From Chloroflexota bacterium (GTDB lineage Bacteria > Chloroflexota > Anaerolineae > Aggregatilineales > J027): a stretch of 64,000 bases of DNA. Shown here piece after piece: positions 1 to 64,000 of this stretch. Positions within the stretch are counted from its first letter, which is position 1; each line of letters opens with the position of its first letter. Where the stretch lies: contig JABFGB010000001.1 of assembly GCA_013112715.1 (NCBI GenBank), positions 62,001 to 126,000 of the forward strand, given 5' to 3'. A program made the position numbers and the translations under genes. The notes beneath the pieces are model-generated. The model was not told where the DNA came from and made no database searches. It saw nothing but the letters and a program-made list of their open reading frames with translations.

Positions 1-1
1 G

Positions 2-76
2 GATCGCGTCCGGCAAAAATGGACGTTTATGGCCGACCGCCGCCCAGAACTGTATCGTGTCATTACCGAACGTTAA
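2..76 (+). CDS. C-terminal end of an unidentified protein (5' cut by window edge)
   Basis: Reading from base 2, an open frame of 24 codons ends at a TAA at 74-76. The visible tail is charged and ends in RPELYRVITER. It lies 16 bases before the ATG at 93, so the two genes may be co-transcribed. Only the tail is visible, so no family can be named. Another frame through the same bases ends at 81, which keeps the confidence modest. Confidence 0.45.
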   Translation, partial: DRVRQKWTFMADRRPELYRVITER

Positions 77-92
77 AGTAGTTGGAGTCCAT

Positions 93-1385
93 ATGCGTAA
101 AGTAGTTATCGTTTTAGCTGTTTTCGTGGGGCTGATGAGCCTATCCTTATCCGTCCTGCCCACCCAAAATTCGCATTTCACGACTGCTCCCGTCAATGCC
201 CAAGATGCCGCTTGCTCGACCCAATTGGAGGCCGCCGTCAGCCAGACCCTTGAACTTTGCGGCGCAGCCTCACGCGGTCAACTCTGTTGGGGGTCGGGAG
301 CGTTTGATTACAGCCCCAAAGAAGTCCAGATCAACGCGCCGGGGGGAATTGTTCCGCTGGCAGGCATTAGCAACGTTATCAATAATTCATCACCTGACCA
401 ACCCTCAATTACCCGCCTGAATTTTGAGGACATTTTCACCGATGGTGGTTTTGCGTCGGCCTTTTTGATCGGGCCAGTATCCGCGACGGCTGATACCGAA
501 CAAGCACCTCTCTGGTCGAGCCTGATTCTGAGCCGCACCGAAACCGAACTCAGCGAATGCGAATCAGCCGGCACATCGGGCATGTTGATGCAAGCCCCCG
601 CCGGACAATTATTGGTGCTGACGGTCAATGGCGTGACTGTGACCATGAACAATACGGCCTTTGTGCTTGTCACCGAGGCAGGCGAAACGGTCATAGATGT
701 GCTGCGCGGGAATGCCATCGCCCAAATCGGCAATAATGTGCAGGTCGTGTTTGCAGGCTTCGGCATCACCGTTCCTGCCAATGCAGATACGCTGCCCGCG
801 CCAATGCCCTATGACCCAACCCCGCTGGCAGGCTTACCGACCCAACTGCTGCCAAGCATCGTGACGGTGCCGCTGCCGGGGAATGTTTCGGCAATGGCTT
901 CTACGCCACTGTATGCCTCACCGGATTTGGGCGCACCCCAGTTGGCCCAAGTGCTGCCGGGGACGATTTTAAATCTGTTGGGAGAAGACCCCACCGCCCA
1001 ATGGTGGAATGTGGTGCAAGAAGATGGACAAAGCGGTTGGGTTCCGGCGACGGCGATTGGTGGTATCTTCCCGGCTACTGCGCCGCAATACAGCGCCACA
1101 CCACAACCCCCCACCCGTCCGTATGGATTGGTTTTGGGTCGTGGCACAGCACCGGGGAATGAAATCAATATGCGGGCCGCTCCTAGCACCGATGCCGAAA
1201 TTTTGGCAAAGCTACCTCCACTGACCGAATTTAATATTTTGGGGCGGAATGCGGCGGCGGATTGGATTCAAATCCGCTTGGATGCACCCGATCCGACCAC
1301 CGGAGCAACCGATGGGTGGGTCGCGGTTCGGATTGTCACCTTGCCGAACAGTCTTCGAGTTGCTGATTTACCTGTCGTGCCGTAA
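93..1385 (+). CDS. Secreted protein with FecR-like region and two SH3b domains
   Basis: This 430-residue protein has an N-terminal signal peptide (MRKVVIVLAVFVGLMSL, cleavage likely near residue 37 after VNAQ). A FecR-like beta region (about 165-215, with LTVNGVTVTMNNTAFVLV) is followed by two SH3b-type modules: about 260-325, containing WWNVVQEDGQSGWVPA, and about 340-410, containing WIQIRLD and GWVAVRIV. SH3b domains usually bind peptides or cell-wall components, so an envelope or extracellular binding role is inferred. The ATG at 93 is preferred over an upstream GTG at 57 because it follows a GGAG motif at 84-87 and starts directly with the signal peptide. No catalytic motif is visible. 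The same SH3b style recurs in the proteins at 17070 and 31883. Confidence 0.8.
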   Translation: MRKVVIVLAVFVGLMSLSLSVLPTQNSHFTTAPVNAQDAACSTQLEAAVSQTLELCGAASRGQLCWGSGAFDYSPKEVQINAPGGIVPLAGISNVINNSSPDQPSITRLNFEDIFTDGGFASAFLIGPVSATADTEQAPLWSSLILSRTETELSECESAGTSGMLMQAPAGQLLVLTVNGVTVTMNNTAFVLVTEAGETVIDVLRGNAIAQIGNNVQVVFAGFGITVPANADTLPAPMPYDPTPLAGLPTQLLPSIVTVPLPGNVSAMASTPLYASPDLGAPQLAQVLPGTILNLLGEDPTAQWWNVVQEDGQSGWVPATAIGGIFPATAPQYSATPQPPTRPYGLVLGRGTAPGNEINMRAAPSTDAEILAKLPPLTEFNILGRNAAADWIQIRLDAPDPTTGATDGWVAVRIVTLPNSLRVADLPVVP

Positions 1386-1453
1386 GGATTTATAGATCAC
1401 CATCGTCCAGTTTTATGAAGATTATCAGTTTGGGGGAGTAACCAACAATTGCT

Positions 1454-2203
1454 ATGAGTAATCCAGCATCTTGGGTCATTCAGGCCAATGACGAACAATT
1501 AGAAAAAGCATTACAGGGCAACAAACCTGTGCTCATCTGGTTTTCGGCTGGGCAAACCGCCGGGATTGATTTACGCAAGGCGCTCGAAAAAGCGGCGGCG
1601 GATTTTCAACGCGAATTGGCGGTGGTGATGGTGGATACTAATGCTTGCCCTATGGCAAAGACGCGCTTCGACGTAGAAAAACATCCTGTCTTGGTCGGCT
1701 GGCATAATGGCGAATCTATCAAACGTCGCGCCCGCCCGTGGGCCAGTGACGTGGTTGGTTTTGCCGATGTATTGAAGACACTCGCCCCCGCACCTGCGAA
1801 TCCGACGAATGCGAATGGTAATGTCAGCAAGACTGAAGAGAGTAAAAAGGAATTGAAAGTGATCAACAAACCCGTACATGTAACCGACGCGACCTTTGAA
1901 CAAGAAGTACTGCAAAGTGAGCTACCTGTCTTGGTAGACTTCTGGGCAGCATGGTGTGGGCCATGCCGCATGGTCGCGCCGATTTTGGACAAACTGGCTG
2001 GTGAATTTGCTGGCAAGGTTAAGATTGCCAAGGTAGATGTGGATGCCAACCCCGGTGTATCCGGCGCGTTCCAGATTATGAGCATTCCTACCCTGATGTT
2101 TGTGAAACAGGGCAAGATTGTGGGTCAGGCCGCTGGTGCCGCACCTGAAGCCGCCCTACGTGATGCGCTCAATCAATTGGTAAATTTGCAAATTCCCGCC
2201 TAG
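1454..2203 (+). CDS. Two-domain thioredoxin (inactive N-domain plus CGPC thioredoxin)
   Basis: This 249-residue protein has two thioredoxin folds. The C-terminal half (about 140-249) is a canonical thioredoxin with the WCGPC active site (Cys168 and Cys171), a cis-Pro motif in SIPTLMFVKQG and the usual length of about 105 residues. The N-terminal half (about 1-115) has the same order of elements (PVLIWFSAG, then VVMVDTNACP, then HPVLVGWHNGE) but lacks a CxxC. It is probably a catalytically dead thioredoxin-like domain used for substrate or partner recognition. The two are joined by an Asn/Lys/Glu-rich linker near residues 115-138. No signal peptide is seen, so it is cytoplasmic. A GGGGGAG motif lies about 16 bases before the ATG. 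A hairpin with a T-rich tail follows at 2245. Confidence 0.88.
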   Translation: MSNPASWVIQANDEQLEKALQGNKPVLIWFSAGQTAGIDLRKALEKAAADFQRELAVVMVDTNACPMAKTRFDVEKHPVLVGWHNGESIKRRARPWASDVVGFADVLKTLAPAPANPTNANGNVSKTEESKKELKVINKPVHVTDATFEQEVLQSELPVLVDFWAAWCGPCRMVAPILDKLAGEFAGKVKIAKVDVDANPGVSGAFQIMSIPTLMFVKQGKIVGQAAGAAPEAALRDALNQLVNLQIPA

Positions 2204-2244
2204 TTGTCACAAAACCGACCCCTGAGTCGTCTATAACGAAAGAT

Positions 2245-2288
2245 AGCGCCTATATCCAACTAACGGCGGATACGGGCGCTTTTGATTT
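2245..2288 (+). terminator. Intrinsic terminator after the thioredoxin gene
   Basis: The inverted repeat AGCGCC (2245-2250) with GGCGCT (2275-2280) encloses a second pair, TATCC with GGATA, across a short loop. It is followed by TTTGATTT. It lies 40 bases after the thioredoxin stop and before the permease promoter region. Confidence 0.6.
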
Positions 2289-2358
2289 CCGTTATGATGA
2301 TCTTTGCAAACCCAACCTTGCAAACTTCATCGCATTAGACCGCACTTAAGGGGACACT

Positions 2359-4809
2359 ATGCAAACCCATCGGCGTAAAATTTTCGGCGATATTTTGGCG
2401 CGTAAAGCTCGTAGCGCCCTTGTCTCGATCAGCATTTTTATTGGCGTGCTCGGCGTCGTAACCCTATTTTCAATGGGCAACATCCTCGTCAATCGCATGG
2501 AAGAAACCGTGCAAGAGGATAAGCTCGCCATGACCCGCTCGTATGTCACCCTGACGGGCAGCCAAGCCCCGGATACACAAGCAGACCTTGATGCCCTCCG
2601 CGAACTGCCCAATGTCACGGAAGTGCAGGGCATGGCCCTCTATCCCTTCTATTGGAAAATGGAAGGTGATACCGAATTTGAAGAAGGACGTATCTTTAGC
2701 TATTCTGCTCCCTTCGACCAACTGGCGCTTGAACCGACCAGTTTGGTAGATGGGCGCTATCCAATTGCCGGACAACACGAAATCGCGGTAGAGCGCCGCT
2801 TTGCGGAAGAACATGGTGTCGGCGTTGGTGACACGATTGTGCTGCGTATCCTGACCGAATCATCCGGCAACCAAACCAGCGAAGAAGCATGGACGATTGT
2901 TGGCACAGTCTACCAAGCCTATCAATACCCCGTCGCGTTGGGTGCGCCTGCCGTCGTGCGGGGCGAAACGATGGTCTTTGCCGCGCATGAAGATGCCCAA
3001 TACATCGGCGGTTTTCGCGGCTTTAGTGTGTTGATGGGGCGCTATACCAGCTTCAAGGCAGCGGATGAAGGCAAAGGCGCATGGGATGTAGCCCTCGCCA
3101 GTGCGACCCCCTACAGCCCATCCAGCACCGTCGCGGAAGACCCCGCCAAGAACTCTTTCATCGAACAGACCCGTTCATTCACCAGTGTTTTGGGCCTCTT
3201 AGCAGTTGTAGCCCTTCTGGTATCCGGCTTCCTTGTGTTTAACGTCATCAACTCAATTGTATTAGAGCAGCGCCGCCAAATCGGGGTGATGAAGTCGCTC
3301 GGCGCGACGGGGGGGGATAGCTTTAGCATCTACGCGGGCATGGCCCTCGTCTATGGCATTATCGGCGTCATCCCCGGTGTGCTGCTCGGCATTCCATTAG
3401 GCTATTCGGCGGCAGTCGGCATCGGCAAGCAGTACAACATCTTCCTTGATGAATTTACCATGTCACCCCCTGCGATTGTCATCGGCATCCTCTTGGGCCT
3501 GCTCATACCCGTGCTGGCAGCGGTTATCCCCGTTCTGATGGGTATCCGCGTAACCATCCTGCAAGCCATGACCGACCTCGGTATTCAAGGCAAATATGGC
3601 ACGGGCCGCTTCGCCAAACTGATGGATAAATTCCCGCTGCCATTGGGAATGCGTCAATCCACCCGCAACGTCATCCAAAAGAAGGGCCGTCTGGCGCTGA
3701 CCATTTTCACATTAGCGTTGGCTGCGGGGGCGTTCATGGGCATTTACGCCATGCTGACATCGCTCAACCAGACGGTAGACGAAATTTATGACACCTTTGG
3801 CAATGAAATCACCATGCTGCCGACCTCGACCCAAGATGAAGAGGCCATCCGCGAAATCATCATGACCAACGTTGAAGGCGTCAAGGCCGTCGAACCCGCC
3901 ACGCAGGTGTCTATCGAGATTGATGGTTTCACCCCCACCCCGGTTGGCAATGCCCCCCCCGTGTTGTATGCCATCGGTACGGAGGCCACCAACCGTGACC
4001 TGCTCAATTTCCAACTGCGCGATGGTCAAGATTGGGACGCGAACCCTGAATTGGATGGCATCGTGGTGACGGCGGGCATCGCAGACAAACTTGGCAAAGA
4101 AGTCGGCGACAGCATTACCGTACACATCGGAGCCAACACCGCCGACTTGGAAATCATCGGCATCACCACCTATCCTTTTGATACCGTGTGGGCCAAATGG
4201 GAGACGCTGGCGGAATTGGGCGGGTTAAAAAATGCCGATGGTGAACTGCAACCCAATGGCTTCTCGATCATGCTGAACAATCCCGACCCGACCACCCAAG
4301 AAGTCGCCGATGTGATTGCCGACATCAATGAAGTGCTGTTGGCACGGGGCATCAACGCCAGCTTTATCAACTGGACAGAAAACGCCGAAGAAACCGGCAA
4401 GTTCATTGCGACCTTCGGGGTGATTATGAACACCGCCGCTGCCTTGATTGCCGCTGTTGGGGCGATTGGTCTGCTGTCCACATTGGCGATGAGTGTGTTT
4501 GAGCGTCAAAAGGAAATCGGCGTGATGCGTTCCATCGGGGCGACCTCGGTGGCGGTGGCGCTGCAATTCCTGATCGAAGGCTTGATTGTCGGTGTGGTGG
4601 CGTGGGTGATCGGCGTGCCGATTGGCTATATGCTCAACCAATCGCTGGCCGAGAGTCTGAATTTTGGGGACGCCTTTGCCCCCGATTATCCGGTGCTGGT
4701 CACGATTATTGGCCTAACCGGAACGCTACTGGTCGCCACGTTTGCCAGTCTGTGGCCCTCAGCGGGTGCGGCGCGTAAGACCGTCTCTGACATCCTGCGC
4801 TATCAGTAA
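2359..4809 (+). CDS. FtsX/MacB-family ABC transporter permease (paralogue 1)
   Basis: This 816-residue inner-membrane permease belongs to the FtsX/MacB/LolC superfamily. It has two copies of the module (TM, large extracytoplasmic domain, three TMs). The first TM is ALVSISIFIGVLGVV near residue 20, followed by a periplasmic-type domain and a TM cluster at about 275-395. A second module begins near 440, with its TM cluster at about 690-810. Cytoplasmic-loop motifs ERQKEIGVMRSIGAT and EQRRQIGVMKSLGAT are typical of coupling helices. The start follows AAGGGG. Such permeases need an ATPase partner, and none is seen nearby. It is closely similar to the protein at 6120 along its whole length, including the C-terminal RKTVSDILRYQ. 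Lipid, lipoprotein or peptide export is possible, but the substrate cannot be told. Confidence 0.9.
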   Translation: MQTHRRKIFGDILARKARSALVSISIFIGVLGVVTLFSMGNILVNRMEETVQEDKLAMTRSYVTLTGSQAPDTQADLDALRELPNVTEVQGMALYPFYWKMEGDTEFEEGRIFSYSAPFDQLALEPTSLVDGRYPIAGQHEIAVERRFAEEHGVGVGDTIVLRILTESSGNQTSEEAWTIVGTVYQAYQYPVALGAPAVVRGETMVFAAHEDAQYIGGFRGFSVLMGRYTSFKAADEGKGAWDVALASATPYSPSSTVAEDPAKNSFIEQTRSFTSVLGLLAVVALLVSGFLVFNVINSIVLEQRRQIGVMKSLGATGGDSFSIYAGMALVYGIIGVIPGVLLGIPLGYSAAVGIGKQYNIFLDEFTMSPPAIVIGILLGLLIPVLAAVIPVLMGIRVTILQAMTDLGIQGKYGTGRFAKLMDKFPLPLGMRQSTRNVIQKKGRLALTIFTLALAAGAFMGIYAMLTSLNQTVDEIYDTFGNEITMLPTSTQDEEAIREIIMTNVEGVKAVEPATQVSIEIDGFTPTPVGNAPPVLYAIGTEATNRDLLNFQLRDGQDWDANPELDGIVVTAGIADKLGKEVGDSITVHIGANTADLEIIGITTYPFDTVWAKWETLAELGGLKNADGELQPNGFSIMLNNPDPTTQEVADVIADINEVLLARGINASFINWTENAEETGKFIATFGVIMNTAAALIAAVGAIGLLSTLAMSVFERQKEIGVMRSIGATSVAVALQFLIEGLIVGVVAWVIGVPIGYMLNQSLAESLNFGDAFAPDYPVLVTIIGLTGTLLVATFASLWPSAGAARKTVSDILRYQ

Positions 4810-4835
4810 TTTCCCAGTTTTTTCTCTCATCATCG

Positions 4836-4870
4836 AAAACACCCTTATTTTGGCGAATAGGGGTGTTTTT
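4836..4870. terminator. Bidirectional terminator between convergent permease and WD40 genes
   Basis: A 14-base stem (4836-4849 against 4856-4869, one G-U pair) has a six-base loop. Its A-rich and T-rich ends mirror each other, so it can stop transcription in both directions between the stops at 4809 and 4894. Confidence 0.85.
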
Positions 4871-4893
4871 GATTTCGCACAGTTATGGGAAAT

Positions 4894-5946
4894 TTAGGAT
4901 TCGATCCTCCAGACCTGCACAAAACCAGCCACATTAGTAACGGCTAAAAATTGCCCGTCTGGACTCCAAGCAACAGAGGAAATAAGAGAATAAATAATAC
5001 CTTCTCTTCCAATAATCGTTGGAACATCTATAGTCAACACATCTCTATAGGTTATCATATCCCAAATGCGAACTGTGCCATCTCCCCAAGCACTTGCCAA
5101 TAGCTCTGCCTGTGGATGCCATGACAAACTATAGAGAAATGCATCCGCCCCTTGTACTTCTTGCACCCATTTTCTGTCAGTAATATCCCAAACTACAAAA
5201 GAAAAAATTTCTGTTACGTTATTGTTGCTAAGAAAAGCAATTCTCTGACTATCAGGACTCCAAGCCATAGATTGAGCGAAATGCGAATCACTAAATGTGC
5301 CGGGGCTAGGTATCAAAGATATATGATGGTCTATACTATAACTTTCTGCATCCCACACAATACCTTGAATATTCCATTTAACACCAGCTAAATATTGTCC
5401 ATCTGGGCTGAACTCAATATCCCCCACGCTGCGTAAGGATTTCAGGGTGTGCTTAACTTCACCTTCGAGTGTCCAGACCGTTACGCGCAAATCCTCATAA
5501 GCGTGTGCAGACGTTTCCGAGTCATTAACTGTCAGCAATTCATCCCTGAATGGATGCCACTCCAGTGCCAACAGCCATAACGCGAAAAAAGTAGCAGTCT
5601 CTTCCCATTGCTCGTTATAAATATGTACCCAGCCATCAATATCCCCAGCAGCAAACAAACTCCCGTTACTATTCCACGCCATATCAGCTATAGGAGAGTA
5701 TTCGGCAATTTCAATACGGCGAATTTCTTCACCAGTTTGGGCGGAGAGCAATATAACGACATTCTCGGCAGCTACCGCCACGATGTCAGATTGAGGGCGC
5801 CATTCAACTAGTTCGACTCGTTGGTCAAGTTCAGTTTGCCAAACAAGATGATATTCAAGTGCAGGGTCTACTTGGGCGGAACTCTGATTAAAGTTTACGG
5901 CAAATAAAAAACAAAGAATCAACATCTGAGCCACCCATCTTTTCAT
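4894..5946 (-). CDS. Exported WD40-repeat beta-propeller protein
   Basis: The protein has 350 residues with an N-terminal signal peptide (MKRWVAQMLILCFLFAVNFNQSSAQ). At least six WD40-like blades follow, each built around a WSPDG or WHP turn: VEWRPQSDIVAVA, MAWNSNGSLFAAG, LEWHPFRDELLTV, IEFSPDGQYLAGV, MAWSPDSQRIAFL, LSWHPQAELLASA and VAWSPDGQFLAVT. Such propellers are protein-interaction platforms. Export places it outside the membrane, near the extracytoplasmic domains of the two flanking permeases. The gene is noticeably more AT-rich than both neighbours and sits on the opposite strand, which suggests later insertion between two duplicated permease genes. A GGAGG motif precedes the ATG. It has no recognisable enzyme motif. 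Confidence 0.82.
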   Translation of the reverse strand: MKRWVAQMLILCFLFAVNFNQSSAQVDPALEYHLVWQTELDQRVELVEWRPQSDIVAVAAENVVILLSAQTGEEIRRIEIAEYSPIADMAWNSNGSLFAAGDIDGWVHIYNEQWEETATFFALWLLALEWHPFRDELLTVNDSETSAHAYEDLRVTVWTLEGEVKHTLKSLRSVGDIEFSPDGQYLAGVKWNIQGIVWDAESYSIDHHISLIPSPGTFSDSHFAQSMAWSPDSQRIAFLSNNNVTEIFSFVVWDITDRKWVQEVQGADAFLYSLSWHPQAELLASAWGDGTVRIWDMITYRDVLTIDVPTIIGREGIIYSLISSVAWSPDGQFLAVTNVAGFVQVWRIES

Positions 5947-6119
5947 TGGAAGCCTCCACCAATTTACGGACAGAATCTATATTATTTAGTAATTGTAAGC
6001 CACACATCTTTGCAGAAAATCAGGTTATTCTCGTCACTTCTAGCCTCCCTCAAAATCATGATACAATCAGCAAGGTTGTGAAATTCTACACCAATCCAAT
6101 ACCTCTTACGGGAGGACAC

Positions 6120-8573
6120 ATGCAAACGCATCGGCGCAAAATACTCCGCGATCTTTGGACACGCAAAGCCCGGACTGCCCTTGTTTCGGCCAGCATCTTT
6201 ATCGGCGTGCTGGGGGTCGTCGCCCTGTTTTCGATGGGGGACATCATGGTGGATCGGCTCGAAAAAACCATCCAAGCCGACAAACTTTCGATGACCCATG
6301 CTTATGTGATTCGTGCTTCAAGTGATGATCCCAACAACGCCGCCGATTTAGCCGTCGTCCGTAATTTGCCCAATGTGACAGCAGTGCAGGGGTTCGCGCT
6401 TTATCCTCTCTATTGGAAAAAAGCGGGTGACACCCGTTTCACCGATGCCCGCATGTACAGCTACACCTCACCGATGGATGAACTCACCCTTGAACCCCCA
6501 TCACTGGTCAAAGGCCGTTATCCCGTCGCAGGTAAAAACGAAATCGCCGTCGAGCGTCGTTTTGCCACCGAAAATAACGTGGATATTGGCGATACGCTGG
6601 TGATTCGCATTCTCAGCGGCGCGGGTGGCAGGAGCGAAATTAAAGAGGAAACATGGACGATTGTTGGCACGGTTTTCCAACCCTACCAATATCCCGTCGC
6701 CCCCGGTGCGCCAGAAATGGTACGTGGTGAGGTGATGTTATTTCCCGCTTATGAGGACGCGCAATACATCGGCGGCTTCAAAGGCTTTAATATGTTTCAG
6801 GTGCGCTATACCAGTTATCAGGCCGCACTGGACGGGGAAACGGATTTAAAAACCGCCCTCACCACCAACACCAATTATCGCTCGACCAGTGTTCTGATTG
6901 AAAACCCCCAAGACAACACCTTTTTGCAACAGACCCGCAGTCTGGCGAATGTTATGGCGATTTTGGCGGTGGTGGCCCTCATCGTATCCGGGTTTTTGGT
7001 GTTTAACGTGATTAATTCGATTGTGGTTGAACAACGCCGCCAAATCGGGGTCATGAAATCGCTGGGGGCGATGCCGCAAGATAATTTTGCCATCTACAGT
7101 GGCCTATCGTTCATCTACGGCATCATTGGGGTAATTCCGGGCGTATTGTTAGGCATCCCAGCCGGATTCCAAGCCGCCAAAGTCACGGGTATGCAATTTA
7201 ATGTATTTATTGAAGAGTTCCAAATATCCCCCACAGGCATTATTTTGGGTATTGTATTGGGTCTAGTTGTGCCCGTATTGGCCTCGCTGCTGCCCGTCGC
7301 AATCGGTATCCGCGTAACCATCCTGCAAGCCATGACCGACCTCGGCATTCAGGTCAATTATGGCGAGGGGCGGCTGGCGAAATTGATTGATCGGCTACCC
7401 CTGCCGATTAGCATTCGTCAAGCCTTGCGCAATGTCGCTCAGAAAAAGGCACGCTTGGCCCTGACCATGATTACCCTCAGCTTGGCATCGGGAGCGTTTA
7501 TGGGGGTGTACGCCATGCTCTCGCAGTTGACCGAAACGATAGATACCATTTATGGCACGTTCGGAAATCAGATCACCTTTTACCCTACCCCGATACAAGA
7601 CCGTGAGAAAATTGAGGCGCTGATACAGGACAACGTGGATGGCGTCAAAATGATTGAGCCGGGGTCGGTTATGGCGATTGAAATTGAGGGTTATAAACCC
7701 AAACAGCTTGCGGGTGCGCCGCCGATTCTCTATGCTCTTGGCAATAACCCCAACAATCGTGAAATCCTCAATTTCAATTTTCGCTCAGGTACGGGCTGGG
7801 AAAACGACCCCAACCGCGAAGGGGTGGTCATCAACACAGGGATTGCTGATGCAACGGGCAAAGATACAGGGGACATTATCAACATCCGGGTTGGCAACAC
7901 CGACACCCAGATGGAAGTGATTGGGGTCGCCATTTATCCCTTTGATACGGTGTGGTTTCGCTGGGATACGCTTGCCAAATATGGAGGAATGCTGGATTTG
8001 CAGGGGAATGCCCGCCCCAATTCCTACCATGTCATCATGACCGCTGATGATCCGACTGTCAAGGAGGTGGACGACAAAATTGATGAAATCAACGAACTAC
8101 TCCTGAAACAGGGCATCACGGCGACTTATAACAATTGGGTGCAGAGCGCGGAATATACGGGTCAGGTCGTCAACACCGCCGGGGGCATCTTGAACACTGC
8201 CGCCGCGTTGATTGCCGCAGTTGGGGCAATTGGCCTGCTGTCTACCCTTTCGATGAGTGTGTTTGAGCGTCAAAAGGAAATCGGTGTGATGCGTTCGGTC
8301 GGGGCGACCTCCTTCACCGTCGCGGTGCAATTTTTGGTGGAGGGCTTGATTGTCGGCCTCATCGCATGGTTGATTGGCATTCCGATTAGCTATTGGCTGA
8401 ATGGCGTACTGGCAAATGCGTTTAATTTTGGGGATGCGTTTGTCAAATCATATCCGCTTTTGACACTGGTCATCGGCTTTGTTGGCACAATGGGCATTGC
8501 GACCATCGCCAGCCTGTGGCCCTCCATTGGCGCGGCCCGAAAGACGGTCTCGGACATCTTGCGCTATCAATAG
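6120..8573 (+). CDS. FtsX/MacB-family ABC transporter permease (paralogue 2)
   Basis: This 817-residue permease has the same two-module FtsX/MacB layout as the protein at 2359 and nearly the same length. The ATG at 6120 is chosen over an upstream TTG at 5946 because GGGAGGA lies directly before it and the N-terminus MQTHRRKIL then aligns with its paralogue (MQTHRRKIF). Conserved loops are EQRRQIGVMKSLGA and ERQKEIGVMRSVGAT. Both proteins end RKTVSDILRYQ. Some stretches are almost identical at DNA level, for example around 3541-3590 and 7305-7355 (the segment coding for IRVTILQAMTDLGIQ), which hints at gene conversion or a fairly recent duplication. The two may form a heterodimer with an ATPase encoded elsewhere. 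Substrate unknown. Confidence 0.9.
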   Translation: MQTHRRKILRDLWTRKARTALVSASIFIGVLGVVALFSMGDIMVDRLEKTIQADKLSMTHAYVIRASSDDPNNAADLAVVRNLPNVTAVQGFALYPLYWKKAGDTRFTDARMYSYTSPMDELTLEPPSLVKGRYPVAGKNEIAVERRFATENNVDIGDTLVIRILSGAGGRSEIKEETWTIVGTVFQPYQYPVAPGAPEMVRGEVMLFPAYEDAQYIGGFKGFNMFQVRYTSYQAALDGETDLKTALTTNTNYRSTSVLIENPQDNTFLQQTRSLANVMAILAVVALIVSGFLVFNVINSIVVEQRRQIGVMKSLGAMPQDNFAIYSGLSFIYGIIGVIPGVLLGIPAGFQAAKVTGMQFNVFIEEFQISPTGIILGIVLGLVVPVLASLLPVAIGIRVTILQAMTDLGIQVNYGEGRLAKLIDRLPLPISIRQALRNVAQKKARLALTMITLSLASGAFMGVYAMLSQLTETIDTIYGTFGNQITFYPTPIQDREKIEALIQDNVDGVKMIEPGSVMAIEIEGYKPKQLAGAPPILYALGNNPNNREILNFNFRSGTGWENDPNREGVVINTGIADATGKDTGDIINIRVGNTDTQMEVIGVAIYPFDTVWFRWDTLAKYGGMLDLQGNARPNSYHVIMTADDPTVKEVDDKIDEINELLLKQGITATYNNWVQSAEYTGQVVNTAGGILNTAAALIAAVGAIGLLSTLSMSVFERQKEIGVMRSVGATSFTVAVQFLVEGLIVGLIAWLIGIPISYWLNGVLANAFNFGDAFVKSYPLLTLVIGFVGTMGIATIASLWPSIGAARKTVSDILRYQ

Positions 8574-8663
8574 GAACATTTTGCGGCATAGTTCCGTCCT
8601 TTGAGAGAATTCGATGGTCAAGGCCATCTGATTCTTTCCGTCGTTTATGATGAGGAATTTCCT

Positions 8664-10019
8664 ATGCCGCGCCGCTTACCCAAAAAATTCCTAATACCCT
8701 TGCTTGCAGCGGTTATCATTATTGTCGGCTTTGTAGTGATTTATGCGCTGACGGGCTTCCCGGATGACAATGTTTGCTGTGCTCTCCCACCTACCCCTAC
8801 CTCCGAAGTCTCATTACAGGTCAGTCCGGCGACACCACGTCCACCCTTTTCACCGACTACTCCAAACAAAATGGGAGTACATCTGTTGTTGGATGATGGG
8901 CGCAATCAATGGCCCGAAAGCGTATGGAGGGAACATCTTGAAGCAGCACGGCAGGTGGTTGGCGAATGGGGCTACGTCACCCAATTGGTGCGGTTAGATG
9001 ATTTGAATGTGGAGCGCTGGCAAAAATTCATGGACATCTGCGCGGAACTACACCTTACGCCGATCTTGCGCCTCGCCACGACCATGAATTACACCACTTA
9101 TGACGGCCTGAAATATTTGGGATGGGCTGCGCCGCGTCGGGATGGTGATGGCACCTATCGCAGCACCGCCCAACGCTATGCCGATTTTGTATCGAAATTG
9201 GAATGGCCTACCAACCAACATTTTGTCATTGTGGGGAACGAACCCAATCACGGCGCGGAATGGGGTGGCGGTCTACCCGACCCGGCAGGGTATGCGCGAT
9301 TTTTGATTGATGTCGCCGATGCCCTGCACACAAAAGACGAATATGCGGTGGTCATGAACGCCGGATTTGACCCCTACGCACCAACCACTAAACGCTACCC
9401 ACCCCTTGCCTATCAAGAATTTATGGATGAGGAAACGTTTCTCGATCAGATGGTGGCGGCCTATCCCGATGTATTTCTGCGGATTGATGTTTGGGCCAGC
9501 CACAGCTACCCGCTCGGCCCATTTACACAGCCCCCATGGGAACAGACTTTTCAGATTGATGTGATCAATGAAACCAGTGGTGATGATCCAGTCAATCCCA
9601 ATCATCAAGACCCACCCGAAGGCATTTTTAATCGCGGGGTGAATGGGTACGAGTGGGAATTATGGAAATTGAGTACCTATGGTGTGCCGCCGCTACCTGT
9701 CATGATTACCGAAACGGGTTGGCGTCATGCCGAAACCACCGACCCTAATGCCACCGATACAGGCGCGAGCCTACCTAATGCTATCTTAACCAGCTTCTAC
9801 TTCGATTTGGCTCTCAACGGCAATCATGGACGTTATCCTGACACTCCCGAAACGGGATGGACGGCATGGCAGGACGACCCGCGCGTGATTGGGGTCACGG
9901 CTTTCGCCTTCAATGGCAATCCTGCTGAATGGGGGCATACGAATTGGCTGGAATTGGACGGAGATGGCAAAATCTTGGCGATCTATCCGATAGTTGAGGG
10001 TTTATTCCCAATCGAATAA
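8664..10019 (+). CDS. Membrane-anchored clan GH-A-like glycosidase
   Basis: The 451-residue protein begins with a single TM or signal anchor (KKFLIPLLAAVIIIVGFVVIYAL), followed by a Pro/Thr-rich linker (about 45-70) and a TIM-barrel-like domain. The paired carboxylates of clan GH-A are visible: VGNEPNHG with Glu193 as likely acid/base and MITETGW with Glu350 as likely nucleophile, about 157 residues apart. This matches families such as GH39 or GH5-like enzymes, but the exact family cannot be set from the sequence alone. It probably acts outside the cell. The ATG at 8664 follows TGAGGA and begins at the anchor; an upstream TTG at 8601 is rejected. The stop lies two bases before the next start, so translation may be coupled to the acetyltransferase. 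Confidence 0.72.
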   Translation: MPRRLPKKFLIPLLAAVIIIVGFVVIYALTGFPDDNVCCALPPTPTSEVSLQVSPATPRPPFSPTTPNKMGVHLLLDDGRNQWPESVWREHLEAARQVVGEWGYVTQLVRLDDLNVERWQKFMDICAELHLTPILRLATTMNYTTYDGLKYLGWAAPRRDGDGTYRSTAQRYADFVSKLEWPTNQHFVIVGNEPNHGAEWGGGLPDPAGYARFLIDVADALHTKDEYAVVMNAGFDPYAPTTKRYPPLAYQEFMDEETFLDQMVAAYPDVFLRIDVWASHSYPLGPFTQPPWEQTFQIDVINETSGDDPVNPNHQDPPEGIFNRGVNGYEWELWKLSTYGVPPLPVMITETGWRHAETTDPNATDTGASLPNAILTSFYFDLALNGNHGRYPDTPETGWTAWQDDPRVIGVTAFAFNGNPAEWGHTNWLELDGDGKILAIYPIVEGLFPIE

Positions 10020-10021
10020 CC

Positions 10022-10906
10022 ATGCACATACGCAAAATTGCACCAGATGAGTTGGAGGCAGTGGTTGATTTGATTGCCCGCCTCCAACCCGATGAAGAAC
10101 ACCACATCGGCTATTTCGGCATGGAAGCCGATGACATCCGCCAATATTTGTTGGAATTTACACATGGATGGGAAAACTCGATTGTAGTCGCTCTGCACCG
10201 TGAGCAGTTGGTGGGGTGTTTGGCGGCGGAGTGGGACACAGAAATCGGGCGGGCGTGGCTGCACGGGCCGTGTATTGACCATGTGGCGTGGCATATTATC
10301 GCGGATAGGCTCTATGCTGGGGCACAAGCATTAGACGTGCTGCCAGCGAGCTTAACGGAAGAACTTTTTGGCGATGTGGTCAATGTCAAATTAGGGGCAT
10401 TTGCCCGCCGTCATCATTTCCGCAAAATCGAAGGGCATCAGGCTGTTTTCCGCTTTAGGCGCGACCAATTACCGACCCTACCCTCGCTTGATGCCGATTT
10501 ACTAGATGTTCCCTTTCACAACGCCTTCATCGCCCTGCACAAAAAGACCTTTCCACAAACCTATTACACCGGACAGCAAATCCTTGAAAAACTGGTGGAG
10601 CAAAATTGGGTTTTTATTGTGACCCAAAATGACACCCTACTTGGTTATGTCTACGCCAAAATTGACACGGGTGGGGAGGGCTATCTTGATTTTGTTGGAG
10701 TGGCAGAACACGCCCGACGGCAAGGCATCGGTAGGCGCTTGGTAGTAGCCGCCACTCGTTGGTTATTGTCATATGAAAATGTCCCGCAGGTCAATCTAAC
10801 CGTCAGCAGCACCAACCGCGCCGCCATCGAGCTATATCTCAAGATTGGGTATGAGCATTTGTGGACGCTGACGGCCTATCGCAAACGGCCTAGCCCTGAA
10901 GAATGA
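10022..10906 (+). CDS. GNAT-family N-acetyltransferase
   Basis: This is a 294-residue cytoplasmic protein. The C-terminal half (about 165-290) is a GNAT domain: acetyl-CoA-binding motif A is visible in LDFVGVAEHARRQGIGRRLV (R/Q-x-x-G-x-G/A), followed by LTVSSTNRAAIELYLKIGYE, the usual C-terminal helix and strand. The N-terminal half (about 1-150) has a weaker similar layout, including an EEHHIGYFGMEADDI region, and may be a degenerate GNAT copy. The substrate is unknown. The gene follows the glycosidase-like gene by only two bases, and its 3' end overlaps the convergent dioxygenase gene by 17 bases. Confidence 0.82.
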   Translation: MHIRKIAPDELEAVVDLIARLQPDEEHHIGYFGMEADDIRQYLLEFTHGWENSIVVALHREQLVGCLAAEWDTEIGRAWLHGPCIDHVAWHIIADRLYAGAQALDVLPASLTEELFGDVVNVKLGAFARRHHFRKIEGHQAVFRFRRDQLPTLPSLDADLLDVPFHNAFIALHKKTFPQTYYTGQQILEKLVEQNWVFIVTQNDTLLGYVYAKIDTGGEGYLDFVGVAEHARRQGIGRRLVVAATRWLLSYENVPQVNLTVSSTNRAAIELYLKIGYEHLWTLTAYRKRPSPEE

Positions 10907-11465
10907 CCTTACGGAATGTCACGGATACACGCCGACCCCGTTTGATGACCTCGCCGTTGAGTACATCGCTTTTACGGGCTGGAATGCCGTGCATCCATTC
11001 ATAGCGTGATTCGCCTTGCATCACGATGAGTGTTCCCGGCGTCAACAAAATCGGGATCTCGCGCTGGGTGGCAATTTCGGTGTAGACCATCACGCAGGCC
11101 GACCCCAAACTGATTGAAATTATCGTATCGGTAAAACAGGGGATGCAGTCTACATGCCGCGCAATGCCCTGCCCCGCTTCGTATTCGTTAATGATGGCTT
11201 GATCAGGTGCATCGGCCATATAACCTTCCGAATGAAGGCGCTTGGCGAGGGGATTTAACCATTCTGGCAGCGGCCCCAGATAAAAATTTTCATCCACTCT
11301 ACGGGTTTTATAATCATAGCGATAGCCATAATGCTGTACACGGCGTTTCAGGTCGGTCAGCCACGTTTGTTGGTCAATATGGGCCAATAATCGGGCTTGT
11401 TCGTCGGGATTCAAGTAATCGGGGCGATAGGTCAAACCGGGGATTTCGGCAATCGAGGGTTGCAT
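10890..11465 (-). CDS. AlkB-type 2-oxoglutarate/Fe(II) dioxygenase
   Basis: This 191-residue protein resembles the ABH2/ABH3/AlkB DNA-repair dioxygenases, which remove alkyl groups from bases by oxidation. The iron ligands are visible: His104 and Asp106 in GIARHVDC, and His159 in YEWMHGI. The 2-oxoglutarate-binding arginines lie in GRRVSVTFRKV near residues 178-185. The preceding INEYEAGQGI and the following IISISLGSACVM fit the family core. The length is usual for the short bacterial forms, with no signal peptide. The promoter region carries a 6+6 inverted repeat (11511-11528) close to the Gram-positive LexA box, so SOS control is possible. The divergent neighbour is the MntA-HepT pair. Confidence 0.85.
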   Translation of the reverse strand: MQPSIAEIPGLTYRPDYLNPDEQARLLAHIDQQTWLTDLKRRVQHYGYRYDYKTRRVDENFYLGPLPEWLNPLAKRLHSEGYMADAPDQAIINEYEAGQGIARHVDCIPCFTDTIISISLGSACVMVYTEIATQREIPILLTPGTLIVMQGESRYEWMHGIPARKSDVLNGEVIKRGRRVSVTFRKVILQG

Positions 11466-11510
11466 ACAGGGCTATCCTTTCCCATTGGACATTGGTGAGG
11501 ATAGTTTATC

Positions 11511-11528
11511 ATAGAATATATGTTCTAT
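11511..11528. promoter_or_regulatory. Inverted repeat resembling an SOS (LexA) box
   Basis: ATAGAA (11511-11516) and TTCTAT (11523-11528) form a perfect 6-base inverted repeat around a six-base core. The inner 12 bases, GAATATATGTTC, differ from the Bacillus-type LexA box core GAACATATGTTC at one position. It lies 46 bases before the AlkB-type gene start, overlapping a TATGAT that could be its -10 element. LexA control is inferred only from this resemblance and the repair function. Confidence 0.4.
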
Positions 11529-11647
11529 CAATTCCTCTTTTCGAAATCCCTCACAAGATTTTTCCATGTAGCAGTTTCCCATCATGCCCATTATCATTAA
11601 CAAATGTATAGGAGGGAGTCATCCGGTTATTCTATGAGAGTGTGACG

Positions 11648-11965
11648 ATGGCAAAAATCCAAGAAAAACGCTTCGGTATACGAGAATTGCTTGGGGATAA
11701 ACGGGAGCAAATTCTTAAATTGGCTGAAAAACACGGGGCAAAAAACGTCCGGGTGTTTGGTTCAGTGGCACGCGGGGAAGCGACCCCCGAAAGCGATGTC
11801 GATTTTTTGGTGGATTGGGATTATTCGCGTATTTCAGCATGGGGAGGGATCGGCCTCTATACCGAACTTGAGAACCTCCTCCAACGTAAAGTGGATATTA
11901 CCAGTGAAAAGGAACTGCATTGGTACATCCGTGACCGCGTGATGAAAGAAGCTGTCATGTTATGA
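11648..11965 (+). CDS. mntA: MntA-type minimal nucleotidyltransferase antitoxin
   Basis: The 105-residue protein has the minimal nucleotidyltransferase signature: GSVARGEATPESDVDF with Gly38-Ser39 and metal ligands Asp50 and Asp52. A third carboxylate, Asp83, lies in KVDITSE. In characterised MntA-HepT systems this enzyme adds AMP to a tyrosine of the HepT toxin and so blocks it. The ATG at 11648 is preferred over a GTG at 11642. Its stop overlaps the HepT start by four bases (ATGA), the usual gene order and coupling for this pair. All catalytic positions are kept, so the antitoxin is likely active. Confidence 0.85.
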   Translation: MAKIQEKRFGIRELLGDKREQILKLAEKHGAKNVRVFGSVARGEATPESDVDFLVDWDYSRISAWGGIGLYTELENLLQRKVDITSEKELHWYIRDRVMKEAVML

Positions 11966-12315
11966 AAGACGATAAGTTGTTCCTCATTCATATTCTCGAA
12001 CGTATTAAATTCATCGAGGACTATACCCAATCAGGACATGACACATTTATGCAATCTCAGATGATTCAAGATGCCGTCATGCGAAATTTTGAGATTATTG
12101 GTGAGGCCGTCCGCAATTTATCAGAGGAACTTCGCCAAAAGTATGCTGATGTTGAATGGCAGCAAATAAGTGGCTTTCGCAATATTTTGATTCATGCCTA
12201 CTGGTCGGTGGATAACGAACGGGTGTGGGGAATTATTCAAAACAACCTGCCGACATTCAAAACTAGAGTTGAAGAAATCTTAAAAACACTATCAGCGGTT
12301 AAAGACGAAGAATAG
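11962..12315 (+). CDS. hepT: HepT-like HEPN-domain ribonuclease toxin
   Basis: This 117-residue all-alpha HEPN (DUF86) protein has the R-x4-H-x-Y active motif: Arg73, His78 and Tyr80 in FRNILIHAYW. Arg and His form the RNase site of HEPN toxins, and the Tyr is the residue AMPylated by MntA in characterised pairs. The preceding helix with AVMRNFEIIGEAVRNLSEELR is also typical. The gene overlaps mntA by four bases and is followed eight bases later by a Clp-type ATPase gene. The active motif is complete, so a live toxin is expected. Confidence 0.87.
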   Translation: MKDDKLFLIHILERIKFIEDYTQSGHDTFMQSQMIQDAVMRNFEIIGEAVRNLSEELRQKYADVEWQQISGFRNILIHAYWSVDNERVWGIIQNNLPTFKTRVEEILKTLSAVKDEE

Positions 12316-12323
12316 GCACTTGC

Positions 12324-14537
12324 ATGGGGTCACTCAATCCAAATCTGATTTCTGCCGACTTGACAGTCATCATGAATGAAGCGGTGGAATTGGCCCGCCG
12401 CTATATGAAACGCAATATCTATCCCGAACTGGTGCTGTTCGTGATGATTCAGCATCCCGAAATTGCTGCTCGTCGGTTAATGGACGTATTCATCGAAAAA
12501 CGGGGGACTGACCTTGAAAAATTGGAGCGTCAGACCCGCAATGCAATGGAATCGCGCAATGATGCCAATGGCGATCTCGATTTTTTGATGACTACCGGGC
12601 AAAAATTCCCCCTCAGCAAACAAATGCTAGTGGCCCTTGATGAAGCCCTCAGCATCGCGCAGTCCATTGGCGAGGTGTACATTGACAGCGACCATCTGCT
12701 TGCCAGTCTGACGGATCGGCGCTTGGGCACCGGGGCACTATTGCAGCAAAATGGTATCACCGAAGGGCCTGTCTTGGACTTATTGGGAGGGCAGCCTGCC
12801 AGCAAACGCCGCCGCGAAGCATCCGGCACATCCATAGATGTTGTAGCGGAGGCCAGAATTGGCAATTTACGTGCTGTGCATTTCCGTGAAGACCTGCTGC
12901 GTGATATGCTCAATATTTTGTCACAGGCCGTCCACAAACATATTGTGCTGGTTGGGCCGGACGGTGTGGGTAAACGCACACTGGCCTATTCGTTGGCTCT
13001 GTTGATTACCGAAGGCAAAGGGCCAGTCGGACTCGAAAAATTTGTCCAGATTGATGAGAGAGCCTATCTGGATAACTCAGTTGAGGCTATGCAAAGCGGC
13101 ATCATGCGGGCACAAGGCGGAATTTTGTTTGTGCCGCATATCCATCGCTTTTTTGGTGGCCCGGCCAAAGCCGAGTTTCCCAAAGCGGGTCAAAATCTGC
13201 AAAAAGCCTTTTTGGGCTATGACCCCATCATCATTTGCACCACCACACAGGGGGAATGGGAGGGTCGGGTCAATAAGGTCAGCGCGATTGGGGAACATGC
13301 TCAAGTCTTGCGTGTGCCAGAGCCAACCCGCGAAGAAACATTGGAAATTTTGGAGGTCATGCGCCCCCATTTGGCAGGTGATTACGCGATAGATGTGGAT
13401 GAAAGTGCCCTCAACACAGCGGTAGATTTAGCCAAACGCTATATCGGCAATATGCCCCTGCCCCGTAGCGCCGAACATTTGCTGCATCGGGCCGCCGCGC
13501 TGGTCAGTATGAACAGTCAGCAGCATCTGGCGTTTCGCCCTCAATTGCAAGATAACGTGCTGGATGCCGAAGATGTCACCCTAGCCGCCGCACAAATGAC
13601 AGGCATTCCGGTTAGCAAATTGGATGCCGATGAGCGCACCAAATATGCCCGTATGGTCGAGCATCTACATGAACGCATCGTGGGCCAAAATGATGCGGTG
13701 CTGGCGGTCAGTCGGGCAGTGAAAACAGCACGGGTGGGTCTGCGTGACCCCAAACGTCCCATCGGATCATTTTTGTTTTTGGGGCCAAGCGGGGTCGGCA
13801 AAACCGAATTGGCACGGGCATTGGCAGAATTTCTGTTTGGCAGCGAAGACGCCATGCTGCAAATTGATATGTCGGAATATATGGAAGAAAACACGGTCAG
13901 CCGATTGGTCGGTGCGCCTCCCGGTTATGTCGGCTATGAGGGCGGCGGTCAATTGACAGACCGGGTACGTGAACAGCCGTATATCGTCGTGTTGTTTGAC
14001 GAGGTCGAAAAAGCCCATGCCCGTATTTTGGATATTTTGCTACAAGTCTTGGAAGAAGGCCGCCTCACCGATGCACAGGGTAAAACCTCCAATTTCAGCG
14101 AGAGTGTAGTCATCTTGACCAGCAACCTCGGTGCCCGAAATTTGCAGACCTCGGTAATTGACGAAGCGGTGCGTGAGTTGGTCATGGACGACGTGCGCGA
14201 TCACTTCCGACCTGAATTTTTGAACCGACTTGACGACATTATCATTTTCCACGCGCTGGATGATGAACATCTACGCGAGATTATGGAACTTTTGCTGGCG
14301 CGGGAAATACGGATTGCCCGTGAGCGTGGCCTAAATCTGCAATTTACCGACAAAGCGATTGCATGGATGCTCGACCAGAATGATAGTCCAGAATTGGGGG
14401 CGCGTCCGCTAAAGCGCATTATTCAGCGGTATGTACGGGAAACACTGGCGGATTTCCTGCTTGGAGATACCCTAGCCCCCAACGCCACCGTTATCATTGA
14501 TGCCAAGCGTGACGGGTTGAAATTTGCGGTGAAATAA
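12324..14537 (+). CDS. ClpB-like Clp ATPase with degenerate first ATPase domain
   Basis: This 737-residue protein has a Clp N-domain (about 1-155), a first AAA+ domain (about 180-420) and a second AAA+ domain (about 435-737). The first domain looks dead: its Walker A is GPDGVGKRT, with Arg218 where Ser/Thr should be, and its Walker B is ILFVPHIH, with Pro271-His272 replacing Asp-Glu. The second domain is intact: Walker A GPSGVGKTE (Lys493), Walker B VVLFDEVEKA (Asp559-Glu560), sensor 1 TSNLGA and the GARPLKR sensor-2 region. No clear coiled-coil M domain lies between them, and no IGF/LGF-like ClpP loop is seen, so it is unlikely to feed a ClpP protease. It may be a disaggregase-like or secretion-like unfoldase driven by one ring. 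It lies eight bases after hepT and may be co-transcribed with it. Confidence 0.85.
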   Translation: MGSLNPNLISADLTVIMNEAVELARRYMKRNIYPELVLFVMIQHPEIAARRLMDVFIEKRGTDLEKLERQTRNAMESRNDANGDLDFLMTTGQKFPLSKQMLVALDEALSIAQSIGEVYIDSDHLLASLTDRRLGTGALLQQNGITEGPVLDLLGGQPASKRRREASGTSIDVVAEARIGNLRAVHFREDLLRDMLNILSQAVHKHIVLVGPDGVGKRTLAYSLALLITEGKGPVGLEKFVQIDERAYLDNSVEAMQSGIMRAQGGILFVPHIHRFFGGPAKAEFPKAGQNLQKAFLGYDPIIICTTTQGEWEGRVNKVSAIGEHAQVLRVPEPTREETLEILEVMRPHLAGDYAIDVDESALNTAVDLAKRYIGNMPLPRSAEHLLHRAAALVSMNSQQHLAFRPQLQDNVLDAEDVTLAAAQMTGIPVSKLDADERTKYARMVEHLHERIVGQNDAVLAVSRAVKTARVGLRDPKRPIGSFLFLGPSGVGKTELARALAEFLFGSEDAMLQIDMSEYMEENTVSRLVGAPPGYVGYEGGGQLTDRVREQPYIVVLFDEVEKAHARILDILLQVLEEGRLTDAQGKTSNFSESVVILTSNLGARNLQTSVIDEAVRELVMDDVRDHFRPEFLNRLDDIIIFHALDDEHLREIMELLLAREIRIARERGLNLQFTDKAIAWMLDQNDSPELGARPLKRIIQRYVRETLADFLLGDTLAPNATVIIDAKRDGLKFAVK

Positions 14538-14541
14538 CACG

Positions 14542-14568
14542 ATAGGGGGTAATCTCATCTGCCCCTAT
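14542..14568. terminator. Hairpin between convergent Clp and cyclase genes
   Basis: ATAGGGG (14542-14548) pairs with CCCCTAT (14562-14568), just after the Clp stop and overlapping the stop codon of the convergent cyclase gene. A short T run follows on the plus strand. It is probably a shared weak terminator. Confidence 0.45.
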
Positions 14569-15473
14569 TTCAATCCAATCACCTCGTACAAAGTATGGAC
14601 GCCCTGTTTGCCTTTGAGAACAAGCTCAAAGCGGCGGTTGCAGATCACAAAATTTTGCACTTCGGCATAGGTATCTTCGGAAATGAGGATATGTGTGCCG
14701 GATTCTTTGTTGGCCGATTCGACCCGCGCCGCAAAATTGACTGCATCCCCTATCGCGGTGTATTTTTTATTGATTGACCCCAGCGCGCCAACAATCGCTT
14801 CCCCAAAATGGATACCCACGCCGATTTGAAAATCCCATGTGTAGAGATTTTCGATATAAGGTCGCAGTTGATTGACCGCTTCTAACATTTCTAGGCCTGC
14901 TTTGACGGCTTTTAAAGCAGCGCGTTGGGGGTTTTCCGTTCCAAACAGCGCCATGATGCCATCACCCATGTGATTGTCCACGTATCCATCGTTGCGCTCG
15001 ATAATGTGATCCATCGCGTGGAAGTAGCGGTTTAGAATGTGAATCACGTCATAGGGTAGCAGGGTTTCGGCGAAGGTCGTGAAATTGCGAATATCGGCAA
15101 ACAGGATGGCGATTTTACGCTCATCTCCCACCTGCCCATAATTCAGACCTTCTTTAGGCTGTTCATCCACTTCAATGTCTTCTTGATCGAGTACCAAACG
15201 CCGCACCACCACATCACCGGTGACCCCGGTTTGGCAAGCCAGACGAATATCCGTGCCAAAACATAGGCGCTCGGCAAGGGCAATTTCACGGTCATTACGC
15301 GGGAGGCAGTTTTCTAAACCCTCCACCACCATCACACGGCAAGTCGAGCAGCGGGCATTACCACCACAGACATGAATATGTGGGATATTATGCATCTGCG
15401 AGGCGTTCAGAATACGGGTGCGATTTTCGACCTCAACTTCGCGGCGATCCGGGAAATAATAAATATGGGGCAT
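14565..15473 (-). CDS. Adenylate cyclase with N-terminal 2Fe-2S ferredoxin domain
   Basis: The 302-residue protein fuses a plant-type 2Fe-2S ferredoxin domain (about 1-90) to a class III nucleotidyl cyclase domain (about 118-300). Four cluster cysteines are present with the classic spacing: Cys36, Cys42, Cys45 (CGGNARCSTC) and Cys80 (LACQTG). The cyclase keeps both metal aspartates, Asp127 in LFADIRNFT and Asp171 in HMGDGIMALFG, and the KKYTAIGDAVNFAARVE segment with a Lys, Asp243 and the transition-state Asn/Arg. It should therefore be active and make cAMP (or cGMP). The ferredoxin part could sense redox state, oxygen or nitric oxide; this is an inference. No TM segment is seen, so it is cytoplasmic. 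It lies 24 bases after the MBL hydrolase gene, perhaps in one operon. Confidence 0.9.
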   Translation of the reverse strand: MPHIYYFPDRREVEVENRTRILNASQMHNIPHIHVCGGNARCSTCRVMVVEGLENCLPRNDREIALAERLCFGTDIRLACQTGVTGDVVVRRLVLDQEDIEVDEQPKEGLNYGQVGDERKIAILFADIRNFTTFAETLLPYDVIHILNRYFHAMDHIIERNDGYVDNHMGDGIMALFGTENPQRAALKAVKAGLEMLEAVNQLRPYIENLYTWDFQIGVGIHFGEAIVGALGSINKKYTAIGDAVNFAARVESANKESGTHILISEDTYAEVQNFVICNRRFELVLKGKQGVHTLYEVIGLK

Positions 15474-15497
15474 GGGGTTACACCTTAAATATGGAGA

Positions 15498-16163
15498 TTA
15501 GGACTCATCCCGCCAACTGCTATTTAACCATTGTAACAAAAATGGATTGCTCTGGCGTTCCTCACCAATCGTTGTGGTAGGGCCGTGTCCCGAACAAACG
15601 GTAAATTCATCACCCAACACGACCAATTTATCAAATATGCTGTGCATCAGGGTCGGGTAATCACCGCCGGGTAAATCGGTACGCCCGATGCCACCCGCGA
15701 ATAAACAATCCCCGCTAAATACGACCTGTTCCGAACGCAGCACATAGCTGACATGCCCCGGTGAATGCCCCGGTGTGAAATAGGTCTCCAATTTGATCGT
15801 CCCGACCTCAATCACTGTCCCTTCATCCACTGTGCCATCATGGGCGGCGGGTTCAGGGGCGGTAATGCCATACATCGCGGCGATTTGTTGGGCGTGCCGC
15901 AATTGGGGCACATCGGCGGCGTGCAGGCGAAACGGCGCTTGGGTGGCATCTTTAACAGGTTTTGAAGCCAATACATGGTCAAAATGGGCGTGGGTCGCCA
16001 AAATCTCGCGCACTTGGTAGCCCTCGCGCTGGACGACCTCTAAAATTTTGGGCGCTTCGTCGGAAGGATCAATGATTACCGCCTCGTGCGTATCGGTATC
16101 CGCCACAACATAGCAATTGGTCTGTAGTGCGCCGAGGGGTAGTAGATGAATTTTGATGGGCAT
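15498..16163 (-). CDS. MBL-fold hydrolase (glyoxalase II-like)
   Basis: This 221-residue metallo-beta-lactamase-fold protein has the zinc motif THAHFDH (His58, His60, Asp62, His63). Further ligands are likely in PGHSPGHVSY and VFSGDCLFAGGIGRTDL, and a terminal histidine in CSGHGPTTTIGEE. This pattern is that of the small glyoxalase II-like or YcbL-like group, which hydrolyse thioesters such as S-lactoylglutathione analogues. The exact substrate is not visible. A GAGGA ribosome site precedes the ATG. The ferredoxin-cyclase follows in the same direction after 24 bases. Confidence 0.85.
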   Translation of the reverse strand: MPIKIHLLPLGALQTNCYVVADTDTHEAVIIDPSDEAPKILEVVQREGYQVREILATHAHFDHVLASKPVKDATQAPFRLHAADVPQLRHAQQIAAMYGITAPEPAAHDGTVDEGTVIEVGTIKLETYFTPGHSPGHVSYVLRSEQVVFSGDCLFAGGIGRTDLPGGDYPTLMHSIFDKLVVLGDEFTVCSGHGPTTTIGEERQSNPFLLQWLNSSWRDES

Positions 16164-16190
16164 TGGGTTTCCTCAGTAAATCCATGAACA

Positions 16191-16226
16191 AAAAACGCGG
16201 GAAGGCTATCATCACCACCCCGCGTT
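16191..16226 (-). terminator. Intrinsic terminator of the PPC-domain protein gene
   Basis: AACGCGGG (16194-16201) and CCCGCGTT (16218-16225) form a perfect 8-base stem. Read on the minus strand it is followed by a run of six T residues, 20 bases after the stop at 16246. Confidence 0.75.
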
Positions 16227-16245
16227 GATTATAGACGAGTTTAGA

Positions 16246-17016
16246 CTATTGGGCCGCTTCGCCAATCGTGATGGTTACGGGGACTTCCGTTGTCTCCAAA
16301 CCGAATGAGAAGAAAGCCTTTTGCACCAACAAGAGATAAATTTGTCCACCCGTAAGGTTGACGTTCAGCGTGGCACTGGTCAGACCAGCGGTGCTATCGA
16401 GGTCGAATAAGGTGGTTTGGAAACCAAATTCATCCTCCCCGCCCTGCAAAATGAAGTTGGCATACAAATCTGGGCCGGGGACTTGCGTTAGCGTGATGGC
16501 CCATGTGACATCTGTATCTGGCTTCAAAACCGATACACTAGGATAATTCAGGGTATCGTCGGAATAGATGGTCGTCTGAGTCGTCGAGCCAACGGTCATC
16601 GGGGTGATTTGACTGGCGCGGAGGATATAGTCCCCTATACTTGAACCATCTGCCCCCAAAGCGCGGGTCGCTAATAGCGTGTAATCGCCATCGGCAGGTG
16701 CTTCAAAAACAATAACCGCCCCCAAGCCAACAGTATCATCATCTTCAACTAGCAGTGTCCCTGCACTATCGCTCAATTTGAGAGCCGGGTCAGCATCATA
16801 TGTGCCCAACGCCGGATACATTTCAATCAAGACAATATCACCAGCGGTCAAAGTAACGGTGTAGGTATGTTCATATGAATCGGCAGTCAACGTACCCTCA
16901 ACCCATTCATTTAACGGCAATGCCCCGCCCTGTGCATGGGCCACAGGTGTCCGCATAACCGCGATTCCACTTACCGCTACGACCACTATCATCAACAGTA
17001 AAGGCAACTTACGCAT
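16246..17016 (-). CDS. Secreted protein with PPC-type beta domain
   Basis: This 256-residue exported protein starts with a signal peptide (KLPLLLMIVVVAVSGIAVM, cleavage likely after AHA near residue 28). Residues about 32-135 fit a pre-peptidase C-terminal (PPC) beta-sandwich: EGTLTADSYEHTYTVTLTAG, then LKLSDSAGTLLVEDDD and FEAPADGDYTLLATR, ending with GDYILR. The second half (about 140-256) is another beta-rich domain that is not recognised. No catalytic residues are visible. PPC domains often accompany secreted enzymes, but here the domain stands alone. A strong GGAGGAG site precedes the ATG, and a clear terminator follows. The function is unknown; an extracellular binding role is possible. 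Confidence 0.7.
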   Translation of the reverse strand: MRKLPLLLMIVVVAVSGIAVMRTPVAHAQGGALPLNEWVEGTLTADSYEHTYTVTLTAGDIVLIEMYPALGTYDADPALKLSDSAGTLLVEDDDTVGLGAVIVFEAPADGDYTLLATRALGADGSSIGDYILRASQITPMTVGSTTQTTIYSDDTLNYPSVSVLKPDTDVTWAITLTQVPGPDLYANFILQGGEDEFGFQTTLFDLDSTAGLTSATLNVNLTGGQIYLLLVQKAFFSFGLETTEVPVTITIGEAAQ

Positions 17017-17069
17017 GATGGAATTGCTCCTCCAATAGAGCGACTGACTATGAATACCTTTTACAGAAC

Positions 17070-17852
17070 TTAAGCTGGAACAATGGGTAGGCTGTTACAA
17101 TCGCCTTGCGTCTCTAGCCACTGCGGATTGCTGACCACCCAGCCTTCCTGACCATTGGGGCGCCGTACTTTGAGCCAAGTTCGATTTTGGCTGTCCACAT
17201 TGCGGCCACTGGCACTCAGCGGTTCATTTAAATTGAAACTCCCCAATTTGTCAAAATTCTCCCCCGGCCCGCTGCGGATGTTGAGATTGCCAATCATCAC
17301 GCGGGCATTGCATGTGCCCACCTGTGGGGTGGGTTGTTCGGCCTGACCGCTGGCGGGGTTATTGGCAATTGCGCCCTCCTCCAACACCTCTAGGCTGACG
17401 GTGGCAATCTGACTGGCGACATTACGATAGTAGGCAACGACTTCAAGGGTATAGGTTCCGGTGCGGTCTGGCAGCCACCCCAACACCACATCGGCGACGG
17501 TTGAATTGGCAGGCAGTGATTTACTGCTGCTAATACGCCCATTCACCGACATCTGAATGCGGCTGACCGTAACGGGGTGTTCGGCATGGACAATCACATC
17601 CACCGCCTGCCCCACCGTTACCTGTTGGCCGTTTTGGGGTTGAATGACTTGGATGGTGGGAGGTGTATTGTTGGAGGGGTCATTTGCCACCGCGTTCAAC
17701 GTTTGTTGGGCCGATTCAGCCGCGGCGGTGGGTTTTTCCTCGCCCTCCCCTTTGCGTTGCAGCGACAAACATCCCAAACTTGCCAACAGCAAACCAATCA
17801 ATACCAGTGTTGGCATCACCCATAAATTGTTTTTCCGGCGGGGGGCAACCAT
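17070..17852 (-). CDS. Membrane-anchored Ig-like plus SH3b protein
   Basis: The 260-residue protein has a basic start (MVAPRRKNN) and one hydrophobic segment (PTLVLIGLLLASLGC) that may be a lipobox-like signal or an anchor, since a Cys follows LASLG. A low-complexity linker is followed by an Ig-like beta domain (about 75-165, with PTIQVIQPQNGQQVTVGQ and VNGRISSS) and a C-terminal SH3b domain (about 180-255, with LNIRSGPGENFDKLGSF and WLKVRRPNGQEGWV). The ATG at 17852 follows AGGAGA; an upstream TTG at 17924 is rejected. It probably displays its SH3b domain outside the membrane. Together with the protein at 93 and the MalF at 31883, it shows heavy use of SH3b modules in this genome. Confidence 0.75.
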   Translation of the reverse strand: MVAPRRKNNLWVMPTLVLIGLLLASLGCLSLQRKGEGEEKPTAAAESAQQTLNAVANDPSNNTPPTIQVIQPQNGQQVTVGQAVDVIVHAEHPVTVSRIQMSVNGRISSSKSLPANSTVADVVLGWLPDRTGTYTLEVVAYYRNVASQIATVSLEVLEEGAIANNPASGQAEQPTPQVGTCNARVMIGNLNIRSGPGENFDKLGSFNLNEPLSASGRNVDSQNRTWLKVRRPNGQEGWVVSNPQWLETQGDCNSLPIVPA

Positions 17853-18022
17853 CCCACATCTCCTAAAATTCCAAATATCAGTAAGGTCTAATGGGATTAT
17901 AGGGTTTTGGTCAAAAATCGCCAACGGATAGAGAGAAATCCACCGATGTTTGGGAGGGCAGGATTTTCATGTTTGGGGATATGCTGAAAGATGGGAATTG
18001 AAATATTTGGAGACAATTCATT

Positions 18023-18331
18023 ATGGCGGTTGGTGGTCGTGATCCTAAAAAAGTAGATTGGCACAAAATCGCTAAACCTTATGCCATCAAAAACAAATTA
18101 CGCCAAGTTCGCACATCTTGTGGAACTCTAGCGGTTTGTGGTGGATTTTTACTATATGCGGGCATTGTAATGGATGATTTTATAGTTATAACGATAGGGC
18201 TTCTGCTAGTATTAGCAGCGCTTGCTATATTGATTCAATGGGAACTCATCAAAAAAGATTATGCCAAGAACTACAAAAAGAACCTCCGGCAGTGGAAAAA
18301 AACGAAGAAAAACAACACGGGGAGGAATTAA
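18023..18331 (+). CDS. Small two-TM membrane protein of unknown function
   Basis: This 102-residue protein has two predicted TM helices (about 32-50, TLAVCGGFLLYAGIVMD, and 52-74, FIVITIGLLLVLAALAILI) and a very basic C-terminus rich in Lys (NYKKNLRQWKKTKKNN). The N-terminus is also basic, so both ends are probably cytoplasmic. It is more AT-rich than its neighbours. A GGAGA motif lies 7 bases before the ATG. No family is recognised. It stands alone on the plus strand between minus-strand genes. Confidence 0.55.
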   Translation: MAVGGRDPKKVDWHKIAKPYAIKNKLRQVRTSCGTLAVCGGFLLYAGIVMDDFIVITIGLLLVLAALAILIQWELIKKDYAKNYKKNLRQWKKTKKNNTGRN

Positions 18332-18376
18332 TCAAAAAGGCGACCCCTTTGATTGAGCCGCCCTTTGTCATTTTGC

Positions 18377-19378
18377 TTATTCCAGCCAGACCCCCGGCAT
18401 ATTCTTGGGGACTTCGATGGCTTTAAAGGTTGGGGTTTTGCGTGCGCCATGTGATTGCACCCACGGCCACATGCGATCTAACCCCGCTGCCAATGGAGTT
18501 TCATAATCCAGCGGCAAATCGAACGCCTCTCGCACTTTGCGATGGATGGCATAGGCATGAACCACCTCATGTCGCGCTGGCAGGTAACGCACTTCCGGTT
18601 GAACCCCCATCACTCGACCCACTTCTTTGACCAGTTGATTGACCGTGACCGGGGTATCCGCACCCAGATTAAAAATCTCATTACGGGCATCGGGGTTCAC
18701 AGGCGCATGAGCCAAGACCGGGGCAACGTCACCAATATAGGTAAACCCACGACTCTGCTCCCCATCCCCAAACACGGTCACAGGCTTATCTTGCATGATC
18801 TGGTTCATGAAAATGCCGATCACGTTGCGATAGCGGTCTGCGATATTTTGCCGTTCGCCATAGACGTTGTGGGGGCGGAAGATGGTATAGGGCAGACCAA
18901 ACATCTCATAGGCCAAGCGCAAATCTTGTTCTACTGCCGCCTTTGCCACGCCATAGGGGTCTTCGGGGGAGGGCTTCATATCCTCAGTCATGGGGGGTGG
19001 CGCACTGCCATACACGGCGATAGATGAGGTAAACACAAAATGCTCCGCGCCATAATTGACGGCGGCATTTAGCAAATTCACGCTGCCAATCAGGTTATTG
19101 GTGTAGTTGAAGCGCCGAATAAAATGGCTCAGGCCCTCCGCCGCATATGCCGCCAAATGATAGACATATTTGGGGCGGTGTTCGGCAAAAATCTTGTTAA
19201 TCAGGTCGTGGTCTACGATGCTGCCTTGAATGAAAGTGGCATTGGAATTGACATTATCTTGATAGCCGCCGCTCAGGTCGTCCATCGCCAAGACGTGAAA
19301 GCCCATCTTGAGTAGTTCATCTACGAGATGCGAACCGATAAACCCGGCAGCACCCGTTACAATTACGGTGTCTGACAT
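18377..19378 (-). CDS. NAD-dependent sugar-nucleotide epimerase/dehydratase
   Basis: The 333-residue extended short-chain dehydrogenase has the NAD-binding motif TGAAGFIGSH at the N-terminus and the catalytic YxxxK in DPYGVAKAAVE (Tyr142, Lys146), with a preceding serine in FTSSIAVYG. Substrate-side motifs RPHNVYGERQN and the length match UDP-glucose 4-epimerase-like enzymes. It likely acts on a nucleotide sugar for cell-surface glycans; the exact sugar is not visible. Two in-frame ATGs occur. The second (19378) has a better-spaced GCGAGG site, but 19384 is possible. The next gene in the same direction starts 98 bases further on and belongs to a different function. Confidence 0.85.
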   Translation of the reverse strand: MSDTVIVTGAAGFIGSHLVDELLKMGFHVLAMDDLSGGYQDNVNSNATFIQGSIVDHDLINKIFAEHRPKYVYHLAAYAAEGLSHFIRRFNYTNNLIGSVNLLNAAVNYGAEHFVFTSSIAVYGSAPPPMTEDMKPSPEDPYGVAKAAVEQDLRLAYEMFGLPYTIFRPHNVYGERQNIADRYRNVIGIFMNQIMQDKPVTVFGDGEQSRGFTYIGDVAPVLAHAPVNPDARNEIFNLGADTPVTVNQLVKEVGRVMGVQPEVRYLPARHEVVHAYAIHRKVREAFDLPLDYETPLAAGLDRMWPWVQSHGARKTPTFKAIEVPKNMPGVWLE

Positions 19379-19480
19379 AGACATCCTCGCTCAAAATCGA
19401 AATGTTGAATTAACGCCGCGCTAGATTACACAAATGTGGGGCAGGTGACAAGGGCAATTCAACATGATTCTCCGGATGAA

Positions 19481-20329
19481 TTACCCATCCAGTGGTCTGT
19501 CTTCATCATTTAAGGCGGCTAATTCTTCCGGCAAAATCCGCACTTCCCGCGCCACCGCCCGCGCAAAAATCAGAAAACCAGAATGGCCGATCATCTCATC
19601 ATTCGGGCGTACCCGATCAGGAATAGTAATCCACGGGCGCATGATTAATTCTTCGGCTTGGAGCAGATACCACGCGCCATGATAAAGCTCACGCAGCACT
19701 GTCACCATTTGATTGACCGTTGGCACAAACACACCCAAAAATCCCCCACCCCGCAAGACTTCCCGTGCCCGCCCCAAAAATGCTTCGGGGTTATGCAGGT
19801 CAAGAAATACAGCGTGGACATCGGCTTGCTCGAACCCTTCGGCAATGTCTTTTTCGATAAACGTCACCCGATGGTCGAGGCCCAACATGCGTAGATTTTT
19901 GATGGCGCGGTCAAGGTGTTTGGATTTGCGCTCATAGCTGTACACATGGCCCGATTCACCGACCATCAACGCCAAGACACTGGTGAGTGCGCCGCTACCT
20001 GCCCCGGCCTCAATCACGTGCATTCCTTCACGTAGGCCCAATTTCAGAGCGATATAGCCGAGGTCTTTGGGATAGATAATCTGCGTTTCGCGCTTGAGTT
20101 CGTTAATCACATCATCCAAACTCGGCGGCAAAATATACATACCCATGCCTATGTTGGTGCGGGCCTGCGTGCCATAGGGCAGGCCGATAATATCGTCAAG
20201 CAAAATCTGGCCGAGATGGGTCTGTAATTTTTCACCCGTGCGGATGGTACGCAAAAAAACACGGCGATCTTTACCGACAAACATCACCGTGTCACCGTAT
20301 TGAACGTAAGGAGTATTGGGAAGGCTCAC
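19481..20329 (-). CDS. trmI: tRNA (adenine-58-N1)-methyltransferase
   Basis: The 282-residue SAM-dependent enzyme matches TrmI: an N-terminal beta domain (MFVGKDRRVFLRT, HLGQILLDDIIGLPYG) and a Rossmann methyltransferase domain with SAM motif I VIEAGAGSGALTSVL (about 106-120). The IYPKDLGYIALKLGLREGM and VFLDLHNPEAFL motifs are also typical; the latter carries the D-x-x-x-P type catalytic region. It methylates A58 in the T-loop of tRNAs and acts as a homotetramer in known bacteria. The start is a GTG at 20329, since no in-frame ATG lies nearby. It lies 11 bases after the small gene at 20341 and is likely co-transcribed with it. Confidence 0.92.
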   Translation of the reverse strand: MSLPNTPYVQYGDTVMFVGKDRRVFLRTIRTGEKLQTHLGQILLDDIIGLPYGTQARTNIGMGMYILPPSLDDVINELKRETQIIYPKDLGYIALKLGLREGMHVIEAGAGSGALTSVLALMVGESGHVYSYERKSKHLDRAIKNLRMLGLDHRVTFIEKDIAEGFEQADVHAVFLDLHNPEAFLGRAREVLRGGGFLGVFVPTVNQMVTVLRELYHGAWYLLQAEELIMRPWITIPDRVRPNDEMIGHSGFLIFARAVAREVRILPEELAALNDEDRPLDG

Positions 20330-20340
20330 ATAAATTCCAG

Positions 20341-20712
20341 TTAGGGGTTCACTAAATAAATGGTCTCGGTGCCGAGCAGACTATAGACGACACGCCGTAG
20401 AAAGGAATCATCCCAAGCAAGTTTTTCGCCAATCTGACGGATGGTACGATGTTCATCCACCTGCCAGATAAAAGCCCACTGCTCCGGCGAAAGGGTGTCC
20501 TCGGCATTAAAACGATCTGCTTCGCTATTGGAAAACACCACCACCATATCCAAATTGGGCACGAAGTTGGCGGCAAATTGATCGGCATGACTTTGCAGCA
20601 TCTCTTTAGCGGTTTGGGCGTTGCGGAAATCTGCCGAATTCGGTTTGTTTTGAAAAGTGCGAATAATACGGTCAAAAGCGCGTTCGGTACGATTATAATC
20701 TGTTGGTTTCAT
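20341..20712 (-). CDS. Small protein with DUF4388-like C-terminal helical region
   Basis: A 123-residue cytoplasmic protein of uncertain family. The N-terminal half is helical and charged. The C-terminal part (about 70-123, EQWAFIWQVDEHRTIRQIGEKL followed by LRRVVYSLLGTETIYLV) resembles the winged-helix-like segment seen after DUF4388 domains in Chloroflexi and Deltaproteobacteria proteins, so a role in regulation or motility-type signalling is possible but weakly supported. The ATG at 20712 is preferred over a TTG at 20724. It precedes trmI by 11 bases in the same direction, suggesting an operon. Confidence 0.6.
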   Translation of the reverse strand: MKPTDYNRTERAFDRIIRTFQNKPNSADFRNAQTAKEMLQSHADQFAANFVPNLDMVVVFSNSEADRFNAEDTLSPEQWAFIWQVDEHRTIRQIGEKLAWDDSFLRRVVYSLLGTETIYLVNP

Positions 20713-20807
20713 AGAACGCCGCAATCCTTGATAAATCTAGTGATAAAGATGTTTTTATCTTACCGCAGTTATCAAGGCATAGTCAAAACCACAAACCGCA
20801 TCAAAAC

Positions 20808-22424
20808 CTATTCATCACGCAGCCACAACTCGCGGGGATCATAGGGGTCGCAAGCGCTCGGTAAGGTCAATAGTGCCTGACCATGCAGCGCGGCACGCAA
20901 AGCCTCGCGGTCATCCCACGCATGTTCAATTTTGCCAAAACACATGCTTTGTTCATGTCCCTTGCCACATGCCAATACCACGTCGTTCGCTTTTGCCATC
21001 TGGCAGGCCAGCAAAATCGCCCGTCCGCGATCCGGCTCAATAAAGAGGGTTTCGCCATCCACTGAGCCTTTGCTACGAGCGCCCTCCGCCATTTCTGCCA
21101 AAATGCCCAAGAGGGATTCGGTGCGGGGGTCTTCGGCGGTTAGGATAGAAATGTCAGCATGTTCTCCAGCGATTTCGGCCATCAGACGGCGCTTTTCACG
21201 GTCACGCAGGCCAGCACTGCCAAAAACCACAATCACCCTTCCCCCTTCTGGCAAAATCAAACGGGCCGTTTCGAGCGTTTTTAAGAGGGCGTTCGGTGTA
21301 TGGGCAAAATCCACAAAGGCATTAAAAGCCTGCCCCTCATCAATCCGTTCCATGCGACCCGGAATCAACGGCAAATCGGCAATCCCCTGCGGAATGGCAT
21401 TAATCATACGCTGCTGATGGGTGAGTTGGGGCATGGCAGAAATCGCGGCGATAATGCCAGCCAGTGCGTTGGAAATATTGTAAGCGCCCAAAAGAGGGAG
21501 ACGCACTGGAATATCGCCCGCATTACCCCGCAGCATAAACGAGGTATGGGTCGGGGTATAGTGAATCCGGTCAGCATAAAAATCGGCATCGGTCTGGGTC
21601 AAGCTGTAGAGCATCATATAATCGGCTCCGATGCTGGACTCGGCAAAATCCGGCGCGGCGGGGTCGTCGGCATTAATCACCGCGATTTTAGGCTGTTGGC
21701 CTTTGCGATAGGAATTTTTCATCAAGGTAAACAGTTTGCGCTTGGCATCCCGATAGTTTTCCCAACTACCATGCCAATCCAAATGCTCATGGGTCACATT
21801 GGTCATGACAGCCACATCTATATCCACGCCATTGATGCGTCCCTGATCAATGCCGAATGACGTGGCCTCCAAAACGCAGTGGGTCATACCCGCTTCAACC
21901 ATTTGGCGTAAGTAATGCTGGACTTCATGAGCAGGGGGAGTCGTCACGTGCAAGCCGGTTGGGATTTCGGTAGCGCCAATGACTGCGCTGACCGTCGAAA
22001 TTAGGCCGACTTTGATGCCAGACGCTTTGAGAATATGATAGGCAATGGTTGAGGTTGTGGTTTTGCCATCCGTCCCCGTAATCGCAATGACAACCAAACG
22101 CCGTGAAGGAAAGCCCTCATAGGCCGCCGCCAGATAGCCAAAGGCTTGATAGCCATCCGCGACCTGTGCATAGGGTACACCCTGTAAATCGGCTTGTACT
22201 TGATCGAGAGGCAGTTCGCCGACTATCGCTGCCGCACCATTGGCAACGGCCTGTGTGATATAACGATGACCGTCGGTGCTGCGGCCTTTGCGTGCGACAA
22301 ACACCCCGCCGGGTTTCACTTCGCGGGCGTTTTCGGTGACGGGGGCCGTAATGGTGGGATTGCCAGCCGGGGCAGAGAATTCAAATGGTAGGGCGCTTAA
22401 CAAGTCTGAAAATGTAAGGGGCAT
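20808..22424 (-). CDS. murE: MurE-type UDP-MurNAc-tripeptide synthetase
   Basis: The 538-residue Mur ligase adds the third amino acid to the UDP-MurNAc dipeptide in peptidoglycan precursor synthesis. Three domains are visible: a MurE-type N-terminal domain (VKPGGVFVARKGRSTDGH), the ATP-binding central domain (ITGTDGKTTTSTIAYH, Lys121; TNVTHEHLDWHG; DAKRKLF with the likely carbamylated Lys), and the C-terminal ligase domain (GRVIVVFGSAGLRDREKR). The motif that reads DNPR in meso-diaminopimelate-specific enzymes is AEDPRTE here, so Arg is kept but Asn is not; the added amino acid cannot be assigned safely. The ATG at 22424 follows GATGAGG. A 48-residue upstream extension is rejected because it precedes the family start. 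It is a single mur gene, without a neighbouring cell-wall cluster. Confidence 0.88.
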   Translation of the reverse strand: MPLTFSDLLSALPFEFSAPAGNPTITAPVTENAREVKPGGVFVARKGRSTDGHRYITQAVANGAAAIVGELPLDQVQADLQGVPYAQVADGYQAFGYLAAAYEGFPSRRLVVIAITGTDGKTTTSTIAYHILKASGIKVGLISTVSAVIGATEIPTGLHVTTPPAHEVQHYLRQMVEAGMTHCVLEATSFGIDQGRINGVDIDVAVMTNVTHEHLDWHGSWENYRDAKRKLFTLMKNSYRKGQQPKIAVINADDPAAPDFAESSIGADYMMLYSLTQTDADFYADRIHYTPTHTSFMLRGNAGDIPVRLPLLGAYNISNALAGIIAAISAMPQLTHQQRMINAIPQGIADLPLIPGRMERIDEGQAFNAFVDFAHTPNALLKTLETARLILPEGGRVIVVFGSAGLRDREKRRLMAEIAGEHADISILTAEDPRTESLLGILAEMAEGARSKGSVDGETLFIEPDRGRAILLACQMAKANDVVLACGKGHEQSMCFGKIEHAWDDREALRAALHGQALLTLPSACDPYDPRELWLRDE

Positions 22425-22601
22425 CTCAACCTCATCCGATGGAAAAGAAAGCGGCAGGAATTGTAACGACGATGATGAATGGAAGCAATAAAAGTAGACG
22501 GCAAAAATCAAAGCAAGTACAATTTGAATATCGTGCTTGTCATCGCTCATCCCATCATGAAAAAACATTTTATCTTCGAGAGGCCAGACTTAGATTAAAC
22601 T

Positions 22602-24458
22602 ATGTCTCCAAACGTTGTGACACTCTATGGTCTGCTGAGTAATGCGCTTGCGGCCATATTGGGGTTGGCGGTCATGTTCATCGCCCTATGGCAAAATGCC
22701 CGCGCCCGCCTCAACCAATATCTCGCAATCAGCATGGGCATGTTAGCAGGCTGGGCATTTTTTACTTCCTTGACATATGTAGGGCAATTTCTGGAATTAG
22801 ACGGACAAAACCTCGTTCACATCACTACTAGTTTTTATATGCTTGCCATTGCGGGGTTGTTCTTTTTCATTACGGAATTTGAAAGTGAAAATCGGCGACG
22901 GCTATTCGAGGGGCGGATACTGGCACTCTTCTGGCTCATGGTCATTTTAGGGACGACGTGGAGCAATAGATTTTGGCAAGATGCCATAGTCGGAAATCAC
23001 GGGGAATATCGGTTTCAGCCGACCACTTGGGGTATCGTCCTATGGGCGTTGGCGACCCCCTCGTTAGCGTTTGTCGCCTTTGTGCGCGACCCACAACCCA
23101 AAGATGCCTTTTCGCCGATCCGTCGGGCCATGGTGCCCATTGTGATTGGCAGCGGGTTTTCAGTTCTAAATCTTCCATTAGGTGAGCTTATCGAAATCAC
23201 TTTGGTTCAAATCAGTATGATCTGGGTGGCCCGGTTAATTTTGAATGACCAGCTATTTAACCCACTCGTCCAATTGTATAACCAGCTTGCCAGCAAAAAT
23301 GCACAATTGGAAGAAGCGACCCGCCGCAAAAGTGAGTTTCTTGCCAACATGAGTCACGAACTTCGCACCCCACTCAACAGCATTATTGGGTATACCGAGT
23401 TGGTGACAGGCGGAACTTATGGCCCGCTCAACAAAGTGCAGACTGACCGGATTGATAAAGTCAACCAGAACGGCAAGCGACTGTTAGCCCTGATTAACAA
23501 TGTACTGGATTTGAGCAAAATTGATGCGGGCAGGTTGGATATTTTCCCGACGCGAGTCTCCCCTACTCTGCTGATTGACGAAATTATGAATACGCTGCAA
23601 CCTCTTGCTGATCAGAAAGGACTGCATATATCACGGGGCTATTATGGTCTGCCAGCGATTTTTGTGGATGAGGTTCGTGCCCGCCAAATCATCCTCAATG
23701 TCATCGCCAATGCCATCAAATTTACGCCATCCGGTGGCGTAACCATTAGCGGCTATCTGGATGCGACTCGGAATCAGGTGGTCGTTAGTGTGCGTGATAC
23801 AGGTATTGGGATTCAACCCACTGATGCCGAAAAAATCTTTAAGGCTTTTGAGTATTGGAAATCCCCCCAAGAAAATGAAGGTACAGGGCTTGGTTTGGCC
23901 GTAGCACGACGTTTGGTTGAACTGCATGGAGGCCGTCTGTGGTTTGAAAGCACCCCCCAGCGTGGCAGCACCTTTTATATCGCCTTTCCAGCGGCGGTTG
24001 AGCGTGATGAACAAAACAAAATCCAGCAAATCATCGCCCAAAATACCATCTTGGTAGACGGACGGCGGCCTTTGGTGCTGGCAATTGATGACGACCCTGA
24101 GTCTATTGAAGTCATTCAAGGCTATTTGAATCGAGACGGATTTCAAGTCTATGCGGCTTTTTCGGGTCGAGAGGGCCTGCTGCGGGCACGTGAACTAAGC
24201 CCTTCGGTCATTGTGCTCGATATTTTTATGCCGGGGATGGACGGTTGGGGTGTTTTGGAGGCGCTAAAATCTGACCCTGATCTCAAAAACATCCCGGTGA
24301 TTATCCTCAGCATGGCGGAACATGGCGGCATCGCCAAAGATTTGGGGGCGTTCGCATCGTTGAGCAAACCTGTCAGCCGTCGAACTTTAGTGGGTGTCGT
24401 GCAGTCGGCCTATTTACAAGGGGCGCAAGCCTCTCCACCTGTGTTGCAGGAGGCTTAA
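22602..24458 (+). CDS. Membrane hybrid histidine kinase with C-terminal receiver (1)
   Basis: This 618-residue protein has an N-terminal sensor region of about seven TM helices (residues about 8-210), a HisKA domain with the phosphorylated histidine His252 in NMSHELRTPLNSIIGYTE, a HATPase domain (N box NVIANAIKFT, G1 DTGIGI, G2 GTGLGLAVARRL) and a receiver domain whose acceptor is Asp540 in VLDIFMPGMDGW. Such kinases sense a membrane or intracellular cue and relay phosphate within themselves. The cue is unknown. Its stop and the start of the next kinase overlap by one base (TAATG), so translation is probably coupled. It heads a five-gene signalling run that continues to 29004. Confidence 0.9.
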   Translation: MSPNVVTLYGLLSNALAAILGLAVMFIALWQNARARLNQYLAISMGMLAGWAFFTSLTYVGQFLELDGQNLVHITTSFYMLAIAGLFFFITEFESENRRRLFEGRILALFWLMVILGTTWSNRFWQDAIVGNHGEYRFQPTTWGIVLWALATPSLAFVAFVRDPQPKDAFSPIRRAMVPIVIGSGFSVLNLPLGELIEITLVQISMIWVARLILNDQLFNPLVQLYNQLASKNAQLEEATRRKSEFLANMSHELRTPLNSIIGYTELVTGGTYGPLNKVQTDRIDKVNQNGKRLLALINNVLDLSKIDAGRLDIFPTRVSPTLLIDEIMNTLQPLADQKGLHISRGYYGLPAIFVDEVRARQIILNVIANAIKFTPSGGVTISGYLDATRNQVVVSVRDTGIGIQPTDAEKIFKAFEYWKSPQENEGTGLGLAVARRLVELHGGRLWFESTPQRGSTFYIAFPAAVERDEQNKIQQIIAQNTILVDGRRPLVLAIDDDPESIEVIQGYLNRDGFQVYAAFSGREGLLRARELSPSVIVLDIFMPGMDGWGVLEALKSDPDLKNIPVIILSMAEHGGIAKDLGAFASLSKPVSRRTLVGVVQSAYLQGAQASPPVLQEA

Positions 24459-26317
24459 TGGAGCAGGTCTCGACGGTTTCGTTGATTGTTACCGGTGTCA
24501 ACAGCATCACCGCGCTGGTGAGTGCTACCATGATGCTCTTAGTGTATTGGCAAAACCCACATAATCGGCTCAATCAGATTTTTTCGGCGATGGTTTTCTC
24601 TTTGCTGATTTACAGTCTATCGCTGATTATGGCTCGCTATATAGACACCTTTAACCTTGACCCCGAAATTACCTTTTATATCAATACTAGCCTGTATGGT
24701 ATTTTTCTAATTCTGCTGCTGGCCTTTACATTGGCCTTCACCAATAGTTGGAAACGCGGTGTTCATCCCCTAATGATTACGGCCCTCGTGGTGCTCGTCG
24801 TCACCAACTATCTCTCATGGTCGGGCCAAGCCCATGCCAGCATGAAACCCTCGGCTGAACAAGGGGGAAGTTATGTCATTCTGCTGACGCCCATCGGATT
24901 GGTATCTTCTGGTATTTTTCTCATCTTCCCGGTAATCAGTGCCATGCTGTTGTGGAAAACCCGTGAGCACAATGGCCGGGTTCGGCATCTTTGGGTCGCA
25001 CCAGTGCTCATTTTGTTTGGCATTATCTGGACAATTGTTATTTGGCCGATTTTGCTGATTCCACTCAATGGGATTACTCTAGCAGTCGCCACTTTTATTT
25101 TGGGACGAGCTGTCCTGATGGATCAATTGTTTAATCCGTTGGCCCAACTCAGTGCCGAACTTGCCGTCAAAAACAGCCAACTACGCGAGGCTGACCGACT
25201 CAAAAGTCAGTTTTTAGCCAATATGAGTCATGAGCTTCGCACCCCCCTCAATAGCATCATCGGATATACCGACCTTGTAGCCGAGGGAGTCTATGGCGAA
25301 GTCAACCCACAGCAAGTGGATCGCCTCGAAAAAGTGACACGCAATGCTCGTAGCCTGCTTACGTTGATTAATGATATTCTTGATCTCAGCCGGATTGAGG
25401 CAGGCAGCATTACTTTAAACACCGAACCCATCCACACTCGTGAAATGCTTGATAGTGTGTTGACCATCCTTGACCCACAAATCAATGGGAAAAATTTGAC
25501 CGTCTTGCGTGAATACGCGGACGATGTGCCCCCTATACTCGCCGACCCGATGCGGGCGCGACAAATCTTGCTGAATATCCTAAGCAATGCCGTTAAATTT
25601 ACAGCAGTTGGGCATATTCGGGTCAAAGCTACCCCCAAAGGTGAGATGGTTCAGTTCGAAATCGAGGATACGGGTATTGGTATTCCCCAAGAGAAGCAGA
25701 GCCTTGTCTTTGAGGAATTTCGTCAAGTGGACAGCACTTCTACCCGCCAATATGGGGGTACGGGACTTGGCATGAGCATTACCAAACGACTCGTCGAGAT
25801 GTCCAAGGGTAAGATTTGGCTGCAAAGCCAGCCGGGAGTGGGCACGACCTTTTTTTTCACCCTGCCGATTGCCGAAAACGTTTTCCCCGCTGCTTCCCTG
25901 TCTGTCCCAAGCCCCTACCCCGTCTCGCGTTCGACCCTTGGGAGCGGGCAGCAACTCCGTGCCCTGATTATTGATGACAGCCATGATTCCCAATTATTCC
26001 TCAAAGATGCGCTGCTGGCAGATAACCGTGTATGGCAGGTGTATGCTGCAAATTCTGGACGGGAGGGCCTACGCTTTGCCCAACAAGTTCACCCCCACGT
26101 GATTTTGTTGGACGTTATGATGCCAAGTATGGATGGATGGCAGGTTCTTAAAAACCTGAAAGAAGATCATATCCTCGCCGCTATCCCCGTTGTGATTGTG
26201 AGTGCCATTGACAACTACTTCCTTGCCAAAGAAATGGGGGCGAGTGCGGTGCTGAGTAAGCCGATTGATCGGGCCAAATTACAGGAGATTTTGGAACAAA
26301 TCCTAACGCCAGCCTAA
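24458..26317 (+). CDS. Membrane hybrid histidine kinase with C-terminal receiver (2)
   Basis: This 619-residue paralogue of the kinase at 22602 has the same plan and almost the same length: about seven TM helices (8-215), HisKA with His258 in NMSHELRTPLNSIIGYTD, HATPase (NILSNAVKFT, DTGIGI, GTGLGMSITKRL), and a receiver with Asp552 in LLDVMMPSMDGW. The two share the linker QLFNPL before the kinase core. All catalytic boxes are intact. Tandem duplication is the simple explanation, and the pair might act as partners or sense different cues. A 141-base gap with a good promoter separates it from the next gene. Confidence 0.9.
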   Translation: MEQVSTVSLIVTGVNSITALVSATMMLLVYWQNPHNRLNQIFSAMVFSLLIYSLSLIMARYIDTFNLDPEITFYINTSLYGIFLILLLAFTLAFTNSWKRGVHPLMITALVVLVVTNYLSWSGQAHASMKPSAEQGGSYVILLTPIGLVSSGIFLIFPVISAMLLWKTREHNGRVRHLWVAPVLILFGIIWTIVIWPILLIPLNGITLAVATFILGRAVLMDQLFNPLAQLSAELAVKNSQLREADRLKSQFLANMSHELRTPLNSIIGYTDLVAEGVYGEVNPQQVDRLEKVTRNARSLLTLINDILDLSRIEAGSITLNTEPIHTREMLDSVLTILDPQINGKNLTVLREYADDVPPILADPMRARQILLNILSNAVKFTAVGHIRVKATPKGEMVQFEIEDTGIGIPQEKQSLVFEEFRQVDSTSTRQYGGTGLGMSITKRLVEMSKGKIWLQSQPGVGTTFFFTLPIAENVFPAASLSVPSPYPVSRSTLGSGQQLRALIIDDSHDSQLFLKDALLADNRVWQVYAANSGREGLRFAQQVHPHVILLDVMMPSMDGWQVLKNLKEDHILAAIPVVIVSAIDNYFLAKEMGASAVLSKPIDRAKLQEILEQILTPA

Positions 26318-26351
26318 CGAAAACTTGCACAATCGTACCGTTAATTCCCTG

Positions 26352-26380
26352 TGTTGGCGTTAATTCTCTTATAGTATAAT
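26352..26380 (+). promoter_or_regulatory. Probable sigma-70 promoter of the receiver gene
   Basis: A perfect TATAAT (26375-26380) is preceded by TTGGCG 15 bases upstream or TGTTGG 17 bases upstream. The transcript would start about 70 bases before the ATG at 26459, giving the last three signalling genes their own promoter. Confidence 0.5.
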
Positions 26381-26458
26381 CATCTCTCACACAATTTTGG
26401 GGGAATTTAGAAATAGAGCATAATGCCCAAACACCCTCCCAAATTTAGGAGACAAGGT

Positions 26459-26824
26459 ATGGCAAAACGGATTTTAGTGGTTGAGGATAACCCTGACAAT
26501 CGCATTTTGATTACCGATGTGCTGACGGCACTCGATTATGAAGTTATTGTGGCAGTGGATGGCGAAGCAGGCGTTCAAGCAGCAATTTCAGATATACCCG
26601 ATCTCATTTTGATGGACCTATCCTTGCCCAAAATGGATGGTTGGACGGCGACGGGCCAGATCAAGGCCAATCCGAACCTCAATCATATTCCTGTCATTGC
26701 CCTGACAGCTCACGCGATGGTCGGTGACCGCGAAAAAGCGCTCCAAGCAGGCTGCAACGATTACATTAGCAAACCGATTGATTTCCGTGAACTGGCTGAT
26801 AAATTGGAGAAATTTTTAGGCTAA
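26459..26824 (+). CDS. Stand-alone receiver-domain response regulator
   Basis: This is a 121-residue single-domain response regulator: acidic pair in VVEDNPDNR, phosphoacceptor Asp53 in LMDLSLPKMDGW, conserved Thr in ALTAHAMVGD and Lys in YISKPIDF. It has no output domain, as in CheY-like or Spo0F-like shuttles, and probably carries phosphate between the neighbouring hybrid kinases and other proteins. The ATG at 26459 follows AGGAGA; an upstream ATG at 26423 is less likely because the receiver fold begins at MAKRILVVED. The next gene begins 13 bases after the stop. Confidence 0.92.
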   Translation: MAKRILVVEDNPDNRILITDVLTALDYEVIVAVDGEAGVQAAISDIPDLILMDLSLPKMDGWTATGQIKANPNLNHIPVIALTAHAMVGDREKALQAGCNDYISKPIDFRELADKLEKFLG

Positions 26825-26837
26825 CAGGGCGGCATGA

Positions 26838-27875
26838 ATGAAAGTTCTGGTCGCAGAAGACAACGTAGACAGCCGCCACATGATATTGGATGTTTTGGCA
26901 GCGGCTGGGTATGACACAATTGCTTCAGTAGATGGTGCGGATGCCTTATCCAAAACCCGCCATTATCTGCCGGATATTGTGTTACTAGATATCAATATGC
27001 CCGTGATGGACGGATGGGAGGTATGTGCTGAACTGCGGAAAAACCCGGACACTGCCCAAATTCCCATCATTATCTTAACCGCTCAATCAGACATTGACAG
27101 CCGCATTAAGGGGTTGGGGTTGGGGGCCGACGATTATCTCAGTAAGCCCTTTAGCCCGCGTGAACTGCTGGCCCGCATCAATACACGGCTTCGCACCAAA
27201 GCCGAAACCGATAGCATCCGTCAGCAGCGCCAACACATCCGTAAAACGTTTGAACGTTTCCTCTCGCCTGATGTGGTCGAAACACTGATTCAAAATCCTG
27301 AATCCACGCAGTTAGGCGGGGCGATCCGTGACCTTACCATTTTATTTGCCGATCTTGAGGGATTCACCGCTCTGTCCGAACGGCTTAACCCGGTGGAACT
27401 GCTGCACATCCTCAATGAATATCATGGCCTGATGGTGGAAATTGTGCGGCGCAATGGGGGGTTGGTTAACAAGTTTTTAGGCGATGGTATCCTTGCGCTC
27501 TATAATACCCCACTTGATCTGCCGAACCACGCTTTGAAGGCCGTGACAACAGCCATTGAAATACGCGATGCCCTTGTCGAATTTCAGCAGTATTTTCCCG
27601 GCGACCTGCGGATGAACATTAATTTTGGTATCAACAGCGGTCAAGCAGTGGTCGGCAACATCGGCAGTCGAGATTTAATGGACTATACGGCGGTTGGCGA
27701 TAATGTCAATCTGGCTCAACGCCTACAAAGTATGAGTCGGGGTGGCGAGATCATGATCAGCGAGGCGACCTATCAACTGGTTGCGACCTATATAGCGGTT
27801 GAGGAGGCTGGTCTGCGCCATATCCGAGGACGTGAAGAACCTGTGCGGGTTTATCTTGTGCAAGGTCTGTGGTAA
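26838..27875 (+). CDS. Receiver-class III nucleotidyl cyclase response regulator
   Basis: This 345-residue response regulator has a receiver domain (1-125, acidic pair in VAEDNVDSR, phosphoacceptor Asp51 in LLDINMPVMDGW, Lys in DDYLSKPFSP) joined through a short helical linker with an FERFLSPDVVETLI segment to a class III adenylate/guanylate cyclase domain (about 155-345). The cyclase keeps the metal aspartates in LFADLEGFTALSE and FLGDGILALYN and the DYTAVGDNVNLAQRLQ segment, so it is probably active. Phosphorylation by the upstream kinases would then control cyclic-nucleotide output. It follows the lone receiver by 13 bases and precedes a degenerate kinase by 28 bases. Confidence 0.92.
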   Translation: MKVLVAEDNVDSRHMILDVLAAAGYDTIASVDGADALSKTRHYLPDIVLLDINMPVMDGWEVCAELRKNPDTAQIPIIILTAQSDIDSRIKGLGLGADDYLSKPFSPRELLARINTRLRTKAETDSIRQQRQHIRKTFERFLSPDVVETLIQNPESTQLGGAIRDLTILFADLEGFTALSERLNPVELLHILNEYHGLMVEIVRRNGGLVNKFLGDGILALYNTPLDLPNHALKAVTTAIEIRDALVEFQQYFPGDLRMNINFGINSGQAVVGNIGSRDLMDYTAVGDNVNLAQRLQSMSRGGEIMISEATYQLVATYIAVEEAGLRHIRGREEPVRVYLVQGLW

Positions 27876-27903
27876 CAAATTATTCAAAAGGCATTTATCT
27901 GGA

Positions 27904-29004
27904 ATGAATACTATAAAAATTTTAGGTTTCACCTCCCCATCCAGCATAGAATATACCCTTAATCCTAAACTTTTTGATTTCGAGATGGCCCATCTGCCGA
28001 ATACCCTGATTGATTTAGCCCATCGTCATCGCCCACACGCGGTTCTAGTAGATGCCACTTCGCTCGAAAATGGCCTTGAAGCCATTCATGCCTTGCGCGA
28101 TGACCCTCTAACCACTTATCTACCGATTGTTGCAGTTGTCCATAAAGATGAAGCGGCGATGGATACGATTTTGGCGGCAGGGGCCGATGATTTTGTTTGC
28201 CCGCCACTTGCACGTCTTGAAATCGAGACACGCCTTCGTTCCGTAATTCAAAGTGGCCACTCACCCAAAATGGATACTATTGAAATTCTACGCATCACCG
28301 CACGCCGGATGAGCGGCATAGTTGATCTGCTGACCCATGATTTCCGCAATCCTTCGGGAATTACAATCAGTAGCCTCCAGCTGGTATTGGAAATTCTTCA
28401 CGATACCCCCGACGCTTATCCGCCGGAAGTGCTCGTCTTAATGCGTCATTCGCTCTTCGCGGCCCAGCGACAGGCATTTTTGACCGAAGATTTGCTAGAT
28501 GTCTTTCGACTGGATATGAATGAACTGCCGTTGACGATTGAATCTATCAGCCTTCCGCCGTTGTTGGAAAAAGCAGGCGAGTATATTCGGGAGGCGGGTA
28601 AATACAACAATATCACCATTGAGGTACGTCCAGCCGATCAAATTCCCCCTGTCTTGGCCGACAGCGCACTGCTAGGTCGGGTGTTAAATGCCGCATTGGA
28701 TACATCACTCAAATTTTGTATGCCGGGGAAAACGATTGTGTTGGAAGCAGCAGCAGAAAATGACGGGGTAGCGATTCGGATTATTGATCCGGGTCGGCCT
28801 GTGCTGCCGCCTTACGACCAAGACCGCTTTTTTCAGTTGGAATATCAGAATGAGGCCCGAATGCAAAGTAGTCGCAGTTCGGTTGCAATGGGAATGCCAT
28901 TTTGTTACCTCGCCCTCCAACGCATGAACGGCACGATTGAAATTAGCACCGACCAAGCCAGCGGTCTCACGACTCTGCGTATGTGGTTGCCCAGCGGGAC
29001 TTAA
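27904..29004 (+). CDS. Receiver-histidine kinase with degenerate ATPase domain
   Basis: The 366-residue cytoplasmic protein has an N-terminal receiver-like domain (about 1-120, VLVDATS at the acceptor position and a GADDFVCPPL ending), a dimerisation helix with an H-box-like LTHDFRNPSG (His145), and a C-terminal domain related to HATPase_c. That last domain is poorly kept: the N box reads NAALDTSLKF, the G1 box is IIDPGRP without the D-x-G-x-G pattern, and no G2 GxGLGL is seen. It may therefore bind nucleotide weakly or act as a phosphotransfer or scaffold protein. The ATG at 27904 is preferred over a GTG/TTG start inside the preceding gene. It ends the signalling run. Confidence 0.78.
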   Translation: MNTIKILGFTSPSSIEYTLNPKLFDFEMAHLPNTLIDLAHRHRPHAVLVDATSLENGLEAIHALRDDPLTTYLPIVAVVHKDEAAMDTILAAGADDFVCPPLARLEIETRLRSVIQSGHSPKMDTIEILRITARRMSGIVDLLTHDFRNPSGITISSLQLVLEILHDTPDAYPPEVLVLMRHSLFAAQRQAFLTEDLLDVFRLDMNELPLTIESISLPPLLEKAGEYIREAGKYNNITIEVRPADQIPPVLADSALLGRVLNAALDTSLKFCMPGKTIVLEAAAENDGVAIRIIDPGRPVLPPYDQDRFFQLEYQNEARMQSSRSSVAMGMPFCYLALQRMNGTIEISTDQASGLTTLRMWLPSGT

Positions 29005-29136
29005 GGCCTGAGCCTAACAGGATACCGTGTCTACAAGATTCAAGGCCATCTTTACCCGGTGGTATAGACAATAGAAGGTTCCTTCTGATAACTCCATCTC
29101 ACTTGAAATAACTATTCACCCCAATGAAAGGCCATT

Positions 29137-30816
29137 ATGACAACACCCAAATGGTGGACAGACGCCGTGTGTTATCAGGTTTACCCCCGTTCTTTTGCAG
29201 ACGGGAATGGTGATGGCATCGGTGATTTGCTTGGTATTATCGAAAAACTAGACTATCTCCAATGGCTGGGAGTCACGGTAATTTGGATCTCCCCCTTTTT
29301 CCCCTCTCCGCAATTTGATGTCGGTTATGACATCTCGAATTATCATGATATAGACCCAGATTATGGCACACTGGCTGATTTTGATCGCCTGATCGCGGAA
29401 GCGCATAAAAGAGGCATTCGCGTGCTGCTCGATCTGGTACTCAACCACACCTCCGATCAGCATGAATGGTTCCAACAATCACGTTTGGGCAAAGACAACC
29501 CCTATCATGACTGGTATGTATGGCGGAGCGGTAAAAACGGCGGGCCACCCAACGACTGGGAGTCTATTTTTGGTGGCTCAGCGTGGCAATACGATGAAAC
29601 ACTAGATCAATACTACTATCACTATTTTTTCAAAGAGCAACCTGATCTCAATTGGCGCAATCCCGCAGTCAAACAGCGTATGTTTGATGAGGTGCGTTTT
29701 TGGCTAGATCGCGGCGTGGATGGCTTCCGCTTGGATGCAATCGGGGCGATTTATGAAGACCCCGATCTGCCGGATGCCAATATAGATATAGGCCTTGAAG
29801 AACTGTTCCTCAATTGGACGATGGGGGTATCGGAAGACACGACCAAACAATTCCGTGCCAAAATTCGCTATCAAGATGATCTACCGGAAAATCACGGCTT
29901 GATGAAAGACTTGCGTGAACTGATTGATACCTATGATGACCGTATTTTGTTGGGTGAAACCGACGATCCACGTTATTACGGGGATGGCACAAATGAACTC
30001 CATTCCGTGTTTAATTTTGACATCCTGCGCTTCCAAAAGGATGAAAATTTACAGGCCAGCCAGATTCGGCAAAAATTGGCAGACCGAGCCAAGTTGTTGC
30101 CGAAGGGAGCGTGGGAATGCAACACGGTGGGTAATCATGATATAACGCGCTCATTCACCTTCTACGGGGATGATCGCAGTCGGCATCAGGTTGCGCTGGC
30201 AATGGTGACACTGCTGCGAGGGACGCCCGTATTTTATTATGGCGAAGAAATCGGTATGACCGATTATCTTATGCAGGAGATCGAATGGTTTAAGGACAAT
30301 CTTGGCGTATGGATTTATGGGGTGTTGCAGCTCAAGCGCCAGCTTTCGCCCGAAAAAGCACTGGCCTTTGCGAATATTATGGGACGCGACAAATGCCGCA
30401 CCCCCATGCAGTGGCGAAACGCACCTAACGCTGGTTTTTCGCCTGCTGATATCAATACATGGCTGCCTGTCAACCCAAATTATGCGAAGGGTATCAATGT
30501 GGAGGACCAGCGCGAAAATCCTGATTCGGCGCTGAATTATCTACGTCGTCTCATCCAAGTGCGACAAGCCTATGAAGCACTCCGTCAAGGGGAACTCGTG
30601 ATGCTGGATACCGACGATGTATTGTCGTTCTGGCGCAAAACTCCGCAACAGAATTGTTTCATTGCCCTCAATATGTCTAACCAACCAACGAGCCTGCAAC
30701 TCGAAAAACAGGCCGTTCGCCAAATTTTCTCGACCCACTCACGCAGTAGTGAATCCGATAATTTGGCTGTGCTCAAACTTCATCCCTATGAGGTATACAT
30801 CGGCATCCAAGAATAA
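29137..30816 (+). CDS. GH13 alpha-glucosidase (oligo-1,6-glucosidase type)
   Basis: The 559-residue cytoplasmic enzyme of the alpha-amylase family hydrolyses alpha-glucosidic bonds of short oligosaccharides. Catalytic residues are visible: nucleophile Asp200 in GFRLDAIG, acid/base Glu274 in LLGETDD and the transition-state Asp335 in NHDITR. The N-terminal DAVCYQVYPRSFADGNGDGIGDL and the domain B region match oligo-1,6-glucosidase/alpha-glucosidase enzymes. No signal peptide is seen. The start follows AAAGG. It converges on a MalEFG-type operon (30885-36060) across a terminator, so the importer probably brings in alpha-glucosides for this enzyme. Trehalose or sucrose specificity cannot be excluded. 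Confidence 0.9.
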   Translation: MTTPKWWTDAVCYQVYPRSFADGNGDGIGDLLGIIEKLDYLQWLGVTVIWISPFFPSPQFDVGYDISNYHDIDPDYGTLADFDRLIAEAHKRGIRVLLDLVLNHTSDQHEWFQQSRLGKDNPYHDWYVWRSGKNGGPPNDWESIFGGSAWQYDETLDQYYYHYFFKEQPDLNWRNPAVKQRMFDEVRFWLDRGVDGFRLDAIGAIYEDPDLPDANIDIGLEELFLNWTMGVSEDTTKQFRAKIRYQDDLPENHGLMKDLRELIDTYDDRILLGETDDPRYYGDGTNELHSVFNFDILRFQKDENLQASQIRQKLADRAKLLPKGAWECNTVGNHDITRSFTFYGDDRSRHQVALAMVTLLRGTPVFYYGEEIGMTDYLMQEIEWFKDNLGVWIYGVLQLKRQLSPEKALAFANIMGRDKCRTPMQWRNAPNAGFSPADINTWLPVNPNYAKGINVEDQRENPDSALNYLRRLIQVRQAYEALRQGELVMLDTDDVLSFWRKTPQQNCFIALNMSNQPTSLQLEKQAVRQIFSTHSRSSESDNLAVLKLHPYEVYIGIQE

Positions 30817-30822
30817 GCAAAT

Positions 30823-30860
30823 AAAAAAGGGGATTGGACTCAAAACACCACTCCCCTTTG
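30823..30860. terminator. Bidirectional terminator between GH13 and malG
   Basis: AAAGGGGATTGG (30826-30837) pairs with CCACTCCCCTTT (30848-30859) with one mismatch. An A run lies before and a T run after the stem, so it can serve both convergent genes. Confidence 0.75.
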
Positions 30861-30884
30861 GATATTTGACTAGAGGCGCAGTAA

Positions 30885-31886
30885 TTAGCCCTTGACCGAG
30901 CCGAGTGTCAGACCACCCACCAACCAGCGCGAGCTATAGAGGAACAAGATCAATACCGGAATGGTAATGAGTACGGAACCCGCTGCAAACGTTCCCCACT
31001 GTGTTTGGAATTGAAGGATAAGCGAGTTCAATCCAAGCGGCCATGTCTGCATGACCTCCGCTTTCAGGATAACATTGGCGACCATATATTCATTCCACGC
31101 ACTGAGGAAGTTGAACAAAAAGATGATGGCGAGTGCAGGAGCAGACAGCGGCAAAATCACCCGCCAGAAGGCCATCATACGGGTTGCGCCATCCACCATC
31201 GCGGCTTCCTCTAGGTCAAAGGGAATCGTGTCATAGTAGCCACGCAAAATCCAGATGGATAGTGGAATGGCGGTGGTGGTATAGGCCAGTGCCAAACCCA
31301 GCACATTGTTCGTCAGATTTAAGCGGGCCACAATGATGTAAATCGGAATCAACAGCATCCCGGCGGGAATCATCTGCGTGGACAGCAGCAGGAACAACCC
31401 CAAATTACGTCCGGGGAACTTCCAACGCGAGAAGGCATAGGCACTAGTCGCAGCCACCACCACACCGAGCAACGCCACCGAAACCGTAATGATGAGGCTG
31501 TTCCATACCCATAGGCCAAAATCATGTTCGGTGAATAGTTGTTCGTAGGAATTTAAATTTGCACCATCGGGAATGATCGCCAGCGAGGTTGAAAGGAGAT
31601 TTTGGGCAGGACGTAGTGAAATCGTCACCACACGCGAGAGGGGGTACAGGGTGAGAATGCAGTAGAAAATCAGGAAACCGTGCGTTGGGTAAGCCACCGC
31701 AATCGCCAGCCAAACAGCGCCACCCGCTATAAACAGATTACTGTTGATTAGCGCCAACACGAGTCCCAAGATAAGGATAACGATGCTGCCAATCCCACGC
31801 CCACGCCGATACCACAAGGTCGAGGGTGTTTCGAATTCACGGGTTTCCCAAAAGCGTTTTTTCCAATCTTGCGATATTGTGGTCAT
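30885..31886 (-). CDS. malG: MalG-type sugar ABC permease (alpha-glucoside system)
   Basis: This 333-residue binding-protein-dependent permease has six or more TM segments, including an N-terminal pair (GSIVILILGLVLALINS and LFIAGGAVWLAIAV) and the BPD_transp_1 core at about 115-325. The ATPase-docking EAA loop is visible in EEAAMVDGATRMMAFWRVILP. The ending VGGLTLGSVKG is typical for MalG. It pairs with the unusual SH3b-loaded MalF at 31883; the genes overlap by four bases (ATGA). The ATPase is not encoded here. The substrate is inferred as alpha-glucoside from the neighbouring GH13 enzyme. Confidence 0.9.
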   Translation of the reverse strand: MTTISQDWKKRFWETREFETPSTLWYRRGRGIGSIVILILGLVLALINSNLFIAGGAVWLAIAVAYPTHGFLIFYCILTLYPLSRVVTISLRPAQNLLSTSLAIIPDGANLNSYEQLFTEHDFGLWVWNSLIITVSVALLGVVVAATSAYAFSRWKFPGRNLGLFLLLSTQMIPAGMLLIPIYIIVARLNLTNNVLGLALAYTTTAIPLSIWILRGYYDTIPFDLEEAAMVDGATRMMAFWRVILPLSAPALAIIFLFNFLSAWNEYMVANVILKAEVMQTWPLGLNSLILQFQTQWGTFAAGSVLITIPVLILFLYSSRWLVGGLTLGSVKG

Positions 31887-34642
31887 TTTTCATAGATTCC
31901 TTTCAATGCGCCGCTTTGAGTGATCCAGACCGAAGCAAACAAGATGAGGACGACAAAAATCACCAGTGAGAAGGCCGCCGCAAAGCCGAGTTGGAATTGC
32001 CCGTTCGCGCCGAATGCTGCGTTGTAGAGTGCCGTCACCAAAATATTGGTGCTTTCGTTTGGTTCACCCCCTGTAATCAAAAAGATGACATTGAAGTTAT
32101 TAAATGTCCATATCACGTCCAACGTGACGATAGGCACCGCTACCGGACGGATAAGCGGAACCGTGATATGCTTAAAACGCTCAAAGGCATTCGCCCCATC
32201 CATCGAGGCCGCTTCATAATAATCCGGTGCAATGGATTGCAGCCCACCCAACAGCGTCACCAGATAGAAGGGGACACCCAACCAGATATTGACAAATGTC
32301 ACCGCGACTAATGCTGGTGTAGGTCTAAAGAGCCACTGGACAGGTTCAAAACCAAGCTCTTGGACAAGGGCATTGACAAAGCCGAATTGGAAGTTGAATT
32401 CCCCTCGCCATGCCAGCGCGATAATCACCTGTGGAATAGCCCACGGCAGAATGATAATGGCACGATAGATACCTGTAAATTTCAGGTCTTTTTGATTGAG
32501 GATCAGCGCCAAAATCATGCCGAAAATCAGATGGAACAGGACATTAAAGGATGTCCAAATCAATGTAGTGCGCATCAAACGCGGAAAGGTTGAATTTTCC
32601 GTTTGCAGCAAGCGCCCCCAGCCCAAAATTTCACCTGTTTCGGGGTCTTCATCCACAAACACCCGTTTAAGGTTGTTCCAGCCATATTCCAAGCTATAGA
32701 GGACGATCTCGCGGTCGGTTGTCACACGCTGTTCCGGCACGGCTTCGACCCAACCCACAAGGCCCGCTTCGGTACGGATTTGATGCCAATAGCGCTGTTC
32801 TTCGTCTTGCGGGGTAACGGTAATACCGCTGGCGACTTCACCCAATGTTTCAGAGAGACGGGAGGGTTCGGTGTGCAGGAGGCCATCTTCAGAATTTGTA
32901 AAAATTGACCGCACATCAGCGGGTTCAGCATTCACCCATCCAAGCAAGCGAGCCTCGTCACGAGTTTGGACTTGATACCAAGGAGCATCCTGTGTGCTAA
33001 CCACATTCAGGTCAGTATCTTCGGCAAAGGTGGTTACGATTTCACTGGTATCGTTAAAGGCGGCATAGGCGTTGATTTCGGTAGGGGCCGCATAACGTTC
33101 GATCACACTGTCTGGCTCGATATTGGTAAAGCCAGAGGTGCCATCTTCTAGGCGCAGTTCATACCAAGTTAATTCGCCCGTATCGAATTCCTCAACCTGT
33201 GTGCCGCCGGGCAAGGTGGCGACGACCAGATTGCTCTCCAAATCGGCAATTAGGGGGGTAGTGTCTGGGGCGATCACAATATCCGTAAATGCTTCAGGGG
33301 TCGCTTGTATCCATCCTTTGACATTTTGATCGGTCTGAACGTAGTACCAGATGGTGTCCTCAACCGTCGTGCTGCTGAGGTTGACCACTAATTCACCGGT
33401 TTCAACACGGCCCAGTACCTCCACATCCCCACCTTCAGCAGTGCTCAAGATGTCTTGTGATTCTAGGATTTCAAAGGCCTCGACAGTCTCTGGTTGTACA
33501 TTGACCCAACCGCGTTGGCCGCTGAGATCACTGACCTCGTACCAAGTTTCGGTTTGGCGGCTAGCGATACGCGCATTTTGATCGGCAGGGAGAGTGACGG
33601 CCTGTTCCGACAAATAGTTAGCTTCACTAAAAAGCGGAATATCTTCTGCCGGATGATATAGCTCAGTAACGGTTAATGCCACATTCACCCAAGCTGTGCC
33701 TTCGGGTGTCTCAACTTCGTACCAAGTGAGGGGTTGGTTACGCAGCATATTGACTTCTTGGGCGGCGCTGATTTCGCCGACAACCTCACTGTCAGTGCTT
33801 TGGTCATCATACAGCGTCAAAGTCTCAGCCGGGATATAGAGATTGGCCTGACGTGGTTCTGCTGTCACCCAGCCAACCGTGCCATCGGCGGTTTCGATTT
33901 GATACCACATCTCACTTTCGCGTTTGACCAAGCGGACTTGTTCACCCGAGGCCACGCTTCCGACGACCTCACCGCTCGCCGCTGATTCTTCGTACACGTC
34001 TCCACCTGCGGACATGAAAAAGGTGCGGTCTGGAATCCAGCCCACCTCGCCGTCGGGCGTTTTGATTTCCCACCAGTCACGCTCATCTTGAACTTTGAGA
34101 GCAGCTTCAGCCTCGCGTTGACGTTGAATACAGGCAGCATCCAATGGATTACAGACCGTGCCCGTTTCAGAGACAGCAAAACCCGTTAGGGCCGTATACC
34201 CGACCGCTTTCGAACGACCCGTCACGCGGACTTCATCGCCGTTCTGTAATGTAAAAGCGACCTCCGCCGTTTCAGATGGTTCGACCCGTACCGGAATTTC
34301 ATCCAGATTGATGTTCACATCGGCGTTGAGCGCCGCCTGTCCAAGTGAACAGGGCGCATTGGTAATATTTTCGTCGGGTATATAACAGGAAATGGTCTTG
34401 AGGCGTAAATCCGAAAAGGCGAGTTGAATGTTGAAAATGAAAGGATAGACCGTAAAGATCGCCAATGCAATGACCGCCGGAGCCACCAATGTAAAAGGCA
34501 ACGCATACTTCGTCTTGAAAACTCTGGTGAGTAAGAAGTAGAGTGCAGGCTCAAGAATAATAATTCCGAGGACGGTTATACCTATCAGCGGCAGCAGATC
34601 AAGCAAGCGCTCTACGGCAATGTCAAATGTCAAGCCTTGCAT
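31883..34642 (-). CDS. MalF-type permease with a large eight-repeat SH3b insertion
   Basis: The 919-residue permease has two N-terminal TM helices (about 15-75), an extracytoplasmic region of about 560 residues, then the permease core TMs (about 690-915) with the EAA loop YYEAASMDGANAFERFKHI near residue 809. Ordinary MalF has only about 180 residues at this place (the P2 loop that touches MalE). Here the loop contains eight SH3b-like repeats, each ending in a WYxV..G..GWV..P pattern, for example WWEIKTPDGEVGW, WYQIETADGTVGWV, WYEVETPEGTAWV, WYEVSDLSGQRGWV, WYYVQTDQNVKGWI, WYELRLEDGTSGF, WYQVQTRDEARLLGWV and YWHQIRTEAGLVGWV. The ATG at 34642 follows AGGGA; a GTG just before it is not needed. 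The insertion may hold the binding protein or the wall. Confidence 0.92.
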   Translation of the reverse strand: MQGLTFDIAVERLLDLLPLIGITVLGIIILEPALYFLLTRVFKTKYALPFTLVAPAVIALAIFTVYPFIFNIQLAFSDLRLKTISCYIPDENITNAPCSLGQAALNADVNINLDEIPVRVEPSETAEVAFTLQNGDEVRVTGRSKAVGYTALTGFAVSETGTVCNPLDAACIQRQREAEAALKVQDERDWWEIKTPDGEVGWIPDRTFFMSAGGDVYEESAASGEVVGSVASGEQVRLVKRESEMWYQIETADGTVGWVTAEPRQANLYIPAETLTLYDDQSTDSEVVGEISAAQEVNMLRNQPLTWYEVETPEGTAWVNVALTVTELYHPAEDIPLFSEANYLSEQAVTLPADQNARIASRQTETWYEVSDLSGQRGWVNVQPETVEAFEILESQDILSTAEGGDVEVLGRVETGELVVNLSSTTVEDTIWYYVQTDQNVKGWIQATPEAFTDIVIAPDTTPLIADLESNLVVATLPGGTQVEEFDTGELTWYELRLEDGTSGFTNIEPDSVIERYAAPTEINAYAAFNDTSEIVTTFAEDTDLNVVSTQDAPWYQVQTRDEARLLGWVNAEPADVRSIFTNSEDGLLHTEPSRLSETLGEVASGITVTPQDEEQRYWHQIRTEAGLVGWVEAVPEQRVTTDREIVLYSLEYGWNNLKRVFVDEDPETGEILGWGRLLQTENSTFPRLMRTTLIWTSFNVLFHLIFGMILALILNQKDLKFTGIYRAIIILPWAIPQVIIALAWRGEFNFQFGFVNALVQELGFEPVQWLFRPTPALVAVTFVNIWLGVPFYLVTLLGGLQSIAPDYYEAASMDGANAFERFKHITVPLIRPVAVPIVTLDVIWTFNNFNVIFLITGGEPNESTNILVTALYNAAFGANGQFQLGFAAAFSLVIFVVLILFASVWITQSGALKGIYEK

Positions 34643-34683
34643 CACAAATTCCCTATTCTATAGTTCCCTTAACTCTAAACTCG

Positions 34684-34732
34684 AAAAAAGCAACGAGCAG
34701 GACAGCCTTTTTCGTCCTACTCGTTGCTTTTT
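34684..34732 (-). terminator. Strong stem-loop between malE and malF (attenuator-like)
   Basis: A stem of about 19 bases (34684-34703 with 34714-34732, one mismatch) has a ten-base loop and A/T-rich flanks. It looks like an intrinsic terminator for minus-strand transcription just after malE and before malF of the same operon. It would let more malE than malF-malG transcript be made. Confidence 0.8.
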
Positions 34733-34761
34733 CAACTATTCAATTGCAGTTGCTGATGAAC

Positions 34762-36060
34762 TTACTGCAAGTCAGCAATGCAGGTTTCAGCGAAAGCCTG
34801 TGCGTTGGCACCAGCCTCAACGGGTGTTTCACTCCCACTCATCACGGCCTGATATTCCTGCGTAATGGCGTCGAAAATGCAGCGCATTTCAACATTGACG
34901 GGTTGAGGCACGCCGGTTGAAAGGGCGGCGGCGCTCTCACCAACTAGGCGATCTTCCGCAATCGAGGGGTCGTCAAATGCCGCGAGCAATCCGGGCAAAC
35001 GGCCTTGAGTAACGGTATAGCCGAGGACGGTGGGGACATCGGTGGTGTACCACTTGAGGAATTCAACCACCACATCCAGCTTATCGCCTTCGGTCGCGGC
35101 GGGGATCATCGCATAGGTACCAGCCACTAGGGGGGCGGGTTGACCACCTTCGAACATCGGCCATGGGGCCAGACCAATATTTTCTTCACCGAGGGTTGCA
35201 ATCATCCCGGTCTCACCACCGAGGCTCCAGTCACCATTGATGGTCATGGCAGCTTTGCCTTCTTTGAACAGACCGTCAAGACAGTTGTAATCGCATTCGC
35301 TGGAAGTCACGCCCAATTCTTTGAAACTCGCCAAGAGTTCGAGGGTCTTGATGAGGGAGTCGTTATTGAGGTCGGGGGTCACACCATCGGCTGCGAAACC
35401 AACAAAGGGAACGCCATCGGGGTTAATCGCCTGCATCCATGGGAGCACCCAGAAGCTCTCGCCTTGATGGAATAGGAAGGGGGTGAAGCCTTCAACATCG
35501 GCGTTGTCGGCGGCCAATTGAGCACTCATTTCGATCAGTTCTTCAACGGTCGCGGGTGGGGTTTCAACATATTGCTTGTTGTAGATCAGCATCAGGTGGT
35601 TGCCTGCGCTGAAGGGAATACCCCATGTTTGACCATCGAGCACGACGGTGTTCAGATAGGCTTCCATATCAAACAATTCGTCAAGCGGTTGGACCAAACC
35701 AGCCTCGGTGAAGGGTCCAGCATGGTCAGCAACTGTCCATAGGAAATCTGGCAAACCTTCACCCGCCAATGCTGCGGATTGCATATTTTGACGCAGTTCT
35801 TCCACATCCAATGTTTCAATGGTCAGGGTTGAACCGGGAGCATTTTCAGCCGCCCAAGCGTCAAATGCCTCTATCATTGCGGTATCGGTGTGATAGGTCT
35901 CAGATTCTTTTGACCACATCAACAGGTCAACAGCAGGAAGTTGAGCATGATTAGAATTAGTGGAAGGGACTGAATCGGCAGCCATTGAGGGGACAATGGC
36001 CGTAACAAGAATGATCACAACCAATGTTGCGATGCCTAAATACTTAAAAGATTTATTCAT
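34762..36060 (-). CDS. malE: MalE-type sugar-binding lipoprotein or exported protein (alpha-glucoside system)
   Basis: The 432-residue solute-binding protein has a signal peptide (YLGIATLVVIILVTAIVPSMAA). The mature part fits the family 1 extracellular sugar-binding fold: LLMWSKESETYHTDTAMIEAF near the start, WGIPFSAGNHLMLIYNK around residues 140-156 and AAMTINGDWSLGG near 275. It delivers sugar to the MalF/MalG pair encoded downstream. No lipobox Cys is obvious, so anchoring is uncertain. An AAAGGA site precedes the ATG. It is the first gene of the minus-strand operon and is followed by a strong stem-loop before malF. Confidence 0.9.
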   Translation of the reverse strand: MNKSFKYLGIATLVVIILVTAIVPSMAADSVPSTNSNHAQLPAVDLLMWSKESETYHTDTAMIEAFDAWAAENAPGSTLTIETLDVEELRQNMQSAALAGEGLPDFLWTVADHAGPFTEAGLVQPLDELFDMEAYLNTVVLDGQTWGIPFSAGNHLMLIYNKQYVETPPATVEELIEMSAQLAADNADVEGFTPFLFHQGESFWVLPWMQAINPDGVPFVGFAADGVTPDLNNDSLIKTLELLASFKELGVTSSECDYNCLDGLFKEGKAAMTINGDWSLGGETGMIATLGEENIGLAPWPMFEGGQPAPLVAGTYAMIPAATEGDKLDVVVEFLKWYTTDVPTVLGYTVTQGRLPGLLAAFDDPSIAEDRLVGESAAALSTGVPQPVNVEMRCIFDAITQEYQAVMSGSETPVEAGANAQAFAETCIADLQ

Positions 36061-36306
36061 TTGAGATGTCCTTTTACATGGTTGTAGACAACTGGCCTAC
36101 GAAATACACTAAGAGATTACCACACCCTCGGCAATTCTGCACGGACAATTGGCATCAATTTTTGGTGTCATTTATGCACTTGAAGCAGCCTCTATTTAGG
36201 GTAAAACGTTTCCCATAAATCCAGAACAGGTCTCCGCGCTCGAGGTAAATTTTTGATCTAGCTGCGGGGCGGCTATAATCGGCCCATCCATGAAAGGGGT
36301 GGGGCC

Positions 36307-37686
36307 ATGTCGCATGAACGCAGCTTGTATTTTCAAGGGGGCACACTGGTTATCAATGGCGTTGGAGCATCGGAGGCCATGCCGGAGGTGTTTCGATGGG
36401 TGAAGGGCCATTGGCGCTGCGAAGCCTATCATTATGCGCGACTGCGGCCTATGCTCACAGGTCTGGACATTCAGGATACCGTCCCGCGTTGGCAGACAAT
36501 TGACCTGCATTTACATGATACACGCGAACCCCATGAATACCAACTTGCCGCCCTCTCCGCATGGGAACAAGCCGGACAGCAGGGCAGCATCGTTCTGCCA
36601 ACCGGGGCGGGCAAAACCTTTGTGGCAATTCACGCCATTCATAATGTCAAACGCTCGGCACTGGTGGTCGCTCCAACGTTGGATTTGCTGCATCAATGGT
36701 ATGCACGGCTGGTCAATGCCTTTCAAATGGAGGTTGGGGTCTATTATGGGGCGGAAAAAATCGTCCATCCCTTGACCGTCACTACTTATCATTCTGCTGG
36801 AGACCTAATCGCCCATCAGGGGAATAACTTCAAATTGGTAATCTATGATGAGGTGCATCACCTCCCCGCGCCAAGTTGGGGCGAAACAGCCTTGATGACC
36901 CCTGCCCCACTGCGATTGGGATTGACAGCGACCTATCCTGAAGCACATGAACAAAGCGATGGTCGTTGGCAGATTGATGAACTCATCGGGCCGATTGTCT
37001 ATGAAGTGCCCATTAATGATTTGACCGGACAGCAGTTGGCGGAATATCGGACTGAACGCATCCGTATTGACCTAACTGAGCCAGAACGTACCGCCTATGA
37101 GACTGACTACGCGATTTACGCCGGATTTTTCCGCGCCCGCAATTTGCGCCGTACACACGGTAAAAATTGGCTGATGGAGTTGATGCGCTTGAGTGCCTTT
37201 GATGCCGAGGCCCGCCGTGCTTTGTTGGCCCGCCAGCGAATTTTACGTTTGTTGGCAGGGGCAGAAGGCAAATTTGCCATTTTAGATAGCCTGCTGCGTG
37301 AATATTCGCATGAACAAACCTTGATTTTTACCGAAAACAACACGGTGGCCTATGCGATTGCACGCCGCCATCTGATTCCGGTCATTACCCACGAGACCAG
37401 CGCCGACGAACGCAAACATATCTTAGAAGCCTATCAACTCGGTGAGTATCGGGCGATTGTGACCTCGCGGGTGCTGAATGAGGGGGTGGATGTGCCGGAA
37501 GCCAAAGTTGCCATTGTGTTGGGTGGAACCGCCAGCGCCCGTGAATATATCCAGCGTTTGGGGCGGGTGCTGCGTAAGGTCGGTAATCGCCAAGCCGTGC
37601 TTTTTGAAGTTATCGCCCGCCAAACCACCGAAGAAGGTAAGGCCCAGCGCCGCAAACCCCGTAGAATTGCCCATGCTCACCGCTGA
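36307..37686 (+). CDS. XPB-type superfamily 2 DNA helicase
   Basis: This 459-residue SF2 helicase has Walker A GAGKTFVAIHAI, the motif II DEVHHLPAP typical of XPB (DEVH), motif III LGLTATYP and C-terminal motifs RVLNEGVDVPEAKVAI and YIQRLGRVLRKVG (motif VI). The N-terminal 75 residues resemble the damage-recognition part of archaeal XPB, and the length is close to archaeal XPB (about 450). Such helicases open DNA in repair. Its gene overlaps the start of a Bax1-like nuclease gene by 14 bases, the same partnership known in archaea. It lies between carbohydrate genes with its own plus-strand transcription. Confidence 0.88.
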   Translation: MSHERSLYFQGGTLVINGVGASEAMPEVFRWVKGHWRCEAYHYARLRPMLTGLDIQDTVPRWQTIDLHLHDTREPHEYQLAALSAWEQAGQQGSIVLPTGAGKTFVAIHAIHNVKRSALVVAPTLDLLHQWYARLVNAFQMEVGVYYGAEKIVHPLTVTTYHSAGDLIAHQGNNFKLVIYDEVHHLPAPSWGETALMTPAPLRLGLTATYPEAHEQSDGRWQIDELIGPIVYEVPINDLTGQQLAEYRTERIRIDLTEPERTAYETDYAIYAGFFRARNLRRTHGKNWLMELMRLSAFDAEARRALLARQRILRLLAGAEGKFAILDSLLREYSHEQTLIFTENNTVAYAIARRHLIPVITHETSADERKHILEAYQLGEYRAIVTSRVLNEGVDVPEAKVAIVLGGTASAREYIQRLGRVLRKVGNRQAVLFEVIARQTTEEGKAQRRKPRRIAHAHR

Positions 37687-38890
37687 TCTGATTCGACCAC
37701 GCCTGCGTGTGCGGGGCGATACCCTGCATGTGGAACTGCTGTCGCCAGAAAATCGGCATTGGCAAGCCAGCGCCACCGACCTAATTGACCTCTTTCAAAA
37801 GCTGTCCGGTCACACGTCAGGGGAATGGGAGACGGCTGTTGAGCAGTTGGAAGGGGAACGACTCGATTATGTCGTGCTGCGTGGCCTAGCAAAAGTCTTA
37901 TCCGATGGGGCGACATGGGTCACTCGTTCATCGCCGCTGCCACCAGCCGACCTGCGCCGATTGGTATTTGGGCGAGGACCGGTGTTGGATGAGGCTGATT
38001 TATTCCATCCCCAGAGCCGCGCCATGCTGCTGCAAGACATCGCCGCTGAACTGGGGACAGACATCATCACACTTGAACGAAGCCTGTTTGCCGACCTTGC
38101 CAGTGAATCCGTGTTAGCTGAAGTTGGCCCAGCATGGACCCCCGAAAGCCTCATCACCCGTTATAACCTTGAACTGACGCGGGGTGTCCTCTATTGGGCA
38201 CGCTTGATGGAGGTCGAGATTTATGATGGCTATCAAGATTTCTGGCGCTACCTAAAGCTGTTTAAACTGATGTTTGAGGCCAAACCCTATCAAGGTGGCT
38301 ATGGGGTGACGCTGGACGGCCCGATTTCGCCCTTCGTCAGCACCACCACCCGTTATGGGCGCCAATTTGCAGCGTTTTTGCCCGCCCTTTTGTTGGGTGA
38401 GCGCTGGCAGATGCGGGCAACGGTCAAGTCTCCATTCAGCGACGATTGGCTGCGGTATGAACTCAATTCGACCTCCCCGCTCACCTCGCATTTTAAACGC
38501 AGCGGGGAATTCGACAGCCGGATGGAGGCCGATTTTGCGGCGGAGTTTATTGAGAAATTTGGCGAAGGGCGTGGGCAATGGCAGTTGAGTCGGGAAGATG
38601 AAGTGTTGCTGTTGGAGGATACCGTCATGATTCCCGACTTTGCCTTTACCCATCAAAAGGATGGGCGACGGGCACTGCTGGAAATCATGGGGTTCTGGCA
38701 TCCCGACTATCTACGGCGCAAACTCGCCAAAGTGCGGGCGGCAGGGCGCTCGGACTTAATTTTGTTGGTCTATGAAGGCGTCAATCTGACCGCCGAACAA
38801 CTGACCGATGTCCCCGGCGAAGTCCTCTATTTTAAAAATAAACCCGTTCTCAAGGATGTGATGGCGCTGGTCGAACGTATTGCCAAATGA
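37673..38890 (+). CDS. Bax1-like nuclease (DUF790), partner of XPB
   Basis: The 405-residue protein matches the DUF790/Bax1 family, the structure-specific nuclease that binds archaeal XPB. The N-terminus MLTADLIRPRLRVRGDTL and the central FLFGRGPVLDEADLF-like segment LRRLVFGRGPVLDEADL are typical. The C-terminal PD-(D/E)xK-like nuclease core is visible in SRMEADFAAEF, VMIPDFAF and ALLEIMGFWHPDYLRRKL, followed by ILLVYEG. The ATG at 37673 is preferred because the family start begins there; it lies 14 bases inside the helicase gene, which suggests translational coupling. Together they are likely a repair pair that unwinds and cuts damaged DNA. Confidence 0.88.
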   Translation: MLTADLIRPRLRVRGDTLHVELLSPENRHWQASATDLIDLFQKLSGHTSGEWETAVEQLEGERLDYVVLRGLAKVLSDGATWVTRSSPLPPADLRRLVFGRGPVLDEADLFHPQSRAMLLQDIAAELGTDIITLERSLFADLASESVLAEVGPAWTPESLITRYNLELTRGVLYWARLMEVEIYDGYQDFWRYLKLFKLMFEAKPYQGGYGVTLDGPISPFVSTTTRYGRQFAAFLPALLLGERWQMRATVKSPFSDDWLRYELNSTSPLTSHFKRSGEFDSRMEADFAAEFIEKFGEGRGQWQLSREDEVLLLEDTVMIPDFAFTHQKDGRRALLEIMGFWHPDYLRRKLAKVRAAGRSDLILLVYEGVNLTAEQLTDVPGEVLYFKNKPVLKDVMALVERIAK

Positions 38891-38975
38891 GCCTGAGACG
38901 ACCCAAAGCAGCCCTCCCTCGTCTGTCCTTTAGGGATGGGCCGCAGTGGGTTTGGCCTTATAAGGAGGGATAATA

Positions 38976-41342
38976 TCAAGCAGGTAGGATGATTTCGACG
39001 GATTGCGTAGTGCCCGACTTGGCTATCGGCAAAAATTCGCCCTGCCACTCCGCGCCATTGACTCGACAAACTGCTTTTTCTGAATCATGAGCACGCCGGA
39101 CTGTGATATCATAGACTGCCCCACGATACTGACGTTTCACCCAATATTGTTTCCATGTAGGAGGCAATTCGGCTTTAACACGCAAACCTTCCACACGGCC
39201 TTCGATTCCCAATACTCCGTCCGTCAGCGCCCGCAAATACCACGCCGCCGAACCGGTATACCATGACCAACCGCCCTGCCCCGGTTGGGAAGCCAGCGGG
39301 CCAGCGACATTCCCCGGCATAACATACGGTTCCGCCGAATACGCATCGGGGTCTTCACCGCGCACGGGTGGACAAAAACTACGCCACACCTGATAGGCCG
39401 ACACCATGCCGTTTTGTTTGCGTTCGGCCAATACTGCCCAACAAGCCGCATGACAATAGACGCCACCGTTCTCACGAGTGCCGGGGGCGTAGCGCGACAA
39501 ATAGCCAATGTGCGGGTCAGGGATGGAATAGGCCGGAGCAAGCAAAAGTGGGCCATAGGGGGAATAGAGGTGATCGCGGGTCGAGGCCATTGCCAAACGT
39601 GCGCGATCCCTATCCGCCGTGTCAGCCAAGACCGCCCAAGTTTGGGCATTTAGGAAAATTTGACCTTCTGGTGATTGATGCGACCCGACCAATTCCCCAG
39701 CATCGGTGGTGGCCCGCCAATACCATGCCCCGTCCCATGCGTGCTGATTGACAGCGGCGCGGACAGCCTCGGCCTCTTTTTCAAAGCGGGTCTTGGTGGC
39801 GGCGTCTACAATGGGAAGATTGGCCCATTCTCGCAGCAGATAATGGAGGAAATGGCCCATCCAGACGCTTTCGCCTTTTCCTTCTGCCCCTACCGCGTTC
39901 AGGCCATCGTTCCAATCAGCTTTGAGGATATAGGGCAAACCGCGTGGGCTGCGCCGACTCAGCGCCATGTCAAACGAGCGCATACAATGTTCACGGAGCG
40001 TACCCACCCCACCATCATAATACGGGATTTCAGCATCCAAGCAGGCAAAGTCACCTGTTTCGTGCATATAGTAAAGGGTGACAAATGGTATCCAGAGCAG
40101 GTCGTCGCTGTAATCCGAACGCATTCCGGTATCGGCGATGGGATGCCACCAATGCAGCACAATGCCATCCTGATATTGGTGGGCGGCGTGAAGATGAATC
40201 TGAGCCAATGTTTTTTCCGGTTGACCCAACAGCAGCCACACAAGGCTGTCTTGCAATTGATCGCGGAAGCCATACGCCCCACCCGTCTGATAGTAGGCGG
40301 TGCGAGCCTTGATGCGGCCCGAAATCGCTTGATATTGCAGCCAGCCATTGGCGAATACATTCAACGCTGGGTCGGGGGTTTCGATGTGCAGGGCTTGGGT
40401 AATACCGTGCCAATATTTTTTAACCGTCTCTAGGGCGCTATGAACAACTGCCCCATCCCGATATTTTTGGCTCAGGGCAAGGGCCTGTTCGGGATTATCC
40501 GCCGCACCGAGAGTATAGACGATTTCGCGTTCCTCGCCGGGGGCAAGGGTAAGGTCATGCCGCAAGCTACCAATTGCATCCCCCCAGCGGCCTGTATGCT
40601 GATAAGAGTGGCCGGAGCGAACGGCGGCAGGATTATGGGGGCTGCCATGCCGTCCCAGAAAATCGCGTTTATCAGCGTCATAGCCACTGGGCATCAGTGA
40701 GGCGCTGTGGAAGGCCATATACGGCCATGAGAGATTCCAATGTGTTTTGGATGGAACAGGCAGTTCCCACATCACTTTGGTCGCCAGCAGCACACCCTGT
40801 TCATGATAACTGGTTTCGATAAATGTACGGTGAAATTCTCGATGCCAGTCGGGAGCGTTACCCAACAACCACTCAAAATAGGTGAATAGTTGCAATTGGC
40901 GGGGCGTATTGCCTTCATTTTTCAGTCGCAGCACCCAAATTTCACACGGGTCATCTTCTGGCACAAAATAGGTGACGGTGCTGGCGATACCCGCCTGCTG
41001 GCCTTCAATAATGCTGTAGCCCATGCCATGCCGCACACGATAATCCTGCAACTTTTCGCCACAGGGCTGAAAGGTGGGCGACCAAAATTCGCCAGAGGCC
41101 GTATCACGGATATACAAATATTTGCCCCATTCATCGCGGATTAAATCTTGATCCCAGCGGGTAATGCGATTGAGGCTGGCATGGGTGCGCCAACTATACC
41201 CGCTGCCTGCCTGTGAGATGACGAAGCCGTAATCGCCGTTTGACAGCACATTGACCCAAGGCATGGGTGTCTCGGCACAGGTGATTACATATTCAAGGCC
41301 GTCGTCACTGAAATAGCCATATTTGTTCGGCAGTTGGGTCAC
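38976..41342 (-). CDS. GH94 glycoside phosphorylase (cellobiose/oligo-beta-glucan type)
   Basis: The 788-residue cytoplasmic enzyme of family GH94 uses phosphate to cleave beta-glucosidic bonds, releasing alpha-glucose 1-phosphate. The N-terminal beta-sandwich opens KYGYFSDDGLEYVI and contains QAGSGYSWRTHASLNRITRW, a pattern closer to NdvB, sophoro-oligosaccharide and cellobionate phosphorylases than to classic cellobiose phosphorylase. The catalytic aspartate lies in KADWNDGLNAVG near residue 475, and the phosphate-site region SQPGQGGWSWYTGSAAWY is present. The length fits cellobiose or cellobionate phosphorylase and is shorter than known beta-1,2-oligoglucan phosphorylases. The start is GTG at 41342 after TAGGAG. 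It ends a five-gene operon with an ABC importer, separated by one base from the TPR-like gene. Confidence 0.88.
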   Translation of the reverse strand: MTQLPNKYGYFSDDGLEYVITCAETPMPWVNVLSNGDYGFVISQAGSGYSWRTHASLNRITRWDQDLIRDEWGKYLYIRDTASGEFWSPTFQPCGEKLQDYRVRHGMGYSIIEGQQAGIASTVTYFVPEDDPCEIWVLRLKNEGNTPRQLQLFTYFEWLLGNAPDWHREFHRTFIETSYHEQGVLLATKVMWELPVPSKTHWNLSWPYMAFHSASLMPSGYDADKRDFLGRHGSPHNPAAVRSGHSYQHTGRWGDAIGSLRHDLTLAPGEEREIVYTLGAADNPEQALALSQKYRDGAVVHSALETVKKYWHGITQALHIETPDPALNVFANGWLQYQAISGRIKARTAYYQTGGAYGFRDQLQDSLVWLLLGQPEKTLAQIHLHAAHQYQDGIVLHWWHPIADTGMRSDYSDDLLWIPFVTLYYMHETGDFACLDAEIPYYDGGVGTLREHCMRSFDMALSRRSPRGLPYILKADWNDGLNAVGAEGKGESVWMGHFLHYLLREWANLPIVDAATKTRFEKEAEAVRAAVNQHAWDGAWYWRATTDAGELVGSHQSPEGQIFLNAQTWAVLADTADRDRARLAMASTRDHLYSPYGPLLLAPAYSIPDPHIGYLSRYAPGTRENGGVYCHAACWAVLAERKQNGMVSAYQVWRSFCPPVRGEDPDAYSAEPYVMPGNVAGPLASQPGQGGWSWYTGSAAWYLRALTDGVLGIEGRVEGLRVKAELPPTWKQYWVKRQYRGAVYDITVRRAHDSEKAVCRVNGAEWQGEFLPIAKSGTTQSVEIILPA

Positions 41343-41343
41343 A

Positions 41344-41976
41344 TTATGCTCCTACAAAAGTTTCGTTTTTTAGAATATTACGCCGATATTTTGCCAAGTC
41401 ATCGGCGGCACGGGCTTGCAACGCTTTATCGTTCGGAAACAGGTCAGGGATAGATTCATAAATATCTTCGGCGTCACGCAGTTGACCATCAGTCTCATAC
41501 AATTCCCCCAAGCGCAGATAAATCATGCCAAGATAGGGGTTGGTACGTCCGATATTTTCCTGAACAAATTGCTCGGCGTCTTCAATCGTCAGCCGTTCGT
41601 AGACAATCTCATGAATACGATCTTTGGCGCGTTGCACACCATCTGGCACAGGATAAGAATAATCATTTTCCCAAATGCGCTGCACCTGCATATAACCCCC
41701 ATATTCGACATATTTTTTCGCTTCGGTATCATATTTTTCGTAACCTGTCAGAGCATCCAGATAGTTACCCGCCTCAAAACTGGCGTCGGCATCATCCAGA
41801 TAATCATTGGTGAGGCGGTAGGCATTCCACCACGCCAACCCATATGTGGCGATAAAGACCATAATCAGGCCAGCAAAGAGCAACGCCCAGCGATAACGTT
41901 TCAGCCAACTTTGGGGGGGGTTGACTTCGACGATGGCCTCGGCAAGGGGTTGTTGAGCAAGGGTTGTTTGAACCAT
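41344..41976 (-). CDS. Single-TM protein with TPR-like helical domain, in the beta-glucan importer operon
   Basis: This 210-residue protein has one TM helix (RWALLFAGLIMVFIATYGLAWW, about 29-50) preceded by a cytoplasmic N-terminus. The rest is helical and TPR-like: DYLDDADASFEAGNYLDALTGYEKY near 60-80 and YLRLGELYETDGQLRDAEDIYESIPDLFP near 145-175. No enzyme motif is present. It is encoded between malG (12-base gap) and the GH94 phosphorylase (one-base gap) with a strong GGAGGA site, so it is part of the operon. It may help assemble or localise the transporter or phosphorylase. No family name can be given. Confidence 0.72.
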   Translation of the reverse strand: MVQTTLAQQPLAEAIVEVNPPQSWLKRYRWALLFAGLIMVFIATYGLAWWNAYRLTNDYLDDADASFEAGNYLDALTGYEKYDTEAKKYVEYGGYMQVQRIWENDYSYPVPDGVQRAKDRIHEIVYERLTIEDAEQFVQENIGRTNPYLGMIYLRLGELYETDGQLRDAEDIYESIPDLFPNDKALQARAADDLAKYRRNILKNETFVGA

Positions 41977-41988
41977 TGGTTTATCCTC

Positions 41989-42825
41989 CTATTTGCTCAA
42001 CGACACGTTGGCAAAGGCTTTGACAAACTGTTCTTGGATGAAAAAGTACACCACCACAATCGGCACGGTGATGATCGTGGTGAGCGCCCAAATTTGCTGG
42101 GCATTTTCACCCGGTACGGTGCCACGAAATTGCAGCAGGCCCAATTGCAGCGTCCATTGTTCGGGCCGATTGAGATAGAGCAGAGGGCCAAAAAAGTCGT
42201 TCCAACTCCCCATAAACGTGAGAATGGCAACTGTCGCCAACGCAGGGCGGGCCAGCGGCAAGATGATACGGGTGAAGATGACCATTTCACCTGCCCCATC
42301 AATTCGCGCCGCCTCCACTAATTCATCCGGGATACCCGACATAAATTGACGAATCAGGAAGATGTTAAACACCGATACGATGGAAGGCACAATTAGCGCT
42401 TCAAAGTGACCCACCCACCCGATGCGATACATCAGCACATAGGTCGGGATGAGGAACAACACGCCGGGAATCATCATGGTCAGCAGCATGAAACCGAAAA
42501 TCTTATCGCGCCCCGGAAAGGGGATTTTGGCAAAGGCATAGGCCGCTAATGCGCTAAAAATGGTATTCAGGACGGTGATTGACCCCGCCAAGAAAACCGA
42601 GTTCTTAAACAGCAGCATCACATCCAGTTCATCAAATACCCCTGTATAACCCGTAAAGACAATCTTTTCGGGCAGGGCTGTTGGGGAGTGCATTATCTCT
42701 TGCCCGGTCTTCACCGAATTGTTCACCATGTAAAAAAACGGGTAGATCACGAAGAAAGCACCCAACAGTAAAACCGCATAGCTCAGAATGATGGTGGGTG
42801 AAAATGCTTTTGCGCGTCTCATCAT
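41989..42825 (-). CDS. MalG-type sugar ABC permease (beta-glucan system)
   Basis: This 278-residue permease has six TM helices and the BPD_transp_1 fold. The EAA loop is visible in DELVEAARIDGAGEMVIFTRIILPLARP. The start at 42825 is preferred over 42843 because AGGGAG lies 8 bases before it and it then follows the malF stop by seven bases without overlap. The N-terminus AFSPTIILSYAVLLLGAFF is the first TM. With the MalF at 42833 and the binding protein at 43891 it forms an importer for oligosaccharides. The ATPase gene is not in the window. Confidence 0.88.
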   Translation of the reverse strand: MMRRAKAFSPTIILSYAVLLLGAFFVIYPFFYMVNNSVKTGQEIMHSPTALPEKIVFTGYTGVFDELDVMLLFKNSVFLAGSITVLNTIFSALAAYAFAKIPFPGRDKIFGFMLLTMMIPGVLFLIPTYVLMYRIGWVGHFEALIVPSIVSVFNIFLIRQFMSGIPDELVEAARIDGAGEMVIFTRIILPLARPALATVAILTFMGSWNDFFGPLLYLNRPEQWTLQLGLLQFRGTVPGENAQQIWALTTIITVPIVVVYFFIQEQFVKAFANVSLSK

Positions 42826-42832
42826 GCTCTCC

Positions 42833-43786
42833 CTAATTCTCATTGGTGCGGAAGAACTTAAATTGCAGGAAAGTTAGTGCGGCGATGATGTAGGCCAGCA
42901 GCAGCCCCAACGTGGACGCAAACCCCACATTGGATCGGTCAAAGGCTTGAGCATACAGATATAGCACAGGCGTCAGGGCTTGGTTGTTGATCCCGCCATA
43001 GACATTGAAGCCGATGCTAAAGACCTCACCAAACATTTGCAGGCCATTGATGACATCCACTACCAATAGGAAAAATAACTGTGGGCGGAGAGTTGGCAGC
43101 GTAATGTACGTGAACATCTGCCACCCGTTTGCCCCGTCCACCGCTGCCGCTTCATACAGACGGGCATCAATCGAATACATACCCGCCAGTAAAATGACCG
43201 TGCTGATGCCAAACCATTTCCATGTGTTGATGAGCGCGATCACAATCATCGGCCATGTTTCTTCAGACTTCCAAAAAAATGGTCCATCGAGCAGGTGCAG
43301 ATCAATGAGATATTTTTGAATTGGCCCACCCGGACTGGCAAGGTTGTCTCCAATCGTCATCAAGACCACTGTGGAGGTGATGACGGGCAAAAAATAGACC
43401 GTTCGCAGCAACCGTCCGCCAAATTTGATATTAAAGAGCAGCGAGGCAATCAGCAGGCCTAAGCCATTTTTGAGAAAAATAAACACCGATTGGTTGAGCA
43501 CGATGTTAAAAATCGCTTTCCAAAACAAGGGGTCTTCGATGCCGCGCACCCAGTTGCCAATACCGACAAATTGACGGTTTTCGGGGTTCACAAAAGAATA
43601 ATTAAAAAAGGTCAAAAAGAATGAGAGAATCAGTGGATAGATTCCAAAAACAATGTATAAAATGATCCAAGGCGAGACAAACACATAGCCCCACCAATTG
43701 CGGCGCATCCGATGTAAAAGCGTGGTATGTCGTTTTGCCGAAACACTGGCGATACTGTTTTGGCTCTCGGCAGCAATCGCGCTCAT
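42833..43786 (-). CDS. MalF/UgpA-type sugar ABC permease (beta-glucan system)
   Basis: This is a 317-residue permease with six TM helices, starting with YVFVSPWIILYIVFGIYPLILSFFLTFF. The EAA loop lies in YEAAAVDGANGWQMFTYITLPTLRP. It has only a short loop after the first TM helix, as in lactose or glycerol-phosphate permeases (LacF/UgpA type), and no SH3b insertion. The ATG at 43786 is chosen over a TTG at 43807. The stop is followed seven bases later by the partner malG. It is preceded by a palindromic stem-loop that separates it from the binding-protein gene. Confidence 0.88.
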   Translation of the reverse strand: MSAIAAESQNSIASVSAKRHTTLLHRMRRNWWGYVFVSPWIILYIVFGIYPLILSFFLTFFNYSFVNPENRQFVGIGNWVRGIEDPLFWKAIFNIVLNQSVFIFLKNGLGLLIASLLFNIKFGGRLLRTVYFLPVITSTVVLMTIGDNLASPGGPIQKYLIDLHLLDGPFFWKSEETWPMIVIALINTWKWFGISTVILLAGMYSIDARLYEAAAVDGANGWQMFTYITLPTLRPQLFFLLVVDVINGLQMFGEVFSIGFNVYGGINNQALTPVLYLYAQAFDRSNVGFASTLGLLLAYIIAALTFLQFKFFRTNEN

Positions 43787-43843
43787 AAGGCTTTGTCTTC
43801 CCTTCAACTTCTATTGAACAGCATACCAAACCTCGCCCCATTG

Positions 43844-43868
43844 CCCCTCTCCACAGGGTAGAGAGGGG
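43844..43868. repeat. REP-like palindrome between binding-protein and permease genes
   Basis: CCCCTCTC (43844-43851) and GAGAGGGG (43861-43868) form a perfect 8-base stem with a nine-base loop. There is no T run. The sequence and the following ACTGAGGTG tail resemble common intergenic REP-type palindromes (CCCTCTCC...GGAGAGGG with a GAGGTG tail). It may stabilise the upstream binding-protein mRNA. Other copies could not be looked for outside the window. Confidence 0.55.
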
Positions 43869-43890
43869 ACTGAGGTGGAGATTTAATTAA

Positions 43891-45189
43891 TTATTCGGTG
43901 GCAATGGCCTCACGTGCTTTTTTGGCTGCATAGGACACTGCCTCATCTAGTGAAACCGAGCCTTCGACCACGATTTCTTGATACGCGCCTTGCAAAGCAA
44001 CCGCGACTCGTTCTGCCGTCGCAAATTGTTCGGGCACATAGCCATGTTCCAGCACCTGCACAAACGGCAAACGGCTGGGGTCTTGGAAATAGGGGTCAGC
44101 CTTGAGGCTGGTCAACACAGGCAGATAGCCCAATTCGGTGATGAATTGATAGTTGTTCTCATCTTCCATAATGAATTTCAAGAAATCCCATGCGCGGGCT
44201 TCGCGTTCGGGGTTGGTCTTGAGAATCATCATCGAGCGACCACCATAGGTGGTAAAGCTGGTATCACCCTCTTCGGGGACGGGCACAGGAGCAACACCGA
44301 CATCTTCACCAATGACCATCTCACCACCCACCGCGTTTTCGAGGTTGGGTTTCCATGAATAGCCATATTGCATCCACATGCCGATGGCGCGGCCAAAGAA
44401 GTTCTTTTCCATCGTGGGCGGGGCATATTGCTGCGCTTCTTTGAGGAAGGCAAAGAATTTGTCCAGCGCACATTCTTCGCGGTCAAACACGATGTCCGTT
44501 GCCAGATTATTCAGCAATTGGCATTCACCCTGATTGGCATTGAGATAGATGGGTTGGAGCATGTTCCAATACCAACCGCCCCATTGCAGGGCTTCATTCC
44601 ACAGCACCGTGCCATAGACCTCATCGCCATTTTCACGGTTGGGTAGGGCATCAATCGCGGCAGCAGCGGCTAGAAATTCGTCCCAAGTGACCGGGGGAGC
44701 TTCGGGGTCGAGACCTGCTTCTTCAAACAGGGCTTTGTTGTAGATCATCAAGGTCACATCCGCACCAACGGGGGCATAATATTGATGACCATATAGTTTT
44801 TGCAGAGAGGCGGGTTCGATACGGGCAAACAGTTCATCCGCACCGGGTAGTTCATCCAACACCACAGCAGCGTCTTGTTCCGCCAACGTGCCCAATTGAG
44901 GCCCAAACGAGGTGATGATGAGGTCGGGTTGGTTGCCAGCGGCAATCAGCGCTTGGAACTGACCACCTTCGGGTTCCAGTTCGAGGGTGATGTTCACATC
45001 GGGGTTGGCTTCATTATATTTGGCGACAAGGCGGGTCATGGTGTCTTGCATGGCCCCAGCCACAACCGACACACGGAGTTCATTGGACATTGGGGGTTCA
45101 TCTTGGGCGCGAGACATGCCCAAGTTGGGGGCAACAATAGCAGCAACAACGACAAGCACAATCAACGAACGCATAAAAAAGCGTGACAT
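43891..45189 (-). CDS. Extracellular sugar-binding protein (beta-glucan system)
   Basis: The 432-residue solute-binding protein has a signal peptide (MRSLIVLVVVAAIVAPNLGMSRA, cleavage near residue 28). The mature protein belongs to family 1 solute-binding proteins: RLVAKYNEANPDVNITLELEP, YAPVGADVTLMIYNKALFEEAGLDP and GRSMMILKTNPEREARAWDFLKFI are diagnostic. It starts a five-gene operon (binding protein, two permeases, TPR-like protein, GH94). A strong AGGAG site precedes the ATG. About 88 bases upstream lies a perfect LacI-type palindrome. By context with GH144, GH1 and GH94 it is expected to bind beta-gluco-oligosaccharides. Confidence 0.9.
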   Translation of the reverse strand: MSRFFMRSLIVLVVVAAIVAPNLGMSRAQDEPPMSNELRVSVVAGAMQDTMTRLVAKYNEANPDVNITLELEPEGGQFQALIAAGNQPDLIITSFGPQLGTLAEQDAAVVLDELPGADELFARIEPASLQKLYGHQYYAPVGADVTLMIYNKALFEEAGLDPEAPPVTWDEFLAAAAAIDALPNRENGDEVYGTVLWNEALQWGGWYWNMLQPIYLNANQGECQLLNNLATDIVFDREECALDKFFAFLKEAQQYAPPTMEKNFFGRAIGMWMQYGYSWKPNLENAVGGEMVIGEDVGVAPVPVPEEGDTSFTTYGGRSMMILKTNPEREARAWDFLKFIMEDENNYQFITELGYLPVLTSLKADPYFQDPSRLPFVQVLEHGYVPEQFATAERVAVALQGAYQEIVVEGSVSLDEAVSYAAKKAREAIATE

Positions 45190-45276
45190 GGTATTTTTTT
45201 ATCTCCTCAACTCTTTAGCGGTCTTCAGTTAGGATAAACTGGGTAGTGTTTGCTCTAAATTCGACCTGCCTCCTTC

Positions 45277-45296
45277 TTGTAAAAGCGCTTTTACAA
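45277..45296. promoter_or_regulatory. LacI-family operator (perfect 20-base palindrome)
   Basis: A perfect palindrome is centred on AAAGCGCTTT at 45286/45287 with outer arms TTGTAA and TTACAA. It lies between the LacI gene and the importer operon start, about 88 bases before the operon ATG. Its right arm on the minus strand (TTTACA) may be the -35 element, with TTTAGA 18 bases further as a weak -10. A related site occurs at 46499. It is the expected target of the LacI encoded at 45377. Confidence 0.8.
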
Positions 45297-45376
45297 TAGG
45301 TGAAAATTTTTTGGGGAGCGCTTTCCCCATTCATATCTAACAAGGTGTTTAAAGGCCTTGTTAGGGGCTTACAACA

Positions 45377-46390
45377 TCAGCAACCACACGATTTACGAAC
45401 CACCAGCGACGCGGGCAGCAGCATAACACGCGGTGAGGCCAATGTCCGTTCTTCAACATTCTCCTCTGGCCCGATCATGGCAATCGCACGTTTGGCGGCG
45501 TGCCAGCCCATTTCATAGACAGGCTGTTGAATCGTGGTGAGGGCTGGTGAAACATAACTCGACATCGGAATATCATCAAACCCCACTACTGCAATATCTT
45601 CCGGCACGCGCAGGCCGTTTTCTTGGATGGCCCGCATCGCATCAAGCGCCATCTGGTCATTGGCGGCAAATACGGCTTCTGGCAAAACGGGCCGCTGCAA
45701 TAATTCCAACATGGCACGATAACCGCTGTCTTGCAGATAGTCACCCGGCACAATATATTCTGGCCCCATGCTCAGGCCATGTTCGGCTAGGACATCCTGC
45801 ATGGCACGTAACCGTTCACGACTGTCAGGGGTGTAATTCGTGCCTGCGATATAGGCCAGACGCCGATATCCATGTCCTAACAAATGCTCGGTCATCGCAC
45901 GGCTGCCGCTATAGTTGTCTGCCAAAAACGCCGGAATATTTTTCCCAACGTCCTGTTGGGCCAATACAATTGGTACCCCACGCGCAGCGATTTGCTGTAT
46001 TTCATGGAGATAGACATCTATCGCCACCAACACCATCGCATCCACATTGCCACGCCGGAACAAATCTAAATAACGATGTTCGTGGGCTGGTCGGGGTTGG
46101 CTGGCAATAAGCAAACTATAGCCTTCATCCGTCGCCGCATCCTCTACTCCCCGCACGATCTGGAAAAAAAACGGATCGTTCACTTGGGGGATGACCAATC
46201 CCAGCGTATTGCTTTCTTGGCTGGCAAGCCCGCGTGCAAACGCATTGGCGTGATAATCGAGTTCTCGCACGGCCTTCAATACTCGTTCTCGTGTTGCTGG
46301 ACTTACCCGGTCTTTATTATTGAGGACTCTGGAAACCGTACCGATTGAGACCCCGGCATGTTTTGCAACATCAAAAATCGTAGCCGCCAT
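45377..46390 (-). CDS. LacI-family transcription regulator (beta-glucan regulon)
   Basis: The 337-residue repressor starts with the LacI helix-turn-helix, MAATIFDVAKHAGVSIGTVS followed by RVLNNKDRVSPATRERV and the hinge. The effector-binding domain is related to periplasmic sugar-binding proteins (LGLVIPQVNDPFFFQIVRG, VVGFDDIPMSSYVSPALTTIQQP). The ATG at 46390 has a CAGGAAGATC site; an upstream TTG is rejected. The gene is transcribed toward the importer operon. Matching operators lie both after it (45277) and before it (46499), so it probably represses the importer operon, the secreted GH144-like glucanase gene and itself. The inducer is likely a beta-gluco-oligosaccharide. Confidence 0.92.
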   Translation of the reverse strand: MAATIFDVAKHAGVSIGTVSRVLNNKDRVSPATRERVLKAVRELDYHANAFARGLASQESNTLGLVIPQVNDPFFFQIVRGVEDAATDEGYSLLIASQPRPAHEHRYLDLFRRGNVDAMVLVAIDVYLHEIQQIAARGVPIVLAQQDVGKNIPAFLADNYSGSRAMTEHLLGHGYRRLAYIAGTNYTPDSRERLRAMQDVLAEHGLSMGPEYIVPGDYLQDSGYRAMLELLQRPVLPEAVFAANDQMALDAMRAIQENGLRVPEDIAVVGFDDIPMSSYVSPALTTIQQPVYEMGWHAAKRAIAMIGPEENVEERTLASPRVMLLPASLVVRKSCGC

Positions 46391-46498
46391 GATCTTCCTG
46401 CCCAACTGTTTGTTAAAACGTTTTTATTCTAACAAGCGCCTCCAAAATGTGCAAATCGTTTTTTTGACCGCCCTAATTTTGGCAATTTTCGACATTTT

Positions 46499-46516
46499 TG
46501 TAAAAGCGCTTTGACA
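46499..46516. promoter_or_regulatory. LacI-family operator in the divergent lacI/GH144 region
   Basis: TGTAAAAGCGCTTTGACA differs at one base from the inner part of the perfect palindrome at 45277. It lies 108 bases before the lacI start and 90 bases before the GH144-like gene, and overlaps the -35 box of the plus-strand promoter at 46511. It should let one LacI control both divergent genes. Confidence 0.8.
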
Positions 46517-46539
46517 GATTTTTTCTCCCGATTTATACT
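46511..46539 (+). promoter_or_regulatory. Sigma-70 promoter of the GH144-like glucanase gene
   Basis: TTGACA (46511-46516) and TATACT (46534-46539) are separated by 17 bases, a near-consensus promoter. The -35 box is inside the LacI-type operator at 46499-46516, so repressor binding should block RNA polymerase. The gene starts at 46607. Confidence 0.8.
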
Positions 46540-46606
46540 CATCCTCAAAATAGATTTTTTCCCGCTATATCGGCGGCAAGTCCTTAAGTAAGGAGCTAGA
46601 GGCTAT

Positions 46607-49600
46607 ATGTTAAAAAAGTTAGTACAGATTGTGCTGTGCGGGGTCATGATTGCAACGCTCGCAATTAGCATCCATCCCCCCGTCTCTGTGGCACAGGATG
46701 ACAGCGTTGTCTGGGCGGCGTGGGATGCCAAAGATGTTGCTGCCATTGGGGACGATAATTCTGGTTCCAGCGTGGCTGTGACAGATGCGGTCACTACCCC
46801 GGCTGGTGCCCCAAGTTTGGAAGTCACCCCCAGCGGTACTTCCGAGGAAACCAAGATAGCCGTACCGTTCACAGGTGCAGATTTAGCCGATTTTGCCACC
46901 TACAGCACCCTATCCATCGAAGTTTATTTGCCCGAAGGTAACACCGTAAATCCCAACAGCTTTTTCTTGGGTATGGCGGATGTCGGTGGGGAATGGACTT
47001 GGGTCGGCGGTATTTTTGGTACGGCGGAGAGCCTAACCACTGGCTGGAATACCATTGTGTATCCTCTTGACCCCGCCATGCGTGCCCCGGTAGCCGACCA
47101 TAGCTACATGTTGTATTTCTCTTTCTTCAGTGCCGATGAAGCAGGCACCAAAACCCCGATGGTTGAACCCATCTATGTCGGGAGCGCAACCTTGAGCGGT
47201 ACAGAAGCCGCTGCGGGCGGTGGTGAAGGCGAAGGCACAACTGCTGGCTCGGCTGAAGGCAGTCTGGCATGGGCAGCATGGGACGCCAAAGATGTCGCCA
47301 CCATTACCGACGACAACTCCGGCTCAACTGTCGCCATCAGCGAAGACGTTCAAACCCCGGCAGGCACTCCCAGTTTGCAAGTGACCCCAAGCGGTACCTC
47401 CGAAGAAACCAAAGTCGCCATTCCTTTCACGGGCGCGGATTTGGCGGATTGGGCTGCTTACGATCAGGTCGTCATTGAAGTCTATCTGCCCGAAGGCAAT
47501 ACCCTTAACCCCAACAACTTCTTCATGGGCATGGCGGATGTCGGTGGGGAATGGACTTGGGTTGGTGGCATTTTTGGTGAAGCCACTGAACTAACCACGG
47601 GCTGGAACAGCATTGTCTATACACCCGATAATGCCATGCGTGCCCCGGTTGCGGATCACAGCTATATGCTGTACCTATCGTTTTTCAGTGCCGACGAAGC
47701 AGGCAACAAAACCGTGCTGACTGAACCCTTTTATCTGGGTGGCGCGATGCTTGTTTCAAGTGCTGCTGTATCCCCGCCTGCACCCGAAAGAATTCTGTGG
47801 ACAGCATGGGAAACCAAGAACCCCGGCATGATCGGCCACGACAACACGGGTTCTTCGTTTGCAGAAGGGAAAGACATCCTGACCGCGACGGGTATCTCTT
47901 CGTTACAGATCATTCCTTCTGGTACGACTGAAGAAACCAAGATGGCCTTCCCTGTCAGCGGTGCCAATCTCCAAACATGGTCGCTAGGCCGTGTTGAATT
48001 GGAAATCTACCTACCTCCCACCAATACTGTGAATCCCAATGCGGTCTTCATGGGTATGGCGGACATCACAGGTGAATGGGCATGGGTTGGTGGCGTCTGG
48101 GGCGTTTTTGAAGGCGATACCGAATGGGCCAAAGTCATTTTTGATCTTGACCCCAACATGCGCAAGCCCAATCCCAATGGCGCGTATTTCATCTACTTCG
48201 CCTTCATGTATACCGATGAAAACGGCAACAAGACCGTTCTGACCGAACCGTTCTATCTGGGCAGCATGTATGCCATGCCTGTCCCCGGTGAAGCCGATCA
48301 AACCCTGACTTGGGCACCGTGGGAGAGCAAGGATATTGCGATGTTGGGCGATGATAACAGCGGCTCAACCTTTGCGGTCAGCAATGATGTCTTGACCCCT
48401 GACGGCGCTCCTTCGCTCCAAATTATGCCCAGCGGCGAATCAGCAGAAACCAAGCTGGCCTTCCCGATCACCGCAGAAGATTTGGCGGATTGGGCCACCT
48501 ATACACAGGTCGAACTAGATGTCTATCTGCCTGAAGGTAACGCCATTAACCCTAACAAATTCTTCATGGGCATGGGTGATACGACGGGCGAATGGGCATG
48601 GGTCGGCGGGATGTTCGGCGGTGCGCTCCAACTAACCACTGGTTGGAATCGCATCGTCTATGTGCCCCTCCAACCGATGCGTAACCCCAAAGAAGGCGGC
48701 ACTTACGAGCTATATCTCTCCTTCTTCTTTGAAGATGCCAGCGGCAAAGTTCCGCTCACCGAACCGATCTATCTCGGTGGTGCTTATCTATCCGCCCCTG
48801 AAAAAGTAGCCGCGCCGGGTGAATATTCCCAAGAAAGCGTCTACCAATCCGAGGTGGATTTGCTGCTCTCCTTTGATGATGTGGCCCTGCTAGATTCTGT
48901 CGGCAGCGAAACCTTCAGCTTCTTCTGGGAACAAGCCAATCCCGCCAATGGTCTGGTTAAAGACCGCAACACCGCCGATTCACCCGCCAGCATTGCCTCC
49001 GTAGGTTTTGCGCTGGCTGGCATTCCAATTGCGGTTGATCGCGGCTGGATTAACTACAATCAAGGGTATGAACGTGCCCTTGTCACCTTACAAACCTTTG
49101 CTAATGGCGGGGTGCAAGGCGATCACGGTTTCTTCTATCATTTCGTGGATATGGAAACCGGGGAGCGTGTGTGGAGCAGTGAGATTTCCTCGATTGACTC
49201 CGCCCTGTTTATCGCGGGGGCGCTGACCGCCGGGGCCTATTTCAAAGATACCGAAGTCGCAGCCCTTGCCCAACAACTCTATGAAAATATGGATTGGGAA
49301 TGGATGATGGCAGGCGGTAACATGGTCTCGATGGGCTGGAAACCGGACATCGGCTTCCTCTCCGCCACATGGGATCACTTCGATGAAAGTCTGCTGCTCT
49401 ATATCTTGGGCATCGGTTCACCCACCCACCCCATCCCCGCCGAATCATGGGCCAATTGGGATCGCCCAGTGAATCTACAGGGTGAATTCATCTACCTCGG
49501 TGCAGAACCCCTGTTTGTCTATCAATATCCGCTGGCCTTTTTTGACCTACGGGGTAAAGAAGATGCCTACGCCAACTATTTCAACAATACCACCCGCGCC

Positions 49601-50086
49601 TGTGAGCGCAGCATTCAGTTCGCCGCCGATAACGCCGATGCCTATGCCACCTATCAGGGTGGTATCTGGGGCATCAGCGCCTCGGATGGCCCACGCGGTT
49701 ACAAAGCCTATGGTGCGACGGGTGGCAACCATGATGGCACCATTGCCCCGTATGCTTCGATTGCCTGCCTGCCCTTCACCCCCGAAGCATCAATGGAAGC
49801 AATTCGGGCCATGTTGACCAAATGGGGTACGAAGGTATGGCGTGAACACGGCTTTGTCAGCGCGGTCAATGATGTAGATCAATGGTATTCGGTAGACCAC
49901 ATCGGCATTGATCAGGGCGACATCCTGCTGATGATTGCCAACTATCAAGACGGCTTTGTGTGGAATCTGCTTTCACAAAACCCGAATGTCCAAAACGCGC
50001 TCAATGCGATGGGCTTTGTTGAAAGCACGGGGGACTATGCTGTGACCCCAGCTTATCTGGAAGCCTTCAAGAACGGGACGAATTAA
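46607..50086 (+). CDS. Secreted GH144-like beta-glucanase with four N-terminal repeat domains
   Basis: This 1159-residue protein has a signal peptide (about 1-29, cleavage after SVAQ). Four related domains of about 150-170 residues follow (starting near 34, 218, 397 and 565), each opening W.AW..KD and containing EVYLPEGN, a GMADVGGEWTWVGG-type core and a terminal EP.YLG. They look like beta-sandwich, carbohydrate-binding-type modules. The C-terminal domain (about 748-1159) is glycoamylase/GH144-like (PF10091-type): ETFSFFWEQANPANGLVKDR and LLLYILGIGSPTHPIPAESW. GH144 enzymes cut beta-1,2-glucan, so an outside endo- or exo-beta-glucanase role is inferred; the substrate is not proven. The gene follows a promoter and operator of the LacI regulator and a good AAGGAG site. 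Confidence 0.86.
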   Translation: MLKKLVQIVLCGVMIATLAISIHPPVSVAQDDSVVWAAWDAKDVAAIGDDNSGSSVAVTDAVTTPAGAPSLEVTPSGTSEETKIAVPFTGADLADFATYSTLSIEVYLPEGNTVNPNSFFLGMADVGGEWTWVGGIFGTAESLTTGWNTIVYPLDPAMRAPVADHSYMLYFSFFSADEAGTKTPMVEPIYVGSATLSGTEAAAGGGEGEGTTAGSAEGSLAWAAWDAKDVATITDDNSGSTVAISEDVQTPAGTPSLQVTPSGTSEETKVAIPFTGADLADWAAYDQVVIEVYLPEGNTLNPNNFFMGMADVGGEWTWVGGIFGEATELTTGWNSIVYTPDNAMRAPVADHSYMLYLSFFSADEAGNKTVLTEPFYLGGAMLVSSAAVSPPAPERILWTAWETKNPGMIGHDNTGSSFAEGKDILTATGISSLQIIPSGTTEETKMAFPVSGANLQTWSLGRVELEIYLPPTNTVNPNAVFMGMADITGEWAWVGGVWGVFEGDTEWAKVIFDLDPNMRKPNPNGAYFIYFAFMYTDENGNKTVLTEPFYLGSMYAMPVPGEADQTLTWAPWESKDIAMLGDDNSGSTFAVSNDVLTPDGAPSLQIMPSGESAETKLAFPITAEDLADWATYTQVELDVYLPEGNAINPNKFFMGMGDTTGEWAWVGGMFGGALQLTTGWNRIVYVPLQPMRNPKEGGTYELYLSFFFEDASGKVPLTEPIYLGGAYLSAPEKVAAPGEYSQESVYQSEVDLLLSFDDVALLDSVGSETFSFFWEQANPANGLVKDRNTADSPASIASVGFALAGIPIAVDRGWINYNQGYERALVTLQTFANGGVQGDHGFFYHFVDMETGERVWSSEISSIDSALFIAGALTAGAYFKDTEVAALAQQLYENMDWEWMMAGGNMVSMGWKPDIGFLSATWDHFDESLLLYILGIGSPTHPIPAESWANWDRPVNLQGEFIYLGAEPLFVYQYPLAFFDLRGKEDAYANYFNNTTRACERSIQFAADNADAYATYQGGIWGISASDGPRGYKAYGATGGNHDGTIAPYASIACLPFTPEASMEAIRAMLTKWGTKVWREHGFVSAVNDVDQWYSVDHIGIDQGDILLMIANYQDGFVWNLLSQNPNVQNALNAMGFVESTGDYAVTPAYLEAFKNGTN
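46706..48795 (+). repeat. Four tandem coding repeats of the GH144-like protein
   Basis: Four repeat units of roughly 500-560 bases encode related domains. Units 1 and 2 are almost identical over stretches: the segment coding for MADVGGEWTWVGG (near 46975 and 47530) is identical for over 30 bases. Units 3 and 4 are more diverged. This pattern points to stepwise tandem duplication, the latest between units 1 and 2. Confidence 0.8.
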
Positions 50087-50093
50087 ACTGGAA

Positions 50094-50156
50094 TCACCCC
50101 CGCACCGTTGGGGGTGAGGCATGACATTCAATGGGGGTGGTCACATAGGGCCACCC
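50094..50156 (+). terminator. Two hairpins after the GH144-like gene
   Basis: TCACCCCC (50094-50101) pairs with GGGGGTGA (50110-50117), and GGGTGG (50135-50140) pairs with CCACCC (50151-50156), the latter followed by TCTTTATTTCT. The second looks like an intrinsic terminator. GH1 starts 38 bases later, so some read-through is possible. Confidence 0.6.
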
Positions 50157-50193
50157 TCTTTATTTCTCAAAAGTATCATGAGGATTTTTATTT

Positions 50194-51516
50194 ATGGCCT
50201 TTCCAAAAGACTTTCTATGGGGAGCAGCCACCTCCAGCTATCAAATTGAAGGGGCATGGAACACCGATGGGCGCGGCGAAACGGTGTGGGACCGTTTTTG
50301 CCATACTGTGCCAAGCAAAGTCGCCAACCGCGATTCCGGTGATGTGGCCTGCGACCATTATCATCGGTATCGTGAAGATGTGGCCTTGATGTGTCAAATA
50401 GGGTTACAAGCCTATCGTTTCTCGGTAGCGTGGTCGCGGGTGTTGCCAGAAGGTATTGGCCCAGTCAACAAAAAGGGCCTCGATTTTTACAGCCGCTTGG
50501 TAGATGAGCTTTTGGCGGCGGGCATCCAACCCTATCTGACCCTTTATCATTGGGACACGCCCCAAGCCCTACAAGATCGCGGTGGGTGGGCCAACCCCGC
50601 CAGTGTGCAGTGGTTCGCCGAATATACCGACGTCATGACACGTTATTTGGGGAATCGTGTGCAAAACTGGACGACGCACAACGAGCCGTGGATCGTCGCG
50701 TTTGTTGGCTATTTTTATGGCGGACACCCACCGGGCATGACCGATCTCACCACCGCCTATCAAGTGGCCCATCATTTGTTGCTGGCACATGGCGCAGCCG
50801 CACCCATCATCCGCCAGAATGTGCCTAATTCACGATTGGGTATCTCGCTCAATCTCAATCCCATTTACCCCGGCGCACCAGAAACGGAGCATCTATCAGC
50901 CGCCTTTCGCCAAGACGGTTTTTTGAATCGCTGGATGCTTGACCCACTGTTTAAGGGTGTCTATCCCGCCGATATGGTTTCGCTGGTCGAACCGTATTTG
51001 CCCCCCATTGACTTAACCACTGTTCAATCCGCCGCTGTACCACTCGACTTTTTGGGAGTCAATTATTATCTCCGCAATGTAGTGCTGCACGATGACAACG
51101 AACTACCGCTGCGCCTACGTCACATCATGCCGGAAGATGCCCAAAAGACAGCACTGGGGTGGGAAATTTTCCCGGAAGGTCTAACGGCCCTCTTGGTACG
51201 CCTACAGCAAGATTATGCCCCCGCCGCCATGTATATCACCGAAAATGGCTCGGCTTTTGATGACCAAGTATTGGCAGATGGCACAGTCAACGATCCCCAG
51301 CGCATCGCCTATTTCGAATCCCACCTCGCCGCCCTTGAACAAGCAATCGAGCAGGGGGCAGCCGTCAAAGGCTATTTTGCGTGGAGTTTAATGGATAACT
51401 TTGAATGGTCACATGGCTATGATAAGCGGTTTGGCTTGATTTATGTGGATTACACCACTCAGAAACGCACCCTTAAACAAAGCGCGTTGTACTATCGGGA
51501 TAAGATTCGAGGCTAA
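50194..51516 (+). CDS. GH1 beta-glucosidase
   Basis: This 440-residue cytoplasmic TIM-barrel enzyme of family GH1 hydrolyses terminal beta-glucosyl (and often beta-galactosyl) bonds. The acid/base Glu164 is visible in TTHNEPW and the nucleophile Glu350 in YITENGSAFDD. The N-terminal FPKDFLWGAATSSYQIEGAW and the C-terminal KGYFAWSLMDNFEWSHGYDKRFG are GH1 signatures. The length is usual, and there is no signal peptide. It lies three bases before the second GH144-like gene and so is co-transcribed with it. It probably finishes the breakdown of imported beta-gluco-oligosaccharides. Confidence 0.95.
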   Translation: MAFPKDFLWGAATSSYQIEGAWNTDGRGETVWDRFCHTVPSKVANRDSGDVACDHYHRYREDVALMCQIGLQAYRFSVAWSRVLPEGIGPVNKKGLDFYSRLVDELLAAGIQPYLTLYHWDTPQALQDRGGWANPASVQWFAEYTDVMTRYLGNRVQNWTTHNEPWIVAFVGYFYGGHPPGMTDLTTAYQVAHHLLLAHGAAAPIIRQNVPNSRLGISLNLNPIYPGAPETEHLSAAFRQDGFLNRWMLDPLFKGVYPADMVSLVEPYLPPIDLTTVQSAAVPLDFLGVNYYLRNVVLHDDNELPLRLRHIMPEDAQKTALGWEIFPEGLTALLVRLQQDYAPAAMYITENGSAFDDQVLADGTVNDPQRIAYFESHLAALEQAIEQGAAVKGYFAWSLMDNFEWSHGYDKRFGLIYVDYTTQKRTLKQSALYYRDKIRG

Positions 51517-51519
51517 CCT

Positions 51520-53622
51520 ATGCAAGACACGATCTATGACCACCTGATTTTTGATAACAGCCGCACCCCCAACCATTATTTTTTTAGCCATGTCACGTTT
51601 TCGGGGGATAGTACAATACACCATATCAACCATCACCTGCCCGTGAGCCATGCCCATTTTTTTACCCCACCCAACAGTCTCGAATTGACATGGTGTTCAA
51701 AGGCAGGGGGTCACTGGCAGGCTGAAATTTTGGTCGAGTATTGGCGGGGACGAACCACTGCACTCAAAGGCGACACTTTATCGTTTTGGTGTTACCCCCC
51801 TACTCCCATTCCGCCAGAATCACTGCCGCTGGTGTGGTTGGAAGTGCGCGGCGAGATTCGGCCCTTTTTCCATTTGAGACTGGCAGTTAAAGATTTGCCT
51901 GTCCAACAGTGGACGTATATTCGAATTCCACTCAGCGCCCATTTTGACCTGACCTTTAGGCAGAAGGATGGGGCAGAAATCACCAAAGTTATTTTTTCGC
52001 AGGGCAGCCTAAGCGACGAAACCTATACCCTCTACCTTGATGACATCAAAGTTACCAACGTCCCTCAAAATCAACCCATCACACCGCCTACGGGATTTTC
52101 AGTCGTCGGCCATGATCGCCACGTAGAACTTACGTGGGACAAAATTGCCGACTCCTCCGTGCAATATGTTCAAATTGAGCGGGCTGAAGTGGGGCGGGAT
52201 TTCCAGCCCATCGGGATTCAATATCCACACTATTCGCGCTTTGTAGATTACATCGGCCTCCCACATCGCACTGTCCAGTATCGCCTCACCGCCGTCAATC
52301 ATGCGTATCAAGCCTCGACACCGACCCAGACTAGCGAAGCCACTACGCACCCTGTCACAGATGATGAACTGCTGACGATGGTGCAAGAAGCCCATTTTCG
52401 CTACTACTGGGATCATGCCCATCCCGATGCAGGCTTGGCACTGGAATGTATCCCCGGCGACACCGATATGATTGCATTGGGGGCATCCGGTTTTGGCCTC
52501 ATGGCGTTAATCGTGGGGGCAGAGCGCGGATTCATCAGCCGGGCTGAATTGACAGAGCATATCCAAAAAGTGCTGCGCTTTTTGAGCACAGCGGATCGGT
52601 TTCATGGGGTCTGGCCGCATTTTTTGGATGGGCGCACGGGCAAAACCGTCCCCTTTTTTGGCGATCACGATGATGGTGGAGATTTGGTCGAGACGGCGTT
52701 TATGATGCAGGCCCTGTTGACTCTGCGCCAATATTTTGACCGCCCCACACCGGAGGAACAAGAAATCCGGGCCACCATCACCCGCCTTTGGGAAACCACC
52801 GAATGGGATTGGTATCGCTTTCCCGATGATCCCAATTTTTTAATCTGGCACTGGTCGCCCAAACATGGCTGGTTGATTAATCATCCCCTCATCGGCTGGA
52901 ACGAGGTCATGATTGTCTACCTGCTGGCGATTGCCTCTCCAACTCACCCCGTCCCCGCCGAGATGTTTCACATGGGATGGGCCTCCCAAAACGAACGCGC
53001 CCAACAATACCGCAGCGGGTGGGGACAGACGACGGAAGGCAGCCTCTATACCAATGGCACGGAATATTACGGTATCGAGCTTCCGATAGGCGTTGGGTCA
53101 GGCGGGCCGCTATTTTTTACCCACTACTCGTTTTTGGGTTTCGACCCACGCCATAAACGTGATCGCTATAGCAATTACTTTGACAACAACCGCCGCATCA
53201 GCCTGATTAACTATCGCCACTGTGTTGCCAATCCGGGGGGCTTTGTCGGTTATGGCGAAACCTTTTGGGGATTGACCGCCAGCGACGACCACACGGGTTA
53301 TGTGCCACACGACCCCCAGAATGACAATGGAACCATTACACCCACCGGAGCACTGGCGGCTTTTCCGTATACCCCCACTGAATCCATGCAGGCCCTCAAG
53401 CATTTTTATTTTGATCGTGGGGCGGAGCTTTGGGATATTTACGGTTTCCGTGATGCCTGTAACCCCACTGTCGGCTACGTCTCCAACATTTTTATGGGCC
53501 TAAACCAAGCGCCGATTGTGGGCATGATTGAAAATCACCGCACGGGCTTATTGTGGCGGCTGTTTATGTCCAATCCTGAAATTCAGGCGATGTTGGATAA
53601 AATCGGTTTTGTACCCGATTAA
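51520..53622 (+). CDS. GH144-like (glycoamylase family) enzyme without signal peptide
   Basis: The 700-residue protein has an N-terminal beta-rich domain (about 15-175, carbohydrate-binding-type, with LYLDDIKV), an FN3-like domain (about 185-270, [15 protein letters not shown] and [11 protein letters not shown]), and a C-terminal glycoamylase/GH144-like alpha-barrel (about 280-700) with [15 protein letters not shown] and [20 protein letters not shown]. The catalytic domain clearly resembles that of the secreted enzyme at 46607. No signal peptide or anchor is seen, so it is probably cytoplasmic unless exported by another route. It follows GH1 by three bases. It may cut longer beta-glucan fragments after import, or act on a related substrate. 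Confidence 0.82.
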
Positions 53623-53636
53623 GATGTTGATTATTT

Positions 53637-53662
53637 TTGACTATCTATCCTGCTGCTACAAT
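53637..53662 (+). promoter_or_regulatory. Possible promoter of the second LacI gene
   Basis: A good -10 box TACAAT (53657-53662) has TTGACT at 53637-53642, but the spacing is only 14 bases; TTTTTG at 17 bases is the alternative. The LacI start lies 64 bases downstream, with GGTAGAGAGCAGC before the ATG. Confidence 0.35.
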
Positions 53663-53726
53663 GGAGAGAGGTTATTATTAGCGGTAGACCTTGCCCAATG
53701 GGCGGTAGTTTTGGTAGAGAGCAGCT

Positions 53727-54764
53727 ATGGCAGACAATCGAAATGAGCGGGCAATTACCCAAGATGATGTGGCGCAGCACGCAGGTGTCTCACGCTCCAT
53801 TGTATCTTATGTCATCAATAACGGGCCACGCAAGGTCTCGGAGGAAACCCGCAACCGTGTCCTCGCCGCCATCAAAGAACTCGGCTACCGTCCCAACAAA
53901 CACGCCCGAATGCTTTCCAGTGTAGACAACACCATTGCCGAGAAATATCTTGGCATCATTTTGGCAGGCAATTACATGTTCAAGCGGCCCTATTACGGCG
54001 CGATTCTTGCTAGTATTCACGAACATGCCCATGAACACGACTGCCATATCCGCTTTATCCGCGTATTTGACGATTTTAGTAACCCGGCCTTGTTTAATGA
54101 ACTGATTCACCCCAATGAAATTAGTGGCCTGATTTTATTGGGCCTCGATCAAGTGCTAGACACGATTGAGGATGAAACCTTAATTGACGAAATTGTCCAT
54201 CGGGTAGATCGGGCCGTGTGCGTGGAGTGGGAATGGCCGGGTGTGCCTTCTATCCAATTTGATCGCCAATTCGCCTCGTTTCAGTCCGCCCAACATCTGG
54301 TTACGTTGGGTCGCAAACGCATCGCCTATATTGGCCCGGAAGATAAGCGTGTACAGGGCTATCGCCAAGCCCTTTGGGAAAACAATCTGCCGATTGATGA
54401 AAACCTTGTACGCCCTGCTGTCAATGCCAGTTCTGGCTTTGAATCGTGTGACCAGTTATTGGAGTCGGGGGTTTCGGTAGATGCCATCTGCTCCGGCACA
54501 GATGAGGTCGCCATCGGCATCCTCAATTGTCTACATCGGCGCGGTTTTACAGTGCCAAAAGATATTGCCCTTGCCAGTATTGACAACCTCGATATCGCGG
54601 CCTATACCGTACCTCCCTTGACAACCGTCGAAGTACCCAAACGCGAAATCGGCTACCATGCGGTGGATATTTTGACCTCCGACAAGCCCCATTATGAGGA
54701 TGCCAGTTTTGCTATTACCGTCCCCACCCGTTTAATCATCCGCGAATCCAGCGTGACGACATAA
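53727..54764 (+). CDS. LacI-family transcription regulator (galactan operon)
   Basis: The 345-residue regulator has a helix-turn-helix near residues 10-30 (ITQDDVAQHAGVSRSIVSYV) and hinge region VSEETRNRVLAAIKELGYRPN. The effector domain is LacI/periplasmic-binding-like (KYLGIILAGNYMFKRPYYG, FDRQFASFQSAQHLVTLGRKRIAYIG, ASIDNLDIAAYTVPPLTTVEVP). It lies directly upstream of the galactan operon, and a perfect 14-base palindrome lies between its stop and the operon start. It is probably a repressor induced by galacto-oligosaccharide. It is not a close copy of the LacI at 45377; the DNA-binding helices differ, as do the operators. Confidence 0.92.
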   Translation: MADNRNERAITQDDVAQHAGVSRSIVSYVINNGPRKVSEETRNRVLAAIKELGYRPNKHARMLSSVDNTIAEKYLGIILAGNYMFKRPYYGAILASIHEHAHEHDCHIRFIRVFDDFSNPALFNELIHPNEISGLILLGLDQVLDTIEDETLIDEIVHRVDRAVCVEWEWPGVPSIQFDRQFASFQSAQHLVTLGRKRIAYIGPEDKRVQGYRQALWENNLPIDENLVRPAVNASSGFESCDQLLESGVSVDAICSGTDEVAIGILNCLHRRGFTVPKDIALASIDNLDIAAYTVPPLTTVEVPKREIGYHAVDILTSDKPHYEDASFAITVPTRLIIRESSVTT

Positions 54765-54827
54765 ACTCCCGCAATCCATATTTCTCTAACCAAAGCGAGT
54801 TCTAGGCTGCACTTTTTTTAAGTGCAG

Positions 54828-54883
54828 TTGACAATTTGCCGTTATCTATGTTACTCTCAACATGAGTTGTCAACGCGCGTTGA
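54828..54883 (+). promoter_or_regulatory. Promoter and LacI-type palindrome of the galactan operon
   Basis: TTGACA (54828-54833) is a consensus -35 box; the -10 is unclear (GTTACT or TTACTC at 16-17 bases). The perfect 14-base palindrome TCAACGCGCGTTGA lies at 54870-54883, after the likely transcription start and about 44 bases before the first gene, a usual place for a repressor operator with a central CG. Confidence 0.7.
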
Positions 54884-54926
54884 TTGATGAGTATTTATTA
54901 GACCATTATTGAAAGAACACATTCTG

Positions 54927-55940
54927 ATGTACCTCGGGGCTGATCTTTCTTTCGTCAATGAACTAGATGATTTAGGTGGTGTTTTCTATCATCAACAGCA
55001 ACCCCGCGATGTCTTTGAATTATTTCATGAGTTCGGGGCCAATCTCGTGCGGGTTCGACTCTGGCACACGCCGACTGTGACAACCTATAGCACATTGGCC
55101 GATGTCAAACGCACCATATCCCGCGCCAAAGCACTTGGCATGGCCGTCATGCTAGATTTCCATTATTCCGATCACTGGGCCGACCCTGCCAAACAAATCA
55201 TTCCAGCAGCATGGGCACATCTCACCGATCTATCCACCCTTGAAAACACACTTTATGATTACACCCACCATGTATTGGTAGAATTAAATACCGAAGGCCT
55301 ATCACCCGAATTTGTGCAGGTCGGCAACGAAATCAACACGGAGATATTGCTAGATGCTCCGCCTACTGATGCACCCATCTGCTGGCCCAGAAACGCAAGG
55401 CTCTTAAACGCAGGTATCGAAGCGGTACGCGATGCTGCCCCCCAAGCGCGGGTCATCCTCCATATCGCCCAGCCGGAAAACATCTTTTGGTGGTTTGATG
55501 ACGCGACAGCAGCAGGTGTCGTGGATTTCGACGTTATTGGTTTGTCCTATTATCCCAAATGGAGCAAATGCGGGATTGTAGAGGCCACCCAAGCCATCCG
55601 TCAGGCACGCGAACGGTATCAAAAAGAGGTCATGCTGGTTGAGACCGCCTATCCGTGGACATTAACCCCCGGTAGTGAAAACGACCACCTCTTGGGAGCA
55701 GACGCGCTCCTGCCCGAATATCCCGCGACCCCGCAGGGCCAGCGCCAATTTTTGACCGATCTAACACAAGCCACCCTGAATCATGGCGGCATTGGGGTTG
55801 TCTATTGGGAACCCGCGTGGATTTCCGTCCCCGCCAAGCCATCACATTGGGAAAACGCCACCTTTTTTGATTATCAGGGCAGAGTTCATGAGGGTATTCA
55901 ATTCCTAACACACCGCTATGAGCAGCGGACGTTGGAGTAA
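54927..55940 (+). CDS. GH53 endo-beta-1,4-galactanase without signal peptide
   Basis: This 337-residue GH53 enzyme begins straight with the catalytic TIM barrel: MYLGADLSFVNELDDLGGVF, then ANLVRVRLWHTP. The catalytic acid/base Glu135 is in VGNEINTE and the nucleophile Glu239 in LVETAYPW. It has no signal peptide, so it should stay in the cytoplasm and cut imported galacto-oligosaccharides. The ATG at 54927 is chosen over a TTG at 54909. It is the first gene of the galactan operon, 44 bases after the palindromic operator. A secreted paralogue closes the same operon at 61838. Confidence 0.92.
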   Translation: MYLGADLSFVNELDDLGGVFYHQQQPRDVFELFHEFGANLVRVRLWHTPTVTTYSTLADVKRTISRAKALGMAVMLDFHYSDHWADPAKQIIPAAWAHLTDLSTLENTLYDYTHHVLVELNTEGLSPEFVQVGNEINTEILLDAPPTDAPICWPRNARLLNAGIEAVRDAAPQARVILHIAQPENIFWWFDDATAAGVVDFDVIGLSYYPKWSKCGIVEATQAIRQARERYQKEVMLVETAYPWTLTPGSENDHLLGADALLPEYPATPQGQRQFLTDLTQATLNHGGIGVVYWEPAWISVPAKPSHWENATFFDYQGRVHEGIQFLTHRYEQRTLE

Positions 55941-55973
55941 ACCGAAACTTTTTAATTTAGAAAGGACATTCGT

Positions 55974-57185
55974 ATGAAGCGTTTCGTTTTTTTAGTTGTA
56001 CTTGTTGTATTGGCAGTTAATCTGCCGCTGTCCGCATCCCCCAAAGCGGTAGCCCAAACCCCTACCTTAACCATTTGGACAGATGACCAGCGCCTGCCAG
56101 TCATTACCGAATTGTCAAAGAAATTCACCGAAGAATATGGGGTGGAAGTGGTTGTCGAGCCACAGGGCACCGAAAACACCATGAACACCATGACGCAGGG
56201 CGCTGCGACGGGCGAAGGCCCCGATGTTTTCATCATTCCGCATGACAATATGGGGCGGTTAGTAGAGACGGGTGTGGTCGCCCCACTTGATCTCGGTGAC
56301 AAAGCCGAATTGTTCTTGCCGAATGCACTGGAAGCCTTCACCTATAATGGTGAACTCTACGGCGTGCCGTTCGCAGTCGAGAATGATGCGCTGTTTCGCA
56401 ATGTTGACCTTGTACCAGAAGCTCCCAAGACATGGGCCGAAGCCGCTGATATTGGACGGCAGTTGGTGGATGAAGGTAAGGTTGAATATGCCTTTGCCTT
56501 CCCCGATCTCGGTTACAACTACTATCCGGTCTACACCGCGTTTGGTGGCTACGTTTTTGGCCGGGACGAAGAAGGCAACTACACCCCCGATGATGTGGGG
56601 ATGGACAGCGAAGGCATGGTTGCTGGCGCGGAATGGGCCAACTCCCTGATCCGTGATGGCTATGCCTCTGAAAATCTGGACTGGGAAGCTGCCCACGTTC
56701 TGTTTGAAAGCGGACAGGCTCCCTTCATCATCACTGGCCCTTGGGCGGTGGATCGTTTCAAGACCAATGAAGTCCCGTATGCCATTAGTGCCTTCCCCGC
56801 CGCCACCGAAGATGGTGAACCCGGTGGGCCTTTCATCGGCGTGCAGGGCTTTATGGTCAACGCAGGCAGCGAAAATCTGCTGTTGGCCCAGACCTATCTG
56901 ACCGAATTCATCGCCACCGATGAATCCATGCAATACATCTTCGATAGTGACCCCCGTCCTTCCGCGTGGGTAGCGGTGTTTGAAGCAACCGAAGACCCCG
57001 ATATGCGTGGTTTTTCCGAGGCAGGGGTAACGGGTCAGGCCATGCCCGCTATTCCTGCGATGGGTTTTGTGTGGGATGCGTGGGAAAGCGCTGGCTTGCT
57101 GATTACGCAGGGCGAATTGACCCCCAGCGAGGCCCTTACCCAAGCGGCTGAACAAATTCGCACCCAGATCGCCGAATCTGAATAA
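55974..57185 (+). CDS. MalE-type sugar-binding protein (galactan system)
   Basis: The 403-residue exported binding protein has a signal peptide (KRFVFLVVLVVLAVNLPLSASPKAVA, cleavage near residue 28). It belongs to the maltose-binding branch: LTIWTDDQRLPVITELSKKF, GPDVFIIPHDNMGRLVE, YGVPFAVENDALFRNVDL and LFESGQAPFIITGPWAVDRFK are signatures of MalE/CycB-type proteins. It follows GH53 by 33 bases and has an AAAGGA site. A stem-loop separates it from malF. From the operon it is expected to bind beta-1,4-galacto-oligosaccharides; this resembles the GanS protein of other galactan systems. Confidence 0.92.
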   Translation: MKRFVFLVVLVVLAVNLPLSASPKAVAQTPTLTIWTDDQRLPVITELSKKFTEEYGVEVVVEPQGTENTMNTMTQGAATGEGPDVFIIPHDNMGRLVETGVVAPLDLGDKAELFLPNALEAFTYNGELYGVPFAVENDALFRNVDLVPEAPKTWAEAADIGRQLVDEGKVEYAFAFPDLGYNYYPVYTAFGGYVFGRDEEGNYTPDDVGMDSEGMVAGAEWANSLIRDGYASENLDWEAAHVLFESGQAPFIITGPWAVDRFKTNEVPYAISAFPAATEDGEPGGPFIGVQGFMVNAGSENLLLAQTYLTEFIATDESMQYIFDSDPRPSAWVAVFEATEDPDMRGFSEAGVTGQAMPAIPAMGFVWDAWESAGLLITQGELTPSEALTQAAEQIRTQIAESE

Positions 57186-57196
57186 TTAGATATACC

Positions 57197-57232
57197 GCAG
57201 GCATTCCTTTCTATACTTTTGGGAGTGCCTGC
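57197..57232 (+). other. Stem-loop between malE and malF of the galactan operon
   Basis: GCAGGCATTCC (57197-57207) pairs with GGAGTGCCTGC (57222-57232) over 11 positions with one wobble and a 14-base loop. No T run follows, so it is more likely an mRNA-stabilising or processing element than a terminator. Confidence 0.65.
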
Positions 57233-57267
57233 CCTCCTTCCATTTATTGGTTTCAACGGTTTTTTCT

Positions 57268-58827
57268 ATGAACAAAAAAAACGCTTTTCCTGTGACCCCT
57301 TCGACCATCATCCGCCTAGCATTGGTGGGTGTGTTTGATGTGGCAGTGCTGTCGCTCATCCGCCAATTATTGGATGACGGCAACTATCCACTTTCCGGCA
57401 TTCTCGGTGTGGTGATCGTCATTATTACCCTCTGTTTTTCACTGGAAAACTTGCGGTACTACCGCTGGTTGGGGGTTAGCCTCGCCGCGACTACCCTTTT
57501 TGTCCTATACCCGATTCTATACACCATCTACCTCTCCACCACCAACGCAGGTTATGGGCATATCCTCACCAAGCAGGAGGCGGTAGAGTTCTTGGAGAGT
57601 CAGCAGTACGTTCCCGAATCGGGTCAGCAGTATAAATGGACGGCCTATCGCTCCCTTGAATCCACCAATGATTACGTGTTGTGGTTGCAGGCCGAGGATG
57701 ATACTACGTTTCTCACTGGCATAGGCACTGCGACCAAACCCGCCAGCATCGGGGAGGATGGTATAGGGTCTGCCGATGACAAAGGCATTCCAACCAGCAT
57801 TCAAGGCTATCAGCGTCTCGAAAAGCGCGATACGGTTGCCATGATTGACCAATTGGGGGAACTTGAATTTGGCGTCGCCCCCGATATTATCCGCATTACC
57901 AGCCTGACGGTTGCGGCTACTACTCAACAGCGGTATCAATACGATTCCGACAGTGATACCCTCACCGATGCCGAAACAGGTCTTGCCTATCACCCTGAAG
58001 AAGGCGTTTTTACCACCGATGACGGTCAAGAACTGCCCCCCGGTTTTAGGGTTGGGGTGGGGCTGGATAATTTCGAGCGTTTTTTCTCAAGTTCGGCGCT
58101 GCGCGGGCCATTGGTGCGTATTATCTCCTGGAACTTTGCCTATGCCATTTTGAGTGTATTATGCAGTTTTGCGCTCGGCCTGTTTATCGCAGTTTTGTTC
58201 GAAACCCTCCCCGGCAGACAAATCATCCGCGCTCTGCTGATTATCCCCTACCCCATTCCAGCGCTGGTTTCAATTCTCATCTGGCGCAATCTACTCAACC
58301 CGGATTTTGGCGCACTCGTCAGTTTGCAAAACTCCGTTTTCGGCACAGCCCCTAACTGGCTCACCGACCCGAAATGGACACGTATCGCCATTATCATTAT
58401 CAATATGTGGCTCTCCTATCCCTATTTTTATATTGTCTCCAGTGGCGCATTACAAGCCATTCCCACCGATATGATGGACGCAGCGGCGGTGGATGGGGCG
58501 AACGCATGGCAGCGCTTTTCTAGGATTACATTGCCTCTGCTGCTGAAGATTGTCAGTCCGTTGTTGGTGGCGTCCTTTGCCTTTAACTTTAACAACTTCA
58601 ATTTGATATACATCTTCAATCAAGGCAATCCACCCATCGCTGGGTCGCCAATTCCAGCCGGACACACCGATATTTTGATCTCATTTGTCTATCGCCTTGC
58701 TTTCAATTCGGCCATAAGCGATTACGGCTTAGGTGCCAGCATCTCGATTGTATTGTTCCTCTTTATCGCGGCGATCACATGGGGTCAATTCCGTTACACG
58801 CGCGTTTTGGAGGATCAAACCGTATGA
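57268..58827 (+). CDS. MalF-type sugar ABC permease (galactan system)
   Basis: The 519-residue permease has MalF architecture: three N-terminal TMs (about 13-90), a periplasmic-type P2 domain of about 180 residues (about 92-275, ending GFRVGVGLDNFERFF) and five C-terminal TMs with the EAA loop DMMDAAAVDGANAWQRFSRITLP near residue 410. This is the ordinary MalF P2 size, in contrast to the SH3b-loaded MalF at 31883. The ATG at 57268 is preferred over a TTG at 57247. It pairs with the MalG at 58824, whose start overlaps the stop by four bases. It probably imports galacto-oligosaccharides (GanP-like). Confidence 0.92.
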   Translation: MNKKNAFPVTPSTIIRLALVGVFDVAVLSLIRQLLDDGNYPLSGILGVVIVIITLCFSLENLRYYRWLGVSLAATTLFVLYPILYTIYLSTTNAGYGHILTKQEAVEFLESQQYVPESGQQYKWTAYRSLESTNDYVLWLQAEDDTTFLTGIGTATKPASIGEDGIGSADDKGIPTSIQGYQRLEKRDTVAMIDQLGELEFGVAPDIIRITSLTVAATTQQRYQYDSDSDTLTDAETGLAYHPEEGVFTTDDGQELPPGFRVGVGLDNFERFFSSSALRGPLVRIISWNFAYAILSVLCSFALGLFIAVLFETLPGRQIIRALLIIPYPIPALVSILIWRNLLNPDFGALVSLQNSVFGTAPNWLTDPKWTRIAIIIINMWLSYPYFYIVSSGALQAIPTDMMDAAAVDGANAWQRFSRITLPLLLKIVSPLLVASFAFNFNNFNLIYIFNQGNPPIAGSPIPAGHTDILISFVYRLAFNSAISDYGLGASISIVLFLFIAAITWGQFRYTRVLEDQTV

Positions 58828-59750
58828 CCGACATCCAAACCCATTCCACGCCAATAGCCACGACCAGCTACAAAAAAACCAATTTCTCGCTGAATTACCA
58901 GCAGCGACGTTGGTTAGGGTATATCATCCGCTACATCATCGCGGCGATTTTGATTGTGTTCGCCTTTGTACCTGTTGTGTGGGTACTGTCAGCTTCGCTG
59001 AATCCATCGGGGTCGCTGGTCTCGATAGAAGTGATCCCCAAAAATCCCGGCCTCGGTAATTATCGCGGTCTGTTTGAGAACCAATATTATCCATACCTGA
59101 CATGGCTCAGGAATTCGTTTGTGGTAGCCTCCGTCTCAACATTATTGAGTGTCAGCAGCACCACCGTTTCCGCCTATGGCCTGTCGCGCTTTCGTTTTTA
59201 CGGGCGCAAAACCCTTATGCGAGCGATTTTGATTATCAGTATTTTCCCGGCAGCCCTTTCGATTATCGCGCTGTATACCACCTTTCAACAGGTCGGCAAT
59301 CATATCGGTATCTTGGGCCTCGATTCCCATGCCTCACTCATTTTGATTTATGCGTCCGGCGCACTCAGCATCAACGTGTTTTTGGTGAAGGGCTATATAG
59401 ATTCCATTCCGCTCGAAATTGAGGAATCAGCACTGGTGGATGGTGCGACTCATGCCCAGATTTTCCGCATGATTACCTTGCCGCTTGCCAAACCGATCCT
59501 GATTACCATCTCGGTGCTGACCTTTATGGCGATTTATGGCGATTTTGTGCTGCCACGCATCTTGATGCAAAGCTCCGACAAATATACGGTCATGGTCGGC
59601 CTCTATTTGTTCCAGTCAGCGGACTATGCCCAAAACTGGGGCGTTTTTACGGCGGGGGCGGTCATCGCGGCCTTGCCGATTCTTGGACTCTATATGCTGC
59701 TCCAACGCTACATAATTGGGGGCCTGACCGCAGGCGCAGTCAAACTTTAA
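58824..59750 (+). CDS. MalG-type sugar ABC permease (galactan system)
   Basis: The 308-residue permease has six TM helices (first: YIIRYIIAAILIVFAFVPVVWVLSA). The EAA loop is in EIEESALVDGATHAQIFRMITLPLAKP, and the protein ends IGGLTAGAVKL, the usual MalG tail. The ATG at 58824 overlaps the malF stop by four bases (ATGA), which gives translational coupling. An earlier start is rejected because the first TM fits here. It is GanQ-like by context. A short remnant resembling another MalG tail follows at 59765. Confidence 0.92.
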   Translation: MTDIQTHSTPIATTSYKKTNFSLNYQQRRWLGYIIRYIIAAILIVFAFVPVVWVLSASLNPSGSLVSIEVIPKNPGLGNYRGLFENQYYPYLTWLRNSFVVASVSTLLSVSSTTVSAYGLSRFRFYGRKTLMRAILIISIFPAALSIIALYTTFQQVGNHIGILGLDSHASLILIYASGALSINVFLVKGYIDSIPLEIEESALVDGATHAQIFRMITLPLAKPILITISVLTFMAIYGDFVLPRILMQSSDKYTVMVGLYLFQSADYAQNWGVFTAGAVIAALPILGLYMLLQRYIIGGLTAGAVKL

Positions 59751-59764
59751 GTCAAGACTTTTGG

Positions 59765-59806
59765 AGAATATTCGGCGGGCTAGCCGCTGGTACAGTCAAA
59801 CGCTAG
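59765..59806 (+). pseudogene. Remnant of a MalG C-terminus
   Basis: In the 66-base gap after malG, bases 59765-59806 read RIFGGLAAGTVKR followed by TAG. This matches the normal MalG tail (RYIIGGLTAGAVKL-stop) at most positions, though DNA identity to the intact tail is only moderate. It is most simply the last codons of a deleted or recombined second malG gene. It has no start and is not expected to be translated. Confidence 0.65.
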
Positions 59807-59816
59807 GTTAGGCATC

Positions 59817-61841
59817 ATGAAACTCTTTGAAAAATTGTGGCACGGGGCGGATTATAACTATGAGCAGTGGCTCGATAGCCCGGATATTCTGGCGGAAGAT
59901 TTCCGGCTGATGCGCTTGACCCACTGCAATGTCATGAGCATCGGCATTTTTGCATGGTCAATGCTTGAACCCACCGAAGGCCACTATACCTTTGATTGGC
60001 TCGATCAATTGATGGACAGCCTTGCCGAAAACGGCCTCAGCGCGATTTTAGCCACCCCCAGCGCCGCCCCACCCGCGTGGTTATCGCAAAAATATCCCGA
60101 AACCCGCCGCGTCAATGAGCATGGCATTCGTCAGCCGCACCGCCGCCGCCAAAATTTCTGTTATTCCTCACCTATCTATCGAGAAAAAATCGTCGCACTC
60201 AATACCCGCCTTGCCGAACGCTATCAACATCATCCAGCCCTTGTATTGTGGCATGTTTCCAATGAATACGTAGCGACCCAGTGCCATTGCGATTTGTGTT
60301 ATCAGGGTTTTAGAGCATGGCTGCAACGGCGATATGGCGACCTTGATACGCTGAATCGGGCATGGTGGTCAACCTTTTGGAGCCATCGTTATACCGATTG
60401 GTCGCAAATCGAACCTGTTGATCCTTCTATGCACAGCTTGATGTTGGATTGGCAGCGCTTTACCAGCGACCAAGCCCTAGACTTTTTCCTTGCCGAATCC
60501 GCCCCACTCCGCCAGATTGCCCCCGACATTCCCATCACAACCAATTTTATGCAGCCGGACGTCGGCCTCAATTATTGGAATTTTGCCCTGCATGTAGATG
60601 TGGCGTGTTGGGACAGCTATCCGCGCTGGCATCAAACCGATGACCTGCAAACCGCGATGCAAACGGCCTTTTATCATGACCTGCACCGTTCCTATAAACA
60701 GGGTCAGCCCTTTTTGTTGATGGAATCCACGCCGAGTGTCACCAATTGGCAGGGCATCAGTCGGCTGAAGAAACCGGGAATGCACAAACTCTCCTCTTTG
60801 CAGGCCGTCGCACATGGGGCCAACAGCGTCCAATATTTTCAGTGGCGCCAAAGTCGAGGCGGGGAGGAGAAATTTCATGGGGCGGTGGTCAGTCATCTAG
60901 CTTCAACCGACACCCGTGTTTTTCAGGACGTGCAGGCCCTCGGCAGTACATTGGAAAAACTCGCCCCTGTCACCGAAACAACCATCCAAGCGCCTGTCGC
61001 CCTGATCTATGATTTTGAAAATGAATGGGCTTTAAATCACGCCCAACTCCCGCGCAGCATCGGCAAGAACTATCAAGAGACCTGCCGACAGCACTATCGT
61101 CCATTTTGGCAGCAGGGCATCGCGGTGGACATTATCAACGCTGAGGCCGATTTCAGTGGTTATCGGCTGGTTATTGCCCCGATGTTATATATGCTCACCC
61201 CCGGTTTAGCCGAACGTATCGAAGCCTACGTCAAGACCGGGGGAACATTCGTGACGACCTATTTATCGGGTTTGGTCAATCAATCTGACCTAGTTTTTTT
61301 GAATGGCTATCCGCCTGCCCTACGTCGCGCATTAGGGCTGTATGCCGAAGAAATGGATACTCTAACCGACCACCAATTGGGACAACTGCGGGCCTGCCCT
61401 GAAAACCCCCTCAATCTGAATGGGGATTATGAATTCCATCATTACGCCGAACTCGTTCACCCTGAGGCGGCCCAAGTCTTGGCAACCTATCACTCGGAAT
61501 TTTATGCGGGCTATCCTGTATTAACCGCCAATTCCTATGGCAGCGGCCAAGCCTATTTCATTGCGGCGCGTACTGAAAATCGTTTCTTGACCGATTTTTA
61601 CACCCGCCTTGCCAAATGTGTGGGTATAGAAAATCCACTGCGCCAGTCGCTACCCGCTGGACTCTCCATGCAGGTACGCTCTAATGAAACCCAGCGATTC
61701 GCGTTTATCATGAATTTCACCGACCATGCCATTTCAATGGAAATCGGCGAGGGATGGCACGACACTCTAACGAAATTACCGTCAGCAGCTTCGATTACTG
61801 TACCCCCATATGATGTAGTGATCGTGAGACAAACCCTATGA
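59817..61841 (+). CDS. GH42 beta-galactosidase
   Basis: The 674-residue enzyme of family GH42 removes terminal galactose from beta-galacto-oligosaccharides. The N-terminal WHGADYNYEQW and MRLTHCNVMSIGIFAWSMLEP are typical. The acid/base Glu150 is in WHVSNEYVA and the nucleophile Glu303 in LLMESTPSVTNW. A zinc-site cysteine cluster QCHCDLC follows the first glutamate, as in many GH42 enzymes. Trimerisation (about 400-600) and C-terminal beta domains complete the usual length. No signal peptide is seen, so it is cytoplasmic. It follows malG after a 66-base gap and overlaps the secreted GH53 gene by four bases. With GH53 it completes beta-1,4-galactan degradation. Confidence 0.94.
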   Translation: MKLFEKLWHGADYNYEQWLDSPDILAEDFRLMRLTHCNVMSIGIFAWSMLEPTEGHYTFDWLDQLMDSLAENGLSAILATPSAAPPAWLSQKYPETRRVNEHGIRQPHRRRQNFCYSSPIYREKIVALNTRLAERYQHHPALVLWHVSNEYVATQCHCDLCYQGFRAWLQRRYGDLDTLNRAWWSTFWSHRYTDWSQIEPVDPSMHSLMLDWQRFTSDQALDFFLAESAPLRQIAPDIPITTNFMQPDVGLNYWNFALHVDVACWDSYPRWHQTDDLQTAMQTAFYHDLHRSYKQGQPFLLMESTPSVTNWQGISRLKKPGMHKLSSLQAVAHGANSVQYFQWRQSRGGEEKFHGAVVSHLASTDTRVFQDVQALGSTLEKLAPVTETTIQAPVALIYDFENEWALNHAQLPRSIGKNYQETCRQHYRPFWQQGIAVDIINAEADFSGYRLVIAPMLYMLTPGLAERIEAYVKTGGTFVTTYLSGLVNQSDLVFLNGYPPALRRALGLYAEEMDTLTDHQLGQLRACPENPLNLNGDYEFHHYAELVHPEAAQVLATYHSEFYAGYPVLTANSYGSGQAYFIAARTENRFLTDFYTRLAKCVGIENPLRQSLPAGLSMQVRSNETQRFAFIMNFTDHAISMEIGEGWHDTLTKLPSAASITVPPYDVVIVRQTL

Positions 61842-63277
61842 AAACAACACGTGTCATTCTGCTCATCGGCTTTGTCCTGTTGGCTGTTTGGACGCCCCGG
61901 CGCGGCTTGGCAGGCACAAATCCACCCCAATACTATCTGGGGGTTGATCTATCCTATGTTAACGAGATGGAAGACTGCGGCGCGGTGTATCAAGTGGATG
62001 GCGAGCCACGTGACCCCTATCAGATTTTTTATGACTATGGTGCAAATCTAGTGCGGATTCGCTTGTGGCATACCCCCACTTGGACGGATTACAACACCTT
62101 CGACGATGTGGTGCGTTCGCTGCAACGGGCCAATGCGCTTGGTATGAATGTCCTGTTAGATTTCCATTACTCTGACACATGGGCCGACCCCGGTCATCAA
62201 ACCATTCCGGCGGCGTGGGCCACTATCACGGATGTAAATGAATTGGGACAGGCACTCTATCAATATACCTACGACACTTTGATGCAGTTGGATGCTCTTG
62301 GTCTCATGCCAGAAATGGTGCAGGTCGGCAATGAAATCAACACCGAAATTTTACGGGCCGAAGATGCCGCTGGTTATCCGATTGATTGGGATCGTAATGC
62401 CATGCTGTTGAACCGCGCCATTCAAGCGGTGCGTGATGCCGATACCCAATCCGCCGAAACCCCGCGTGTCCTGCTGCACATCGCCAAGCCCGAATCGGTG
62501 GAAGGCTGGTTATTGGCCGCGACCAATGCAGGGGTAACGGATTATGACATCATCGGGATTTCCTACTACCCCGGTTGGTCAACCCATACTGTTACCACTG
62601 TCGGGAATGTGATTAGCCAACTGCGCTATAAATTTGGCAAAGAGGTCATGATCGTCGAGACGGCCTATCCTTGGACATTGGACGCTGCCCCTGATGCTTC
62701 CAATATTCTCGGCAGAGATTTCCTCGCCCCTGATTACCCCGCCACCCCAGAGGGCCAAAAACAGTTCTTGACCGATCTAGCCCAAGCTGTTTTTGCTAAT
62801 GGTGGGCTTGGCATCGTCTATTGGGAGCCAGCGTGGGTCTCAACCTCCTGCCGGACGCTGTGGGGACAGGGGTCACATTGGGAAAACGCCACCTTCTTCG
62901 ATTTTCAAAACGGTAACGAGATTTTGGAAGGCATTGAATTCCTTCAACACTCCTATCAATATCCGGTCAATGTGACTCTGCAATTCAAGTTCGCGGATGA
63001 ATCTATACCTGATAAGATATTCTTTTGGGGGGATTTCACGGGGCTTGGCAAACGTCCAATGATGTTACCACTGGTAGATGGTGTATACAGTCTGGAAGCG
63101 CGTCTGATGCCGGGGACAGAAATTCATTATCAATTTTATGGCGTGACCCCAGCCTCATCGGAAAATGCCCTGCTGTCGCCAGACTGCATGGATGAAGAAG
63201 GCCATGCCACCCTCATTATCCCTAATGAGGACGCCCTGATCGAGCATACAACAGGGGCGTGCCCTATCCTTCCCTAG
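61838..63277 (+). CDS. Secreted GH53 endo-beta-1,4-galactanase with C-terminal beta domain
   Basis: The 479-residue enzyme has a signal peptide (TTRVILLIGFVLLAVWTPRRGLAG, cleavage near 26). The GH53 barrel spans about 30-375: YYLGVDLSYVNEMEDCGAVY, ANLVRIRLWHTP, acid/base Glu166 in VGNEINTE and nucleophile Glu274 in IVETAYPW. The C-terminal 100 residues (from VTLQFKFADESIPDKIFFW) form a beta-sandwich that resembles starch-binding or E-set modules and may bind polysaccharide. It is the outside enzyme that starts galactan breakdown, while the GH53 at 54927 stays inside. The genes overlap by four bases with GH42, so translation is coupled. It is the last gene of the operon. Confidence 0.94.
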   Translation: MKTTRVILLIGFVLLAVWTPRRGLAGTNPPQYYLGVDLSYVNEMEDCGAVYQVDGEPRDPYQIFYDYGANLVRIRLWHTPTWTDYNTFDDVVRSLQRANALGMNVLLDFHYSDTWADPGHQTIPAAWATITDVNELGQALYQYTYDTLMQLDALGLMPEMVQVGNEINTEILRAEDAAGYPIDWDRNAMLLNRAIQAVRDADTQSAETPRVLLHIAKPESVEGWLLAATNAGVTDYDIIGISYYPGWSTHTVTTVGNVISQLRYKFGKEVMIVETAYPWTLDAAPDASNILGRDFLAPDYPATPEGQKQFLTDLAQAVFANGGLGIVYWEPAWVSTSCRTLWGQGSHWENATFFDFQNGNEILEGIEFLQHSYQYPVNVTLQFKFADESIPDKIFFWGDFTGLGKRPMMLPLVDGVYSLEARLMPGTEIHYQFYGVTPASSENALLSPDCMDEEGHATLIIPNEDALIEHTTGACPILP

Positions 63278-63353
63278 AATTCAAACCGCCCATAACAACT
63301 TCATGCTCCGTTCACCCCATGTAGCGTTTTTCTGCTCAAGGTGGTGGACGTTT

Positions 63354-64000
63354 TTATTGCTTTAGGCTGGCGAAATAGTCAAGCAGCATCCGGTGGACAA
63401 AAATGTAACCCCCACCCACCTTACGTAGAAGAAATAGTTCTCTGGCCGCATAATCCAGAAAATGTGCATAATTACGAGGAATTGCGCCGTCCCGATGAAG
63501 GACATAGCGCAATACAGCATGGCGAATGATTGACCTAATCCCATAAGAAAGGGCTAGAAAAATCCCAAATCCTAAGCCAGAGATAATACCAACCGCAATT
63601 CCCGACCCAAGATTTAGAACGACGCCAATCACCACTAGGCTGATGAGGCCAATCGAGAGCGCAACCATAACACCTGCCCGTAGTGCATTCCAAAAACTGA
63701 TTCTTAGACCTTGATTCGGGTGACTCCGCATTTCGAGGCGTTCGGCGGATTTTAGGCCTGCCTCCATAAACCCGACTGTGCCAGCAGCGACGGCTACCAT
63801 ACCTCCCATCGTCAGCATTTCCATAAACCAAGCCACTACTGCAATTACCGCGCCAATTATGAGAGCATTGATGATTCCCCAGACAATATCGCCTTTTGAC
63901 CAGCGGAAATTGATGGTGTCACCGACTTCGATTTCGGTCATTTTGACTGGCAATCCAGCGGCGATCCCTAGAACAATGAGAATAATCAGTGTCACGACCA
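63354..64000 (-). CDS. Membrane protein, C-terminal part (NACHT-like tail, cut by window edge)
   Basis: The frame is open to the right edge (the first codons seen read VVTLIILIVLG), so only the last 215 or so residues are visible. At least four hydrophobic stretches are seen (LIILIVLGIAAGL, IVWGIINALIIGAVIAVVAWF, MGGMVAVAAGTVGF and ALSIGLISLVVIGVVLNLG), then a cytoplasmic-like tail, YAHFLDYAARELFLLRKVGGGYIFVHRMLLDYFASLKQ in shorter form: LLRKVGGGYIFVHRMLLDYF. That tail is typical of NACHT-domain NTPases in Chloroflexota and cyanobacteria, where TM segments often follow the ATPase. The ATPase part lies outside the window, so the call is tentative. The gene is transcribed toward the galactan operon. 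Confidence 0.6.
   Translation of the reverse strand, partial: VVTLIILIVLGIAAGLPVKMTEIEVGDTINFRWSKGDIVWGIINALIIGAVIAVVAWFMEMLTMGGMVAVAAGTVGFMEAGLKSAERLEMRSHPNQGLRISFWNALRAGVMVALSIGLISLVVIGVVLNLGSGIAVGIISGLGFGIFLALSYGIRSIIRHAVLRYVLHRDGAIPRNYAHFLDYAARELFLLRKVGGGYIFVHRMLLDYFASLKQ

Follow-up and report, generated by a model that had tools for sequence, protein, structure and literature searches.

A chain of SH3b-like units at the P2 position of a MalF-type sugar permease in a small group of Chloroflexota

The operon and its setting

The window, that is the whole stretch of 64,000 nucleotides that was analysed, carries on its reverse strand a sugar importer operon with the order binding protein, MalF-type permease and MalG-type permease, and next to it, on the forward strand, a gene for a carbohydrate-active enzyme:

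34762..36060, (-), MalE-type solute-binding protein, 432 aa, with a plain signal peptide and no lipobox
31883..34645, (-), MalF-type permease with an SH3b array, 920 aa, an open reading frame with a GTG start and ATG as the next codon
30885..31886, (-), MalG-type partner permease, 333 aa, its start and the malF stop sharing 4 nt (ATGA)
29137..30816, (+), GH13 alpha-glucosidase-type enzyme adjoining the operon and kept there in the genus

A GH94 carbohydrate enzyme (Pfam) is also encoded near the operon, and it is only by similarity and by the neighbouring GH13 gene that maltose is suggested as the substrate. No gene for a cognate ATPase adjoins the operon; a UgpC/MsiK-type ATPase scoring above the cut-off is found elsewhere in the genome (contig C17), and in many Gram-positives the ATPase of an importer is encoded away from the operon.

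As regards the cell envelope, Lgt is present in the host genome and no Omp85 was found in it. Motif inspection of the SBP_bac_1 proteins of the genome gave a credible lipobox in 2 of 30, the protein of this operon being among those without, and unlipidated binding proteins predominate in this genome (loci L155-L184) despite Lgt and without Omp85. In Gram-positives a lipid anchor or a tether to the translocator holds the solute-binding proteins (PMC8025302), and Chloroflexota are considered monoderm and without BAM genes, diderm-like envelopes having been seen in some of them (PMC13319060).

Reading frame and domain layout of the permease

From the GTG start (window position 34645) the permease has 920 aa, and from the ATG (34642) it would have 919 aa. 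Two TM helices are followed by eight SH3b units (residues ~108-640) and then by the MalF-type core, the parts being arranged as follows:

34433..34606, (-), TM1 (residues 14-32) and TM2 (residues 53-71), from hydropathy and alignment
34325..34396, (-), short Cys loop, residues 84-107, with C87 and C99-x-L101 also kept in array-less orthologs (alignment)
34010..34324, (-), SH3b unit 1, residues 108-212, the most conserved, with an inserted helix (170-184, predicted), a Cys pair and VQDERDWW
33836..34009, (-), SH3b unit 2, residues 213-270, HMM 58.8 bits, model pLDDT 75-90
33668..33835, (-), SH3b unit 3, residues 271-326, HMM 42.1 bits, model pLDDT 75-90
33482..33667, (-), SH3b unit 4, residues 327-388, HMM 37.6 bits, without counterpart in six-unit orthologs (alignment gap)
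33290..33481, (-), SH3b unit 5, residues 389-452, HMM 16.1 bits, the weakest
33110..33289, (-), SH3b unit 6, residues 453-512, HMM 24.9 bits
32915..33109, (-), SH3b unit 7, residues 513-577, HMM 34.3 bits, largely absent from six-unit orthologs
32726..32914, (-), SH3b unit 8, residues 578-640, HMM 27.8 bits
32576..32725, (-), conserved linker returning to the membrane, residues 641-690, LYSLEYGWNNLKRVF, 72-74% identical across families
31886..32575, (-), permease core with five TMs and the EAA loop (BPD_transp_1 707-906, hydropathy)

Hydropathy gives the two N-terminal TM helices that an earlier note on this DNA had claimed (14-32 and 53-71), none in residues 72-697 and then five, for 7 predicted in total. 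The loop between TM1 and TM2 is basic (TRVFKTK), which by the positive-inside tendency places the array on the outside. In the core, BPD_transp_1 is matched at residues 707-906 (Pfam, E 5.8e-15, 55.9 bits against a cut-off of 26.4), and the EAA loop (residues 809-834, YYEAASMDGANAFERFKHITVPLIRP) lies between late TMs and is conserved in the alignment with orthologs. The best named family, the equivalog MalF PRK10999, reaches 146.8 bits, far under its cut-off of 392, so that the label used here is ‘MalF-type’ and identity with the maltose MalF is not proven.

The frame contains no stop, and both permease halves are conserved together with the array; two genes fused by read-through are therefore ruled out, in agreement with the single continuous gene that had been claimed. 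An assembly chimera is ruled out as well, because the same 920-aa protein, 95-96% identical, occurs in three other congeneric assemblies, matched to CFX5 (QMIT01000004), MAG_03 (JAIOHL010000273) and DTUCFX7 (JAJTXY010000004).

Cys99-x-Leu101 and Leu649-Tyr650 flank the array, and at this point the short orthologs (~370 aa, families f2 and f8) are continuous in the alignment and read C-Y-S-P...C-x-L-D-H-L-Y-G-L-D-Y. With the borders set from these short orthologs, the insert, given previously as ~560 residues, measures ~547. The core profile aligns with residues 277-500 of E. coli MalF (PDB 2r6g chain F, E 8.9e-35) and, since this alignment starts at residue 277 and the array follows the second TM and precedes the first TM of the conserved core, the array occupies the place of the MalF P2 loop, as had been supposed. 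In E. coli MalF, P2 is a single domain of ~180 residues. Both ends of the array being tied to the permease face, its middle units would have to extend furthest out.

The SH3b units

Over the whole permease the SH3_3 family scores E 3.8e-40 and 136.3 bits against a cut-off of 27 (Pfam); only three stretches pass alone, and the remaining units were therefore tested with an independent HMM. This model, built only from array units of the orthologs of the other family, matched all eight units (16 to 59 bits) and gave no match at E<=10 in 20 shuffles of the insert, which confirms the eight SH3b-like repeats first noticed in the sequence. Unit 1, of ~105 aa, is larger than the others and has a helix and two extra cysteines. 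The array contains 99 D/E and 30 K/R (net -69), and its D/E content is 18% against 4-12% in the other SH3b proteins of the same genome that were read. An alignment mixing the array with other SH3b arrays of the genome was poor and was left out of the results.

A model of units 1-3 (13-row alignment) is all beta, with pLDDT 75-90 over units 2-3, and the model of the full-length permease has pLDDT 37 (9-row alignment). In Foldseek the top matches of the units 1-3 model are the SH3b-bearing YrvJ, dipeptidyl-peptidase VI and an endolysin, together with hybrid tudors, and no MalF chain is present among the 50 best matches. The TM-scores are low, so that the match to an SH3-like fold is suggestive of such a fold for the modelled units and not proof of it. 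Where the earlier note had named an ordinary single P2 fold as the outcome that would refute it, the profile searches give SH3b units instead.

In the same genome SH3b units are found at the C-terminus of Ser/Thr kinases (L214:2-1786 (+) and L217:379-3180 (+), the second also with an FGE-sulfatase domain), which indicates that SH3b modules serve several membrane systems of this organism.

Distribution, origin and conservation

The search for MalF proteins of more than 800 residues with the same insertion in other Chloroflexota, suggested earlier, found them: besides the 920-aa forms, a second family of the order (f4) has orthologs of 822, 819 and 815 aa, each with six units. Another f4 genome (G030) has just the C-terminal 236 residues of the ortholog, at a contig edge, and its array region is not seen. 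Altogether, 154 genomes of the order yielded 7 complete array forms and this one fragment; they belong to genus g1, where 4 of 5 species have the array, and to four genera of f4. No further array form was found in evenly drawn sets from the class (396 genomes) and the phylum (400), nor when 84,980 species genomes were scanned for the patterns of two peptides, one from unit 1, a scan that picks up close copies only, and the viral contigs searched gave no relatives. Judged by the genomes searched, the trait is rare and confined to a small group of Chloroflexota.

In a tree of the permease core all array forms make up one clade (support 100/98) beside the array-less clade of f2 and f8, from which we conclude that the array arose once. 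Genus g1 carries it and the other genera of its family (f1) do not, so that transfer or repeated loss is likely to lie behind the distribution over g1 and f4. Genome G002, a congener without the gene, still matches the window on the helicase side (78% DNA identity), but synteny ends at window position 36271, leaving no clean empty site. A further MalF-type relative without the array, from genome G051 (L045:3233-4756 (+)), is 507 aa long, has several additional TMs at its N-terminus and is accompanied by a binding protein with a lipobox.

Among four congeners dN/dS is 0.06-0.13 in the insert and 0.00-0.016 in the core, by simple Nei-Gojobori counts on a small sample. Values of this size in the insert point to purifying selection, and on these counts the array is kept by selection, less tightly than the core. 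Conservation within the array is uneven. Across families, unit 1 is 43-49% identical, with the QDERDWW block kept in both. In the middle units identity falls to 13-42% over the alignable columns, and the f4 orthologs, with 6 units instead of 8, have nothing that fully matches units 4 and 7. By alignment, unit 1 and the re-entry linker are the conserved parts and the middle is variable.

The binding proteins diverge along the same line, being ~70% alike among array operons and 38% like those of array-less relatives, with a mature N-terminus ~15 residues longer than in the latter.

Other large inserts have been observed in permeases of these and other bacteria. A MalG-type permease in G002, which is congeneric with the host, is 943 aa long (L050:5683-8514 (-)) and has its core split by an insert of ~570 residues (roughly 223-790) with coiled-coil-like stretches and no Pfam family, unrelated to SH3b. 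The host genome itself encodes a GlnP-type permease of 677 aa (contig C14, L228:191-2224 (+)), in which ~410 residues without a Pfam match separate the first TM from the second, and two proteins with first loops of ~260-275 residues (L233:3009-4535, UgpE/MalG type, and L226:1058-2707). In a Myxococcota MAG, a MalF-type permease of 661 aa (L117:4747-6732 (+)) has ~360 extra N-terminal residues without a Pfam family.

Possible roles of the array

The reading that we favour, with a probability of about 0.4, is that the array is a P2-like docking or retention arm for the unanchored binding protein. The system would be a type I sugar ABC importer with an ATPase supplied from elsewhere, in which the SH3b arm would replace the P2 loop of E. 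coli, leaving the permease at its outer face and re-entering there. The docking surface may be made by unit 1 and the linker, packed against the permease, and the middle units may provide the reach by which the soluble binding protein is held close to the translocator, the cell having no Omp85 outer membrane. This reading is favoured by the P2 position, by the conserved unit 1 and linker, by the unanchored binding protein and by the co-divergence of the binding protein; the P2 loop of E. coli reportedly contacts MalE throughout the cycle (Daus 2009, cited in PMC3328499). Against it, ~25 other importers of the genome have unlipidated binding proteins and no SH3b-bearing permease. The operons of the array-less orthologs also have unlipidated binding proteins, and therefore the array is not required for retention; for the same reason a lipobox difference was rejected as the cause of the array. 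Simple electrostatic capture is disfavoured, since the array (net -69) and the binding protein (net -48) are both acidic. To go one step further, the SH3b array may be a third means, besides lipid anchoring and fusion of the substrate-binding domain, of keeping an unlipidated soluble binding protein at the importer: carried by the permease, it would have taken over the P2 role in a bacterium that has no BAM-type outer membrane. We consider this doubtful.

SH3b domains are best known as wall-binding modules. The units could act like those of wall enzymes and, by binding peptidoglycan or another envelope layer, keep the importer in place beneath a wall or sheath. The weak matches to the wall-binding GW and Ent families (Pfam/NCBIfam), the SH3b-bearing proteins among the Foldseek matches, low as their TM-scores are, and the 80 SH3_3 matches in the host genome, nearly all of them in other proteins, go in this direction. 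However, the acidity of the array lowers the likelihood that it binds anionic wall polymers, the other importers of the genome have no array and the middle units diverge fast, so that we regard a wall anchor as rather unlikely.

The rarity of the array, its single origin, its changing unit number and its variable middle, as well as the large unrelated loops in other permeases of these bacteria, would also suit an ornament or spacer, made of SH3b units that moved into a loop able to tolerate them and stay folded under selection with no specific ligand. The dN/dS of the insert, and unit 1 with its QDERDWW block kept across two families, speak against this, and we hold it to be unlikely. Capture of the imported oligo- or polysaccharide, by which the array would concentrate sugar at the translocator like a carbohydrate-binding module, is quite improbable, because in spite of the nearby GH13 and GH94 genes and the aromatic-rich units (WY...GW) the array matches no carbohydrate-binding module family in Pfam and SH3b is not usually a sugar-binding family.

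The array bears on importers that are regarded as textbook machines, with a MalE-docking loop commonly pictured as a single compact domain. With an SH3b chain at that loop, gained once and kept by selection on the present evidence, this natural variant offers a direct test of the role of the loop, and it points to the question of how Chloroflexota retain binding proteins with no lipid anchor in cells without an Omp85-type outer membrane.

Comparison with known systems

The array permease varies a well-known importer type and is not a new kind of system; our literature search, which covered few subscription journals, found no description of SH3 domains in MalF or other sugar permeases. E. coli MalF of the MalFGK2 complex (2r6g chain F) shares with it the core, an extra N-terminal TM, a large extracytoplasmic insert just before the core and an operon with MalE and MalG types, but has one P2 domain in place of 6-8 SH3b units and 8 TMs against the 7 predicted here. 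The array-less orthologs of ~370 aa have a core 59-62% identical, the same operon order and the Cys loop, which in them leads straight into LYGLDYA without SH3b units. The array units score as SH3_3 (PF08239) and give a beta-rich model that is suggestive of an SH3-like fold; what sets them apart is their place within the loop of a polytopic permease, fixed at both ends, and an acidity above that of other SH3b proteins in this genome. MalE has reportedly been fused to MalF (Licht 2019, cited in PMC7756565), and in the importer GlnPQ binding domains are carried on the permease (PMC8025302). In both of these, as here, the translocator polypeptide itself carries extracytoplasmic domains close to the entry; the domains of the array, however, are not solute-binding, no SBP family being matched in the insert (Pfam), and the binding protein is encoded by a separate gene.
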